Of a stretch of DNA of 52,260 nucleotides, positions 1 through 52,260 are shown piece after piece (position 1 is the stretch's first letter; every line of letters starts with the position of its first letter). The stretch lies in assembly GCA_012735505.1 (NCBI GenBank), contig JAAYHE010000006.1, positions 1 through 52,260 of the forward strand, in the 5' to 3' direction. This DNA is from Bacillota bacterium. Its GTDB lineage: Bacteria; Bacillota; UBA994; UBA5500. The notes under the pieces are model-generated. The model was not told the DNA's origin and searched no databases. It worked only from the letters and a program-made list of their open reading frames with translations. The position numbers and the translations under genes were made by a program.

Positions 1-2
1 GC

Positions 3-104
3 ATGAACTCCTTCGCAAAAGACATACATAATTTGTTCGGTGTGCTAGCCAGCAATACCAACATCAAGCATGCGTTACTGATCCATCCAGACGCACTCAT
101 GTAG
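3..104 (+). CDS. possible 3' end of an unknown gene
   Basis: This frame is open from the window edge to a TAG at 102-104 and encodes about 33 residues ending HALLIHPDALM. No ribosome binding site can be judged because the window begins here, so it is either the tail of a longer gene or a chance opening. The following 120 bases hold no gene. I do not recognise the sequence. Confidence 0.3.
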   Translation: MNSFAKDIHNLFGVLASNTNIKHALLIHPDALM

Positions 105-228
105 CATTTATCTTAGCCATGAGTGCTATTTACATGGGTTAAATCAATTTGACACTATAGCAAATATAAAAAATTGGGCCTTGTTGGCTGCTGGCTGGAG
201 ATTTGCAAGAATTCTTGGGGGGCATTAG

Positions 229-531
229 ATGGATACAGTAATCGTTAAGGGCGAATCGGTAGAGGAGGCAATTGCCAACGCCCTGAAAGCCTTAAAGGCC
301 GATGAAAATGACGTACAAGTACAAGTAGTTGATTGGGGCGAACCGGGTGTTTTGGGGATAGGAGGCCGTCCTGCTGCTGTCAAAGTTGCTATTAATCATG
401 GGAATAAGCCTGATAGGCCCAGGCAGAATTCGGTACGACGCATCAAAGATGCAGCCGCAAGCTTGCAGGCGCGCCGTTTTCTGCTAGGGGCCAGTAAAAA
501 GGTGCCCTATGCAGCTGTGCGTAAGGGGTAG
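229..531 (+). CDS. Jag_N domain protein, probably the detached N-terminus of FapA
   Basis: The 100-residue product opens with a Jag_N domain at residues 1-55, recognisable from VKGESVEEAIANAL and the later GVLGIGGRPAAVKV. In Bacillota this small domain is found at the N-terminus of KhpB/Jag RNA-binding proteins and of FapA (DUF342) proteins. A GGGGGG ribosome binding site lies about eight bases before the ATG. Residues 56-100 are basic and unassigned. The ORF ends at TAG (529-531). The same frame then stays open for fourteen codons straight into the FapA gene, so this looks like the first part of a single Jag_N-FapA gene interrupted by one stop codon. Whether the short product has a function of its own is unknown. 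Confidence 0.75.
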   Translation: MDTVIVKGESVEEAIANALKALKADENDVQVQVVDWGEPGVLGIGGRPAAVKVAINHGNKPDRPRQNSVRRIKDAAASLQARRFLLGASKKVPYAAVRKG

Positions 532-573
532 CTTATAGTCGCCCACGCGCCTACCGGGCCACTACCTTCCTTA

Positions 574-2250
574 GTGCCTAGCCCTAAGCTAGAAGTTCGA
601 GTTAACGGCCAACTGGTGAACACGCCACTTCCGATCAGTAAGGATGATCATATCAGCATCAGAGGCAGCGAGGTGGAGATTCCTGGCAAGTGGCAGATCT
701 CTTTGGCAAAGGGAGGGGTGCAGGCTGTTATTAACCTCCAACCCCGAGCCATACACAAGTATGAGCTTGCTGACGTTCCGCCGAGCCGTACCTTGCATTT
801 AAGGGCAAAGTGTGAGGAAATCTTGTTTCCTCCCCTCACTTTGAGCGAACTGCTAGAGGAACTGAGTCGACTAGGCATCGAGCATGGGGTAGATTGGAAC
901 CAGTGCCGGGAGATCACAACTAAACCGATCACAGGTGAGGTTGTTATCGCTGAGGGTAGTCCGCCAACAGCAGCGATAGATGGATACGTTGAGCTGTTTT
1001 GCCTAACAGAACCGAGATACATAACCACTCTAGGTGACGCTGAGAGGATCAATTTTCGGGAAAGGTTCAACATTAACTCGGTTGCTAAAGGGGCAGTCTT
1101 GGCTCGCAAACACCCGCCTGTCCCGGGGTCGGCTGGAATTTCGGTCAAGGGTGAACCAGTCTTGCCAGAGCCACCCAATGATGTGTTTTTAAAATTGGGC
1201 AGGGGTGTTGTCTTGCAGAACGAAACAGATGTAGTTGCTATTGAGGCTGGGCGGCCCATAATTAGGGAAAGAGGTCGTTTTGTGTATATCGCAGTCGAAC
1301 CCGTGCTTATTCATGCTGGTAACGTAGATCTAATGTCCGGGAACCTTCGGTTTTCAGGCCATATTAGAGTTTTGGGCGATGTGCAAGAAGGCATGCTGGT
1401 TGATGCCAACGAAGACGTGGTCGTGCAAGGACTCCTATCGGCCGCAACCGTGCAAGCTGGTGGTTCTGCTTGTATTTGGGGAAACGCTTGCTCATCAACG
1501 ATAATTGCAGGTGGCCCATTGGCTGTAGTGGGTGATTTCCTCACGGTGCTCGATGCTTTAGTTGACGAGTTGCATAGGTTGATCAATTGCACCCGCCAAC
1601 TGCGCGACCGTGGAGCCCTTAATTCGGCAACTCGTGCAGTTCAGTTGTTAGTGCAATATAAGTGCCAGATGATACCCGAGCTAGTGAATGAATTTGAGCA
1701 AATGGTAGCTCGTTTACCGTCGCACTTGAACACTCAGGCCTTAAAGGAGTTTAGCGAGCATTTGGCCAGCGCTTTAGGCTCTTGTTTTTGCAGGGTGGCT
1801 ACCTTGGAAGAACTTGAGACTCTGCTAGAGAAATGCATCGAGTGGCAGTCGGCGATTAGCCAAGCCAATGCGGTCAAAGGCGATGCCCAAGTCAACATTC
1901 TCTTAAACTCTTCTCTTACTGCCACCGGCAATGCCACCGTCTTAGGTGAATCTCATCATTCTTATGTACGGGCCGGAGGGGATGTCACCGTACATGGTTC
2001 CTTCCGGGGTGGTGAAATTCACGCCGACGGAAATGTTCTAGTGAAGGAGTTGGGCACTCCGGTTGGCACCTTTACCAAGGTACAGGCGGCAGCATCCTCT
2101 CGGGTGCGAGTAGGATACTTACATGAAAACGTATCCATAACCATAGGTAAGAAGACATACCTTTCTCGCCAGACAGGGGCAGATGTGCATTTACGTTATG
2201 ATGCAGAGGAAGATCAGATAGTCAAGATTTACGCACCAGTGCGAGTGTAA
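574..2250 (+). CDS. fapA: FapA family protein (DUF342)
   Basis: The 558-residue product resembles FapA/DUF342 proteins. These have an N-terminal region followed by a repetitive beta-helix-like core, seen here in the repeats around AGNVDLMSGNLRFSGHIRV and GDVQEGMLVDANEDVVVQG, then a helical insert (residues about 320-430) and a return to beta repeats near the C-terminus. Family members are linked to flagellar assembly or polar localisation in some bacteria, but no flagellar gene is nearby. The assigned start is GTG at 574 with no visible Shine-Dalgarno sequence. The frame is continuous with the upstream Jag_N ORF apart from the TAG at 529-531. Without that stop, one 673-residue Jag_N-FapA protein would result. 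Confidence 0.85.
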   Translation: MPSPKLEVRVNGQLVNTPLPISKDDHISIRGSEVEIPGKWQISLAKGGVQAVINLQPRAIHKYELADVPPSRTLHLRAKCEEILFPPLTLSELLEELSRLGIEHGVDWNQCREITTKPITGEVVIAEGSPPTAAIDGYVELFCLTEPRYITTLGDAERINFRERFNINSVAKGAVLARKHPPVPGSAGISVKGEPVLPEPPNDVFLKLGRGVVLQNETDVVAIEAGRPIIRERGRFVYIAVEPVLIHAGNVDLMSGNLRFSGHIRVLGDVQEGMLVDANEDVVVQGLLSAATVQAGGSACIWGNACSSTIIAGGPLAVVGDFLTVLDALVDELHRLINCTRQLRDRGALNSATRAVQLLVQYKCQMIPELVNEFEQMVARLPSHLNTQALKEFSEHLASALGSCFCRVATLEELETLLEKCIEWQSAISQANAVKGDAQVNILLNSSLTATGNATVLGESHHSYVRAGGDVTVHGSFRGGEIHADGNVLVKELGTPVGTFTKVQAAASSRVRVGYLHENVSITIGKKTYLSRQTGADVHLRYDAEEDQIVKIYAPVRV

Positions 2251-2277
2251 GTAAATATTGGTGTAGAACATAGAAAA

Positions 2278-2311
2278 AAGATGGTTCCTGCAGCAAAACA
2301 GGAACCATCTT
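2278..2311. terminator. bidirectional terminator
   Basis: A 13-bp perfect stem (2278-2290 with 2299-2311, loop CAGCAAAA) has an A-run on its left and a T-run on its right, so it can end both the convergent fapA (+) and tyrosine phenol-lyase (-) transcripts. Confidence 0.9.
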
Positions 2312-2337
2312 TTCGTATGATTATGTCCGGCCCTTGC

Positions 2338-3729
<1,392 letters not shown>

Positions 3730-3784
3730 TTATTGTTGATTTAACTATTAACACTATTTTATACCTTAGGATTTGGCATGACAA

Positions 3785-3816
3785 GCAAAAAGAGCCGAGG
3801 GAGGCAGCCCCTCGGC
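3785..3816 (-). terminator. terminator after the nitroreductase gene
   Basis: Stem GCCGAGGG/CCCTCGGC (3794-3801 with 3809-3816) is followed on the minus strand by a T-run (plus-strand A-run 3787-3791). Confidence 0.8.
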
Positions 3817-3826
3817 CGGAGATCAC

Positions 3827-4378
3827 TTAACCGATGATTTTCACGACGCCCTCTTTGCGCGGCGAGCGCTGAGCCGGTTCGGCCCCCGGGTATCCGAACA
3901 CGGCGGCTGCATAGGGGACATAAGCGGCTGGCACCTCCCATTGCTGGAATAAGGCTTTGCCAGCCTCCGTTTGCGGCAAGTTTCTTACAATGGCATGGAT
4001 CCAGTTAGAGCCTAGCCCCATAGACGTTGCTGCTAGCATCATGTTCCCCATAGCCAAAGTACAATCATGGATGGCTGTCGGTACGGTGGAATCTCCAAAG
4101 ACGATAATTAAGGCAGGAGCACTTTCTAACAAGCTGGGCCTTTGGGGTGCGCCTGGGGGTGTAGGCCGAGCTGGTCTTCCTGCCAGGATGGTGCTATTTA
4201 TTTCTAGCAACACATCCTTATCCTGCACCACTACGAAATACCAAGGTTGCCGGTTCCTACCTGAGGCGGCATATTTACCGGCCAGTAAGATCATTTCTAG
4301 TTCTTCGCCCTTAATCTGGTCGGGACGGTAAACCTTGATGCTTCTGCGGGTAAGGATGGACCTAATGGTATCGTTCAT
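3827..4378 (-). CDS. nitroreductase family protein
   Basis: The 183-residue product has the layout of the FMN-dependent nitroreductase family: RSILTRRSIKVYRPDQI at the N-terminus, the FMN-contact segment AASGRNRQPWYFVVV near residues 35-50, a central helix with AMGNMMLAATSMGLGSNWI near residues 115-135, and a C-terminal FGYPGAEP. Such proteins reduce nitro compounds, quinones or flavins with NAD(P)H, and substrates cannot be told from sequence. It is shorter than classic NfsB types (about 215 residues) but near the compact clostridial members. The start has GGAGGAGG upstream on the minus strand. It lies upstream of tpl in the same direction, but a terminator lies between them, so it appears to be separately transcribed. 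Confidence 0.9.
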   Translation of the reverse strand: MNDTIRSILTRRSIKVYRPDQIKGEELEMILLAGKYAASGRNRQPWYFVVVQDKDVLLEINSTILAGRPARPTPPGAPQRPSLLESAPALIIVFGDSTVPTAIHDCTLAMGNMMLAATSMGLGSNWIHAIVRNLPQTEAGKALFQQWEVPAAYVPYAAAVFGYPGAEPAQRSPRKEGVVKIIG

Positions 4379-4585
4379 TTGCGCCTCCTCCTTGTAGTTA
4401 TTATTCTAAGATATTCGTTCTTCCAGAGCCTGCTAAAATCCTTGTTAACTTGGCAACTATTATATGACTCTTACCAGCTGGCGAGGAGTGCATGAGGCTC
4501 AGCAGGTTACGCCCCTCCACAAGTAGAAACAATTAGTAGTAGGTTAATAGCAGTAGACCAATTTGCGCACTAGGAGGAAATACGC

Positions 4586-5848
4586 ATGGCTATCGACAGA
4601 AGAAGAACTGACGAACTGCTACATGGCATAGAAGAACTCTTTGACAAACTGCCTGACCTCGGTAGCCCTTTTGTAAAAGATGAAGTTAAGCGCTTGGTGT
4701 TAGGTCCGGCCCTAGAGGAGATAAAGAAGCTAATCAGCGGCAGCCGCCCACCGTGTCTTTACCTGGTCGGAAGGAGTGGTGATGGAAAATCGTCGCTACT
4801 TAATGCCTTAGTAGGGCGGGAAGTGGCCGAAGTTTCGCATGTGCGGCGTTGTCAAACCGAGTCGGAACGTTACTATATCGACTTCCCTGAGGTTTATGCC
4901 AGTTGGGACGTCTACGATAGCCGGGGTATTTTTGACCCCGATCTTACCGACGAGCAAACCGAGCAGGATGCTCTGGCTTTCCTCGAAGAAGACCTGATTG
5001 CCAAGCAACCCGATGTCATCTTGCATGTGGTTTCTGCCCAATCGGTTCGCAATTTGCAGCAAGATCTATTGGCCTTTTCGCGGCTCAGCCAGAATCTGAA
5101 GCGGCGAACCGGGTTTTCGCCGAAGACTCTGCTTGTATTAACCAAAGTCGACTTGCTCGGCGATAGGGAGGTATGGCCGCCTGATGCGACAAAAGCTGGC
5201 CTGATCTTAGATCTTATCGACTATTTGCAGAGTGCTTTAAGAATCGAACAAACAGAGCTACTTGATGTCAACAATCGTTTACGCGGGGTGCGGATGTTAG
5301 ACAGCGAATACTTGGCTATTATTCCAGTCTGTTGCTACATGAGTCCTCTGCGTGACGATCGTTGGAACATAGACTGGTTGCAGGAATATATCGGTGCCGT
5401 GCTGCCTGAAGCAGCCCAGCTTGACTATGTGCAGTCGCAGAAACGCAAAGACCTCTTGCTCAAACTGTCGTCATCCATCATCAAGAGATTTGCCGCCATT
5501 GCTGGCGGCATCGGCGCCATTCCCATTCCAGTTCCTGATATTACGCTGTTGACCCCCTTGCAGCTCTTGATGATCTCGATTATTGGGGGCTTGTCTTGCC
5601 GGCCTCTGAGCCTAGAATCCGCCAAGGCTTATCTCCTGCCAGCAGGAGGGAATATGGCGCTAGCCGTCGGCTTGCGCAACCTCAGCCGACAGCTCATCAA
5701 ACTGATTCCCATTGGCGGCTCGGCCATTTCTGGCACCCTAGCAGCTTCCTCTACCTGGGGTATCGGGAAAGCTGCTGAAGCCTACTTTTTCTTCGGTAAG
5801 AAATTGAAAGCGGAAGACTTGGCGGCAGAATATAAAAACGAGGCCTGA
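4586..5848 (+). CDS. YcjF/DUF697-like GTPase
   Basis: The 420-residue protein has an N-terminal helix and then a Ras-like G domain: P-loop GRSGDGKSS at residues 62-70, a candidate switch-I threonine in RRCQTESERYY (about 91), G3 DSRG at 111-114 and G4 TKVD at 186-189. The C-terminal third has a glycine-rich hydrophobic region (about 298-345) and a second hydrophobic stretch near 380-400, resembling the membrane-associated DUF697 tail of YcjF-like GTPases. It is probably a membrane-associated GTPase of unknown role. An AGGAGG lies nine bases before the ATG. It stands alone between divergent and unrelated genes. Dynamin-like or Era-like stress GTPases are alternatives, but no dynamin stalk is apparent. 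Confidence 0.8.
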   Translation: MAIDRRRTDELLHGIEELFDKLPDLGSPFVKDEVKRLVLGPALEEIKKLISGSRPPCLYLVGRSGDGKSSLLNALVGREVAEVSHVRRCQTESERYYIDFPEVYASWDVYDSRGIFDPDLTDEQTEQDALAFLEEDLIAKQPDVILHVVSAQSVRNLQQDLLAFSRLSQNLKRRTGFSPKTLLVLTKVDLLGDREVWPPDATKAGLILDLIDYLQSALRIEQTELLDVNNRLRGVRMLDSEYLAIIPVCCYMSPLRDDRWNIDWLQEYIGAVLPEAAQLDYVQSQKRKDLLLKLSSSIIKRFAAIAGGIGAIPIPVPDITLLTPLQLLMISIIGGLSCRPLSLESAKAYLLPAGGNMALAVGLRNLSRQLIKLIPIGGSAISGTLAASSTWGIGKAAEAYFFFGKKLKAEDLAAEYKNEA

Positions 5849-5851
5849 AAA

Positions 5852-5881
5852 CTGGAACGAAAGGAAGCCCTCTCGTTCCAG
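5852..5881 (+). terminator. hairpin after the GTPase gene
   Basis: A 9-bp perfect stem CTGGAACGA/TCGTTCCAG with a 12-base loop lies just after the stop codon. No T-run follows, so it may stabilise the mRNA 3' end or act as a weak terminator. Confidence 0.45.
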
Positions 5882-6036
5882 TGCAGTATCATACGCTTTT
5901 TTCCTCTTTGCCATCAAATAGCTAGGCGAAGGCAATCTGCCCCACTGCATCATACCAACGTACGAACATAGTCTATAGGTTATGAGACAGCTTCCCTTAT
6001 TTGTTCGCATATTTTCTTGTGTTGTGTTTACTTGTT

Positions 6037-6065
6037 TTGACTTGATTGGAGTTGATGTCTTTAAT
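6037..6065 (+). promoter_or_regulatory. promoter of the HTH-Uma2 gene
   Basis: TTGACT (6037-6042), a 17-base spacer and TTTAAT (6060-6065) form a good housekeeping promoter. Transcription would start near 6072, close to the ribosome binding site at 6077. Confidence 0.7.
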
Positions 6066-6091
6066 AAACTACAGCTAGGAGGTGGGATGGT

Positions 6092-6856
6092 ATGCAAAAT
6101 GGTGAAGAACTCATCACTGCCCATGACATAGCCACAGCCCTCAACCTTTCAGTAGAGACTATTTGGCGTTACACCAGGCAAAGCAAAATTCCTTATGTTG
6201 AATTGGGTAACAGACAATATCGTTACCGCCTATCGGAAGTATTGGCTGCTTTGACCGGGGGTGAGGCAGCCCAGGTTGGGGAAGACAAGGCAGAATACCA
6301 GGCCCAGCAGAAAAAACTATCCTATCAAGATTATCTCGCGCTACCAGAAGAGCCAGGCTATCGTTATGAGATTCTTGACGGTGTGCTAATCAAAGACCCA
6401 TCGCCAAACGTGCTACACCAGCGTGTATCAAGACGTTTGCAACGCATCTTAGAAGACTACTTTGCCTCTGTGGACCCCGCCGGTGAGGTCTTTAACGCGC
6501 CGCTGGACGTGACTCTAGGCGATCATACTGTTGTACAACCCGATCTGTTCTATATTGCCGGCGGGCAGGAGCAGCTGATTCTGCACACTCGCATTGACGG
6601 AGCACCAACTCTTGTAATCGAGGTCTTATCTCCATCGACGAGCCGCAAAGATCGTCTGCAGAAATTGCGTATCTACCAACAGGCAAAAGTTCCCCATTAC
6701 TGGCTTGTAAATCCCGAAGAAAACACCCTAGAGTGCCTAGCTCTTAACGCTGATGGTAAATACGCTATTGTAGCTGGTGGCATGGACGATGCTGTGGTCG
6801 AACCACCCGACTTTCCGGGGCTAACGCTAGAGCTAGCAGCTCTCTGGGGCCACTAG
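6092..6856 (+). CDS. HTH domain fused to a Uma2-family (DUF820) nuclease-like domain
   Basis: Residues 7-55 form an excisionase/MerR-type helix-turn-helix (ITAHDIATALNLSVETIWRY, then VELGNRQYRYRLSEVLAAL). After a linker, residues 76-250 match Uma2/DUF820, a PD-(D/E)XK-like fold: LSYQDYLALPEEPGYRYEIL, PD at 150-151, IEVLSPSTS with E177, downstream lysines at 186 and 191, then KVPHYWLVNPEE. Uma2 proteins are widespread, often multicopy, and their function is poorly known. The fusion suggests DNA-targeted action or autoregulation. AGGAGG precedes the ATG by nine bases and a good promoter lies just upstream. The gene appears monocistronic. Confidence 0.88.
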   Translation: MQNGEELITAHDIATALNLSVETIWRYTRQSKIPYVELGNRQYRYRLSEVLAALTGGEAAQVGEDKAEYQAQQKKLSYQDYLALPEEPGYRYEILDGVLIKDPSPNVLHQRVSRRLQRILEDYFASVDPAGEVFNAPLDVTLGDHTVVQPDLFYIAGGQEQLILHTRIDGAPTLVIEVLSPSTSRKDRLQKLRIYQQAKVPHYWLVNPEENTLECLALNADGKYAIVAGGMDDAVVEPPDFPGLTLELAALWGH

Positions 6857-6956
6857 GGGTCGGCTATTCCTGAAAATAGCCTGAGTCCAACCCGTTCAGC
6901 TCTATACTATCGTGAAGGGTGAAACAAGGCGAGGGGAGAAAAGGCTGAAAGATTGC

Positions 6957-6989
6957 CCTTGACCTTAACGTTACGTCATGGTTTATCCT
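6957..6989 (+). promoter_or_regulatory. MerR-type promoter with dyad in a 19-base spacer
   Basis: TTGACC (6959-6964) is separated by 19 bases from TATCCT (6984-6989). The over-long spacer is typical of promoters activated by MerR-family proteins. An imperfect dyad (CCTTGAC at 6957-6963, GTCATGG at 6975-6981) covers the spacer and is a likely binding site for the regulator encoded just downstream. Confidence 0.6.
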
Positions 6990-7010
6990 CTTAGCTAGGA
7001 GGTGATGAGG

Positions 7011-7775
7011 GTGGAATATACTGTGCAAAGATTGAGCAGTCTGGCTGGTGTCAGCCCGCGGACCATCCGCTATTATGACGAGGTCGGCTTGCTCCGCCCC
7101 TGCCGCATAAACTCGTCAGGGTATCGCATCTATGGGCCAGCCGAAGTCGATCGTCTGCAACAGATCATGTTTTATAGAGAACTAGGAGTGGGACTGAAAG
7201 CGATCAAGGAAATCATTGACGCCCCTTCTTTCGACATAAAGGCTGCCCTGCTAGAACATAGAGCCAGGCTGCTTGCCAAACGAGCACAGCTTGACCAACT
7301 TATCGCCAACGTAGAAAAAACGCTAGCTCAGGCTGAAGGGAGGATAAGAATGACCGATGCAGAAAAGTTTGCTGGGTTTAAGCAGAAATTGATCGATGAC
7401 AATGAAAAACAATATGGGGCAGAGGTGCGGGCTAAATTCGGAGACGAGGCAGTCGACCGCTCCAATGCTGCTCTAGCTGGCATGACGCAAGAGCAGTATG
7501 CGGCTTGGCAAGAGTTGAACCAAAAGTTGATGCAAACGCTAACAGCTGCCTTTGCCACTGGTGACCCTGCCGGTAAATTGGCGCAAGAGGCTGCCGACTT
7601 GCATCGCCAGTGGCTGAACTTTACGTGGGATAGCTATAGCCCCGAAGCGCACGCCGGCTTGCCGCAGATGTATGTCGATGACGAGAGATTCACCGCTGCT
7701 TACGATAAAGAACAACCCGGCCTCGCCAAATTTCTACGGGATGCCATTTTGATCTACACCGGGCAAAAACAATAA
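7011..7775 (+). CDS. MerR-family regulator with C-terminal TipAS domain
   Basis: The N-terminal 70 residues are a MerR winged helix (YTVQRLSSLAGVSPRTIRYY, then DEVGLLRP and SGYRIYGPAEVDRLQQI), followed by a coiled-coil dimer helix. Residues about 115-250 match the TipAS antibiotic-recognition domain, with AKFGDEAVDRSNAALAGM, ADLHRQWLNFTW and a closing AKFLRDAILIYTG. TipAL-type proteins bind thiopeptides or other ligands and activate their own promoters. I place the start at GTG 7011, eight bases after AGGAGG; in-frame GTG 7002 and ATG 7005 sit on or against that site. The upstream 19-base-spacer promoter supports autoregulation. No drug exporter is directly downstream, although an ABC operon follows. 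Confidence 0.9.
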   Translation: MEYTVQRLSSLAGVSPRTIRYYDEVGLLRPCRINSSGYRIYGPAEVDRLQQIMFYRELGVGLKAIKEIIDAPSFDIKAALLEHRARLLAKRAQLDQLIANVEKTLAQAEGRIRMTDAEKFAGFKQKLIDDNEKQYGAEVRAKFGDEAVDRSNAALAGMTQEQYAAWQELNQKLMQTLTAAFATGDPAGKLAQEAADLHRQWLNFTWDSYSPEAHAGLPQMYVDDERFTAAYDKEQPGLAKFLRDAILIYTGQKQ

Positions 7776-7780
7776 TTATA

Positions 7781-7809
7781 TTGACAACTCCCATATTTAA
7801 CGCTAAAGT
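7781..7809 (+). promoter_or_regulatory. promoter of the GntR-ABC operon
   Basis: A consensus TTGACA (7781-7786), a 17-base spacer and TAAAGT (7804-7809) precede the operon. The -10 box overlaps the left end of the 40-bp palindrome, so a bound repressor would block initiation. Confidence 0.7.
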
Positions 7810-7844
7810 AATGGTGTACTAGTGCACTAGTACACCATTACTTT
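7805..7844. promoter_or_regulatory. 40-bp perfect palindrome, probable operator for the GntR/YtrA regulator
   Basis: The left arm AAAGTAATGGTGTACTAGTG (7805-7824) is the exact reverse complement of the right arm, with no central loop. It includes GTGTAC and GTACAC half-sites like those bound by YtrA-type GntR regulators, overlaps the -10 box and lies just before the regulator gene. I infer autoregulation of the operon. Confidence 0.75.
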
Positions 7845-7869
7845 CTTGCACTATGCATACAGGCAGGTG

Positions 7870-8289
7870 ATGAATCTGTTTTATCTAGATCACCGCAGTC
7901 CTATTCCAATTTACGTGCAGCTACAAAACCAAGTCAAGCAGGCAATAGCAGGCGGAGTCTTGCAAGCAGGCGATCAGCTACCTTCGGTGCGAGAGCTAGC
8001 CAGGCGCTTGACTGTCAATCCCAACACGATTGCACGCGCTTACCAAGAGCTAGAGCGCGAAGGTCTGATCGAGACTAGGCGTGGCCTAGGCACCTTTGTG
8101 GCAGAAGCCCAGGCCCTTACCCAGTCAGCGCGTCGTTTAAGAATTAGCGATGCTATCGACGAGCTTTTGCGGGAGGCAATGCGCCTGGGTCTAAATCGGC
8201 AAGAGCTGGATGACATTCTTGCAGAACGTCTGGCGGCGATATTTAAGGATGGGGAAAAAAGGGGGCTAGATGAGGATGCGTGTCATTGA
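7870..8289 (+). CDS. GntR-family (YtrA subfamily) transcriptional regulator
   Basis: The 139-residue protein has a GntR winged helix at its N-terminus (IPIYVQLQNQVKQAI, then LPSVRELARRLTVNPNTI and ETRRGLGTFV) and only a short helical tail, the YtrA arrangement. These regulators repress ABC transporter operons that respond to cell-envelope stress or antibiotics, and the ATPase and permease genes follow directly. I choose ATG 7870 because the protein alignment starts naturally at NLFYLDHRSPIPIY. The Shine-Dalgarno-like AGGCAGGTG touches this ATG, and an in-frame TTG at 7846 lies just after the palindrome, so the exact start is uncertain. The gene overlaps the ATPase gene by 20 bases. Confidence 0.9.
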   Translation: MNLFYLDHRSPIPIYVQLQNQVKQAIAGGVLQAGDQLPSVRELARRLTVNPNTIARAYQELEREGLIETRRGLGTFVAEAQALTQSARRLRISDAIDELLREAMRLGLNRQELDDILAERLAAIFKDGEKRGLDEDACH

Positions 8290-9157
8290 AACCAAGGGGC
8301 TGTGTAAGTTTTACGGGCCTAAAGCTGCTGTCGTAGACCTAGATCTGCAGGTGGAGTCGGGAAGCATTTTTGGCTTTTTGGGCCCTAACGGATCAGGCAA
8401 GAGTACTACCGTTAAGATGCTGCTAGGCTTACGCAGGCCGAGCAAAGGTTCGGCACAGGTACTCGGACTTGATAGCAGCACCGCTAGCCAACTAATAGGC
8501 CGGCACATTGGCTATGTGCCAGAATTAGGGAATCTTTATCAGCACTTTACGGTGCAAGAGAGCATTGATCTAGTGAAAGGGTTGCGCCCCACTTGGGACG
8601 AAGATTTTGCCCAGTATTTGTTGAGCAAGTTTGAATTACCCTTACAACGGCGGGTGCGCCAGCTTTCTAAAGGGATGCAGCGCCAATTGGCCTTGCTCTT
8701 GGCGATGGCACCGCGGCCAGAACTGCTCATTCTCGACGAACCCTCGTCTGGGCTAGACCCTATCAAGCGGCAAGAATTCCTGCAGATTTTGGTTGACGGA
8801 GTCGCTGAAACGGGACAAACGGTATTCTTTTCTTCGCACAACATGACTGAAGTGGAACGAGTGGCCGATACGGTTGGCATCTTGCATAACGGTCGTCTGG
8901 TTGTCAGCGGTGACTTGGCGGAGCTCAAGCAGAACGTGAAGCGTATTCGAGTAGTTCTAGCTAGTCAGGAACCGCTGCAACTCAAGCAAGCAGTGCGTAA
9001 AATCGAAGGCCAAAACGGCCACTGGCTCGTTACTGTAGACCGTGATACCGACCTAGTGGTGGCCGAGCTGAGAGCGATGCAGCCCATCGTGCTAGAGACA
9101 TATGATTTGTCTTTAGAAGATATTTTTATCATCTATGCGGGAGGTGGCGAGCAGTGA
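8270..9157 (+). CDS. ABC transporter ATP-binding protein (CcmA/YtrB type)
   Basis: The 295-residue ATPase has Walker A GPNGSGKST at 38-46, signature LSKGMQRQ at 132-139 (the LSKGM variant common in this subfamily), Walker B LLILDEP at 152-158, D-loop SSGLD and switch histidine in FFSSHNM. The C-terminal 80 residues form the accessory region usual for drug or envelope-stress ABC-2 exporters. It would energise the permease encoded next. The start ATG lies inside the end of the GntR gene, and the stop overlaps the permease start in a GTGA arrangement, so the three genes are translationally coupled. Substrate is unknown. Confidence 0.93.
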   Translation: MRMRVIETKGLCKFYGPKAAVVDLDLQVESGSIFGFLGPNGSGKSTTVKMLLGLRRPSKGSAQVLGLDSSTASQLIGRHIGYVPELGNLYQHFTVQESIDLVKGLRPTWDEDFAQYLLSKFELPLQRRVRQLSKGMQRQLALLLAMAPRPELLILDEPSSGLDPIKRQEFLQILVDGVAETGQTVFFSSHNMTEVERVADTVGILHNGRLVVSGDLAELKQNVKRIRVVLASQEPLQLKQAVRKIEGQNGHWLVTVDRDTDLVVAELRAMQPIVLETYDLSLEDIFIIYAGGGEQ

Positions 9158-9918
9158 ACCGCACTTTGATTCATAAAGAGCTGAAAAGCCTGAGGTGGAA
9201 GTTGCTTGTGGCTTTCCTAGCGCTAGTGGTCGTTACTCTAGTAATGATTGTACTGCACGAGCAGCTACTAGAATTTCTACCTACAGACCAATCCGAGCTT
9301 CCTTCCTTCGTGACCTCCGAGATGCTGGAAAGTTTCGGCGACTACACCAATGCAATGTGGCTGAATCTTAATGATAAGAACCTAATACAAATCGGCTGCA
9401 TACTCGCTATCGTCCTAGGCATTGGCTTGCTAGCTCCGGAGATAGAAAGCGAGACCATTACTCTACTGCTCACCAACGGTTTAAGTCGCAAGAAGGTATT
9501 TTGGACCAAAACCATAATTGTTATAATTGCCTTAGCCTCACTGCTATTGACTGTCAGCGCGTTGGTTGTTCCGCTCAGTAGTATTTTCGGCTATACGCTG
9601 CGCCACCTGCGGTCGATTCCGACCACCCTGGTCACCGTCCTCGGCCTCAGCTTTGTGTTTGCAGTTAGTTTGCTAATTTCCTTGTTCCTTAAAGACAGAA
9701 TCTGGAGCGGCATAGCCAGCGCCTTGCTCTTTGGCCTTTGGTCTGTGCTCGGTTTTTGGAAATCAACCCGCATCTTCAGTCTCTTCTATCACATGCGGGC
9801 GGCTGACTACTTTTTTGGCGAGCGCAGTTTCCCCTGGTTAACAGCTTTGGGCTTTGCAGTTGCTACGGCTATTGTCCTTTTATTAGCAGCTAATCGCTTT
9901 GAGCAGGAAGAACTATAG
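9154..9918 (+). CDS. ABC-2 type permease
   Basis: The 254-residue protein is predominantly hydrophobic, with about six membrane segments: a first near residues 15-33, then a group from about 75 onward (IQIGCILAIVLGIGLLAP, TIIVIIALASLLLTVSAL, VLGLSFVFAVSLLISLFL, ASALLFGLWSVLGFW) and a last one near the C-terminus. A large extracytoplasmic loop lies between segments 1 and 2, as in ABC-2 exporters. The sequence ELKSLRWKLL at the N-terminus is a common start for this family. GTG start overlaps the ATPase stop by four bases. It should form an efflux pump with the preceding ATPase under control of the GntR regulator. Confidence 0.88.
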   Translation: MNRTLIHKELKSLRWKLLVAFLALVVVTLVMIVLHEQLLEFLPTDQSELPSFVTSEMLESFGDYTNAMWLNLNDKNLIQIGCILAIVLGIGLLAPEIESETITLLLTNGLSRKKVFWTKTIIVIIALASLLLTVSALVVPLSSIFGYTLRHLRSIPTTLVTVLGLSFVFAVSLLISLFLKDRIWSGIASALLFGLWSVLGFWKSTRIFSLFYHMRAADYFFGERSFPWLTALGFAVATAIVLLLAANRFEQEEL

Positions 9919-9960
9919 GCAGGGTCGGCGAAGAAAATATTATATTAGGGGGTAGGGCTT

Positions 9961-10371
9961 ATGCGTAGCCGCAGAAAGTTGCTGTTAATTGTTGTTTGCC
10001 TTTCTTTACCACTTGTCTTAGTAGGTTGTATGTATTCTTCCGGAGTAAGGAGGGGGTGGCTTAGCAGCGACGGGTTAGCGTCTATGAAGGCAAAATACGC
10101 ATACTGGAACGGGGTTAGACAGCGAGCCATCAGTCTAAAAGAGGATACTACTCTCGAGTTTGCTTATACAGCCGCAGCTACTCAGGGCAGTCTTACTATT
10201 ATGGTGCAGGATCCTGCAGGCAACCCCCTATTTAGCGTTACCGTTGATGAAAATAGCAAAGAGGCCAGCGATAAGGTGCAAGTGCGGGCAGAAACAGCTG
10301 GGCGCTACAAGGTTCGTGTGCAGGGAGAAAGCACAGCCGGTAGTTTTTCGGTTTCCTGGAAAAAGAAATAA
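9961..10371 (+). CDS. small lipoprotein
   Basis: The 136-residue product begins with a type II signal peptide: basic MRSRRK, a hydrophobic stretch and lipobox LVGC, with Cys23 as the lipidated residue. The mature part is a single beta-rich domain (LEFAYTAAATQGSLTIMVQD to the end at SWKKK) resembling small all-beta secreted domains, but I do not recognise a named family. An AGGG-containing ribosome binding site precedes the ATG. It follows the ABC permease by 42 bases and may belong to the same transcript, which would suit a role at the cell surface with that exporter. This link is inferred from position only. Confidence 0.75.
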   Translation: MRSRRKLLLIVVCLSLPLVLVGCMYSSGVRRGWLSSDGLASMKAKYAYWNGVRQRAISLKEDTTLEFAYTAAATQGSLTIMVQDPAGNPLFSVTVDENSKEASDKVQVRAETAGRYKVRVQGESTAGSFSVSWKKK

Positions 10372-10377
10372 GGTACA

Positions 10378-10439
10378 GTGGGTCGAGGGATGCCCCGGCC
10401 CACTTTTCTTATACACAAAATAATTCCCAAAAGTGGGCC
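10378..10439 (+). promoter_or_regulatory. terminator with a competing inverted repeat
   Basis: GTGGGTCG (10378-10385) pairs with CGGCCCAC (10396-10403), followed by TTTTCTT, which forms a terminator after the lipoprotein gene. The same right arm, GGCCCACTTTT (10397-10407), is also perfectly complementary to AAAAGTGGGCC (10429-10439). The two pairings exclude each other, as in an attenuator. Confidence 0.55.
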
Positions 10440-10520
10440 TTGGGGCAAGCAGGAAAGTTGGGGTTGCATGGGGAAACCAAGTAACAAACTTGCAGATAGC
10501 ACGCGGAAAGGATGGTTTAG

Positions 10521-11381
10521 ATGTATCCATTTTCCATTGGCGTCATTATCGACTCTTTTCGCACCGATATCCCTACCGCCTTAGCCAAAGCAGCAGCCCT
10601 AGGGGTAGAAGGCATTCAGGTCTATGCTACCAGCGGGGAGATGTCGCCCGAAGAACTGGTTGGCCGTAGGCGCCGCGAGTTTTTGCGTATGGTACAAGCT
10701 CACGGACTAACCATTTCTGCCCTTTGTGGTGATCTAGGTCGGGGTTTTACCGATGCTGCAGCTAACCCTAGCTTAATTGAAAAATCCAAACGGATTTTAG
10801 ATTTGGCTAAGGATTTAGATACAAACATCGTTACGACTCACATCGGTGTGATCCCTGCCGACGTCAAGAGCGATCGTTACCAGATCATGCAGGAGGCTTG
10901 CCACACCTTGGCCGAGTATGCTGATTCCTTGGATGCCCATTTCGCTGTTGAAACCGGCCCCGAGACTGCGGCTCGCCTCAAGAGTTTCCTCGACGGGCTC
11001 GGCTCCAGAGGTGTTGCTGTCAACATGGATCCAGCCAACTTGGTGATGGTTACCGGCGATGACCCGGTTCAGGCTGTCTACACTCTGCAGGACTATATCG
11101 TACATACACACGCTAAGGACGGGCGCAAGTTGCGAGACGTCCCCCCCGAAATCATCTATTCTAATGTAAATGCATACCTGCAAGACGGGGCTGCCTTTGT
11201 TGAACTACCACTAGGGCAAGGTGATGTAGATTTCCCCAACTATCTCAAAGCTTTGTATGACATTGGTTTTACGGGCTTTCTGACCATCGAACGTGAGGTG
11301 GGAGAAGACCCTGAACAAGATATTGCGCTAGCAGTTAAATTCCTTAAGCAGCATATCGTTAGGGGGGAGGGCAATGCATAA
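10521..11381 (+). CDS. sugar phosphate isomerase/epimerase (AP endonuclease 2 fold)
   Basis: This 286-residue TIM-barrel protein has the xylose-isomerase-like pattern: GVIIDSFRTDIPTALAKAA, GVEGIQVYAT near residue 30, DTNIVTTHIG near 110, the metal-ligand glutamate in FAVETGPETA, NMDPANL, VHTHAKDG and a final FLTIEREVGEDP. The conserved Glu/Asp/His residues indicate divalent-metal-dependent isomerase chemistry on a polyol or keto sugar; the substrate is unknown. GGAAAGGA precedes the ATG. It overlaps the following dehydrogenase gene by eight bases, so the two enzymes probably act in one sugar or inositol-like pathway. Confidence 0.88.
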   Translation: MYPFSIGVIIDSFRTDIPTALAKAAALGVEGIQVYATSGEMSPEELVGRRRREFLRMVQAHGLTISALCGDLGRGFTDAAANPSLIEKSKRILDLAKDLDTNIVTTHIGVIPADVKSDRYQIMQEACHTLAEYADSLDAHFAVETGPETAARLKSFLDGLGSRGVAVNMDPANLVMVTGDDPVQAVYTLQDYIVHTHAKDGRKLRDVPPEIIYSNVNAYLQDGAAFVELPLGQGDVDFPNYLKALYDIGFTGFLTIEREVGEDPEQDIALAVKFLKQHIVRGEGNA

Positions 11382-12435
11382 ACTTAAAATTGGCATCGTT
11401 GGCACCGGCAGTATCTCGGTGGCGCATATCGAAGCCTACTTAAGAAATCCGCACGTTGAACTCTACGCATTCTGCGATATTAACGAAACACAACTAGCCA
11501 AGATGGCCAGCTTGTATAACATTCACCGTACCTTTACTGACGTCCAGAAGATGCTCCAGCTAGAAGAACTAGACGCAGTCAGTATCTGTACCTGGAATAG
11601 CGCCCATGCGGCTTGCAGTATTGCAGCCCTTGAGGCGGGTAAACATGTGTTGTGTGAAAAACCTATGGCCATTTCGGCGGCAGAAGCCGAGGCAATGCAG
11701 GCTGCAGCCGAGAGAAACAATCGCTTATTAATGATAGGTTTTGTGCGGCGCTTCGGCAACGACTGTGCTATTCTCAAAGATTTTATCGATGCAGGAAGCT
11801 TCGGCGAACTTTACTATGCTAAAGCTAGATACTTGCGGCGTCACGGCAATCCTGGAGGCTGGTTTGGCGACAAGTCTCGCTCCGGTGGTGGGCCTCTTAT
11901 TGACCTGGGAGTGCATGTGATTGATCTAGTTCGCTATTTAATGGGGAACCCAAAACCAGTTTCGGTTTATGGCGCCACCTGGCAAAAACTCTTTAATCGC
12001 CCCCACATCATTGGTGAAGTTGCCTACGAATCGGTATCTAAATCGAGCGACGATATCTGCGACGTAGAGGACTTGGCAGTCGCGCTTATTCGTTTTGCCA
12101 ACGGGGCTGCCCTTTCTGTTGAGACCAGTTTCTCTCTTAATGTGGGCAAAGACGAAGGCATCATTGAGCTATTCGGTACCAAAGCTGGGGCTAAGCTCGA
12201 TCCAGAGCTAAAAATCTATACCGAGATGAACAACTATCTCAGCAATATAGAGTTTGACACGCCTACCGCCCTCAGTTTCGACGGTCTGTTCGCGCGGGAA
12301 ATCGACCACTTTGTAGCTTGTATTCGCGAAGGCATTCCGTGTTTGGCTCCAGCCGCAGACGGGGTCGAGATTATGCGTATCCTAGACGCCATTTACGAAT
12401 CAGCCCGTACCGGGCACGAAGTCATTCTGGATTAG
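11374..12435 (+). CDS. Gfo/Idh/MocA family oxidoreductase
   Basis: The 353-residue protein has an N-terminal Rossmann domain (IGIVGTGSISVAHIEAYL, then the acidic ribose-binding segment AFCDINETQL), the family motif CEKPMA near residue 95 with the catalytic-site lysine, and GGGPLIDLGVHVIDLVRYL with the active-site His near 180-190. The C-terminal domain supplies the substrate site. Such enzymes oxidise or reduce sugars, inositols or their derivatives with NAD(P). It overlaps the isomerase gene by eight bases, a common pairing in sugar catabolic operons. No transporter for the substrate is in the window. Confidence 0.92.
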   Translation: MHKLKIGIVGTGSISVAHIEAYLRNPHVELYAFCDINETQLAKMASLYNIHRTFTDVQKMLQLEELDAVSICTWNSAHAACSIAALEAGKHVLCEKPMAISAAEAEAMQAAAERNNRLLMIGFVRRFGNDCAILKDFIDAGSFGELYYAKARYLRRHGNPGGWFGDKSRSGGGPLIDLGVHVIDLVRYLMGNPKPVSVYGATWQKLFNRPHIIGEVAYESVSKSSDDICDVEDLAVALIRFANGAALSVETSFSLNVGKDEGIIELFGTKAGAKLDPELKIYTEMNNYLSNIEFDTPTALSFDGLFAREIDHFVACIREGIPCLAPAADGVEIMRILDAIYESARTGHEVILD

Positions 12436-12485
12436 CTACAAGCTGTGTAGAACTGTAAAGAGTTGAGCTATAGGAGGTTTTCTTG

Positions 12486-12767
12486 ATGATTACCAGATGC
12501 GGACTAGACTGTCGCGACTGTTATGCTTATCCTAACGACTGCCCGGGTTGCAAAGTTGTAGCCGGAAAACCAGCTTGGGCTGAGTCAATTGGAGAAGAGC
12601 AGTGTCAGCTATATCAGTGTTCAGCCGCTAAGGCTTATGCACACTGCGGGCAGTGCAATGAACTGCCTTGTAAGATGTGGTATGACTTGAAGGATCCATC
12701 CTTGAGCGACGAGGGGCACCTGCAGGCCATTAACGAGAGAATAGAGCGGCTGCGTAGCCTTCAGTAA
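12486..12767 (+). CDS. DUF3795-like cysteine-rich protein
   Basis: The 93-residue product is rich in cysteine: CGLDCRDCYAYPNDCPGC near the N-terminus, then CQLYQC and CGQCNELPC, a pattern seen in DUF3795 proteins and likely to bind zinc or another metal. Function is not known. The start is placed at ATG 12486, eight bases after AGGAGG; an in-frame TTG three bases earlier is less well spaced. It lies 47 bases after the dehydrogenase gene and may be co-transcribed with it. Confidence 0.8.
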   Translation: MITRCGLDCRDCYAYPNDCPGCKVVAGKPAWAESIGEEQCQLYQCSAAKAYAHCGQCNELPCKMWYDLKDPSLSDEGHLQAINERIERLRSLQ

Positions 12768-12798
12768 ACTGGATGCTTCATAGAATAGGAGGGAAAAG

Positions 12799-13005
12799 AT
12801 GGGCCTTCGTTTTCGCAAAAGTATTAGATTAGGCAAGGGGTTGCGCATCAACCTGAGCAAATCGGGTGTCGGCTTCAGTTGGGGTATTCCTGGCTTCCGA
12901 ATTACCAGGACTGCAAAAGGCCGAACGCGCAAGACCATCTCTATCCCTGGCACTGGCTTGTCTTATGTCAAAGAGAGCCGTTCTAAGAAGAAGCGCAAGT
13001 CATAA
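12799..13005 (+). CDS. DUF4236 protein
   Basis: This 68-residue basic protein matches DUF4236, with the characteristic start MGLRFRKSIRLGKGLRINLS and the later KTISIPGTGLSY. The family is small, widespread and without assigned function. The extreme N-terminal conservation and basic tail (RSKKKRKS) suggest contact with nucleic acid or membranes, but this is only a guess. GGAGGG lies just upstream. The gene is 31 bases after the cysteine-rich protein and 20 bases before the next isomerase gene. Confidence 0.9.
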   Translation: MGLRFRKSIRLGKGLRINLSKSGVGFSWGIPGFRITRTAKGRTRKTISIPGTGLSYVKESRSKKKRKS

Positions 13006-13025
13006 AAGGAGAGGTGAGAGCTAGC

Positions 13026-13823
13026 ATGCAACTGGCGTCGGTTTGGCAGATCCAGCTACAGTTAAGAGGCGCAGAATTAGAGCAAGCTTGGCCTTACCTG
13101 GATAAAGGTCTGTTTGGCTTGGAAGTGATCGATTTTGCCTCGCCCCAGGTGTTAAATGACAATTGGTCTGAGCGGCTACAAGAGCTGCAACCGTTGTATG
13201 CCCAACTGCCTGGACCAATCAGTCTGCATGGGCCTTTTCTCGATTTGAGCCCGGCCAGTCCTGACCCTATGCTGCGGCAGTTAACTAAGCACCGCTACCT
13301 GCAGGCTCTCAAAATTGCCCAGGCCCTAGGGGCGCGCTACTTGGTACTGCATAGCCAATTCAATCCCAACTTACGTGATCCTAGCTATCCAGTAAGATGG
13401 CTAGCGGGCACGCGGCAGTTCTTCTTAGACTTGTTGCCGGCTATCGAAGCCGCGCAAACCACCATTGTCTTGGAGAACATGTGGGACCCATGTCCTGATC
13501 ACCTGGCAGCCTTGCTGCACGAATTACCAGCAGAGCAATTCGCTGCCTGCTTTGATATAGCTCACGCCAACCTATTTTCGCCAGTCCCCGTTGCAGGTTG
13601 GGTCAATACTCTGGGTGATCGTTTGGCTTATGTCCACCTTTCAGATAACCACCGAGGCTATGACGAGCACCTGACGCTGGGTGCAGGTAGTGTCGATTTG
13701 GCTGCCTTGCTGGCAGCCTTACGCGCTCGTCAACTCCAGCCCTGGTTCGTCCTGGAAGTGAAACGCTGGGAAGAGGTGAAGAACAGCTTAGCCCACCTCG
13801 AGCGAGTTGCCTGTTATAATTGA
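13026..13823 (+). CDS. second sugar phosphate isomerase/epimerase-like protein
   Basis: The 265-residue product is another AP-endonuclease-2-type TIM barrel: GPISLHGPFLDLSP, ALGARYLVLHSQFNP, the glutamate in TIVLENMWDP, CFDIAHANLFS, YVHLSDNHRGYDEHLTLGAG and FVLEVKRWEE. The Glu, Asp and His residues of the metal site are present. It is only distantly related to the isomerase at 10521. The start is ATG 13026; a GTG at 13014 falls inside the Shine-Dalgarno sequence AGGAGAGGTGA and is unlikely. Substrate is unknown. Confidence 0.82.
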   Translation: MQLASVWQIQLQLRGAELEQAWPYLDKGLFGLEVIDFASPQVLNDNWSERLQELQPLYAQLPGPISLHGPFLDLSPASPDPMLRQLTKHRYLQALKIAQALGARYLVLHSQFNPNLRDPSYPVRWLAGTRQFFLDLLPAIEAAQTTIVLENMWDPCPDHLAALLHELPAEQFAACFDIAHANLFSPVPVAGWVNTLGDRLAYVHLSDNHRGYDEHLTLGAGSVDLAALLAALRARQLQPWFVLEVKRWEEVKNSLAHLERVACYN

Positions 13824-13880
13824 TAGCGTCGGTAACAACTTGCGTATCATCCGCTAATCATTAGAAATAGCAAAATACAA

Positions 13881-13906
13881 AAAGCGCTTCTGTGAAGAAG
13901 CGCTTT
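13881..13906. terminator. bidirectional terminator
   Basis: A 10-bp stem AAAGCGCTTC/GAAGCGCTTT with loop TGTGAA sits between convergent genes. The T-rich tail is better on the minus strand, ending ymaF. Confidence 0.85.
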
Positions 13907-13919
13907 CTGTCTAGCAGAT

Positions 13920-14273
13920 TTAGCTTCGTCGTTGCAATGCTTCCCGTACAACGTTAGCAGGAATGTTGGGTGCTCGGCCAGTTCTGGCGCGTAGACGGTG
14001 CCGATGCTCCAGATTAATTGTAGTGCGAGCGTCTACAATATGATAGTGCATGTTAGTGCCCCTGATGCGAATGGCAGGGCCAGTAAAACGAGACACAGCA
14101 TGGGCATGCGATCTGTCAAAAGTGGTGAGCGAGCGTACGCGGTGCACGTGGTTGCCGTTGTCCAGAACTACAGCTCGATCGGAGATGGCCAAAACGAGAT
14201 GGCGATGGCCGCGGTCTACACTGGTAAAGCGGGCTACCCCGTGCGTATGACCAGTTCGCAGTCTTACCGGCAT
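13920..14273 (-). CDS. ymaF: YmaF family histidine-rich protein
   Basis: The 117-residue protein contains regularly spaced HxH pairs (HTH, HRH, HVH, HAH, HYH, HRH) separated by short beta-strand-like segments, with the family signature SRFTGPAIRI in the middle. This is the layout of Bacillus subtilis YmaF. The repeated histidine pairs suggest metal binding, but no function is established. TAAGGAGGTG precedes the start on the minus strand with good spacing. It lies 80 bases downstream of the diaminopimelate dehydrogenase gene with no terminator seen between them. Confidence 0.85.
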   Translation of the reverse strand: MPVRLRTGHTHGVARFTSVDRGHRHLVLAISDRAVVLDNGNHVHRVRSLTTFDRSHAHAVSRFTGPAIRIRGTNMHYHIVDARTTINLEHRHRLRARTGRAPNIPANVVREALQRRS

Positions 14274-14353
14274 CTATCATCACCTCCTTACCCACTAAAG
14301 TATGCTTAGTGTAGCAAGAAGTGTGCATAGACAATCTATAACTTTCTCTGCCT

Positions 14354-15271
14354 CTAGACAAATTCTTCAACGATTGTCTGCAGATCCCCCGGCAGAAAAT
14401 GCGCCAAAGGTACCTCCAGCATGGTATAAGCTCCGGCAGATAGGCGTTGCGTAGCGCGGGCAGCCGCGACTAGGATCTGCCCCGTAAGTGCGGGATTGGT
14501 GATGCGGCTGGTATAGCGAAAAACTTGGTTAGCCGTTTTCCCAGCAGTGCCGCGTCTTTCTAGCATGACGCCGTGGCCGGTGTCCAACAGTTGGCCCACA
14601 TCATCGACTACTTCTACCCGGGTGTCATCCTGCGAGAAGTAGGGGTCTTTCTTAATTGCCGCCTCCACGGTGGTAAAATCATAACCTGGTACCAGTTCGA
14701 TATAGACTAAACGCTGGTGTCGGCCATAACCTAGGGGAAGGGTCAGTGCCATGGCGTTCCTTACACCTGCTATTTTCTTAGCCGCTACCGTATGCCCCAT
14801 GCTCATGCCAGGACCGAAATTCGTATAAGTAATGCCCCGAGGTGCTTGCAGGGCAAAGATGGCTCGCAATAGGGAATCGGTACCGGGATCCCAGCCAGCA
14901 GCAGAAATAGCTACTACCCCGGCATTTCTGGCTGCTACATCTAACTGTTGGCGCAGCCGCCAGAGGTCACGACCATGGATGTCGAAACTATCAACCGTGC
15001 AGATACCTTGCGCCAAAATTGGCTTGGCTACTACCGCTACGCTGCGGCTAGGCACCGCCACTATAGCTACGTCTACCGGCTTTAGATCATTTATATTAGT
15101 GGTAACGACGAGATGAGGGGGCAGTAGTTTCTGTACCCGAGCCACAGCGTGCTCACGTACCACAACTCCTACCAACTCCATATCTGGGGCGGTATCGATA
15201 GCGTCCAAAGCGCCCCAGCCTACATTTCCTAAGCCGACAACAGCAGCTCGCCATTTCTCTCTTACGCTCAA
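14354..15271 (-). CDS. ddh: meso-diaminopimelate D-dehydrogenase
   Basis: The enzyme reductively aminates tetrahydrodipicolinate to meso-diaminopimelate with NADPH and ammonia, a one-step branch of lysine and peptidoglycan precursor synthesis. The 305 residues include the Rossmann motif VVGLGNVGWGALDAI, VPSRSV, TVDSFDIHG, the substrate segment SAAGWDPGTDSLLRAIFA, and GPGMSMGHTVAAKKI near residue 155. The match is to the DAPDH family known from Symbiobacterium and other Bacillota. Start is TTG at 15271 with GGAGG ten bases upstream. No other lysine-pathway gene is close. Confidence 0.85.
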   Translation of the reverse strand: MSVREKWRAAVVGLGNVGWGALDAIDTAPDMELVGVVVREHAVARVQKLLPPHLVVTTNINDLKPVDVAIVAVPSRSVAVVAKPILAQGICTVDSFDIHGRDLWRLRQQLDVAARNAGVVAISAAGWDPGTDSLLRAIFALQAPRGITYTNFGPGMSMGHTVAAKKIAGVRNAMALTLPLGYGRHQRLVYIELVPGYDFTTVEAAIKKDPYFSQDDTRVEVVDDVGQLLDTGHGVMLERRGTAGKTANQVFRYTSRITNPALTGQILVAAARATQRLSAGAYTMLEVPLAHFLPGDLQTIVEEFV

Positions 15272-15380
15272 TCAAACCACACCTCCAGTCTAAAATGCCC
15301 CTTGTTCATAGGAATGCAAGTTTTGGCCAGGGTATGACCCCTAGTCTCTTGCCTGTCAATACCGACTTAGAGGCAGGATT

Positions 15381-15408
15381 TTGCAGCGCAAATGGCAAAT
15401 TATATAAA
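15381..15408 (+). promoter_or_regulatory. candidate promoter of the Shango-like operon
   Basis: TTGCAG (15381-15386), a 16-base spacer and TATAAA (15403-15408) lie 36 bases before the first gene of the operon. No other promoter is apparent in the 172-base gap. Confidence 0.5.
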
Positions 15409-15443
15409 GATACGATTATTTTCCTGCGGAGGGGGTGAGGTGA

Positions 15444-17894
15444 ATGGCGGAAAGATTGGACCTTGACGAGCAGGCAACAGAAGTGCTCCAGCAATTTACC
15501 GGCCCTGCTATCTTAGGCCTGCGGGCGCGGCGGCGAGAGCAGCGGGCTATCGGATGCGTCGAAGCCGAGCCTTGCCTGCGCCTGGGGTCAAACATACTGC
15601 CAGCATTATCTATCTCCCAGCAGTTGGCCACCAACCCCGACTTCATACGCTTGCCGCAAGGTCAGGTGCCTAGGTCAGTAATACAGGCGGCCGGCATAAC
15701 TAGTTATGGTCGCGCTAGCGATGGCACTACTTTACAACCGTTGCCTCTAGGCCCGGAAGCCGTCTTGTGGCAAGATTTCAGTAAGCTGCAAGGGCCTTGG
15801 CAGTTCACTATCCCCCTAGACATCAACCTGCCAAAGGGGGGGAGAGCACTATTAGAAAGAGCCTATAACCAGCTCGAATGGCTGCGTACTTGGGGCCTTC
15901 CTGGCGGGCTAGTGGGCACCTTGCATCAATATGGCACGCCCCTTTTGCAGTGGCTCGATAGCTATTTAAGATTGGTCGCCCAGCCTTGGGTCTTAATAGT
16001 GGGCACGACCACCGTGCTCAACTACGTCAAGAGATTAACTCAGATGCTCTTTGCAAGCAAACCCCATTTTGTTGGCCTCGATAACGAAGCTCGGCCAGGC
16101 GAGCTCAATCTAATAACTCCAGAAACTTTGGTTGCTAAGTCAGAAAGTACTTCAGCCCTTACAGGCGTACGCTGGGATATAGTCTGCCTGATTAACGTTG
16201 ACCTGCTGCTGGAATCGGGCCCGCAGGCACTCATCCCCCAGGTGCAAGCGCTACCAAAGGCTCTATTTATCGGGCTGTTTCATAACAACAAGTGGTGTAA
16301 GCGGGAAGTGATGCGCAACCAAGTTGCTAGTTTGCTAGGTATTCAACCTGCTGCTGCATCTCATCTGATTTGGCAATACTTAATACGCGACCCCCAACTA
16401 ACGCCTCGCGCTATCAGCCCGGCTGCCGCTGCCCAACTCGACACCCAGGCAGAAGCAGTTTCTTTTTCCGGGTGGGGGCGGTCGACGCCTAGGGCATCCA
16501 TCTTTACTTTGACGCCTTATACCTATGAACACCGGGCCTTTATTCGTGATGCGGCCAAGTATGTCTCGGCAGAAGCACCGCCGGCTCCACCCCAGGCCTA
16601 CTACCATAGGCGCCCGACTTTCTCTACCCTTGACAAGCGGCAGCTAGCTTGGTATCTCTATTGGCGGTCTCAGGTGCGCCAAGGGCAGTATCCTGACACC
16701 TATCTGGATTATATTACCTTGTACGCCACCGAACTGATCAACGGCTTCGGCATCCCGAGCGTAATGGCCGGCTATCGACAGCTGGAAGCTCTGTGGCTAA
16801 ACTACCGACAGCGGTTTGAGCCTTTAGATAACTGGTTGCCCGAGTGGCTATGTGATTATCTCTTGGTTAATGGTTGCCCCCTCGACCCGCTAACCCCCTT
16901 GCAACAAGCGCTAGAACTGGGCTTGCCTAGTCGATACCTGAATATTTTACTAGACAAATACCAAGAGCGAGGGTGGGAGGCAACGCCGTTCACCTTACTA
17001 GAGCAGCTCCTCGGCCTGGCTCTCTCTGACTCCACCGTCTACCAGCCCGAAGATCTGGCCGAAATTGCTGCCACCGTTCTCCGTGTGCTGGCCACCCTCG
17101 ATGACATCTGGCAAAGGCAAGACGGATGCAAGCTATTAGCCCGCTGGCGTCCACACCAAGCCCAGATTATGAAACGCAAACCCTTTATCAACGCCCTCTT
17201 TGCCCGTCCGACGCGCCTAATTTGTTTTGCTCGCTACTACCCTTATAGCGAACAACCGGGCTTTATCAGATTGCTGCTGGGTATCGTCAAGCATACTGAG
17301 AACTTGCTGCGGGCACAGCGTGGTTATCGTGGCCGGGTGCGAGGCCTTGAACTACCGCTTGAGCTCCAAAGCCTGATCGAGAAAATCTTTAACAGCTCCC
17401 GACCTAGAATTCAGGTAAGAATAGATTTAGCCGAAGTAGCGCGGCTGAAGCGCGCTTCCGACGAAGTGAGGGATTTGCTGTTAGCCGAAGCTGGGAACAC
17501 TGAGGCAGGGGAGATAGAGCAAAGGGATCAGGCCCCTGTCGCAGAGCTTGTGCCTCAACAGCAGCCCTTGCTAGCGGGCCAGCTTTTGGCGACGAGCACG
17601 AGTCCGACAGCTACCGACAGTGGAGAGCCCTGGCGGCAGCTCGTAGCCCAGTTAGGCCCACCAGAGCTTGCTGCTCTGCAGATCTTACTTAATTCGGGCA
17701 GCTGGAACGAGCTGGTGCGCTACTGCCAAGCGCAGGATCTGCTGCCAGAGCTGTTAGTCGACAATGTCAATGCTGTTGCCCTAGATATTATTGGTGACCT
17801 ATTGATCGATACTACGAGCGATGAACCCTGCCTAGTGGCAGAATATATGCCAGAGCTGGAAGCTATGCTGGCCAAGTTAGCGACAGAGAGGTGA
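15444..17894 (+). CDS. sngA: SngA-like TerB-N/TerB-C protein with a degenerate SNF2-like N-terminal domain
   Basis: First gene of a three-gene cassette matching the Shango anti-phage system. In this 816-residue protein, residues about 390-580 match TerB-N, with KRQLAWYLYWRSQVRQGQYP and YATELINGFG. Residues about 655-816 match TerB-C, from RPRIQVRIDLAEVARLKRAS to LDIIGDLLID. Residues about 128-300 follow the order of a SNF2 RecA1 domain (RTWGLPGGLVGTLHQYGTPL, WVLIVGTTTVLNYVKRL, VRWDIVCLINVD, ALFIGLFHNN), but Walker A and DEAH residues are missing. I infer a catalytically dead ATPase fold that may hold DNA or a partner. The first 120 residues are unassigned. The ribosome binding site AGGGGGTGAGGTGA is strong. 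The Shango name is from gene content, not from a search. Confidence 0.82.
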   Translation: MAERLDLDEQATEVLQQFTGPAILGLRARRREQRAIGCVEAEPCLRLGSNILPALSISQQLATNPDFIRLPQGQVPRSVIQAAGITSYGRASDGTTLQPLPLGPEAVLWQDFSKLQGPWQFTIPLDINLPKGGRALLERAYNQLEWLRTWGLPGGLVGTLHQYGTPLLQWLDSYLRLVAQPWVLIVGTTTVLNYVKRLTQMLFASKPHFVGLDNEARPGELNLITPETLVAKSESTSALTGVRWDIVCLINVDLLLESGPQALIPQVQALPKALFIGLFHNNKWCKREVMRNQVASLLGIQPAAASHLIWQYLIRDPQLTPRAISPAAAAQLDTQAEAVSFSGWGRSTPRASIFTLTPYTYEHRAFIRDAAKYVSAEAPPAPPQAYYHRRPTFSTLDKRQLAWYLYWRSQVRQGQYPDTYLDYITLYATELINGFGIPSVMAGYRQLEALWLNYRQRFEPLDNWLPEWLCDYLLVNGCPLDPLTPLQQALELGLPSRYLNILLDKYQERGWEATPFTLLEQLLGLALSDSTVYQPEDLAEIAATVLRVLATLDDIWQRQDGCKLLARWRPHQAQIMKRKPFINALFARPTRLICFARYYPYSEQPGFIRLLLGIVKHTENLLRAQRGYRGRVRGLELPLELQSLIEKIFNSSRPRIQVRIDLAEVARLKRASDEVRDLLLAEAGNTEAGEIEQRDQAPVAELVPQQQPLLAGQLLATSTSPTATDSGEPWRQLVAQLGPPELAALQILLNSGSWNELVRYCQAQDLLPELLVDNVNAVALDIIGDLLIDTTSDEPCLVAEYMPELEAMLAKLATER

Positions 17895-17900
17895 GGCAAC

Positions 17901-19202
17901 GTGTCAGTAACCATACCAAAACGAATTACTAGTGCCTTGTTGGGTTCTCTTGCGGCAGGAGTAGTGCCACGCATCGGCTTAGAGTACATAGCAGTGGGGC
18001 GAAATACAGAAATCAAAGCCCTACTACATGATCTTGAAAATGTAGCTGCTGGCGGAGCCGCTTTCCGGATTATCGTCGGGCGGTATGGCTCCGGTAAAAG
18101 TTTTCTCTTGCAGTTGTTGCGCAATCATGCCATGGACCGCGGCTTTGTTGTGGCCGATTGCGATCTTTCACCCGAACGCCGGCTGACTGGGGCTAATCGT
18201 CAAGGCGTAGCCACCTACCGCGAACTGATGAAAAACATAGCTACCAAGACTCGCCCCGATGGCGGCGCCTTGGCTGCTATTTTGGAGCGCTGGATCGCAT
18301 CCATACAGATGCAGGTAGTGCAAAGCGGCGAGTTAAAGCAAACCGACCCGGCCTTCCTCGATACAGTAGAGCAAGAGATCATGGCTGTGATCCACCAGAT
18401 GGAAGGACTGGTGCACGGCTTTGACTTTGCTTCGGTGCTAACTAGCTATTGGCGCGGGCATCGCCTCGGCGACGATGCCCTCAAGGACGCAGCTTTACGC
18501 TGGTTGCGGGGCGAGTTTACTACTAAGACCGAGGCTCGTCGGGCACTCGGAGTGAGAGTAATTATTGACGATGACTCTTGGTACGACTATATTAAGCTTA
18601 TGGCGCAACTGGTAGTCGGGATCGGCTACCAAGGTTTGATTGTCTTCTTGGATGAAATGGTAAATCTCTACAAGATCAGCCATACACAAGCGCGCCAGTC
18701 TAATTATGAAAAGTATCTAACCATGTTTAACGATACCATGCAGGGCAAAGCGAGTCATCTGGGCATCATCTCTGCCGGCACGCCCCAATTCGTCGAGGAT
18801 CCGCGGCGCGGCCTATTCAGTTATGAGGCTCTGCGTTCGCGCTTAGCTGAAAGCCGTTTTCTGAAGTCTGGTTGGCAAGATACTAGCGGTCCTATCTTGC
18901 GGCTGCAGAATTTATCTTACGAAGAACTGTTTGTGCTGTTGACGCGCCTAGTAGACGTACATGCAGCCCACTACGGCGAGGCGTTACCCCTCTGCGATGC
19001 TGATTTAACCCTATTCTTACAAGAAGCGACTAACCGCCTCGGAGCAGAGGAGCTCCTTACTCCGCGGGAGATAATTCGCGATTTTATTACGCTGCTAAAC
19101 TTAATGCGTCAGCACCCAGGGATACAGTTCGCCCAACTATTGCAAGACCTAGAATTTCACTCCGACGAAAATAAGGATGACCTAGCTGAGTTTGTGCTAT
19201 GA
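17901..19202 (+). CDS. sngB: SngB-like ATPase (DUF2791, BrxD-like)
   Basis: The 433-residue AAA-type ATPase matches the DUF2791/BrxD family: the N-terminal PRIGLEYIAVGRNTEI, Walker A GRYGSGKSFL at 60-69, CDLSPERRL near 87, Walker B GLIVFLDEMVNLYK at 245-258, and a sensor-like GIISAGTPQFVEDPRRGLFS followed by YEALRSRLAESRF. In BREX type 2 the relative BrxD is paired with the helicase BrxHI; here the partner helicase gene overlaps by four bases (ATGA). Start is GTG, six bases after the sngA stop, with GAGGTGAGG upstream. The coupling suggests the three proteins are made together and act as a defence complex. Confidence 0.88.
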   Translation: MSVTIPKRITSALLGSLAAGVVPRIGLEYIAVGRNTEIKALLHDLENVAAGGAAFRIIVGRYGSGKSFLLQLLRNHAMDRGFVVADCDLSPERRLTGANRQGVATYRELMKNIATKTRPDGGALAAILERWIASIQMQVVQSGELKQTDPAFLDTVEQEIMAVIHQMEGLVHGFDFASVLTSYWRGHRLGDDALKDAALRWLRGEFTTKTEARRALGVRVIIDDDSWYDYIKLMAQLVVGIGYQGLIVFLDEMVNLYKISHTQARQSNYEKYLTMFNDTMQGKASHLGIISAGTPQFVEDPRRGLFSYEALRSRLAESRFLKSGWQDTSGPILRLQNLSYEELFVLLTRLVDVHAAHYGEALPLCDADLTLFLQEATNRLGAEELLTPREIIRDFITLLNLMRQHPGIQFAQLLQDLEFHSDENKDDLAEFVL

Positions 19203-21337
19203 GCAAGCGTGCTTTTCAGCGGTTAGCGCCCTTTATACGGGAATATATTTTTGCCCAAGGTTGGACCGAACTGCGTGAAATTCAGGTGCAAGCCATCCAA
19301 GCTATTTTGGATACCGATGACCATCTTTTGTTGGCTAGTGGCACTGCCTCTGGCAAGACCGAGGCGGCTTTCTTGCCGATTCTAACTTTGTTAGAGCAAA
19401 CCCCGTCTACAAGCTTGGGGGTACTCTATATCGGCCCCACCAAAGCGCTGATCAATGACCAATGGCAGCGCTTGCAGTATCTCTTAGCAGCAGCCAATTT
19501 TCCCGTTTGGAGTTGGCATGGGGATGTGGCTCAGAACCGCAAAGAACAACTGTTGCGTGCCCCCCGCGGGGTATTACAAATCACGCCCGAGTCGTTAGAA
19601 AGTTTGTTGATCAACCGGAACAACTATCTGGAAGCTCTGTTTCACGATCTGCGTTTTGTCATCATCGACGAAGTGCACGTGTTTATGGGGTCCGAGCGGG
19701 GACAGCAGATTCTTTGCCAACTGGCGCGTTTGCGCCGGTATAGCCAGAGCGAACCTCGTCGGGTAGGGCTTTCTGCCACTCTTGGCGACTATGCTCTAGC
19801 CAAAAGCTGGTTGGCTGCTGGTAGTTCTCGGTCTGTGCTTGTTCCCCCCAAACCGAAAGGGGGGCAGCGCTTGCGGCTGTCGCTGGAACACTTTGTGCGG
19901 TCAATTAACAGCACCCTGGTCCCGGCGGAAGATCCCTTTTATCACTATTTGTTTGAGCAAACCCGTGGGCGCAAATGTCTTATTTTCACCAATCGACGGG
20001 CAGAAACTGAAGATATCATTGCGGCCTTGCGTCAAATAGCAGCCGCTAGCGGTTACCCAGACATCTACCATGTCCACCACGGCAGTGTTGCACCAGCGCT
20101 CCGGGAAGCGGCCGAGGCGGCTATGCGCGACCCCTATCGCCCAGCGGTAACGGCGGCCACTGTTACCCTCGAGCTCGGGATAGACCTCGGCCAGTTAGAA
20201 GGGGTGGTGCAGCTAGACGCACCCCATTCGGTGATGAGCTTTCTGCAGCGTTTGGGGCGTTCGGGACGGCGGGGAGGACCGCAAGAGATGCGCCTGGTGA
20301 CTACAGAAAGCGATACAGACAGGGGCGGCGGCTTGCCTTTGCCTTGGCAATTGTTGCAGAGCATTGCTATCTTAGAGCTATACTTGCAGAAACAATGGAT
20401 TGAGCCGGTAGAGCCGCCACGTTATCCCTTCAGCCTGCTGTATCAACAAACTCTGAGCACCCTGCTGGCTGCTGGTGAATTGCAGCCAGCTGCTCTAGCC
20501 CAGCGAGTGCTTACCCTACCTCCTTTTCAGCACATTAGCACCGATGATTATCGCCTCTTGTTGCGACACTTGCTGGCTATAGACCATTTGGAACGCATAG
20601 AAAACGGCAGCTTGATCGTCGGCTTAGCAGGAGAAAAGGTAGCCCGCAACTGGCGCTTCTTTGCTGTCTTTCAAGATAGTGATGAATACACAGTCTATGA
20701 TGCCAGCCGGGAGATTGGCACTATTAGCAGCGCTCCAGCTCCTGGAGAGCTGTTGGCCCTAGCGGGCAGCACCTGGGAAGTACAAGCGGTAGACACTAGT
20801 CGCAAGCAAGTGTTGGTCACTCCTGCCCCCGGCCGTGCTACCATAGCTTGGTCGGGCACTAGCGTGGCAATACACGACCGTATTCTGCAAGAGATGCGCC
20901 GTATTCTGGTGGCCAGTAACACCGAATATCGCTACCTGCGGCCTGGCGCTAGCCAGCGCTTGCAGCAAGCCCGGACTTGGGCTCGCGCACATCGCTTAGA
21001 CCACCACATGGTCATCCCTTGGGGCAGGCAAAACACTTTTTGTATTCTGCCGTGGCGGGGCAGTCGGGGTTTTAGGCGCTTGGAGAGAGTTTTGCGCTTC
21101 TTAGGCAGTGCTCAGCTTGGCATCACCAGCCTCACTGGTTACGCTCCTTACTATTTCATCGTACAAACAGAAATCGGTTCTGCGAATGCCTTAGAACAAG
21201 GTATAGCCGACCTCATCCAAGAGTTGGCCTCCCCCGAGCAATTGTTGGCCCCCGGGGAAGTACCACGGATGCAGAAATACGACGAATTTGTACCCGATGT
21301 CTTGTTGCGTAAGGCCTATATCTACGACCAGCTCTAG
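19199..21337 (+). CDS. sngC: SngC-like DEAD/DEAH-box helicase (BrxHI-like)
   Basis: The 712-residue superfamily 2 helicase has all core motifs: Q-like REIQVQAI near 27, motif I SGTASGKT at 47-54, motif II DEVH at 157-160, motif III SAT at 192-194, TLELGIDLG near 325, and motif VI QRLGRSGRRGG near 360. The C-terminal 300 residues resemble the Lhr/BrxHI-type accessory region. Unlike the N-terminal region of SngA, its ATPase motifs are intact, so it should be the motor of the system. ATG overlaps the sngB stop. It is the last gene of the operon; no nuclease or methylase gene accompanies it. Confidence 0.9.
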   Translation: MSKRAFQRLAPFIREYIFAQGWTELREIQVQAIQAILDTDDHLLLASGTASGKTEAAFLPILTLLEQTPSTSLGVLYIGPTKALINDQWQRLQYLLAAANFPVWSWHGDVAQNRKEQLLRAPRGVLQITPESLESLLINRNNYLEALFHDLRFVIIDEVHVFMGSERGQQILCQLARLRRYSQSEPRRVGLSATLGDYALAKSWLAAGSSRSVLVPPKPKGGQRLRLSLEHFVRSINSTLVPAEDPFYHYLFEQTRGRKCLIFTNRRAETEDIIAALRQIAAASGYPDIYHVHHGSVAPALREAAEAAMRDPYRPAVTAATVTLELGIDLGQLEGVVQLDAPHSVMSFLQRLGRSGRRGGPQEMRLVTTESDTDRGGGLPLPWQLLQSIAILELYLQKQWIEPVEPPRYPFSLLYQQTLSTLLAAGELQPAALAQRVLTLPPFQHISTDDYRLLLRHLLAIDHLERIENGSLIVGLAGEKVARNWRFFAVFQDSDEYTVYDASREIGTISSAPAPGELLALAGSTWEVQAVDTSRKQVLVTPAPGRATIAWSGTSVAIHDRILQEMRRILVASNTEYRYLRPGASQRLQQARTWARAHRLDHHMVIPWGRQNTFCILPWRGSRGFRRLERVLRFLGSAQLGITSLTGYAPYYFIVQTEIGSANALEQGIADLIQELASPEQLLAPGEVPRMQKYDEFVPDVLLRKAYIYDQL

Positions 21338-21379
21338 CTCTAACCATATATTGCCTCTGTAAATCCTAGCAGGTTACGT

Positions 21380-21385
21380 TATAAT
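21380..21385 (+). promoter_or_regulatory. -10 box (TATAAT) of the NlpC/P60 gene
   Basis: A consensus TATAAT lies about 90 bases before the chosen start. The -35 is poor (TGTAAA at 21358 with a 16-base spacer), so an activator or another sigma factor may be involved. Confidence 0.4.
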
Positions 21386-21441
21386 GGGACATGATCACTT
21401 GGTACATAGAGAGAGATCAGTCAAAGAGAGAGGAAGAGTTG

Positions 21442-21468
21442 CCCTTTCTGCTGAATCCAGAAAGGGGG
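21442..21468 (+). promoter_or_regulatory. hairpin sequestering the ribosome binding site of the NlpC/P60 gene
   Basis: CCCTTTCTG (21442-21450) pairs perfectly with CAGAAAGGG (21458-21466) across a 7-base loop. The right arm includes the first bases of the ribosome binding site AAAGGGGG, so the folded leader would hinder translation of the gene starting at 21477. Confidence 0.5.
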
Positions 21469-21476
21469 AACATTCG

Positions 21477-21968
21477 TTGTTCAAATCCAACAGAAGCCTT
21501 AAAGTATTGGCTTCCTTACTTTTAATGGCCGTTGTTATTACTTTTGCACCTATCGGCGTCTTTTCCAACGAAGCCGAAGCTGCTACTCGCTTTGCTAACC
21601 GCTATTCGGTAGTGCGGACTGCCCGGAAGTATATGGGTCGCCCCTATATTTTTGGCGCCAACGGGCCACGTAGCTTCGACTGCTCGGGCTTTACACGTTA
21701 TGTTTACCGCCTTCATGGCTACTACATTCCACGTACTGCAGCTGCCCAGTCGCGGGTTGGCAAGTTTGTGAGCTCCGGCAACTGGCGTTACGGAGACCTG
21801 ATCTTCTTCCGTAACACCTATAAGAGGGGTATTTCGCATGTGGGCATTTATGCTGGCAACAACCGCATCATCCATGCTTGGCCTCGCAGTGGCGTCACGG
21901 TGCATAACTTCCGCACTTACAGTTACCTCAGAACTAGATATGCGGGCGCTCGCCGTATTCTAAAGTAA
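21477..21968 (+). CDS. secreted NlpC/P60 peptidoglycan endopeptidase
   Basis: From a TTG start at 21477 the product has 163 residues. A signal peptide runs through SLKVLASLLLMAVVITFAP and ends near NEAEA. The NlpC/P60 domain contains the catalytic cysteine in SFDCSGFTRYVYR, the histidine in GISHVGIYAG and the third polar residue in RIIHAW. It cleaves peptide stems of peptidoglycan outside the cell. I prefer TTG because it lies eight bases after GGGGG and begins the signal peptide directly; an in-frame ATG at 21384 would add 31 polar residues and lies at the -10 box. No SH3 or LysM wall-binding domain is present. The upstream hairpin suggests translational control. Confidence 0.88.
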   Translation: MFKSNRSLKVLASLLLMAVVITFAPIGVFSNEAEAATRFANRYSVVRTARKYMGRPYIFGANGPRSFDCSGFTRYVYRLHGYYIPRTAAAQSRVGKFVSSGNWRYGDLIFFRNTYKRGISHVGIYAGNNRIIHAWPRSGVTVHNFRTYSYLRTRYAGARRILK

Positions 21969-21984
21969 CAAATTTAAAATTTGG

Positions 21985-22010
21985 CCGTTCCGCGAGGAAC
22001 GGTTTTTTTT
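21985..22010 (+). terminator. terminator after the NlpC/P60 gene
   Basis: Stem CCGTTCC/GGAACGG with loop GCGA is followed by eight T residues: a textbook intrinsic terminator. Confidence 0.95.
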
Positions 22011-22110
22011 ATTGGCCTATTCAGTTAGGGGAGGAAAATATATTATAATAGAAATAATCAGGGGTTAACATTTACAACAAATAGTTTGTGAAACTAAAGG
22101 AGCAGATATA

Positions 22111-23031
22111 ATGGTCCATGTAATTAGTATCGACTTAGGTGGCAGCTATCTGAAGGCAGCCCTAGTCGATGAATCAGCCCGTATCATCCGCCGTTTGACA
22201 CTGCCTACCAGTCAAGAAGGGCGCAGCGGCATTATCCAACAACTAGCTGCCGCTGTTTCAGAACTCAAGTATGGATATGATGTCGGTGCTGTTGGCGTGG
22301 GCACACCTGGCTTCGTTGATAGCCGGGCAGGCAAAGTTCTGCGGGCAACTAACCTGCCGGGTTGGACAGGCACTAATGTCAAGGCTGAGCTCAGCCGCTT
22401 AATCGACTTACCTATAGTAGTAGAAAACGACGCTAACCTAGCCGCTTTGGGTGAGGCATGGGTCGGGGCAGGGAAAGAACTTGACAACTTCGTCATGCTC
22501 ACCTTGGGAACAGGTGTAGGTGGTGCAATCTATAGCCGAGACACAGGGGTTTGGCGCGGGGCAACCTACCGCGGGGGCGAGCTGGGCCATTCTATCCTTT
22601 ACCCTGGTGGCGAGCCATGCGCCTGTGGCCAAAGGGGATGCGTTGAGCAATACTTATCTGGCCAAGCCTTAGAACGCCGCTATTCCGACCTAACCGGGTC
22701 TAAGGCAAACTGTGAAGCCATTTTCCAAGCTGCTTTGGCTGGCAAGGAGCTAGCCGAAAGCCTTGTGCAACAGTTTAGCCACGATTTTGCGGTGTTACTA
22801 GCCAGTCTAAAGAACATGCTTGATCCGGAAGCGTTCGTTATCGGCGGTGGCCTGGTCCACTTGCGCGAAGCTTGGTGGTTCCACGTAAAGGAAGCCTTTT
22901 ATCGCGAGTGTATGCAATCTGAAGGAACTCGCGTACTACCGGCTGCCACTGGTAACAACGCTGGCCTATTAGGGGCTGCCGCTTTGGCCTGGGATTTGGT
23001 CCGGGGGCAATTGCATGAAAGCTATTGTTAA
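22111..23031 (+). CDS. ROK-family sugar kinase
   Basis: The 306-residue protein has the ROK/ASKHA pattern: phosphate-1 motif SIDLGGSYLKAAL, VENDANLAALGEAW, TLGTGVGGAI, the substrate histidine in GGELGHS and the zinc-binding cysteines in EPCACGQRGCVEQ. Members phosphorylate glucose, GlcNAc, ManNAc and related sugars. The gene overlaps nagA by 17 bases, which favours an amino sugar such as GlcNAc over glucose. AAAGGAG lies before the ATG. Substrate assignment is an inference from context. Confidence 0.88.
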   Translation: MVHVISIDLGGSYLKAALVDESARIIRRLTLPTSQEGRSGIIQQLAAAVSELKYGYDVGAVGVGTPGFVDSRAGKVLRATNLPGWTGTNVKAELSRLIDLPIVVENDANLAALGEAWVGAGKELDNFVMLTLGTGVGGAIYSRDTGVWRGATYRGGELGHSILYPGGEPCACGQRGCVEQYLSGQALERRYSDLTGSKANCEAIFQAALAGKELAESLVQQFSHDFAVLLASLKNMLDPEAFVIGGGLVHLREAWWFHVKEAFYRECMQSEGTRVLPAATGNNAGLLGAAALAWDLVRGQLHESYC

Positions 23032-24190
23032 TGCCAAGGTAATTAGCCAAGGGCGGGTTTATGATGATCACGCCCTTGTTTTTGATGCCAAAATTCGCGC
23101 TATCTGCCCTCTGGACGATTTTGCCCCCTCTGATGGCTGCGAGATTATCGAAGCTGATGGGCTCTGGGCCGCTCCTGGCCTCATCGATATTCACGTGCAT
23201 GGTGGTGCGGGACACGATACCATGGATGCGAGCTTAGATGGCCTGCAGGCTCTTAGCTTTAGTCTCGCCCAGTGCGGAGTCACGTCCTTCCTGCCTACCA
23301 CCATGACGGCGCCGTGGGCTCAACTAGAACAGGTGTTGTCTACGGTGCATATCGGCATGCAGATGTCTTCAGCGAGAAAGGTTGCATCATCTCGGGTTGC
23401 CCCCTGGGGTGCCCGTGTGCTAGGAGTACATCTCGAAGGCCCCTTTATTGCTGAGGCATATAAGGGTGCGCACCGAGCAGCCGATTTGCGTGCCCCAGAT
23501 TTTTCGCTGCTGCACAAATATCTCGATATCATAAGGATCGTCACCTTCGCGCCAGAACTTCCTGGTAGCGATACCTTTTTGGCCTGGTTACAGGCGCACC
23601 CGCACATAGTGCCGGCTATTGGCCATAGTGGGGCTAGTTTTTCCCTAGCAGAAACAGCCATCAGGCAAGGAGTACGCCATGCTACCCACATATTTAACGC
23701 CATGTCGCCTCTGCATCATCGTGAGCCAGGCGTAGTGGGGGCTATATTATGCAACGATCTTTCGGCCGAGCTTATCGCCGACAATCTCCATGTTCATCCC
23801 AGCCTTTATCAGTTATTGCTCAAGACGCTAGGGCCAGAACGACTGATTTTGATCAGCGATGGCATGCGGGCCACCGGCTTAACCGATGGCACTTATGACC
23901 TGGGTGGTCAATTGGTGCACGTACAGAATGGTGCTGCACGTTTAGCAGATGGAACTTTAGCTGGCAGTGTTCTCACCCTGGATCAGGCAGTAGCCAACTT
24001 CAACCAAGCTACTGCTTGCGGGCTGCCGACTGCAATTAGCTTGGCTAGCTATAACCCAGCGCGGCTCCTCGGCCTCGAGGGATGCCTCGGCGACCTACAG
24101 CTGGGGCTGGATGCCGATATAATTCTCATAGACGAGAACTGCCGCGTGCAGCAAACATTTATTGAGGGACAGAGAGTCCTACCTCATTGA
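23015..24190 (+). CDS. nagA: N-acetylglucosamine-6-phosphate deacetylase
   Basis: NagA converts GlcNAc-6-phosphate to glucosamine-6-phosphate and acetate, the first committed step in reuse of amino sugars from the cell wall or chitin. The 391-residue amidohydrolase shows the metal-site segment IDIHVHGGAGHD, VLGVHLEGPFI with the key Glu, PAIGHSG, ATHIFNAMSPLHHREPG, and ISDGMRATG with the catalytic Asp. It is full length for the family. It starts inside the end of the ROK kinase gene, so translation is coupled. No nagB or PTS gene is in the window. Confidence 0.95.
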   Translation: MKAIVNAKVISQGRVYDDHALVFDAKIRAICPLDDFAPSDGCEIIEADGLWAAPGLIDIHVHGGAGHDTMDASLDGLQALSFSLAQCGVTSFLPTTMTAPWAQLEQVLSTVHIGMQMSSARKVASSRVAPWGARVLGVHLEGPFIAEAYKGAHRAADLRAPDFSLLHKYLDIIRIVTFAPELPGSDTFLAWLQAHPHIVPAIGHSGASFSLAETAIRQGVRHATHIFNAMSPLHHREPGVVGAILCNDLSAELIADNLHVHPSLYQLLLKTLGPERLILISDGMRATGLTDGTYDLGGQLVHVQNGAARLADGTLAGSVLTLDQAVANFNQATACGLPTAISLASYNPARLLGLEGCLGDLQLGLDADIILIDENCRVQQTFIEGQRVLPH

Positions 24191-24236
24191 GGCAGGCTGA
24201 TCCCTGTCCGCAAGCAGCAGTTATGGAGGTGTGCTT

Positions 24237-24989
24237 ATGACAATCAAACTAGAAATCTGCGTCGATTCGGTGCGTTCGGCTCGTGCGGCACAGGCAGGAG
24301 GAGCAAGCCGGGTAGAACTCTGCGCCAACCTGCTCGTAGGCGGCACCACTCCCAGTTATGGCATGCTGCAACAGGTAAGGGAAGCTATTGACATCGATCT
24401 ACATGTGCTTATTCGCCCCCGCGGGGGTGATTTCTGTTATAGCGAAACAGAATTAGCTGTCATGCTCGCTGACATCGCGATGGCCAAGAAATTGGGAGCA
24501 GAAGGTGTGGTACTGGGTGTCTTGCGGCCAGATGGTCGCGTTAACCGGGTAGCAGCTAAACAACTAATTGAAGCCGCCCGGCCGCTTAAGGTCACCTGGC
24601 ACCGGGCCTTCGATTTAGCAGCAGATCCCCTGCAAACTCTTGAGGATATAATTGCTTTAGGTTGCGACTATCTACTAACTTCGGGGCAACAACCTACAGC
24701 ATTGGCAGGAAAGGAGTTAATAGCCCAATTGGTGCGGCAAGCGCGCGGTCGCATTACTATCATGCCAGGTAGCGGGGTACGAGAAGACAATATTGCCCGA
24801 ATTGCTGCCGCCACCAAAGCTACCGAGTTTCATTCTTCGGCGCGCTGCACCGTACCTAGCCCCATGCAGTGGCGACGCCCCAACCTATATATGGGTGCAT
24901 TGCCAGAATCAGAGTACAAGCTTTCCTTTACAGACCCGGCGCGGGTAGCAGCAATGTTGGCGGCTGTTAGTAATCCTAGCGACAGCTAA
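24237..24989 (+). CDS. cutC: CutC family protein
   Basis: The 250-residue TIM-barrel protein matches CutC: LEICVDSVRSARAAQAGG and VELCANLLVGGTTPS at the N-terminus, then LIRPRGGDFCYS, GVVLGVLRPDG, VTWHRAFDLAADP and ILPGSGV-like IMPGSGVREDNI, with FHSSAR near the end. The copper homeostasis role named in older literature is disputed. Its place directly after a ROK kinase and nagA suggests a metabolic role with amino sugars. I use ATG 24237, seven bases after GGAGG; GTG 24231 is too close to that site. Confidence 0.92.
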   Translation: MTIKLEICVDSVRSARAAQAGGASRVELCANLLVGGTTPSYGMLQQVREAIDIDLHVLIRPRGGDFCYSETELAVMLADIAMAKKLGAEGVVLGVLRPDGRVNRVAAKQLIEAARPLKVTWHRAFDLAADPLQTLEDIIALGCDYLLTSGQQPTALAGKELIAQLVRQARGRITIMPGSGVREDNIARIAAATKATEFHSSARCTVPSPMQWRRPNLYMGALPESEYKLSFTDPARVAAMLAAVSNPSDS

Positions 24990-25017
24990 TAATTACACTA
25001 TGTTAAGTTCTTTTAAC

Positions 25018-25050
25018 TTGCCTGCATTTTGCAGACTAGTATGCTATTAT
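25018..25050 (+). promoter_or_regulatory. candidate promoter with extended -10 and long leader
   Basis: TTGCCT (25018-25023) and TATGCT (25040-25045) are 16 bases apart; alternatively the extended -10 TGCTATTAT (25042-25050) is used. The leader of about 215 bases contains a hairpin built from CAACA..CTA (25078-25086) and TAG..TGTTG (about 25098-25106). No known riboswitch is recognised. Confidence 0.35.
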
Positions 25051-25273
25051 GAAGATGTTATTAGGAGCAGATTCTCAACAGCTAGACTAAAACAATAGTT
25101 GTTGGATATGCTGCTTTTCTTAATTGTCTTTAATGCATAAGCATGCAGAAACCACAATTTTAGGCCTATCCATGTTACTTAGGCTAAGGCAAATGCTTTA
25201 ATTTAACACCTTGCTTCTGCAAACTCACATTTTTCTTGGATAGAGAAAAAATGGCGATGGGAGGGATATGAAG

Positions 25274-25585
25274 ATGCTTTCTGGTAAGAACCGGGCTGAG
25301 CTAGAGGATCTGATCAATGAATTGAACAAATCAGAAGCCAAGTTATCAGCAGAAATTATTGAGCTTGAAGACATCATGGCTGATGATCAGCTGAAGCTGG
25401 CTCTTCTGGAAGACAGCACTAATCGCGAATACCAAGCTATGCGCGAATTCTATGTGCGTCGTTTAGTTCGTAACAGAAGAAAACTGGAGGAGCTGAAAAG
25501 GCAGGGAGCTCGCTTAGGTGAGGAGCTAAAAGTTGCTAAGGAACACCTACGCACAGCACCCTCGGAAGTGCTTGCAGCTCACTAA
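25274..25585 (+). CDS. small coiled-coil protein of unknown function
   Basis: The 103-residue product is almost entirely charged alpha helix with heptad-like leucines (LEDLINELNKSEAKLSAEII, then RRKLEELKRQGARLGEELK). There is no signal peptide or known catalytic motif. I use ATG 25274, eight bases after GGGAGGG, over ATG 25268, which sits two bases from it. It has its own candidate promoter and terminator. I do not recognise a family; a structural or scaffold role would be a guess. Confidence 0.7.
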   Translation: MLSGKNRAELEDLINELNKSEAKLSAEIIELEDIMADDQLKLALLEDSTNREYQAMREFYVRRLVRNRRKLEELKRQGARLGEELKVAKEHLRTAPSEVLAAH

Positions 25586-25602
25586 ATTAGCTAGGATGTA
25601 AA

Positions 25603-25640
25603 GGGTCAGGGCTAGATTTAAACCCCTGACCCATTTTTTA
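25603..25640 (+). terminator. terminator after the coiled-coil gene
   Basis: GGGTCAGGG (25603-25611) pairs with CCCTGACCC (25624-25632), followed by ATTTTTTA. Confidence 0.93.
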
Positions 25641-25831
25641 TTTGCCTGCGTAACCCAATTGTAAAATACTGTTGATCAGTAGACTACAGGAGAATAGCGG
25701 CGTCTGTCGAATCATGGCATAAGGAAGGGTGAGGTAGGGAGTGGCCAGAGGGCGACTTCATATCGAGCTTGCAGATTGCAGGCCTACACCTGGCTCCAAA
25801 CCCTATAAATAGCCATAAAAGGAGAGATGAG

Positions 25832-27394
25832 ATGCGCAAATTCATTGTAGCTTTACTCGTAGTTGCATTATTGGCACCAGCTACCGTGGCCTTGCCAGCT
25901 ACTGCTGCTAGCAAGATTCCTTTCAAATTGGGCAACGAAGTGCTTTTCGAACGATATTTTCACTTGATTGAAGGCAAACGGGTGGGCCTTGTCACTAACC
26001 CTACTGGCGTTAATAGTAAAGGGGAAATGACAAGCCACCTGCTAGCCCAAGACCCGCGAGTCGATCTTGTCGCCCTCTTTGGCCCCGAGCACGGCTACGA
26101 CGGCAAAGCCGCAGCAGGCGATTATGTCAAATCATATATCGATCCCGACCTGGGCATCCATGTTTACAGCCTTTACGGCGAGACCCGGCGACCGACAGCC
26201 GACATGCTCAAGGGGATAGAAGTACTGTTATTCGATATTCAAGACATAGGTGCTCGCTCCTATACCTACATCTCGACCATGTTTTATGTCATGCAAGAGG
26301 CTAAGAAATACGGCATCCCGGTTGTTATCCTTGACCGTCCGAATCCGGTGGGAGGGGAGATTTGTGAAGGGCCTGTTCTAGAAGAATTTGCCCGGGGCTT
26401 TGTTGGCATAGACAATATACCGATCGCCCACGGTATGACGGTTGGTGAACTAGCTCGCTTCTTTAACCGGCGCATCGGTGCTACCATCCATGTTGTTCCC
26501 ATGGAAGGCTATACCCGCGATATGATCTGGCAAGATACGGGCCTCGACTGGGTGCCCACCTCACCAATGATCCCGACCATCCAGGCCGCCTTCGGTTATA
26601 ACGCTACCGGACTAGGCAGCGGCACTGGCATTCGACAACGCGATTATTTCTCTTGGATCGGTGGCAAGGGGATCGATAGCAAGAAATTTGCAGCCATGCT
26701 CAACTCTAGTAAGCTCCCTGGAGTGGTCTTTATTCCAGAAGACAGAGACTCTGAAGGCGGAGTGCGTCTGCAAATTACTGACTATCATGCATTTAATCCA
26801 ACTCGCGTGAACATACATGCATTAACCTATGCCCAGCAACTGATTAAGTTTCCTGTCCCTAAGAGTGGCAACAACTATGACAGCCTCAGCATGTTTGCAA
26901 AAATAATGGGTGGCAACCGCATGGGTGAATGGCTAAAACAAGGGCTCACACCGCAGCAAATTGAGGCGCGGTATGCAGCCGAACTTAATCAGTTTAAAAA
27001 AGATCGGGAGCCTTACCTAATATATGGCTATTTGAACGGCCCTGGCCCTCACCTCGTGGTCGATAATACGCCCATCTATAGCGATGTGGCCCCGTTCATA
27101 GACAAGAACAACCGGGCTATGGTGCCATTCCGTGCCCTAGCTCAAGCCCTTGGCGCTAATGTACATTGGGACGGCGCCACCCGTACTGTAGTCTTGCGCA
27201 AAGATAGAAATGTCGTCGTGCTAACAGTCGGCCAAGATACGGTGCGCGTTAACGACCGGACGATCAAAATAGACACCGTCCCCATCATTCGCTCCGACCG
27301 CACCATGATACCGGTGCGCCACGCTAGCGAACTTCTAGGTGCTTTTGTCCATTGGGATCAACCATCGTCCACCGTCATCGTCACGACGAGGTAG
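25832..27394 (+). CDS. namZ: NamZ-like exo-N-acetylmuramidase (DUF1343) with copper-amine-oxidase-like stalk domain
   Basis: NamZ (DUF1343) enzymes release terminal MurNAc from peptidoglycan fragments. The 520-residue product has a signal peptide ending near ALPATAAS, then the DUF1343 domain with GKRVGLVTNPTGVNS, LVALFGPEHGYDG, VLLFDIQDIGARSYTYISTM, VVILDRPNPVGGEICEGPVL, and PIAHGMTVGELARFF. The last 105 residues match the copper amine oxidase N-terminal-like stalk repeat (PFIDKNNRAMVPFRALAQAL, then MIPVRHASELLGAFVHWD), common on exported clostridial hydrolases and probably a wall-attachment module. The start is ATG 25832 with AAAGGAGA upstream. With NagA, the ROK kinase and NlpC/P60 nearby it fits a wall-recycling neighbourhood. 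Confidence 0.92.
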   Translation: MRKFIVALLVVALLAPATVALPATAASKIPFKLGNEVLFERYFHLIEGKRVGLVTNPTGVNSKGEMTSHLLAQDPRVDLVALFGPEHGYDGKAAAGDYVKSYIDPDLGIHVYSLYGETRRPTADMLKGIEVLLFDIQDIGARSYTYISTMFYVMQEAKKYGIPVVILDRPNPVGGEICEGPVLEEFARGFVGIDNIPIAHGMTVGELARFFNRRIGATIHVVPMEGYTRDMIWQDTGLDWVPTSPMIPTIQAAFGYNATGLGSGTGIRQRDYFSWIGGKGIDSKKFAAMLNSSKLPGVVFIPEDRDSEGGVRLQITDYHAFNPTRVNIHALTYAQQLIKFPVPKSGNNYDSLSMFAKIMGGNRMGEWLKQGLTPQQIEARYAAELNQFKKDREPYLIYGYLNGPGPHLVVDNTPIYSDVAPFIDKNNRAMVPFRALAQALGANVHWDGATRTVVLRKDRNVVVLTVGQDTVRVNDRTIKIDTVPIIRSDRTMIPVRHASELLGAFVHWDQPSSTVIVTTR

Positions 27395-27502
27395 CTGGCA
27401 TTTTGCGCTTTGTCGGTGGCTGGCGTTGCGGTCATCCTGGCATCGCCGTTCTCTTGCCCGTGCTTGTTTCGACTTGGGGCTACTGTTCCCGGTCGACCTG
27501 CG

Positions 27503-27552
27503 GCCTCCTGGGCTGGCGTGATTCAAAATGCCTAGCCCAGGAGGCTGTTCAT
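27503..27552 (+). terminator. terminator after namZ
   Basis: GCCTCCTGGGCT (27503-27514) and AGCCCAGGAGGC (27534-27545) form a 12-bp perfect stem followed by TGTTCATTTTT. A second inverted repeat, GCCCCTACC (27563-27571) and GGTAGGGGC (about 27613-27621), lies just beyond and may close the minus-strand DUF445 transcript. Confidence 0.85.
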
Positions 27553-27629
27553 TTTTCATGACGCCCCTACCATATAGCCCAATGCTGGGTGTCTGCCGCA
27601 TGTTTGGGATACGGTAGGGGCAGCCCCGA

Positions 27630-29099
27630 TTACCCTGTTAGCCACTGATTCAAGAACGGCGTAATCATGCCGATCAGGGCACCCAAAACGAAACCCAGAT
27701 TGGTAATCGCCTGCAGTTGCTCGCGCATCACTTGTAGTAAAATTTCCTCCACCTGCAAAATATCCAACCGATTTATCTGCTGTTCGACCACTTCTGGTAA
27801 GTTCAAGGCTTGCAGCAACTCGGCCCCATGGTTAGCCACAGCTCCTTGCAGCCAGGCATGTACCCGGGTCACCGTAGTAGGTGCGAAGTCTAGCCAGGCT
27901 TGCGCTAACATTGGTCCGGGCCTTATTTGTAGAAGACGGTGGAGCAAGCCCTTCCACAAAGAACTAAGCACCTGCTGAGTTGCTGGGGCAGTCGCTACCT
28001 GCTGTATAGCACTAAAGGTGAGTTCTTTCAGGCGTTGCGCTAGGAGCGAATCTCCAGCCAAAACCCCATCTGCTGCTGTCAGCTCTCGCCGCAGCGGGCT
28101 AATAATCGCTTCGAGACGGGCTGGTTCACCCAGCCAGCCCAAGCAGTTGGCCACTGTTTGCGCCCAATTGGCGCCGTCTAGTTTGATAACTAACTCAGCG
28201 ACAGGCTGCTCGCCCAAGCGTTTCCATCCTGCCAGCGCCGCCATCACAATTTGAGTCCTCACTTCTGCTTTTCCGAGGGCACTGACCAAAGCGTCGGCTA
28301 GTTTGCCGGCATCTGCAAAAGCCGATAACAAGCGGAGCAAAGTGCTGCCCGAAAGGAAGCCATCAATAAGAGATCCTATCAACGCTTTTGCTTCCGGCGT
28401 TTCTAGTTGCTCTTGTAGCCAATCTAACCAAAAAGGAGATTTTTCTAGCACCAGATTATGTATCTTCTCTTGTATTTCCAAAGGTAGAAGGTCTACCAGC
28501 CGCGTCTGGTTGGTAGCTAACTCTAATAGGTGTTGTTCCAAGTAGTGGCTCAATTTCTCCCGCACCTCTTGGCTGCTTAGGACTAAGGCTGCGGTCTCGC
28601 TCAGCCAAGACTGGGATTGGCTAGTAGAATCATTTTCTGCCAGCACCTGTAGCAGCACGGGCCTGCATTGCTCTAACAGCTTGTCTAGCCAGATGTCTTC
28701 GGCAGTTAGGTGCAGCACCCACTGTGTCAGCTTCTTAGGTATTTCTTCTACCATTGAAGTTAAGCCCGCAGCTTCCAACCACTCCTCTAAGGAACGCTGA
28801 TCGTTTGCCAGCCGTTGCTGCAATTGCCCTAGCCCGGTAGCTAGGTTATCTGCAAACTGGGGGTGTTTTAAGGCTTCTTCTAATGTTTCTGGGGTTACCA
28901 GATAGTCAGCGACCGTGCCTCCCAAGCTTCTAGCCAGATCTGCCCGCTTTTTCGGTATCAGGCCGGGGGTGAAGGGGAGGCGATAGGGGCCGATATATTT
29001 TTCTGTTAAAGGGCGAAAAAGCATTTTAATGGCTAGCCAGTTGGTGCTATAGCCAATAATGCCGCCCACCAGAGCGCTAGTCAGCAAGGGTAAAATCAT
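27630..29099 (-). CDS. DUF445 family membrane protein
   Basis: The 489-residue product matches DUF445 (YheB-like): it opens with a membrane segment and the signature GGIIGYSTNWLAIKMLFRP followed by PFTPGLIPKKRADLARSLG, has a long helical middle (residues 60-440) and closes with a second membrane segment, LGFVLGALIGMITPFLNQWL. Both ends are therefore membrane-anchored with a large helical domain between. Function is unknown; Bacillus relatives are linked to sporulation or envelope structure. AAGGAGTGAG precedes the ATG. Confidence 0.9.
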   Translation of the reverse strand: MILPLLTSALVGGIIGYSTNWLAIKMLFRPLTEKYIGPYRLPFTPGLIPKKRADLARSLGGTVADYLVTPETLEEALKHPQFADNLATGLGQLQQRLANDQRSLEEWLEAAGLTSMVEEIPKKLTQWVLHLTAEDIWLDKLLEQCRPVLLQVLAENDSTSQSQSWLSETAALVLSSQEVREKLSHYLEQHLLELATNQTRLVDLLPLEIQEKIHNLVLEKSPFWLDWLQEQLETPEAKALIGSLIDGFLSGSTLLRLLSAFADAGKLADALVSALGKAEVRTQIVMAALAGWKRLGEQPVAELVIKLDGANWAQTVANCLGWLGEPARLEAIISPLRRELTAADGVLAGDSLLAQRLKELTFSAIQQVATAPATQQVLSSLWKGLLHRLLQIRPGPMLAQAWLDFAPTTVTRVHAWLQGAVANHGAELLQALNLPEVVEQQINRLDILQVEEILLQVMREQLQAITNLGFVLGALIGMITPFLNQWLTG

Positions 29100-29191
29100 A
29101 TCTGCTCACTCCTTCCAAACTGAGGGGACATGCCATCCTCATTATAGACTCATTATAGACTAGAGTGGTCCAGAGTAAAAAACCAAACAAA

Positions 29192-29214
29192 AAAGCCACC
29201 CTACGGGTGGCTTT
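29192..29214 (-). terminator. terminator after the polysaccharide deacetylase gene
   Basis: A 10-bp stem AAAGCCACCC/GGGTGGCTTT with a 3-base loop is followed on the minus strand by a long T-rich run. Confidence 0.9.
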
Positions 29215-29281
29215 CGATAAGGTTACCAGCGCTAGAGTATAACCGCCACAAGTATCAGCTATGGTTAGGTTAGAGTCTTAG

Positions 29282-30130
29282 TTATGGCAAACGAAAGTGG
29301 GCGGGAGGGGTGTCGCGCTTTAAGACTTCAAAAGTAAAGCCTTGAGCCTGCAACCCTTCTATGATAGCTGGCAAGGCTTCCACCGTGGTCGTTTTGGCGG
29401 GAGCATCATGCATCAATATGATGGCTTGATCACGATTTCTAGCACCAGCCAAGCTAGCCGCGGTAATGACCTGACTGCTAACTACAGGTGCAGTAGCATC
29501 CATAGAACTTACGTTCCAATCGAAATATTGCATGCCTTCGCGGTGAATTCGCTCGACCAAGTTGGCTGCCAAGTTGGGCCCACCGTACTTCTTGGCAAAC
29601 GAGTTGTTGGATCCGCCGGGAAAGCGCAGAATATCTGGCCTTACACCCGTAGTTTCTTCAATCAGATCGCGTAGTTTATACATACTGTTCATAAATGCGT
29701 CTTCAGACTGATAGATGTCAGCATAAACATGGTTGTAGCTGTGTAGCCCGATGGCATGACCTTCTTCTACAATACGCCTATATAAATGCTTACCATATTC
29801 GGATTCAGTACCTATCACGAAAAAGGTGGCTTTTACGCCATAATTCTTTAAGATATCTAAAATTCGCTCGGTGTTGTGGCTCGGTCCATCATCAAAAGTT
29901 AAATAAGCGAACTTAGGTTGCTTCGAATTACCGTTAATCGGTGGCACCTGTGCATCTAGCCGAGCTTGCTCCAGGTCTATATTGAGCGCAATGTTTTCAT
30001 CTACTAGTTCTTGGTTTTCAGCTTTTAAAGCTTGTACAACGTTATGCATTCTAAAGGAATAAGCTACGGAAGCGATGCAGAAACATGCTAGTATTATAGT
30101 AATTATAATATTCTTATTTTTCCTAGCCAC
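29282..30130 (-). CDS. membrane-anchored NodB-type polysaccharide deacetylase
   Basis: The 282-residue protein has a short basic N-terminus, one membrane segment (NIIITIILACFCIASVAYS), a coiled-coil stalk (residues 30-60) and a NodB carbohydrate esterase 4 domain. Motifs in order: TFDDGPS with catalytic Asp80 and Asp81, HSYNH with metal-binding His130 and His134, RFPGGSNN, FDWNVSS, and ILMHDA. It probably removes acetyl groups from peptidoglycan or another surface glycan outside the membrane. Start is GTG with GGGGTG upstream. It is divergent from the small gene at 30273. Confidence 0.92.
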   Translation of the reverse strand: MARKNKNIIITIILACFCIASVAYSFRMHNVVQALKAENQELVDENIALNIDLEQARLDAQVPPINGNSKQPKFAYLTFDDGPSHNTERILDILKNYGVKATFFVIGTESEYGKHLYRRIVEEGHAIGLHSYNHVYADIYQSEDAFMNSMYKLRDLIEETTGVRPDILRFPGGSNNSFAKKYGGPNLAANLVERIHREGMQYFDWNVSSMDATAPVVSSQVITAASLAGARNRDQAIILMHDAPAKTTTVEALPAIIEGLQAQGFTFEVLKRDTPPAHFRLP

Positions 30131-30272
30131 CTTGTTTCACCCCTTTTTATTATCATAGCACCAAACATGGCAAAAGGGGACTACAAAATAAAAATATTGT
30201 CGAAACGTGTAAATAGGTTGTTTCACTCCATGCCGGCCTAAGGCATAAATTAGCCAAAGGGGGCTGGTTGAA

Positions 30273-30749
30273 ATGAAGGCGATAGATAATCATGCTTTGA
30301 AAGATTACATTACGCAAGCAGAGCGAGCTTGGTTGAGGGTTTTTGATTCGGGCAAGCCTAGCCACTTACATAGCCCAGATGGTGCTCCTCTCAGGCGACT
30401 TCCCCGCTGCTGGCAAAGTCGGCAACGCATCTATGCCTATTTCCGCCGCTGGTGGGGGCCTCGTTTAGCATCCCATATGCTCTGCAACTTACCTATCTTT
30501 GTGCGTCAGAGTTGCCTCTACGTGGCAGCCTACGATGTGCCACCAATTTCGCTCAATGTGCGGGAGGTGCAAGTGGTAAGGGAAAGGGATGGAGTAATAG
30601 TAGTGTCTACTACTTTGGTAGGTGGCTTTGACGAGCCCTGGCGGGTGCAACATGTGCTGCGGCGAAATCCCCTCGACAAGAGGCTAATGATTGTTGAACG
30701 CAGCGACCCGGAAGATTTTCGCTATCGAGTGCCATATCTAGATGAATAA
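30273..30749 (+). CDS. small protein, possibly IseA-like
   Basis: This 158-residue basic protein has an N-terminal helix (LKDYITQAERAWLRVFDSG), then LRRLPRCWQSRQRIYAYFRR and two beta-rich segments (LYVAAYDVPPISLNVREVQV, VRERDGVIVVSTTLVGG). The order resembles the IseA family of DL-endopeptidase inhibitors, which regulate NlpC/P60-type wall hydrolases, but it lacks a signal peptide, so the match is tentative. GGGGGCTGG lies before the ATG. It is divergent from the deacetylase gene and ends at a strong convergent terminator. Confidence 0.6.
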   Translation: MKAIDNHALKDYITQAERAWLRVFDSGKPSHLHSPDGAPLRRLPRCWQSRQRIYAYFRRWWGPRLASHMLCNLPIFVRQSCLYVAAYDVPPISLNVREVQVVRERDGVIVVSTTLVGGFDEPWRVQHVLRRNPLDKRLMIVERSDPEDFRYRVPYLDE

Positions 30750-30770
30750 AATAGCTGGCAGAAAAAAGGT

Positions 30771-30803
30771 ATCGCGCCACGTTTTTGGCAAACGTGGCGC
30801 GAT
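30771..30803. terminator. strong convergent hairpin terminator
   Basis: A 14-bp perfect stem ATCGCGCCACGTTT (30771-30784) with its complement (30790-30803), loop TTGGC, lies between the IseA-like gene (+) and the pmbA-like gene (-). Confidence 0.85.
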
Positions 30804-30815
30804 AGAGTTTAAGGT

Positions 30816-32144
30816 CTATTCATCGAGGGTCGTCTTGCCGGTAAAGTGGAAGTTCTTGATCTTCAGCGCTGGCACGTAGGAGTTGCCGATGGCTTGGCGA
30901 TCGCTTGATATGGCTTCGATGTTTTTCAAAGCCAATAGCATGCTCTCAGTGAAGCGCATGTTATTAACCGCAGCCACGATCTCGCCATTTTTCACATGGA
31001 AGACGCCGTCGCGGGTTAAAGCAGTGAGTATAGCCTGTCGCCGGTTGAGTGGGTTCATATAGTGGAAACGGCTGACCAAGATGGCATCGTCGGTATTCTT
31101 GATAATCTCTTCTAGTGTCTGTTCGCCGGGTTCTACGATAAGGTGCATCGGCATGCCCCCGCGGCCAGGCCATCCCATAGAGTGCCCTGTCGACTCTACC
31201 CCTGCCCGAGTGGCGCTAGCCAAATCATAGACTAAGCCTTTAGGCACACCCTTTTCTACTAGAACTACCTTCTGGCGCGGAGTACCTTCGAAGTCAAAGG
31301 GGAGGCTCTGGGTGCTGGGATGGGTGTGATCGTCAATCATGGTTAGCTTTTCGCTAAACACTTGCTCACCCATTTTACCGGTTAAGAAGCTGGCCCGATC
31401 CATCACCATCTTACCGCTAAAACCAGAAGCAACGTAGCGCAACAGAGTGGCTACTGCCATCGGTTCTAAGATCACCGTATAGGCCCCGGGTTCGATCTGA
31501 ATGGGGTTCCTATTCATTTGTGCCTTATTATAGGCCGTGCGGAAGCTAGCCACTACATCCAGATCTCCAGCCCTATGGGCGCTAGCTTGCGTGTAACCAG
31601 TGCCGCCCTCTGCGTCAGAAATTAAGGCAGAGAATCTGGCAGAGTTGGAGCGAATGGAACGCTTTATTCCCTTGGAATTCCCTAAGGCCATTTGCGTTGC
31701 CGAATAGGTGAGGGCACCGTAAGCCATATATTCGGGAGCAAGCATCTCGAGGCACTCGTTTAGCAGGCGGGCCCGATTAAAGGTGCCGAACTCTTGCTCC
31801 AAGTCTGGGCAGAAGGCATCACTTTCCATTACTTCGGGCTCAGACACCAGGGGTGGCTGTTCCTGCCCTTCGGGCAGTAATTTCAGGTTAGAGATCGCTT
31901 CTTCTGCCGCCGTCTTCAGGCCAGCAGCGTCGATCAGCTCGGTGCGCACATCACTGCGGCGCTTACCTTCAGTAATGGTGATAGAAACGCTGGTGCGGTC
32001 TTCCCACACGTTTTGATGGATTTCCGAATTGGCAAAGCGGGTTAGGGCAACGACATTCGAGGATACTTGTACGCGCGTGTCATAGCCCTGGGTGTGCTTG
32101 AGAACGGTATCGATAATTTGATAAGCCTGCTCTTTACTTAACAT
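30816..32144 (-). CDS. TldD/PmbA family protein, PmbA (TldE)-like subunit, copy 1
   Basis: The 442-residue product is the non-metal-binding partner type of the TldD/TldE protease. It lacks HExxxH but keeps the family fold: VALTRFANSEIHQNVWEDRT, GAYTVILEPMAVATLLRYVA, FDFEGTPRQKVVLVEKGVPKG and PGRGGMPMHLIVEPGEQTL. TldD/TldE processes short or modified peptides. It overlaps the end of the tldD-like gene upstream, so the two are translated together. I choose ATG 32144 rather than GTG 32153 because GG-rich AAGGTAGG is better spaced. It is paralogous to the protein at 35265. Confidence 0.88.
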   Translation of the reverse strand: MLSKEQAYQIIDTVLKHTQGYDTRVQVSSNVVALTRFANSEIHQNVWEDRTSVSITITEGKRRSDVRTELIDAAGLKTAAEEAISNLKLLPEGQEQPPLVSEPEVMESDAFCPDLEQEFGTFNRARLLNECLEMLAPEYMAYGALTYSATQMALGNSKGIKRSIRSNSARFSALISDAEGGTGYTQASAHRAGDLDVVASFRTAYNKAQMNRNPIQIEPGAYTVILEPMAVATLLRYVASGFSGKMVMDRASFLTGKMGEQVFSEKLTMIDDHTHPSTQSLPFDFEGTPRQKVVLVEKGVPKGLVYDLASATRAGVESTGHSMGWPGRGGMPMHLIVEPGEQTLEEIIKNTDDAILVSRFHYMNPLNRRQAILTALTRDGVFHVKNGEIVAAVNNMRFTESMLLALKNIEAISSDRQAIGNSYVPALKIKNFHFTGKTTLDE

Positions 32145-33585
32145 CAGCCACACCTACCTTTACATTTCTAAAGCGGGCTGGTGCCGAACCATGCCCGACA
32201 TGAGCTACTTGGCCGGGCTCTCCTTTGCCGCAGTTGGGGGTGCCATACATCTTCCAATACTTCTCATTGGCTACGCCGTCGCAAGACCGCCAAAACTCAG
32301 GAGTGATCCCCGTGTAGCTGGGGTTCTTAAAGATCTTACCAGTTAGTTTGCCGTCTTTGATTTCATAAGCTATTTCGCAGCCAAATTGGAAATTGAGGCG
32401 GCGGTCGTCGATGCTCCAGCTCCTATTCACCGAGAACAGGAAGCCATATTCAATGCCAGCGATCAGCTCGTCTAGCTCGTAATCACCAGGCAGGAGGTTG
32501 ATATTTGTCATGCGAACAATCGGAATCCGTGACCAACCAGCAGCTCGGGCTGTCCCGTTGGACCGTTGCCCAAGAACGGCGGCAGTATCGCGAGAGCTGG
32601 TGAAGTTGTGGAAAACGCCTTTGGTAATCAGCTCGACCCGCTGCGCAGGCACACCTTCGTCGTCATAACCGAAAGTGCCAAGGCCTCCAGGCACAGTAGC
32701 ATCAGCAACGATGTTCACGTGTTCAGAACCATATTGGAATTGGCCTGCCATAGACGGATCTAAGAAAGAAGTGCCAGCATAGCCGGCCTCATGACCGAAA
32801 ACGCGATCGAGCTCGGTGGGATGCCCTACACTTTCATGGATCTGTAAAGTGAGCTGAGCTGGATCGAGGATCAGGTCGAAATAGCCAGAAGGACAAACTT
32901 CAGCCTCCAACAGGGCCATCGCTTCTTTGGCCACCCGCGGTGCATTTTCATGTAAGCCCATCTCTAAGATGTACTCGTAACCAGCCGTAGCCCAGTTACC
33001 GCGGGCCGAGTTAGGATAACTACGGGCTTGCATATCATGCTGGGAGGCAGCCACGGCTTCGATGCCGCCACCAGTTTCATATAAAGTCTGGGTTATGTAA
33101 GAACCGTCGGTATCAGCAAAAATCTTTTCTTCTTTGCGGCAGCCCATATTGGCGCGAGTGCGCAGCAAATTGGGAGCATTGGCGCGCATAATTCTCTCTG
33201 CCTCAAACAGGAACTCTAGCTTTTCTTCCTTGGGTACGCTAAAGGGGTCGATCTTTATGGGCGTTTCGTAGTGATCGACAATAACATCTTTTTCTGCCAA
33301 GCGTACCGGCTCGCGTTGCACTAGCCTGCTAGCCTTGGCAATTTCCAAGGCAGTGAGGGCTGTTTGTTCCATCTGCGAGAAATCTTGCGAACCAGCAAAG
33401 CCGAGAGAACCATCGAGAAAAACCCGTATGCCATAGCCACGGGTACGACCAGTGGACAGGCTTTGCACCTTTTGGTTCTCGGTGGATATATTCTCTTGCA
33501 GAATGTCGTGGACGCGGATGTCTGCGTAGTCTACTTGGTGCTTTTCCTTGAGTAGTTGCAGAACGGACAGCAGTTGCTCCTTCAA
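32134..33585 (-). CDS. tldD: TldD family metalloprotease, copy 1
   Basis: The 483-residue product carries the TldD zinc site: HESVGHPTELDRV (HExxxH) near residue 250 and a later conserved cysteine in NCGKGEPGQ, with the usual GRTRGYGIRVFLDGSLGFAG at the N-terminus and DDEGVPAQRVELI. Its catalytic cavity accepts unfolded peptides once paired with the PmbA-like subunit. Start is TTG 33585, exactly eight bases after AGGAGG on the minus strand; upstream in-frame codons extend into the ribosome binding site. A second tldD/pmbA pair runs in the opposite direction from 33881. Confidence 0.92.
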   Translation of the reverse strand: MKEQLLSVLQLLKEKHQVDYADIRVHDILQENISTENQKVQSLSTGRTRGYGIRVFLDGSLGFAGSQDFSQMEQTALTALEIAKASRLVQREPVRLAEKDVIVDHYETPIKIDPFSVPKEEKLEFLFEAERIMRANAPNLLRTRANMGCRKEEKIFADTDGSYITQTLYETGGGIEAVAASQHDMQARSYPNSARGNWATAGYEYILEMGLHENAPRVAKEAMALLEAEVCPSGYFDLILDPAQLTLQIHESVGHPTELDRVFGHEAGYAGTSFLDPSMAGQFQYGSEHVNIVADATVPGGLGTFGYDDEGVPAQRVELITKGVFHNFTSSRDTAAVLGQRSNGTARAAGWSRIPIVRMTNINLLPGDYELDELIAGIEYGFLFSVNRSWSIDDRRLNFQFGCEIAYEIKDGKLTGKIFKNPSYTGITPEFWRSCDGVANEKYWKMYGTPNCGKGEPGQVAHVGHGSAPARFRNVKVGVADVK

Positions 33586-33880
33586 GCAAATAACCTCCTT
33601 TTTGTGAAATATCCCACTACAGAACATATTGGCTTAAAGTGGACACTATTCCTGCTTGCCACAAAAGAAAAAATGAGCCAAACAAATCCTGTGAGAGTAG
33701 GGGAGGTTGCAGTCATGCTCGCCCACTTTGTTTTTCGATGGCGTTACCGGTCATCCTTGCGCTGGTAGCCAGCCACTGTTGTGATAAAGTTTTTTCCTGA
33801 AACGAGTTTGGAACAGGAAATCATTAGATAATGTGGAAGATATGACTTAACTAATGAAAGCGTAGAAAGGGAGGAAACAG
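33586..33880. other. intergenic region between divergent tldD operons
   Basis: This 295-base gap holds the promoters of both operons, which I cannot place with confidence, a 17-codon ORF with a good ribosome binding site (33715-33768), and an inverted repeat TTTCCTG/CAGGAAA (33793-33799 with 33814-33820). Confidence 0.5.
33715..33768 (+). CDS. possible 17-residue cationic peptide
   Basis: ATG 33715 lies eight bases after AGGGGAGG and opens a 17-codon frame to TAG: MLAHFVFRWRYRSSLRW. The peptide is basic and aromatic. Its place between two peptide-processing TldD/PmbA operons makes it a candidate substrate or leader peptide, but the ORF is short and could be chance. The same frame continues open upstream. 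Confidence 0.35.
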   Translation: MLAHFVFRWRYRSSLRW

Positions 33881-35263
33881 ATGCAAGAGCTTTTGAGCAA
33901 AGCCCTTAAAAGAGCGGAAGGACTCGTCGACTACTGCGAAATACGTTTCGAAGATAGTCAGCTTCTTTCCATTCGCTTCCAAGGCAAAGGGCTAGATCGA
34001 ATCAACCATGACACCCAGTATGGTGGCAACGTGCGGGCCCTTTGCCGGGGCGGCTGGGGTTTTGCCTCGTTCAACAACCTAGCCGATCTCGACGATTCCT
34101 TGCAGGCCGCCTGCGAACAAGCCCGTTTTGCTGGCGAGGCTAAACAGGGCACCAGCCAACTTGCCCCAGTACCTATTGTTAACGATACCGTCATCCCGGT
34201 CTACACCCTCGATCCGCGTGCTGTCAGCCTCGATGAAAAGGTACGCATTCTGACCCACTATAGCGATCTCATCCTTGGTTACGATCCGGCCATCACCTCT
34301 GTTAGCATCATCTACAACGAAAAGACTACAACCCTCTATTTTGCTAATAGTGAAGGCAGTTATATCAAACAAGAAAAGCTCGACATCGGTGCTAACCTTG
34401 GGGGCCTTGCCCGCAGGGGCGACGTGACGGTTTCCCACGGAATCGGTCGTGGCAGCTCTATCGGCATGGACTGCATCCTCGGGCTCGACGCCGATTTGCA
34501 GGAAGCTTGCAACATACTCGTTCAGCTTCTGGATGCACCGCAGGTGCAGGCAGGTGTCTACACCACTATTTGTGATCCAGCTATGGCCGGCCTCTTTGTG
34601 CATGAGGCTTTCGGACACCTGAGCGAAGCCGACGATATATTCCGCAACCCCGATATAATCAAGACTATGACCCTCGGGCGTCGTCTCGGCCGTGACATTC
34701 TCACCATCTACGATACGGGTGAATACGCAACTGGCCGCGGGCATCTTGTCTATGATGACGAAGGCGTAGCTAGCGAGCGTACCTACCTTATAAAGGACGG
34801 TATCCTCGTTGGTCGTTTGCATTCGCGCGAATCGGCGGCTGCGATGGGCGAGAAGCCTACTGGTAGCGCCAGGGCAATCAACTATCAGCATCCGCCCATC
34901 TGCCGTATGCGCAGCACCTGTATCGCTCCTGGCACTAGCACTTTTGCAGATATGATTAAAGATATAGAGTTGGGTGTTTATGCCGTCGGCGCTCATGGGG
35001 GAGAGACAAACGGTGAAATGTTCACCTTTACAGCTGCCTACGGCTATATGATCCGCAACGGGCAGTTAGCCGAGTTAGTGAGAGATGTTCAACTGATGGG
35101 AAATGTTTTCACCACTTTAGCCAATATCGATATGGTGGGGAACGACGCCCAGGCTGACGATAGCGCCGGAGGATGCGGTAAGGGCGAGCAAAGTCCCTTG
35201 CCAACGGGCTCGGTAAGTCCGCATATCCGTATCCAAAACGTGATAATTGGGGGTGCTAGATAA
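33881..35263 (+). CDS. TldD family metalloprotease, copy 2
   Basis: The 460-residue protein shows HEAFGHLSEADD (HExxxH) near residue 245 and a C-terminal cysteine in AGGCGKGEQSPLPTG, with DDEGVASERTYLIKDG in between. N-terminal YGGNVRALCRGGWGFASFNN aligns with the TldD pattern. It is a zinc protease subunit that should pair with the product of the next gene. It diverges clearly from copy 1, so this is an old duplication or a separate acquisition rather than a recent repeat. GGGAGG precedes the ATG. Confidence 0.92.
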   Translation: MQELLSKALKRAEGLVDYCEIRFEDSQLLSIRFQGKGLDRINHDTQYGGNVRALCRGGWGFASFNNLADLDDSLQAACEQARFAGEAKQGTSQLAPVPIVNDTVIPVYTLDPRAVSLDEKVRILTHYSDLILGYDPAITSVSIIYNEKTTTLYFANSEGSYIKQEKLDIGANLGGLARRGDVTVSHGIGRGSSIGMDCILGLDADLQEACNILVQLLDAPQVQAGVYTTICDPAMAGLFVHEAFGHLSEADDIFRNPDIIKTMTLGRRLGRDILTIYDTGEYATGRGHLVYDDEGVASERTYLIKDGILVGRLHSRESAAAMGEKPTGSARAINYQHPPICRMRSTCIAPGTSTFADMIKDIELGVYAVGAHGGETNGEMFTFTAAYGYMIRNGQLAELVRDVQLMGNVFTTLANIDMVGNDAQADDSAGGCGKGEQSPLPTGSVSPHIRIQNVIIGGAR

Positions 35264-35264
35264 T

Positions 35265-36545
35265 ATGAGGCAAGCTTTGCAGGTATTGCCCGTAGGTGTA
35301 CAAGGTGAACTGCATACCCAGAAAAGCACGACGGTCAACGTAACCTTTAAAGATAGCCAGTTTGAGGACATAAAGAATAGGCGCTCGACCAAGGCGACCT
35401 TGCGCGTGATTAGGGATGGCAAACTAGCCATGGCCAGCAGTAGCAAGCCGGGAGATCACTCTAGCTTGGTGCAAAATGTCCTCAACATAGCTAAGTATGG
35501 CACCCGGGTGGAGCATCAATTTCCAGCAGCCGCTCACTACCAAGAACTGAAGCTAGTCGACGATGCTGTAACCCAGGTAGATACGAAAACCATGGTGGCG
35601 ATTGCCGAAGACTTGGTGAGTGCCGTGCGCGACTATGACCCGCGTATTCAAGTCATGGCCGGCGTCAGCCGCCAACAACACACGACATCGTTAATCAATA
35701 CGGCCGGCTTTACCGGCGAATATCAGAAAACTGTTTGGTCTTATTACTTAGGTGGACAACTGGTGCAGGGCGACGATCTGCTCTGGCTTGGTGATGGCGT
35801 TTTAGGCTGTAACCTGCGCGAGGATTACGCCGCCCTCAAGCAGGATATCATCCAGCTATTTGATAATGCCAAAACGGTCGTGCCCTTCCAGGCGGGCTCC
35901 TATCCGGTGATCTTCGCCCCATCCGAAGTCAGCTATCTGCTGGCACCTTTCCTGGCCTCGTTAAATGGCAAAGCTGTGGCTAGAGATATTTCACCCTGGA
36001 AAGATAAACTAGGGGAGCAGCTGCTCGACCCCCGTATTACCCTCGTTGATGACGGCACCTTGCCTTACGCTGCTAGTAGTCAACCCTTCGACCGCGAAGG
36101 CGTGCCAACGCGGCGCAATGTGCTAATTGACCAGGGCATAGCCAAGCAACTGTTGCTCGATTTGCAATTTGCCCGAGCCCTCGGGCTCGAGTCGACAGGT
36201 AATGGCACCCTCGCCGGGCCAAGCCCCCATCACGTATGTCTGGATCCCGGCAGCCACAGTCTTGCGGACATGCAGCGGCAAATCCAGCGCGGCCTGATCA
36301 TCTTTGGTACCATGGGTGCCTGGGCTAACAATCCCTATAGCGGCAATGTCAGCGGCACTATTTCCCTCGGTCTTCTGATCGAAAAGGGCGAGGTAGTCGG
36401 CCGCGTCAAAGACTGCATGTTCTCTATCAACTCCTTTAAGCACTTTAAAGACCATCTAATCGCCATCAGCCGCGAAACAAAAGACGAGGGCAGTGCTACC
36501 TTGCCTTACGTCGCCCTCGACGAAGTCGTCATCTCTACAACATAA
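35265..36545 (+). CDS. TldD/PmbA family protein, PmbA-like subunit, copy 2
   Basis: The 426-residue product has the PmbA-like layout without HExxxH: FEDIKNRRSTKATLRVIRDG, AGSYPVIFAPSEVSYLLAPF, FDREGVPTRRNVLIDQGIAKQ, ESTGNGTLAGPSPHHVCLDP and the C-terminal GNVSGTISLGLLIEKGEVVG. It would complete a second TldD/TldE-type heterodimer with the protein at 33881. I use ATG 35265, one base after the preceding stop codon, behind GGGGG; an in-frame TTG at 35247 lies inside the upstream gene. Confidence 0.87.
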   Translation: MRQALQVLPVGVQGELHTQKSTTVNVTFKDSQFEDIKNRRSTKATLRVIRDGKLAMASSSKPGDHSSLVQNVLNIAKYGTRVEHQFPAAAHYQELKLVDDAVTQVDTKTMVAIAEDLVSAVRDYDPRIQVMAGVSRQQHTTSLINTAGFTGEYQKTVWSYYLGGQLVQGDDLLWLGDGVLGCNLREDYAALKQDIIQLFDNAKTVVPFQAGSYPVIFAPSEVSYLLAPFLASLNGKAVARDISPWKDKLGEQLLDPRITLVDDGTLPYAASSQPFDREGVPTRRNVLIDQGIAKQLLLDLQFARALGLESTGNGTLAGPSPHHVCLDPGSHSLADMQRQIQRGLIIFGTMGAWANNPYSGNVSGTISLGLLIEKGEVVGRVKDCMFSINSFKHFKDHLIAISRETKDEGSATLPYVALDEVVISTT

Positions 36546-36616
36546 CACTAGCAAGGGCAGACTGCCAGTTTGATCAGAAGGCGGTTGGCCACGTCCATTG
36601 ACTCCCAATACACAAG

Positions 36617-36649
36617 AACGGCGGTTGAAGTATGCCTTCAACCGCCGTT
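36617..36649. terminator. convergent terminator hairpin
   Basis: A 14-bp perfect stem AACGGCGGTTGAAG (36617-36630) with its complement (36636-36649) and loop TATGC lies between convergent genes. Confidence 0.85.
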
Positions 36650-36667
36650 TGGCCTTGTTGTGGAAAT

Positions 36668-39421
36668 TTACGGTGTCTGTTCTAGTAGAGTTTGCAGTTG
36701 TTGAATTAACTGTTCTAGCAAGTCCTGTTGCCGTCCATATTCTGCCCAATCGCCACCCTGCTGCGCTCGTTTTGCTGCCTCTAGGGTTTGACTTAACTGC
36801 TCGCTTAAAGCCTGTAACGACATCTCTCCACCGATGGGCCCTTCACCGCCAGGGGTAGGTGCTCCCGCATCCCGCCCCAGCACAGCGTTAATAGCTTCAT
36901 GCAAGGTTGGTCGCATGGCTATGCTATCCTTAGTGGCTACAATCACCCGCTTTAGCTCAGGCAGGTCGTTGCCTGCCGCCAGAATATAAACAGGTTCCAC
37001 ATAGATAATAGTATCGCCCACCGGCACTACCAACAGATTACCTCGCACTACTCGCGATCCATCGGCCCGGCTCCACAAGGTCAGATTAGCCGCAATATCG
37101 GTGTCTTGGTCGATGCGGGCGTCGATCTGACGCGGACCCTGCACAACGGTATCTTTCGGGAAATGGTAGAGGCGCAAGTCGCCGTAGTCTCCACCGTCGC
37201 TACGGGCGGCTAACCAAGCGATCATGTTGTGCTTCACGTTATCACCTGTCCCGGCCGGGGTGATAGGTAGCACCAACACAAATTCTTCGCTGCCTGCTTC
37301 TGCCCCTGGCAGTTTCATTATGGTGTAATAAGGGGGCATGGGGCGTACGTCATCACCAAACTTTTCTAGGGCGATAGCCCAGCGATCTTCTTGGTTATAG
37401 AACAGACTCGGGTTCTGTACGTGGTAGGTGGTTAACACGTTGGCCTGTAGTACTAACAAATCTTCCGGGTAGCGCAAATGCTTCCGTAAGCTGGCCGGCA
37501 TCTCGTTTAAAGGCTTAAACAAGCCAGGAAAAATCTTATTATAAGTGAGCGCAATCGGATCTTCTTCGTCTACCAGATAAAAGTTAACCGTGCCATGATA
37601 AGCATCTATCGTGATCTTCACCGAGTTGCGCATGTAGTTGATTCCCCCAGGACCTAGCGGCTCCGAATAGGGGAAGTAGCTAGAAGTGGTAAGGCCGTCG
37701 ATAATCCAGAAAATACGCCCGTCGGCAATGACAGCATAAGGGTCAGATTCGTACTGAAGGAAGGGAGCGATAGTCTGCACCCGATCCATGATATTGCGGT
37801 TGTAAAGAATCCGGCTGTCGGGTTGTATACTATCGGCTAAGAACAACTTAGCCGTGCCGTAGCGCAAGCTAAACATCAGCTTGTTAAAGAAGCTGAGTTT
37901 CACACCTTGCCCACCCTCATATACGGTAGTAGCATTGTCCTCGCTACCTTGCGGATAGTCGAACTCCTCTACCGAAGTATTAACGATTGCATAGGTATTG
38001 GTAAGTTCTCCAAAATAGATGCGCGGTTGCTCGATCTGCAACACTTCAAAGTCCGTCCGCGGTGGAATATCCCTCACCATAAAAATAGGTTGCCCTTGGG
38101 CTGTTACTCGAGTAACAGGGGAGACGACTGCCCCATAGCCATGGGTGTAAACGAGGTGTTCGTTCACCCAAGTGCGCACATCAGGCTGCATCTCTGATAA
38201 CGTCAATTCCCGCACACCCAGCATCACCTGCTGGAGCTTACCATCGATCTCATAGCGATCGATATCAATATCGGCAAACCGATAGTAGGGCCGAATTCCC
38301 TGTAGCTGGGCATAGGTTTGATTTAAGAGCCGCCAATCTAGCAGACGGATATTTTCTATTGTGGTTTGGTTTTCTGCCAGTATCTCCGGCGTCAGGCTGG
38401 TTGGCGCTGGTAATTGATGTTCTCGGATCTTATCCAGGCCAAAAGCGATGCGTGTAAATTCGATGTTATGCCTAATATATGGAGTTTCGCGCTCTAGCTG
38501 GTTGGGCTCGACGCTGAAACGTTCAATTAGGCCAGGGTAAACCGAGCCTGCCAACACAGCTACCAGCATCAAGACCGCAGGCAGAATAATGGTCAGGCGC
38601 CCGCGCCGCAAGCGTACGTTAATAAGAGCCCCAACGGCCAAAATTAACGAGAGAATAAGCAAAATGCGATAAATAGGCAAACTGGCGTGCACATCTGTAT
38701 AGCCGGCACCGACGACTACACCTCGAGTGGAGTAGAGCAGATGATCGGCCTGCAGTTTGTATCCCCAGGCTCGCACGCCTAATACTAGTGCGAGTAAGCC
38801 CGATACATGGCCGATAGCCGCGCTGCCGCCACGCACCCGGTGCGACAGCATGCCACCCAGGCCATAAAGTAGTATGGCTGCTGCCAGCAATATCACTAAC
38901 AGGCCGATAACTGCTTTATAGCTTTCGCTCAAGAAGGGGAGCTGGAACAAATAATACGACACATCTTGTCCAAAAATAGGGTCGGCTAGATCAAAACTCG
39001 TGCGGTTCAAATACATCTGCCAGTCGAGCCAATGGCCACTAAAATTGCTCGACCATACAACAGCAATCACCAAAGATGCCGCCAGCATCAGAGCACCTAG
39101 CGAACGGCTACTCAACAGCTCATCCAAAAAGTCGAGATAGCGCTCGGAACTAGGGAAAAAGCGAACGTTGCCGTCGGACTCTTCAATACGTACCCGCCTG
39201 ACTAAAACACGCCGCGCTATCAACAGGTTCACCCAAATTAAAACAAAGGCTACCCCTGCCATCACGGCCATGACTGCCAAACGAGACGTAATCACCTTCC
39301 AAAATAGGGACTCATAGCCAACGTCCTTAAACCAGAGCCAATCAGTATAGAATTCGGCCGTAGCAAACAACAAAGCTACTATTATTACAATAGGAACAAA
39401 AAGCAACCACCATCTACGCAT
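36668..39421 (-). CDS. UPF0182 family large membrane protein
   Basis: This 917-residue protein matches UPF0182: an N-terminal block of about seven membrane segments (residues 1-310), including the signature FYTDWLWFKDVGY, followed by a large extracytoplasmic domain with YTDVHASLPIYRILL, RETPYIRHNIEFTRIAFGLD, LLDWRLLNQTYAQLQGIRPY, YTHGYGAVVSPV, LMFSLRYGTAKLFLAD and ARIDQDTDIAANLTLW. The C-terminus is glutamine-rich and helical (LSQTLEAAKRAQQGGDWAEY). Function is unknown. I place the start at ATG 39421, six bases after GGAGGG and at the first membrane segment; ATG 39496 would add 25 polar residues without a good ribosome binding site. Confidence 0.9.
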   Translation of the reverse strand: MRRWWLLFVPIVIIVALLFATAEFYTDWLWFKDVGYESLFWKVITSRLAVMAVMAGVAFVLIWVNLLIARRVLVRRVRIEESDGNVRFFPSSERYLDFLDELLSSRSLGALMLAASLVIAVVWSSNFSGHWLDWQMYLNRTSFDLADPIFGQDVSYYLFQLPFLSESYKAVIGLLVILLAAAILLYGLGGMLSHRVRGGSAAIGHVSGLLALVLGVRAWGYKLQADHLLYSTRGVVVGAGYTDVHASLPIYRILLILSLILAVGALINVRLRRGRLTIILPAVLMLVAVLAGSVYPGLIERFSVEPNQLERETPYIRHNIEFTRIAFGLDKIREHQLPAPTSLTPEILAENQTTIENIRLLDWRLLNQTYAQLQGIRPYYRFADIDIDRYEIDGKLQQVMLGVRELTLSEMQPDVRTWVNEHLVYTHGYGAVVSPVTRVTAQGQPIFMVRDIPPRTDFEVLQIEQPRIYFGELTNTYAIVNTSVEEFDYPQGSEDNATTVYEGGQGVKLSFFNKLMFSLRYGTAKLFLADSIQPDSRILYNRNIMDRVQTIAPFLQYESDPYAVIADGRIFWIIDGLTTSSYFPYSEPLGPGGINYMRNSVKITIDAYHGTVNFYLVDEEDPIALTYNKIFPGLFKPLNEMPASLRKHLRYPEDLLVLQANVLTTYHVQNPSLFYNQEDRWAIALEKFGDDVRPMPPYYTIMKLPGAEAGSEEFVLVLPITPAGTGDNVKHNMIAWLAARSDGGDYGDLRLYHFPKDTVVQGPRQIDARIDQDTDIAANLTLWSRADGSRVVRGNLLVVPVGDTIIYVEPVYILAAGNDLPELKRVIVATKDSIAMRPTLHEAINAVLGRDAGAPTPGGEGPIGGEMSLQALSEQLSQTLEAAKRAQQGGDWAEYGRQQDLLEQLIQQLQTLLEQTP

Positions 39422-40042
39422 CTTTTGCCCTCCAAGTCTAGTTTTTGGCTCATCGTGCCTGCTGGCATTGAGCTGGAGCTGGGCTTCAGCCATCACTTAC
39501 CAACTACGCACAACTAACCAAAAAGTTGCGCCCGCTTTTTTACTTGCTAACTACTTTCCACAAAACAACTACCATTTCCTGCCCACGTGACGGCAGTTAA
39601 AAGTATTCACAAGGTCCGGGTAAGACGACTGTTGCTTATTTGTTATTCACATATTGCTCGCCGCATTATAGAAGTAAATCTTGGCTCTTTTTAAACGTAA
39701 GATTATGCTTACTAACGTGATATACCAGCAAGTTGCGTGGTATGTTGATATTGTTAGTCGAGTATAATTATGGATTGGAAGTAAGACATAATTGACGGTA
39801 AGTCGCGCCTTAAGGGGTGTTACGTTTATAGCGTATGGCCTTTTAAACTTGATCATAGGGCTGGAAACACCGTTTGATCTAGCGAGAGTAGGGGCTGGAG
39901 TTCTTTTTCTGGCTCGAGGCGTCCCCAGCAGTTGATATTCGCTTAGTAATGCGGACGGCATATAACTCCTTATGGGCGTTTTTGTTAACTAGTCTAGTAA
40001 AGTATAGTTGGTCAAAAGGGGTGAGCAAGTATCAAGCAGCTG
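39422..40042. other. long intergenic region
   Basis: This AT-rich stretch contains a TATAAT near 39761, the small ORF at 39792-39935 and weak promoter-like elements (TTGTTA at 39982, TATAGT at 40003) before the ABC-2 permease gene. No RNA family or repeat is recognised. Confidence 0.5.
39792..39935 (+). CDS. possible 47-residue membrane peptide
   Basis: A TTG at 39792 opens a 47-codon frame whose product has two hydrophobic segments (VTFIAYGLLNLIIGL and ARVGAGVLFLARGV) joined by ETPFDL. The composition looks protein-like rather than random. A TATAAT lies about 30 bases upstream, and GGAAG lies ten bases before the TTG, a weak ribosome binding site. It may instead be the remnant of a larger membrane protein. 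Confidence 0.35.
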   Translation: MTVSRALRGVTFIAYGLLNLIIGLETPFDLARVGAGVLFLARGVPSS

Positions 40043-40843
40043 GTGGATAAAGCGCGCGCTTTCGCGAGGCTGCTTTGGGTGCTAGCTAAACACAGTTCTG
40101 TGCGCGCCATGCAATACCCAATGACTTTTTGGTCCATTTTCTTTGGCTCTGTTGGAGAACTTCTGGTACAAGTGCTATTCTTTTCACTTATTTACCTCGC
40201 AGGCGCTACTAGTATTGGCGGCTGGTCTGTAGCTGAGGTTATATTGCTTCAAGCTATGACAGGGATTGTGGCTTCAATTGAGTTATTCCTTTTTGGAGCA
40301 AACATCGGGCAAATCCCCAGGCTTATCCGCACGGGCAGGCTTGACAAGGCGCTGCTGTTGCCCATTAATACCCAGCTGTTGCTTTCTTGTTACACGCTAT
40401 CGCCAGAATGGCTTATTAGCGGACTTGTCAATGTCCCCTTGTTAGTTTGGGCTGTAAGGCAGCTCGAGATCAAGATGACCTTGGGCCTATGGCTGCATAC
40501 TTCGCTGCTGGTTTTTGTTGGGGTGACTGTTTCCTACGCTTTATCATTTATCCCAGCGACATTAGCCTTTTGGAAAGAGAATATCTTTTCAGTTCAGGCC
40601 CTCGTTTCTGAAGTAGTCAACTTTCGTAACTATCCCATCAGCATTTTCCCGGCAAAGTACCACTGGCTCATAATGCATGTATTTCCCATAGCGCTCATTT
40701 CCAATTTTCCTACCCTAGCTATTACATCACAGCTGACAGCCTACCAGTCTGGCGTGGCTGTTATTACAGCTTTGGCACTACTAGCGCTAACCCGGATTAT
40801 TTTTCACAAAGGCCTGGCTCGTTACACTAGTCCGGGTGGATAA
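40043..40843 (+). CDS. ABC-2 family transporter permease (DUF990-like), orphan
   Basis: The 266-residue protein has six hydrophobic segments and resembles ABC2_membrane_6/DUF990 permeases, with RAMQYPMTFWSIFFGSVGEL at the start, NIGQIPRLIRTGRLDKALLL in the middle loop, and FRNYPISIFPAKYHWLI before the last segments. These proteins usually come as two permeases plus an ATPase, but no partner gene is adjacent. The nominal start GTG 40043 is 19 bases from the ribosome binding site AGGGGTGA. An in-frame ATC at 40031 is seven bases from that site and may be the real, non-canonical start. A terminator follows. Confidence 0.83.
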   Translation: MDKARAFARLLWVLAKHSSVRAMQYPMTFWSIFFGSVGELLVQVLFFSLIYLAGATSIGGWSVAEVILLQAMTGIVASIELFLFGANIGQIPRLIRTGRLDKALLLPINTQLLLSCYTLSPEWLISGLVNVPLLVWAVRQLEIKMTLGLWLHTSLLVFVGVTVSYALSFIPATLAFWKENIFSVQALVSEVVNFRNYPISIFPAKYHWLIMHVFPIALISNFPTLAITSQLTAYQSGVAVITALALLALTRIIFHKGLARYTSPGG

Positions 40844-40881
40844 TTGTCGGTTGCTACCGATAGGAAGCAAGACATATATAG

Positions 40882-40904
40882 ACCCGGCGCCATTGGCGCC
40901 GGGT
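40882..40904 (+). terminator. hairpin after the ABC-2 permease gene
   Basis: ACCCGGCGCC/GGCGCCGGGT form a 10-bp perfect stem with loop ATT (40882-40891 with 40895-40904). The T-tract is weak. Confidence 0.7.
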
Positions 40905-41141
40905 GATTTGTATCTAACTTATGGCTAATCAGCGTACATGTTTGCTCACTCAACATGAAGCAAGGGCTCTTTTAGAAAAATGTCTACATGGGGAAGGCTA
41001 AGAGGGAACCGAGTAGACTTGGCAGTGAAGCCGTGTTGGAGTTGCCTTGATGCGGTGCGGCATCATCTACTGAGCAGGGAAGTGGCTGGGAGGGGGCGAA
41101 TTTAGAGGATGACCAACAAAAGTTACGAGGCGTGATTAAAT
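40905..41141. other. intergenic region before the SpoIIE phosphatase gene
   Basis: A 26-codon ORF at 40921-41001 ends in ARALLEKCLHGEG but lacks a ribosome binding site and is probably chance. A second eight-codon ORF lies at 41109. No promoter or RNA family is recognised. Confidence 0.4.
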
Positions 41142-41843
41142 ATGGAAGTTAGGGTTGCCATGGCCAAGACGCATAAGTATGCAGTATCTGAAAGTGGCGA
41201 TACATTAGAATTAACCGAGCGCCCCAAAGGAGGGTTCTCCCTGATCTTGGCCGATGGGCAAGGCAGTGGGCGCGCTGCCAAACAAAACAGCAACTTAGTT
41301 GTAGCTAAAGCGGTAGCCATGATCGGAGAAGGTGCCCGCGATGGGGCAGTGGCTCGAGCCGTGCACGATGTGCTGTTTGCCGCTCGTGACGGTAGGGTCT
41401 CGGCAGAGCTGCTTATCGTCTCAGCCGATACAGCTACCGATACTCTTGTTATTTCCCGCAATACTGCTTGCCCGGTACTGGTTTATGCCAATGGGGAAGC
41501 TACCCCCTTGCCTGGAGAGGCAGGCCCTATCGGCGTGCGTGCTAGCACCAAACCTAGAATCGATATCTTACCCTTGGCGATCGATACAGTCATCGTAGGC
41601 TTTTCTGATGGTATTTGGCATGCCGGACGGAGCTACTCTAACCAGTGGGACACTAATACGCTATGTCAATTGCTTGTACAACACGCTAGAGACCCTGAGC
41701 GTTTGGTGGAATCGGTGCTTGCAGATGCCCTCGCTCGCGACCAAGGCCGCCCCCGCGACGACATGACTGTTTTCGCCGTCGCGGTATCTGCGCGCTCGGA
41801 AGTGAGAAGAATTAGACGTCTAAACGCTAGCTTCCCAATTTAG
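41142..41843 (+). CDS. SpoIIE-type PPM serine phosphatase
   Basis: The 233-residue stand-alone phosphatase has the metal-binding motifs of the SpoIIE/PP2C family: ILADGQGSGRAAK with Asp38, VGFSDGIWHAG at about 152-162, and RDDMTVFAV with Asp206 and Asp207. Relatives dephosphorylate anti-sigma factor antagonists in stress or sporulation control. There is no membrane or sensor domain, so activity is probably set by a partner protein. The start EVRVAMAKTHKYAVSESGDT agrees with the family. It is followed after 23 bases by a P-loop gene and then an HD-domain gene. Confidence 0.88.
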   Translation: MEVRVAMAKTHKYAVSESGDTLELTERPKGGFSLILADGQGSGRAAKQNSNLVVAKAVAMIGEGARDGAVARAVHDVLFAARDGRVSAELLIVSADTATDTLVISRNTACPVLVYANGEATPLPGEAGPIGVRASTKPRIDILPLAIDTVIVGFSDGIWHAGRSYSNQWDTNTLCQLLVQHARDPERLVESVLADALARDQGRPRDDMTVFAVAVSARSEVRRIRRLNASFPI

Positions 41844-41866
41844 ATAACGAAAGGAACGATAATCTA

Positions 41867-42313
41867 ATGCCTAAACCTACCACCGACTTCTTGGTGGGCG
41901 TGGTTGGCAACTGCGCCTCCGGCAAAACTACCTTGGTAAATGGCCTGCAAGAGCTTGGCTATCGGGCCGTAAATATTCCACAAGAACATAGTGTTTCGCC
42001 CCGCTTTTGGCGCAAATTTAATCTTGACTTTTTGGTAATGCTATCTTGTACATTGGCAACCGCCCGCCAACGGCGCTCAGTCCCGTGGGGCCAAGAGCGT
42101 TTAGATCAACAAGCCCGCAAATTGGCAGATGCTCGTGCTCATTGCCAGCTATATCTGCCGACTGACGACTTAAGTATAGCTGAAGTGCGAGAGCAGGTAA
42201 TTGCTGCTCTCACGGCTTGGCGGCAGGAAAAAGGGGAGAAAGGGATGGAGAGAGATGAAGTTGGTCAGCCTGAAAGAGGTCAAGCAGCAACCCCAAGTGG
42301 AAACCTATCTTAG
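41867..42313 (+). CDS. small P-loop NTPase
   Basis: The 148-residue protein has Walker A GNCASGKT at 14-21 and resembles small kinase-like NTPases: GLQELGYRAVNIPQEHSVSP, the basic segment ATARQRRSVPWGQERLDQQA, and a final AHCQLYLPTDDLSIAEVREQ. The substrate is unknown. AAAGGAAC precedes the ATG. The last 59 bases overlap the HD-domain gene in a different frame, so the C-terminal tail after residue 125 is probably unimportant. Position after a SpoIIE phosphatase suggests a shared regulatory module. Confidence 0.75.
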   Translation: MPKPTTDFLVGVVGNCASGKTTLVNGLQELGYRAVNIPQEHSVSPRFWRKFNLDFLVMLSCTLATARQRRSVPWGQERLDQQARKLADARAHCQLYLPTDDLSIAEVREQVIAALTAWRQEKGEKGMERDEVGQPERGQAATPSGNLS

Positions 42314-42920
42314 GCTCGGTAACGAGCACCTGGGGGCGTTAGGGTTCACCGAACACGGGTTTCGCCATGCCAATCTAGTGGCGAGCATTGCCAGGCAGAT
42401 TATGCAAAGGCTAGGTTTTGGCGAACGCCCTAGCGAATTGGCCGCTATAGCAGGCTACCTGCATGATATCGGCAACGTTGTCAGCCGACAAGATCATGGC
42501 CAGACAGGGGCAATTATCGCCATGCGGATCCTTGAGCAACTAGGGATGCCCTATGATGAAGTGGCTACGATTGCTGCCGCCATTGGCAACCATGAAGAAG
42601 AATATGGCGAGGCAGTCAACCCGGTAGCAGCTGCCCTCATTTTAGCTGACAAATCCGATGTGCACCGGTCTCGCGTGCGCAATCTAGAACTAGCTACTTT
42701 CGACATTCATGACCGGGTCAACTACGCCGCTACCCATTCTTTCGTGCGCGTAGACGAGTCTGAACGCCTCGTTACTCTGGAACTGACTATAGATCCCACC
42801 GTGAGCTCCATTATGGACTACTTTGAAATCTTTCTCACGCGCATGGTGATGTGTCGCCGGGCAGCTGAAACACTGGAGGCTACCTTCTCCATCATCATCA
42901 ACGATTCCAAGCTATTATAA
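42255..42920 (+). CDS. HD-domain phosphohydrolase
   Basis: The 221-residue protein shows an HD domain: FTEHGFRHANLVASIA with His34 and His38, the HD pair in AIAGYLHDIGN at 70-71, then DHGQTGAIIA with His81, and a later NHEEEYGEAV and LILADKSDVHRSRVR. It probably hydrolyses a phosphate ester, such as a nucleotide or signalling molecule. I start at ATG 42255 because it begins the conserved sequence and follows GGAG; a longer form starting at 42201 adds a basic stretch within the overlap with the P-loop gene. Confidence 0.85.
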   Translation: MKLVSLKEVKQQPQVETYLRLGNEHLGALGFTEHGFRHANLVASIARQIMQRLGFGERPSELAAIAGYLHDIGNVVSRQDHGQTGAIIAMRILEQLGMPYDEVATIAAAIGNHEEEYGEAVNPVAAALILADKSDVHRSRVRNLELATFDIHDRVNYAATHSFVRVDESERLVTLELTIDPTVSSIMDYFEIFLTRMVMCRRAAETLEATFSIIINDSKLL

Positions 42921-42970
42921 TCCTCATCTCGGCGACAAGTCTGACCTAGGCATAAGTTTACTAGAACACG

Positions 42971-43000
42971 AAATGGCCTTCGCAACTGCGAAGGCCATTT
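42971..43000. terminator. bidirectional terminator
   Basis: A 13-bp perfect stem AAATGGCCTTCGC/GCGAAGGCCATTT with loop AACT is followed by TC-T on the plus strand; it separates the HD gene (+) from the small minus-strand gene at 43019. Confidence 0.85.
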
Positions 43001-43018
43001 TCTTAATCATTACAATTA

Positions 43019-43111
43019 CTACTTCTGCGCGCCGCGGTCAAACAGCCGGCCGCTCTCGGCGAAAAGGAACAAGGGCAGACCGAAACCGAGAAGGGCAATA
43101 AGAAGCTTCAT
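43019..43111 (-). CDS. 30-residue membrane peptide
   Basis: On the minus strand, ATG at 43111 opens a 30-codon frame ending in TAG at 43019. The peptide begins MKLLIALLGFGLPLFLFAES and ends GRLFDRGAQK: one membrane segment with a short charged tail. AGAGGTGA lies about eight bases before the ATG, a near-consensus promoter (43148-43176) lies 37 bases upstream and a terminator lies just beyond the stop. All signals of a complete gene are present in about 150 bases. It resembles small membrane proteins that modulate a transporter or kinase, but no partner is identified. I know no family for it. Confidence 0.7.
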   Translation of the reverse strand: MKLLIALLGFGLPLFLFAESGRLFDRGAQK

Positions 43112-43147
43112 TGAAGATTCACCTCTAATCTGTTCTTTGCTACTTCG

Positions 43148-43176
43148 AGTATAGGGTAAACATGCATCCTAGTCAA
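43148..43176 (-). promoter_or_regulatory. promoter of the 30-residue membrane peptide
   Basis: On the minus strand TTGACT (43176-43171), a 17-base spacer and TATACT (43153-43148) match the housekeeping consensus closely, giving a leader of about 30 bases. Confidence 0.8.
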
Positions 43177-43340
43177 TGCCGTGTATACAAAATACAATTA
43201 GTAAAATATCTCGTACAAAAGATAACTATGACAATTGTTGCGGGTGGTATATATCTCCTATGTGCCATGTTTGCGCTAATCTATCAACAAAAGTCAACAA
43301 TGGCTTGCTCAAAACCAAGCGCAGATAGCCTTTGTTGCTG

Positions 43341-43349
43341 TGCTATAAT
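43341..43349 (+). promoter_or_regulatory. extended -10 promoter of mutS
   Basis: TGCTATAAT (TG at 43341-43342, TATAAT at 43344-43349) is an extended -10 element 38 bases before mutS. No good -35 is present, as is usual with extended -10 promoters. Confidence 0.6.
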
Positions 43350-43387
43350 GATGTAAATAAGAGCTACGACAGTTAGGATGAGGATAA

Positions 43388-46009
43388 ATGACGAAGCAAT
43401 ATACACCCATGATGCGTCAATACCTACGGATTAAAGAACAGCATCAAGATTGCATCCTCTTTTTTCGTTTAGGCGATTTCTATGAGATGTTCTTGGACGA
43501 CGCGGAAGAAGCCTCTCGCATATTAGGCATAGCCCTTACGGGCCGCGACGCCGGCGCAGCTGGTCGCGTGCCCATGTGCGGTATACCATATCATTCTGCT
43601 GATACCTACATAGCTAAACTGATTGTGCATGGCAAGAAGGTGGCCATCTGCGAGCAAGTCGAAGACCCGAGCCAGGCTAAAGGCCTGGTTGAGCGCCGAG
43701 TGGTGCGCATCATCACACCGGGGAGCTTGCTCGATTCTTCTATGCTGGAGGATGGTCGCCCCAACTACTTGGCTGCCCTGCACCGCACCGGTCAGGCCTA
43801 TGGCTTAGCCCTAGTGGAACTGTCAACCGGGGAAGTACTGGTCGGTGCCTACTCGGGGCGCCAACTACCATCCCCGCTGATTGACGATTTTCTCCGCTTT
43901 GCCCCTGCCGAGCTAGTATTGGGGCCCGAACTTGAGGCTAATGAGGAAGTTGAGCGGCTGTCGCAACTAGCCGGCACCAATGCTAGCACTGTATTGGCAG
44001 CTACCCACTTTGCCCCAGCAGAAGCCGAGCGGGTCCTGCGCGAGCAATATGGGGAGGAGGTAGATCCTAATCTACCCGCTGTGGCTGTACAGGCCCTAGG
44101 GGCCAGTTTGCATTATCTACGCCACGTCCAGCAGCGCAATTTGCCGCACTTACGCCTGCCCCAGCGGCTAGGCACTGGTACCTATATGCATTTAGACACG
44201 GCTACCTGCCGCAACCTAGAACTACTGCGGGGCTACCGCAGTGAAAGCACCGCCGGCTCTCTCTTGGCCGTGTTGGACCAGACAACTACGGCCCTGGGTG
44301 CTCGAGAACTAAAACAATGGATAACCCGGCCCCTTTACGAACTTGATGCCATTAACCGACGCCTTGACGCTGTAGCAGAGTTGCACCAAAAACACTTAGA
44401 ACGGGAGCAACTGCGCCAGTGTTTGCAGGATTGTTACGATCTAGAGCGCCTAGCTAGCCGTGTGGCTACGGGAGTGGCCAACGCTCGCGACCTACAAGCT
44501 TTAGGGTCTACCTTGCGGCGTTTGCCCCAACTATTGTCTTTATTAAACCAGTTTAGGGCCCCGCGCTTACAGGCCATTGCCTCCGATCTAATGCTTTTGC
44601 CCGACCTGGCAGACGAACTTGGGCGTGCCCTGCGCGAGGACTTGCCCTTGAGCATACGCGAGGGTGGCATTTTCGCCTCGGGCTATAACCAGCAGCTAGA
44701 TGACTTGCGGCGGGCTGCTCAGGAAGGCAAACAGTGGCTTGCCCAGCTAGAAGCGCGCGAAAGGGAACTAACAGGCATTAAGTCTCTTAAGGTCGGTTTC
44801 AACAAAGTCTTTGGTTATTACCTAGAGGTGACTAAAGCCAACCTCGACCAGGTACCGCCCCATTATGTACGTAAACAGACCTTGGTTAATGCAGAACGCT
44901 TTATTACCGATGAATTAAAGTCCCGAGAAGATGCCATTCTCGGGGGAGAAGAGAAGCAGCGCGCTCTAGAATATGAGCTTTTCGTAGAACTACGGGAAAG
45001 GGTCAGCACCTATGTGCCTGCTATCCAGAAGAACGCACGCCTTATCGCCGAGCTCGACTGCCTGCAATCGCTGGCAGAGGTGGCCGTGCGCCAGCATTAT
45101 TGTCGGCCACAAATTGCCGAAAGCGGCACGCTGGAAATCATCGGTGGCAGGCACCCAGTAGTAGAGCAAGTGGTGGGGCGCCACAAGTTCGTTCCTAATG
45201 ATTTGTCGCTGCAGGCTGGGGAAACGTTGATAATTACCGGCCCGAATATGGGTGGTAAATCTACCTATATGCGCCAAGTGGCCCTCATCGTGATCATGGC
45301 GCAAATGGGTAGCTTTGTGCCGGCCGAATCGGCTACCATCGGGCTCGTTGATCGCATTTTCACCCGTGTCGGCGCTGCTGACGACCTATTCTCTGGCCAG
45401 AGCACCTTTATGGTGGAAATGGTAGAAAGCAAAGTTGCCCTCACTGAGGCCACGCAGCACAGCTTAATCCTGTTTGATGAGCTAGGCCGGGGTACCAGCA
45501 CTTTCGACGGTATGGCCCTGGCCTGGGCGATCATTGAATATGTGCAGCACCATCTGCGGGCCAAAACCCTCTTTTCTACCCATTACCATGAACTGACTGG
45601 CTTGGCCGAGCGTTTGCCACTAGTGCGCAATGTTTCCTGCCAAGTAGCCGAAGACAAGGGCGAGCTAGTCTTCCTGCACCGCGTTGTGCCTGGCCGCGCC
45701 GACCGCAGCTACGGCATTAACGTGGCCAAGATGGCGGGCTTGCCAACGCCGGTGATCCAGCGCGCTCGCCAAGTGTTAGCCCGCATCGAGCAACGCTCGC
45801 CTAGCGAGGTGGGGGCCTTGCAGCTCACCTTGGGCGACTATCAATTGGATAGGGCAGAAGCAGAGGCGGCGGCTAGTTCCTCGCTGCCAACCCAGCATCA
45901 GCAAATTCTCGACGGGTTGGCCGCCCTAGATATTAACGAGCTCACTCCATTAGACGCTTTGAACCTGCTGGCTTCCTGGAGCCGTTTGTATAAAGAAGGG
46001 GTGGAGTAG
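43388..46009 (+). CDS. mutS: DNA mismatch repair protein MutS
   Basis: MutS recognises mismatches and short insertion loops. The 873-residue protein is full length: mismatch-binding FxE-type motif in LGDFYEMFLDDAEEASR near the N-terminus, connector and lever domains, clamp, then the ATPase with Walker A GPNMGGKST near 618-626, Walker B and the D-loop LFDELGRGTSTFDG near 695, and the C-terminal helix-turn-helix (LPTPVIQRARQVLARIE). It begins the conserved operon mutS-mutL-miaA-hfq and ends one base before mutL. Confidence 0.98.
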   Translation: MTKQYTPMMRQYLRIKEQHQDCILFFRLGDFYEMFLDDAEEASRILGIALTGRDAGAAGRVPMCGIPYHSADTYIAKLIVHGKKVAICEQVEDPSQAKGLVERRVVRIITPGSLLDSSMLEDGRPNYLAALHRTGQAYGLALVELSTGEVLVGAYSGRQLPSPLIDDFLRFAPAELVLGPELEANEEVERLSQLAGTNASTVLAATHFAPAEAERVLREQYGEEVDPNLPAVAVQALGASLHYLRHVQQRNLPHLRLPQRLGTGTYMHLDTATCRNLELLRGYRSESTAGSLLAVLDQTTTALGARELKQWITRPLYELDAINRRLDAVAELHQKHLEREQLRQCLQDCYDLERLASRVATGVANARDLQALGSTLRRLPQLLSLLNQFRAPRLQAIASDLMLLPDLADELGRALREDLPLSIREGGIFASGYNQQLDDLRRAAQEGKQWLAQLEARERELTGIKSLKVGFNKVFGYYLEVTKANLDQVPPHYVRKQTLVNAERFITDELKSREDAILGGEEKQRALEYELFVELRERVSTYVPAIQKNARLIAELDCLQSLAEVAVRQHYCRPQIAESGTLEIIGGRHPVVEQVVGRHKFVPNDLSLQAGETLIITGPNMGGKSTYMRQVALIVIMAQMGSFVPAESATIGLVDRIFTRVGAADDLFSGQSTFMVEMVESKVALTEATQHSLILFDELGRGTSTFDGMALAWAIIEYVQHHLRAKTLFSTHYHELTGLAERLPLVRNVSCQVAEDKGELVFLHRVVPGRADRSYGINVAKMAGLPTPVIQRARQVLARIEQRSPSEVGALQLTLGDYQLDRAEAEAAASSSLPTQHQQILDGLAALDINELTPLDALNLLASWSRLYKEGVE

Positions 46010-46010
46010 C

Positions 46011-47825
46011 ATGGGCGAAATTCAAATCTTACCCGAGACGATTGCTAATCAGATCGCTGCCGGAGAAGTTGTGGAACGACCTGCCTCTATTGTGAAAGAG
46101 CTAGCGGAAAATGCTGTCGATGCCGGTGCTACCCGCATTGATATTGAAATAGAAAATGGAGGCCTCGAGCGGATAACCGTGAGCGATAACGGGCGCGGCA
46201 TGAGCCCGGCAGATGCCGAGCTTGCCTTTGCTCGGCATGCCACCAGCAAGTTGCGTACCGCCGACGACTTGTTTTGTATCACTTCTCTCGGCTTCCGGGG
46301 AGAAGCCTTGCCTAGCATCGCTTCGGTAGCCCAAGTCGAATTGGTTACGCGCCAACCCAGCAGCGATGCCGCCTACAAAGTAGTCGTTCGTGGCGGGCAG
46401 CATCTGGACAGCACACCTTGGGGCGCACCGCCGGGAACTCGCGTTACTGTTACCGACCTGTTCTATAACACACCAGCACGGCAAAAATTCTTGAGTTCGC
46501 CCCGGGCAGAAGCGGGGCGTGTACGCGATCTGGTGACTAAGTTGGCGCTTACTGCTCCCAGCATCGCCTTTCGGCTCACGCAAGATGGGCGCATAGTGCT
46601 AGAAACGCCCGGTGATGCTAAACTGAAGGATGCTATCCTCGCCCTGTATGGGAATGAAGTAGCCCAGCAGATGATCGCAGTAGAACAGCAAACAGCCAAG
46701 GTAACAATACAAGGGCTGATTAGCCGCCCCGACTTGACCCGTAACAACCGGCGCGACCAAGTATTCGTCATTAATGGCCGTTTAGTCCAGTGTCGCTCAC
46801 TAGCGGCCGTGCTGCAAGAAGCATATCGTTCGTTGTTGCCTAGTGGCCGTCATCCCTTGGCTTTTCTGCAGCTCAATTTGCCTCCTAATCTAGTAGACGT
46901 CAACGTGCACCCGGCTAAAATCGAAGTGCGTTTGAGTGAAGAAAGGCAAATTGCGGCTATCGTTTTGCGAACTCTGCGGGAAACTCTAGCAAGTGCAGGC
47001 CAGGTGGATGCTGCTGCTACCACCGAATGGCGCCCGTCAGCTATTCCGTCGCCATTTCAGCTGGCACCCGAGCGACAGATGGCTAGGCCTCAGCTTGTCA
47101 GTGAGCTTGCAGCCGAACCGATGGCAACTGAAAAACCCCATGTTCCCATTAGCTTTTATCGGCCAAAAACAGATGTTAGGCCCATAAGTTTCTCCAGACC
47201 GGAGGTAAGGGCAGAAACAGAAGTAGAAATAGTTGCCGATTCTGTTGGCACTAATGCCATCCCTTATAGGGTGTTAGGCCAAGTGTTACAGAGTTACATA
47301 GTAGTGGAGCGGGAAGGCGCCCTCTTGCTCGTAGACCAGCATGCGGCACACGAGCGGGTCATCTATGAACAGCTCACCCAGCAAGATAGCGAGCGGGTGG
47401 TCACGCCCTTGCTCATGCCTTATACCTTGGAAGTGGGGGCGCGCGAAGCTGGGGTGCTCGAGAGCGCTCAAGCAGAGCTGTTAGCCCTCGGCTTTGAGGT
47501 TGAGCATTTCGGCGGTTTCACTTGGGCTCTGCGCAGTATTCCGCAGGTTTACCGGGGCCGCTTGCTCCCGGAAGAATTCTTTGACTTACTGGCCGACTTG
47601 GCCGAAGGCTGGCATGGCCTCAAGCCCGATGCTCAGCGCGAGCGCGTATTGATCCGCCTCGCCTGTACCGGTGCAATCAAAGCCGGGCAAAAACTGCATA
47701 CAGCCGAGATGATCGAACTATTAGATCAGCTCTGGCATACCCAGTTACCTTTTACCTGCCCCCATGGACGCCCGACTGCTCTACAATTTAACGCCGACCA
47801 GCTCTATCGTCTTTTCCACCCGTAA
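46011..47825 (+). CDS. mutL: DNA mismatch repair protein MutL (endonuclease type)
   Basis: The 604-residue MutL has the GHKL ATPase at its N-terminus (IAAGEVVERPASIVKELAEN, DNGRGMSP, GFRGEALPSI) and a C-terminal nicking domain with the metal-binding DQHAAHERVIYEQ near 442 plus ACTGAIKAGQK and the closing CPHGRPT. The DQHA(X)2E(X)4E motif indicates an active endonuclease, as in organisms without MutH. It follows mutS by one base and overlaps, in another frame, the upstream extension of the miaA ORF but not its chosen start. Confidence 0.98.
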   Translation: MGEIQILPETIANQIAAGEVVERPASIVKELAENAVDAGATRIDIEIENGGLERITVSDNGRGMSPADAELAFARHATSKLRTADDLFCITSLGFRGEALPSIASVAQVELVTRQPSSDAAYKVVVRGGQHLDSTPWGAPPGTRVTVTDLFYNTPARQKFLSSPRAEAGRVRDLVTKLALTAPSIAFRLTQDGRIVLETPGDAKLKDAILALYGNEVAQQMIAVEQQTAKVTIQGLISRPDLTRNNRRDQVFVINGRLVQCRSLAAVLQEAYRSLLPSGRHPLAFLQLNLPPNLVDVNVHPAKIEVRLSEERQIAAIVLRTLRETLASAGQVDAAATTEWRPSAIPSPFQLAPERQMARPQLVSELAAEPMATEKPHVPISFYRPKTDVRPISFSRPEVRAETEVEIVADSVGTNAIPYRVLGQVLQSYIVVEREGALLLVDQHAAHERVIYEQLTQQDSERVVTPLLMPYTLEVGAREAGVLESAQAELLALGFEVEHFGGFTWALRSIPQVYRGRLLPEEFFDLLADLAEGWHGLKPDAQRERVLIRLACTGAIKAGQKLHTAEMIELLDQLWHTQLPFTCPHGRPTALQFNADQLYRLFHP

Positions 47826-47841
47826 ACCTGGAGGTGGTTCT

Positions 47842-48783
47842 GTGCACAAACTACTCGTTATTGTCGGCCCCACCGCCGTTGGCAAGACTGATATTGCCAT
47901 CCAATTAGCGCTTAAGCTCAACGGCGAGATTATTTCGGCCGACTCCATGCAGATTTATCGAGGTATGGACATCGGTACAGCTAAACCTACTTTAGAAGAG
48001 CAGGCAGGCATTCCTCATCATCTAATAGATGTCGTCGATCCTGGGGAACCTTTTAGCGTGGCCGACTTTCAAGCTTTAGCGCGGGCGAAAATCGACGAAA
48101 TCTCGGCTCGCGGGCGGCTACCCATTTTGGCGGGCGGTACCGGACTTTACGTGCGTGCTGTCATCGACCCATATAATTTCATCCCGGCCGAAACCGATTG
48201 GAAGCTGCGCGAGAAACTGCGGCGGCAGGCACAGGAAGTAGGGCTTGCTTCCATCTATCAGTGGCTGAGCGAAGTAGACCCCGTTGCCGCTGATCGTATT
48301 CATCCCAACGATGCTCGACGCATTATTCGGGCTCTAGAGGTTTACCAAACGACAGGCAAACCACTTTCCTTTTGGGAGCAACAAGTTGACACCGATAGGC
48401 CCCTTTACGATTTACTCATGATAGGCCTCAATCGCCCGCGGCAGGAGCTCTATCAGCGTATCAACCTACGAGTTGACAAAATGGTGGAGGCTGGCCTTCT
48501 CGACGAAGCTCGCCGGCTCCTAGCTCAGGGGTTAGACGAAAAATTTATCGCTAATCAGGCTATCGGTTACAAGGAATTCTTTCCCTACTTAAAGGGCCAA
48601 GAAACACTGGATGAAGCTATGGAACGGTTGAAGCAGAACACCCGGCGCTACGCCAAGCGCCAGCTCACCTGGTTCCGGGCTGACCCCCGCATACAATGGG
48701 TGCAAATAACTGTCGGCCGTCAGACAGCAGAAATTGTAAATGATATCCTACAAATAGTTGCGGCAAAATGGCAGATAGTATAA
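47842..48783 (+). CDS. miaA: tRNA dimethylallyltransferase MiaA
   Basis: MiaA transfers dimethylallyl to A37 of tRNAs reading UNN codons. The 313-residue product carries GPTAVGKTD at residues 9-17, the substrate-binding SADSMQIYRGMDIGTAKP, ILAGGTGLYVRAVI, HPNDARRIIRALEV and ANQAIGYKEFFPYL. Start is GTG 47842, seven bases after GGAGG; the longer in-frame ORF from 47764 lies within mutL and is rejected. Place in the mutS-mutL-miaA-hfq order is typical of Bacillota. Confidence 0.97.
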   Translation: MHKLLVIVGPTAVGKTDIAIQLALKLNGEIISADSMQIYRGMDIGTAKPTLEEQAGIPHHLIDVVDPGEPFSVADFQALARAKIDEISARGRLPILAGGTGLYVRAVIDPYNFIPAETDWKLREKLRRQAQEVGLASIYQWLSEVDPVAADRIHPNDARRIIRALEVYQTTGKPLSFWEQQVDTDRPLYDLLMIGLNRPRQELYQRINLRVDKMVEAGLLDEARRLLAQGLDEKFIANQAIGYKEFFPYLKGQETLDEAMERLKQNTRRYAKRQLTWFRADPRIQWVQITVGRQTAEIVNDILQIVAAKWQIV

Positions 48784-48884
48784 AATGGTTGGCAGGTATA
48801 AGCTGCTAATTGCTTTGCGATTAGCGCTTAATAGCCGCAACGCTACCAGCGTTGCTAGGAGTAGAGAGAGAAGGGGGCCTTGCT

Positions 48885-49133
48885 TTGAACAAGCCTAGCA
48901 TCAACCTGCAAGATACGTTTCTGAACCACATGCGCAAAGAAAACGTGCCAGTGACAGTCTTCCTAGTTAATGGCTATCAGCTGAAGGGTATTTTACGCGG
49001 TTTCGATAACTTTACCTTGGTCCTGGAAGCTGAAGGGAAACAACAGCTGGTATACAAACATGCTATCTCTACCGTAGCACCCTTTAGGCCCGTGCAGCTT
49101 ACGGCACTAGAGCCCAAGACTAACGATGAATAA
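48885..49133 (+). CDS. hfq: RNA chaperone Hfq
   Basis: The 82-residue protein matches Hfq: [20 protein letters not shown] with Sm1 motif, [20 protein letters not shown], and Sm2 [13 protein letters not shown] with the conserved YKHA. It forms a hexamer that pairs small RNAs with mRNAs. Start is TTG 48885, eight bases after AGGGGG; the longer ORF from 48852 lacks a ribosome binding site. It is the last gene of the operon and is followed by a strong terminator. Confidence 0.97.
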
Positions 49134-49140
49134 GAACAAA

Positions 49141-49168
49141 AATGCTGCCCAATCAGGCAGCATTTTTT
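49141..49168. terminator. terminator after hfq
   Basis: AATGCTGCC/GGCAGCATT with loop CAATCA is followed by six T residues; on the minus strand an A-rich left flank makes it usable for the convergent HIRAN-like gene too. Confidence 0.93.
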
Positions 49169-49205
49169 CTAAAGACCTTCTGTTCTTGTTTTGTTACCAA
49201 GAATC

Positions 49206-50363
49206 CTACAACTCCTGCTTGATGCATATTCTCGGATCATAAAAGGAGTTCGGCCCGCCACCAGCTATTTCAACTAAGTCTACCGTTAGCCGATACCCCT
49301 TGTCCATCAGATGAGTGACGACATCTGCAAATTCCTGCGGGACATAGCCAAGAAACTGCTTAAATCGGACAGAAAAGACCATAACCTCGGCCTCTTTCCG
49401 TATCAAAACCAAGGGATCGTGGGGAACCATGCGGGAAAGCATCTCTTGACAGTGAGGAAAGAGTGTAGCAGTAGCAATACGCGTCGTCAGCTGGAAAGGC
49501 TGGGTTAGCCGAAAGCGAGGATTCTTGCGCAAGCGAATCCAGTATGCAATAGAATCAGCCCAGATTGAAAGGCAGTAGACCATTTTTTCGAAGAAAGCTG
49601 CAGAAATCCGAAGCTCTTCATTCATCTTTTCCACAGCCGATAAGAGTTTTGTCTTATCTAAGGAACCCAACATGAATAGGTACAACCCTTCCTGCACCTT
49701 ATCTGTGTTCATTACAGCTTTGCGCTTTGCCATATCAAAGACCAAGAGGGTAGCAGCTAATAGACCCATTTCCTCAAGGCTGCTTGTTCTGAAAAAATCT
49801 TCTATGTGCTGCCAATAGCCGCTCCATGGAGCAGCAGCAATTAGTTTTTCCAAAGTATCATTGACTACATCACGCGCAAGCCAAGGATCATTTTCAAAAA
49901 AATTGAGTAGATCCAAGTCTCCACTTAGGCTTGCATAGTCTTGCAGGGCGGGGGCGATGTCATCATCGGTCATAGCAGCATGATGGCTTTTGCTCACTGG
50001 GCCAAGTAACTGTAACTCGTTGATATAAATTCGGAGGCCGTAAGCATCGTCTGCCTTGTCGCGTATCACTTCCGCCACATCCGCAACAAAAAGCTGACCC
50101 TTCATCATCAGAGGGCCTAGTACTTCTGCTAGTTCTTTTGGTATGTAGCCTAATCGTTGCCCTAAGCGTAAAGAATAGACTGCGACAATATTTCTCTCCT
50201 CTAGACTAATAGGTTCTCGGTTTAATGCTATCGGATCTCCAACAAATAACTGCGACAAAGCCTCTTGATGTTTGCTATATGCAACACCGGCGAGGTCTGC
50301 TTCAATAGGGTAATGTAATAGGGGATGCGGCTCCGGCCTAGCTGGTACACCCTTGCTAGGCAT
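49206..50363 (-). CDS. tandem HIRAN-like domain protein, N-terminus possibly truncated
   Basis: The 385-residue form begins at ATG 50363. Residues about 24-115 resemble a HIRAN domain (LAGVAYSKHQEALSQLFVGD, YSLRLGQRLGYIPKELAEVL). Residues about 295-385 repeat the pattern (LFPHCQEMLSRMVPHDPLVL, FKQFLGYVPQEFADVVTHLM, ending ICIKQEL against IYINEL in the first copy). The middle is helical and unassigned. HIRAN domains bind single-stranded DNA ends in some repair proteins. No ribosome binding site precedes ATG 50363. The frame stays open for 34 more codons to TAA at 50463-50465, preceded directly by ATG 50468 with ideal AAGGAG spacing, so the native start is probably ATG 50468 and is blocked. Confidence 0.7.
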   Translation of the reverse strand: MPSKGVPARPEPHPLLHYPIEADLAGVAYSKHQEALSQLFVGDPIALNREPISLEERNIVAVYSLRLGQRLGYIPKELAEVLGPLMMKGQLFVADVAEVIRDKADDAYGLRIYINELQLLGPVSKSHHAAMTDDDIAPALQDYASLSGDLDLLNFFENDPWLARDVVNDTLEKLIAAAPWSGYWQHIEDFFRTSSLEEMGLLAATLLVFDMAKRKAVMNTDKVQEGLYLFMLGSLDKTKLLSAVEKMNEELRISAAFFEKMVYCLSIWADSIAYWIRLRKNPRFRLTQPFQLTTRIATATLFPHCQEMLSRMVPHDPLVLIRKEAEVMVFSVRFKQFLGYVPQEFADVVTHLMDKGYRLTVDLVEIAGGGPNSFYDPRICIKQEL

Positions 50364-50462
50364 AGCTGCCGCCTGCTTTTCGGGTGCTGACCTTGTAGCC
50401 GCAGCCGCTCGGGAGAAGCCGCGAAAAAAACTAGGTAAAAAGGAAGTAAAATGATTTGAGCG

Positions 50463-50482
50463 TTACATAAGTCTGTCTCCTT
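50463..50482 (-). promoter_or_regulatory. ribosome binding site followed by ATG-TAA
   Basis: On the minus strand AAGGAG (50482-50477), eight bases, ATG (50468-50466) and TAA (50465-50463) occur in a row, in frame with the HIRAN-like gene. This is either a nonsense mutation at codon 2 or a start-stop element. Confidence 0.7.
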
Positions 50483-50894
50483 GTTCCTTTATTAGGGTTG
50501 TAGGGAGAAAACCCATATAACCAAATTATAATATCTTTTGATGCGTTATAGCTTTATTTCCTCAAACAATCTCAGAAGCACTTGCATGTTCACCTTGTAG
50601 TATCTATGAAGTTCTATTGAGCCTGACGCGCACGTGCATCGCTCGAAGTAATAGGCATTGATAACGTAGTCGAAGAAGTCGCCCGTCGGGCAGGGGTATC
50701 TCTTTTGCTTGACAACCGCAGTCGTTGGAGAAGAAAACAGTTAGATAAGGCAGTCACACTGCTCAAGCACATCAGATAGATGCTACAGAATGATAGAATA
50801 AATGGGAGCAGTAGAGAAAGAGCGAAGTGGTGTAGAGGAAGGCGGCGGCCGCGATCGCCTGTAAGAGTCATTTATGACGGGAAGGGGTGCTAGT
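50469..50894. other. long intergenic region with a possible gene remnant
   Basis: Plus-strand frame from about 50634 to the TAG at 50777 reads like the C-terminal end of a protein (EVIGIDNVVEEVARRAGVSL, then LDNRSRWRRKQLDKAVTLLK) but has no start codon and follows an in-frame TGA. It may be a decayed gene. No terminator or RNA family is recognised. Confidence 0.4.
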
Positions 50895-51557
50895 ATGAGT
50901 GACCATCTTAGCAGTTTATTGGCCAGACTGCAGCAAGCAGCTGACCCAGAGCTCGCCAGGCAAATGGCCGCATATATGAAAAACAGATTTGTCTTTTTTG
51001 GTATTAAGAAGCCCGAGCGCGAGGTGTTGACCAAGGAGTTTATCAAAAGCTCCAGACAAATTCCGGTGAGCGACCTACTGGCGATGGTGTATGATCTATA
51101 TGACCAAACTGAGCGAGAATGTCATTACATAGCCATTAGCCTGTTGGAGCGCAATTATCGGCGCTTTACATATAAAGATTTTCAAATGATGTATCCCCTA
51201 ATTGATCGCGAGGCTTGGTGGGACTCGGTAGACGCCCTGCGCAAACCTATGTCGCTATGGGTCAAAGAGCAGCGGCAGTATTTGGATGAAGTGATGCATC
51301 GACTATTAGCAGCGGATTCTTTCTGGCAACGCCGCGTGGCTATCACCCTTCAGCTATTGTGGAAAGAACAGACTGATACAGCCTGGCTGGAACGTGCCAT
51401 TTTACAAAACAGGCATGATGAAGAATTTTTTATTCAGAAAGCAATCGGCTGGGCCTTGCGGGATTATAGTAAGACTAATCCCGACTGGGTTCGCTCGTTT
51501 CTGCAGCGGCATGAATTGAGTCGCTTAGCGGTGCGTGAGGCTAGTAAGTATGTGTAG
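50895..51557 (+). CDS. DNA alkylation repair protein (AlkD family)
   Basis: The 220-residue all-helical HEAT-repeat protein matches AlkD-type DNA glycosylases: YMKNRFVFFGIKKPEREVL near the N-terminus, ECHYIAISLLERNYRRF, EAWWDSVDALRKPMSLWVK with the active-site WWDxVD, DSFWQRRVAITLQLLWKEQ, and EEFFIQKAIGWALRDYSKTN. These enzymes excise bulky or cationic alkylated purines. I use ATG 50895, behind GAAGGGGTG; ATG 50874 lacks a ribosome binding site. Confidence 0.93.
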   Translation: MSDHLSSLLARLQQAADPELARQMAAYMKNRFVFFGIKKPEREVLTKEFIKSSRQIPVSDLLAMVYDLYDQTERECHYIAISLLERNYRRFTYKDFQMMYPLIDREAWWDSVDALRKPMSLWVKEQRQYLDEVMHRLLAADSFWQRRVAITLQLLWKEQTDTAWLERAILQNRHDEEFFIQKAIGWALRDYSKTNPDWVRSFLQRHELSRLAVREASKYV

Positions 51558-51626
51558 GTTTAGGGCCGGGTAAGCCAGGCGCAGTAGCCGTAGAGTCGTC
51601 TGTGCCTAGTGGAAAGGAGGGGCAGC

Positions 51627-52166
51627 ATGTACGTCATCGACATTACCCTAGGGCACGGAGGGTTGTTCAACTGGCTAATCGAGGCTGCGGGTACGGTCAG
51701 GATTCGGCGTCGCTTTGCTGGCGGACAGGTGTATGTCAATGTCTATAGCAAGGATAAGCTTGACCAGCTCCATGATTTTGTTGGCGAAAGCGAATGGGTC
51801 CCTTTAGCTAACAACGTAGAAAAGTTGCATTATGGAGCTGAAAAAGAGGGTTTAGGGCAGTTTCTTAAGGAAGTTCTGCAAATGGACTTGGCTAGTGCCC
51901 AAGGCGCCAGCCAGCTAGCAGCCATCTTTGTCAAAGCCAGCGCTTGGGAAGATAATGGCCGCAGGCGAGGAATGGCTTTTCGCCGTAAGCAGTCAGAGTG
52001 GCAGGCTGCGCTTATGGCCTATTATAGTACAAGGCTGCAACAGCAAACCGGCATAGCCGCTGGCTATAGCGATGAAGAAGGGGAAGCGGAGGCAGAGCAA
52101 CTCTATTTTGATTTAGACTCCGCCTTTGACGTAAATCAGCATCCCAGTCCTTCTAGCAATGCTTAG
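51627..52166 (+). CDS. conserved-looking protein of unknown function
   Basis: The 179-residue product begins MYVIDITLGHGGLFNWLIEA and contains RIRRRFAGGQVYVNVYSKD, a beta-rich N-terminal half and a helical half with KASAWEDNGRRRGMAFRRKQ. The C-terminal tail is acidic (SDEEGEAEAEQLYFDLDSAF). No signal peptide or membrane segment is present. I do not recognise a family. The ATG follows AAGGAGG at good spacing; an upstream GTG at 51609 overlaps that site. Confidence 0.75.
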   Translation: MYVIDITLGHGGLFNWLIEAAGTVRIRRRFAGGQVYVNVYSKDKLDQLHDFVGESEWVPLANNVEKLHYGAEKEGLGQFLKEVLQMDLASAQGASQLAAIFVKASAWEDNGRRRGMAFRRKQSEWQAALMAYYSTRLQQQTGIAAGYSDEEGEAEAEQLYFDLDSAFDVNQHPSPSSNA

Positions 52167-52202
52167 GAGCTTTGATCTGTGAGCCGACAAGTCCTTTTGA
52201 CA

Positions 52203-52245
52203 GGGGATGTAGCCCCCAGGCATTCACCCTGGGGGCTACATCCCC
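52203..52245. terminator. 18-bp perfect hairpin
   Basis: GGGGATGTAGCCCCCAGG (52203-52220) pairs perfectly with 52228-52245 across loop CATTCAC. It follows the last gene and probably ends it, although the T-tract is poor. Confidence 0.6.
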
Positions 52246-52260
52246 TTATCAGTATCCGGA

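What the first reader, a model, noticed from the sequence alone, without database searches (positions are those of the whole stretch)
15444..21337. Complete Shango-like anti-phage operon outside an obvious mobile element
TerB-N/TerB-C protein, DUF2791 ATPase and DEAD/DEAH helicase lie in one operon with 6-base spacing and a 4-base ATGA overlap. This is the Shango composition; the ATPase and helicase are also related to BrxD and BrxHI of BREX. No integrase, transposase, other defence gene or target-site repeat is seen beside it, so the setting is unlike a typical defence island.
Basis: partly seen in the sequence, partly recalled or inferred. Interest (0 to 1): 0.7.

Follow-up and report, generated by a model that had tools for sequence, protein, structure and literature searches.

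The report
Resident Shango operon with pseudo-helicase lobe
The three genes are a genuine Shango anti-phage operon, but a long-settled chromosomal one with an extra dead Swi2/Snf2 helicase lobe on its TerB protein, and its relatives are present in every sampled species of one Paenibacillus genus, which is unusual for a phage-defence system.

Summary
In detail: sngA (15444-17894), sngB (17901-19202) and sngC (19199-21337) form one operon, and the best PADLOC matches of the three proteins are SngA, SngB and SngC (E 1.5e-65, 1.3e-190, 1.2e-234). No flanking target repeat was found, and no specific defence gene or integrase among the neighbours tested.
The mobile-insertion idea is not supported. 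All four sampled genomes of the host family carry the operon. In the two whose contigs reach far enough, it stands in the same gene order beside NlpC/P60, ROK kinase and NagA.
(1) In one GTDB genus of Paenibacillus, SngA and SngB occur in 100 of 100 species genomes, nearly always as one copy; a BREX marker gives 6 clear hits in the same genomes. In another genus SngC is in 46 of 61, so the operon is dispensable. In enterobacteria Shango rides on hundreds of conjugative plasmids.
(2) SngA residues ~20-320, outside the SngA profile, are predicted to be a Swi2/Snf2-type RecA lobe without Walker-A lysine or DExx box, in all nine long SngAs examined.
Likely mechanism (inferred): SngB loads or drives SngC helicase; SngA recognises or scaffolds.

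The parts
15444..17894 (+). sngA: TerB_N/TerB_C protein, 816 aa, long form
   Evidence: PADLOC SngA 1.5e-65 over residues 318-809; Pfam TerB_N 357-553 and TerB_C 655-806; AlphaFold2 model mean pLDDT 83.8
15501..16404 (+). N-terminal extension of SngA (about residues 20-320): small beta module plus a degenerate Swi2/Snf2-type RecA-like lobe without Walker A lysine or DExx box
   Evidence: Fold search: 42 PDB matches at E<=0.001, mostly Swi2/Snf2 and other SF2 helicases; second model from L012 likewise; motif check in 9 long SngAs; collinear but weak profile alignment to SNF2, P 0.005, probability 7%
17901..19202 (+). sngB: ORC/Cdc6-like AAA+ ATPase of the BrxC/BrxD family, 433 aa, Walker A GRYGSGKS at 60 and Walker B IVFLDE at 247
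   Evidence: PADLOC SngB 1.3e-190, BrxD 3.7e-54; Pfam BrxC_BrxD 1.3e-168; motifs
19199..21337 (+). sngC: SF2 DEVH-box helicase with Lhr-type winged helix, 712 aa; relative of BrxHI
   Evidence: PADLOC SngC 1.2e-234, BrxHI 2.7e-128; DEAD, Helicase_C and WH_Lhr; motifs II, III, V and VI intact, motif I ASGTASGKTEAA read in the ORF
15272..15443 (.). divergent intergenic region between ddh (minus strand) and sngA; likely holds the operon promoter and the ribosome-binding site of sngA
   Evidence: sequence; no + strand promoter-like site scored there
21384..21968 (+). NlpC/P60 gene 46 nt downstream, conserved neighbour in the family; a terminator-like hairpin lies after it (21983-22004), so it may be co-transcribed. 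Not claimed as part of Shango
   Evidence: Pfam NLPC_P60 2e-26; same order in G001 and G002; terminator scan

Best explanation
This is a Shango-family operon that has become, or always was, a settled chromosomal gene set in this lineage, in a variant with a long SngA. Shown: operon structure, family membership by profile, conserved position in the family, intact ATPase and helicase motifs, and strong purifying selection in relatives. Inferred: SngB, an ORC/Cdc6-like AAA+ ATPase, loads or drives the SngC helicase on DNA, as has been proposed for BrxD and BrxHI; SngA acts as the recognition and scaffold subunit through TerB_N/TerB_C and, in the long form, a catalytically dead Swi2/Snf2 lobe that would bind double-stranded DNA without hydrolysing ATP. 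The likely outcome is interference with replication of invading DNA (phage or plasmid), since no nuclease or methylase is encoded in the operon.
For: Profiles. Conserved B/C coupling in 76 of 80 loci. Same neighbourhood in two genera of the family with all 4 sampled genomes positive. dN/dS medians 0.20, 0.032 and 0.033 for sngA, sngB and sngC in 16 Paenibacillus pairs. SngC tree recovers 12 of 16 strong rpoB splits with 1 strong conflict; SngB 9 of 16 with 5 conflicts; Mantel r 0.58 for both. SngA structure and fold matches. Anti-phage activity of the P. aeruginosa system (PMC10250203). BrxD as ORC-Cdc6 ATPase and possible loader of BrxHI (PMC12839542).
Against: No experiment on this lineage; Shango mechanism is not established in the papers I could read. 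The profile-profile support for SNF2 ancestry is weak (probability 7%), so it rests on the structure model. The operon is single-copy and fixed in one genus, which is unusual for defence. The host family is represented by four genomes only, and two of them (G002, G003) hold the operon on short contigs.
Confidence: 0.6

Rival explanations
1. Genome-maintenance machine: in Paenibacillus and the window's family the operon mainly serves the cell's own DNA (replication-fork repair, chromosome or plasmid housekeeping), and mobile Shango is a recruited copy used in defence.
For: SngA and SngB in 100 of 100 genomes of one genus; very low dN/dS of sngB and sngC; SngC's nearest NCBIfam relative is the ligase-associated DNA-damage DEXH helicase, below its cut-off; no defence neighbours.
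Against: Absent from about half of the same bacterial family and from a quarter of a neighbouring genus, with broken copies in some species, so not essential; absent from the other sampled families of the window's class; PADLOC profiles match strongly.
Confidence: 0.25
2. Recently acquired mobile defence operon inserted between ddh and NlpC/P60.
For: Shango is mobile elsewhere: 680 plasmid records, 540 conjugative; complete operons confirmed on a Klebsiella and a Salmonella plasmid; patchy in the phylum (20 of 356 good genomes).
Against: Same neighbours in another genus at 45-86% protein identity; no flanking repeats, integrase or transposase found; GC of the operon close to the window's.
Confidence: 0.05
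3. Remnant of a type 2 BREX (Pgl) system reduced to BrxD and BrxHI.
For: SngB matches BrxD (3.7e-54) and SngC matches BrxHI (2.7e-128).
Against: SngB scores 187.8 bits against the BrxD cut-off of 350; SngB and SngC profiles score far better; no PglX, PglZ or PglW match in the neighbouring proteins tested; TerB protein is not a BREX component.
Confidence: 0.03

Closest known systems
Shango (SngABC; P. aeruginosa PA14 and E. coli systems)
   Same: Three genes, TerB protein, ATPase, DEAD/DEAH helicase; all three PADLOC profiles are the best hits.
   Different: SngA carries an additional ~300-residue dead Swi2/Snf2 lobe; chromosomal, vertically kept, not in a defence hotspot as in P. aeruginosa cDHS1.
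BrxD-BrxHI pair of type 2 BREX
   Same: ORC/Cdc6-type ATPase next to an Lhr/Ski2-like SF2 helicase.
   Different: Below the BrxD equivalog cut-off; no methylase, PglZ or PglW nearby; TerB partner instead.
Swi2/Snf2 ATPases (Sulfolobus SWI2/SNF2 core 1z63, Chd1, ZorD of Zorya)
   Same: Predicted fold of SngA residues ~130-300.
   Different: Only the first RecA-like lobe is recognised; Walker A lysine and DExx box lost; fused to TerB domains.
Shango operons on Klebsiella IncFIB/IncFII and Salmonella Infantis plasmids
   Same: Same gene order; SngB 42.6-43.8% identical.
   Different: On conjugative plasmids; SngA 769 aa without the Snf2-like lobe.

Membership tests
Shango | TerB-domain protein, BrxC/D-type ATPase and DEAD/DEAH helicase in one operon | tested here: met
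Shango | Best match to SngA, SngB and SngC profiles over nearly full length | tested here: met
   SngB 4-437/439, SngC 1-707/720, SngA 65-527/528; SngA has an extra N-terminal domain outside the profile
Shango | Anti-phage activity | not testable with these tools
   shown for P. aeruginosa PA14 in PMC10250203, not for this lineage
Shango | Usual setting in defence hotspots or mobile elements (typical, not strictly defining) | tested here: not met
   conserved chromosomal neighbourhood, no specific defence gene among ten neighbours
BREX type 2 | BrxD equivalog score above curated cut-off | tested here: not met
   187.8 bits against 350
BREX type 2 | PglX, PglZ, BrxC and PglW in the locus | tested here: not met
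   no such match in ten neighbouring proteins; the rest of the genome was not searched
Active Swi2/Snf2 helicase (SngA N-terminus) | Walker A GKT and DExx motifs | tested here: not met
   absent in all 9 long SngAs
Swi2/Snf2 fold (SngA N-terminus) | RecA-like lobe of Swi2/Snf2 type | tested here: met
   predicted structure and PDB fold search; profile alignment weak

The most novel reading that the evidence does not exclude
Shango machinery is a fixed, vertically inherited chromosomal system in one genus of Paenibacillus and in the window's family, so that one and the same machine serves either as innate, species-wide immunity or as genome maintenance. The long SngA form adds a dead Swi2/Snf2 lobe as a DNA reader, a component not described for Shango in the papers I could read.
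Probability: 0.3. Interest if true: 0.72.

Novelty: new variant of a known kind. Interest (0 to 1): 0.5.

Why it matters
Defence systems are usually scattered by horizontal transfer and present in a minority of related genomes. A Shango operon found in every sampled species of a genus, under strong purifying selection in its ATPase and helicase, offers a natural case to ask whether Shango is defence only or also DNA maintenance. The dead Swi2/Snf2 lobe suggests that SngA contacts DNA and gives a testable handle on a mechanism that is not established in the papers I could read.

Tried and rejected
Sequence search of the SngA N-terminus against Pfam and PDB sequences found nothing; only structure prediction resolved it. 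Recent insertion was rejected by synteny. BREX remnant was rejected by cut-offs. Phage-borne origin: no match in 50,697 phage records. First rpoB tree used truncated fragments and was replaced by full-length rpoB. The model of the extreme N-terminus of the 1233-aa SngA (L012) is low in confidence (pLDDT 66.9), so its first 300 residues are left uninterpreted. Terminator and promoter scans gave no more than chance. Papers joining Shango with Paenibacillus: none held. In Paenibacillus the genes flanking the operon are conserved only within clades, so genus-wide position conservation is not claimed.

Full report
Observation. The three ORFs are present as described: 15444-17894 (816 aa), 17901-19202 (433 aa) and 19199-21337 (712 aa), all on the plus strand. 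Spacing is 6 nt between the first two and a 4-nt overlap between the last two. Across 80 related loci the second junction is a 4-nt overlap in 76, so the coupling is a conserved property. Pfam finds TerB_N and TerB_C, BrxC_BrxD, and DEAD, Helicase_C and WH_Lhr. PADLOC gives SngA 1.5e-65, SngB 1.3e-190 and SngC 1.2e-234 as best matches, with BrxD and BrxHI as second-best. The BrxD equivalog model of NCBIfam is matched well below its cut-off (187.8 of 350 bits). The operon is Shango by profile, not BREX.

Setting. There is no tRNA in the window, no convincing flanking repeat, and no composition break (GC 0.51-0.57 across the operon against about 0.50-0.54 in most of the window). Of ten neighbouring proteins scanned against PADLOC, only a GntR-type regulator and an ABC ATPase matched, by generic domains. 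The window also holds mutS- and mutL-like ORFs at 43-48 kb, recognised by eye from the ORF list, so this is ordinary chromosome. A terminator-like hairpin follows the NlpC/P60 gene (21983-22004) and none was scored between sngC and it; the scan as a whole was not above chance.

Not a recent insertion. The operon is present in all four sampled genomes of the same family (two genera) and in none of the eleven sampled genomes of the other two families in the class, where only weak ATPase hits appear. In G001, a different genus, the order ddh, sngABC, NlpC/P60, ROK kinase, NagA, CutC and onwards is the same, with protein identities of about 45-77%; two FtsX-type permease genes lie between ddh and sngA there. 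G002 shows sngABC, NlpC/P60, ROK, NagA in the same order up to the contig end; its sngC and part of sngB are interrupted by masked sequence. The G003 contig holds only sngABC, with sngC cut off.

Distribution. In the GTDB genus of G035, whose relatives in a named collection are Paenibacillus, SngB and SngA are found in 100 of 100 genomes, 96 of 96 of high quality, nearly always one copy; a few copies are split by stops, frameshifts or contig ends. The same genomes give 12 matches over the PglZ cut-off, of which only six are strong. In the whole bacterial family SngB is found in 92 of 193 good genomes and 10 of 19 genera, two of these by weak hits only. In a neighbouring genus SngC is in 46 of 61, with at least one broken copy. 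In the window's phylum the rate is 20 of 356 good genomes. So the operon is core in one genus, common in some and absent in others; it is not essential. By contrast 680 plasmid records carry an SngB relative, 540 of them typed as conjugative, mostly Klebsiella (449) and Salmonella (144); a complete operon was confirmed on one Klebsiella and one Salmonella Infantis plasmid. No phage record matches.

Inheritance and selection. For 27 genomes of the Paenibacillus family, SngB and SngC distances correlate with rpoB distances (Mantel r 0.58 each, none of 2000 permutations as high). SngC recovers 12 of 16 well-supported rpoB splits with one strong conflict; SngB recovers 9 with five conflicts. This is mostly vertical descent with some exchange. 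Median dN/dS in 16 close pairs is 0.20 for sngA, 0.032 for sngB and 0.033 for sngC: the ATPase and helicase are tightly constrained, the TerB protein evolves about six times faster relative to dS.

The extra domain of SngA. The SngA profile covers residues 318-809 only. The first ~320 residues match no Pfam family and no PDB sequence. The AlphaFold2 model of SngA has mean pLDDT 83.8, above 90 through most of residues 20-300, with alternating strands and helices of a RecA-like lobe. The PDB fold search gives 42 matches at E<=0.001, led by Chd1, the Sulfolobus SWI2/SNF2 core, ZorD of Zorya and XPB. An independent model of the longer SngA of L012 gives the same group at E down to 4.8e-07. A profile alignment to SNF2 helicases is collinear across the Walker A and DExx regions but weak (P 0.005, probability 7%). 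In all nine long SngAs the Walker A lysine and the DExx box are missing. Long SngAs occur in the window's family, Desulfosporosinus L012, L031, one Paenibacillus (L069), G623, G247 and a P. peoriae plasmid; most Shango SngAs lack the domain.

Mechanism. SngB and SngC carry intact motifs (for Walker A and B of SngB and motifs II, III, V and VI of SngC; motif I of SngC read). For the homologous BrxD-BrxHI pair, an ORC/Cdc6 ATPase loading an Lhr-like helicase has been proposed (PMC12839542). I infer the same here, with SngA as recognition or scaffold subunit and the dead Snf2-like lobe as a DNA-contacting part. Shango protects P. aeruginosa against several phages (PMC10250203). Whether this lineage uses it for defence, for its own DNA, or both is open.

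Limits. One genome per species was searched, so strain-level fixation is untested. The window's family has only four genomes, two of them with the operon on short contigs. Genome searches were exhausted before an empty site could be sought in the sister families. Papers outside the open library were not seen.

Noticed in passing
plasmid loci L209 (Klebsiella pneumoniae pKpnB1_2) and L210 (Salmonella Infantis pN17S1105): Complete Shango operons on conjugative plasmids; SngB relatives on 449 Klebsiella and 144 Salmonella plasmid records.
   Followed up: partly
L014:12791-16870: In an Anaerolineae Shango locus a 1359-aa protein resembling a restriction-modification methylase/nuclease lies between sngB and sngC, a defence-like setting (assignment by eye, not searched).
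   Followed up: no
L211 (Paenibacillus peoriae plasmid): A plasmid Shango with long SngA (1052 aa) and a cytosine methylase nearby.
   Followed up: partly
L062 and L078: Two Paenibacillus loci have sngB and sngC but no recognisable sngA upstream; sngB is preceded by a LacI-like regulator on the other strand.
   Followed up: no
window 7846-9918: GntR-type regulator, ABC ATPase and permease in tight order, resembling YtrA-type cassettes.
   Followed up: no
L108:11909-14837: In G001 two FtsX-permease genes sit between ddh and sngA, absent from the window.
   Followed up: no
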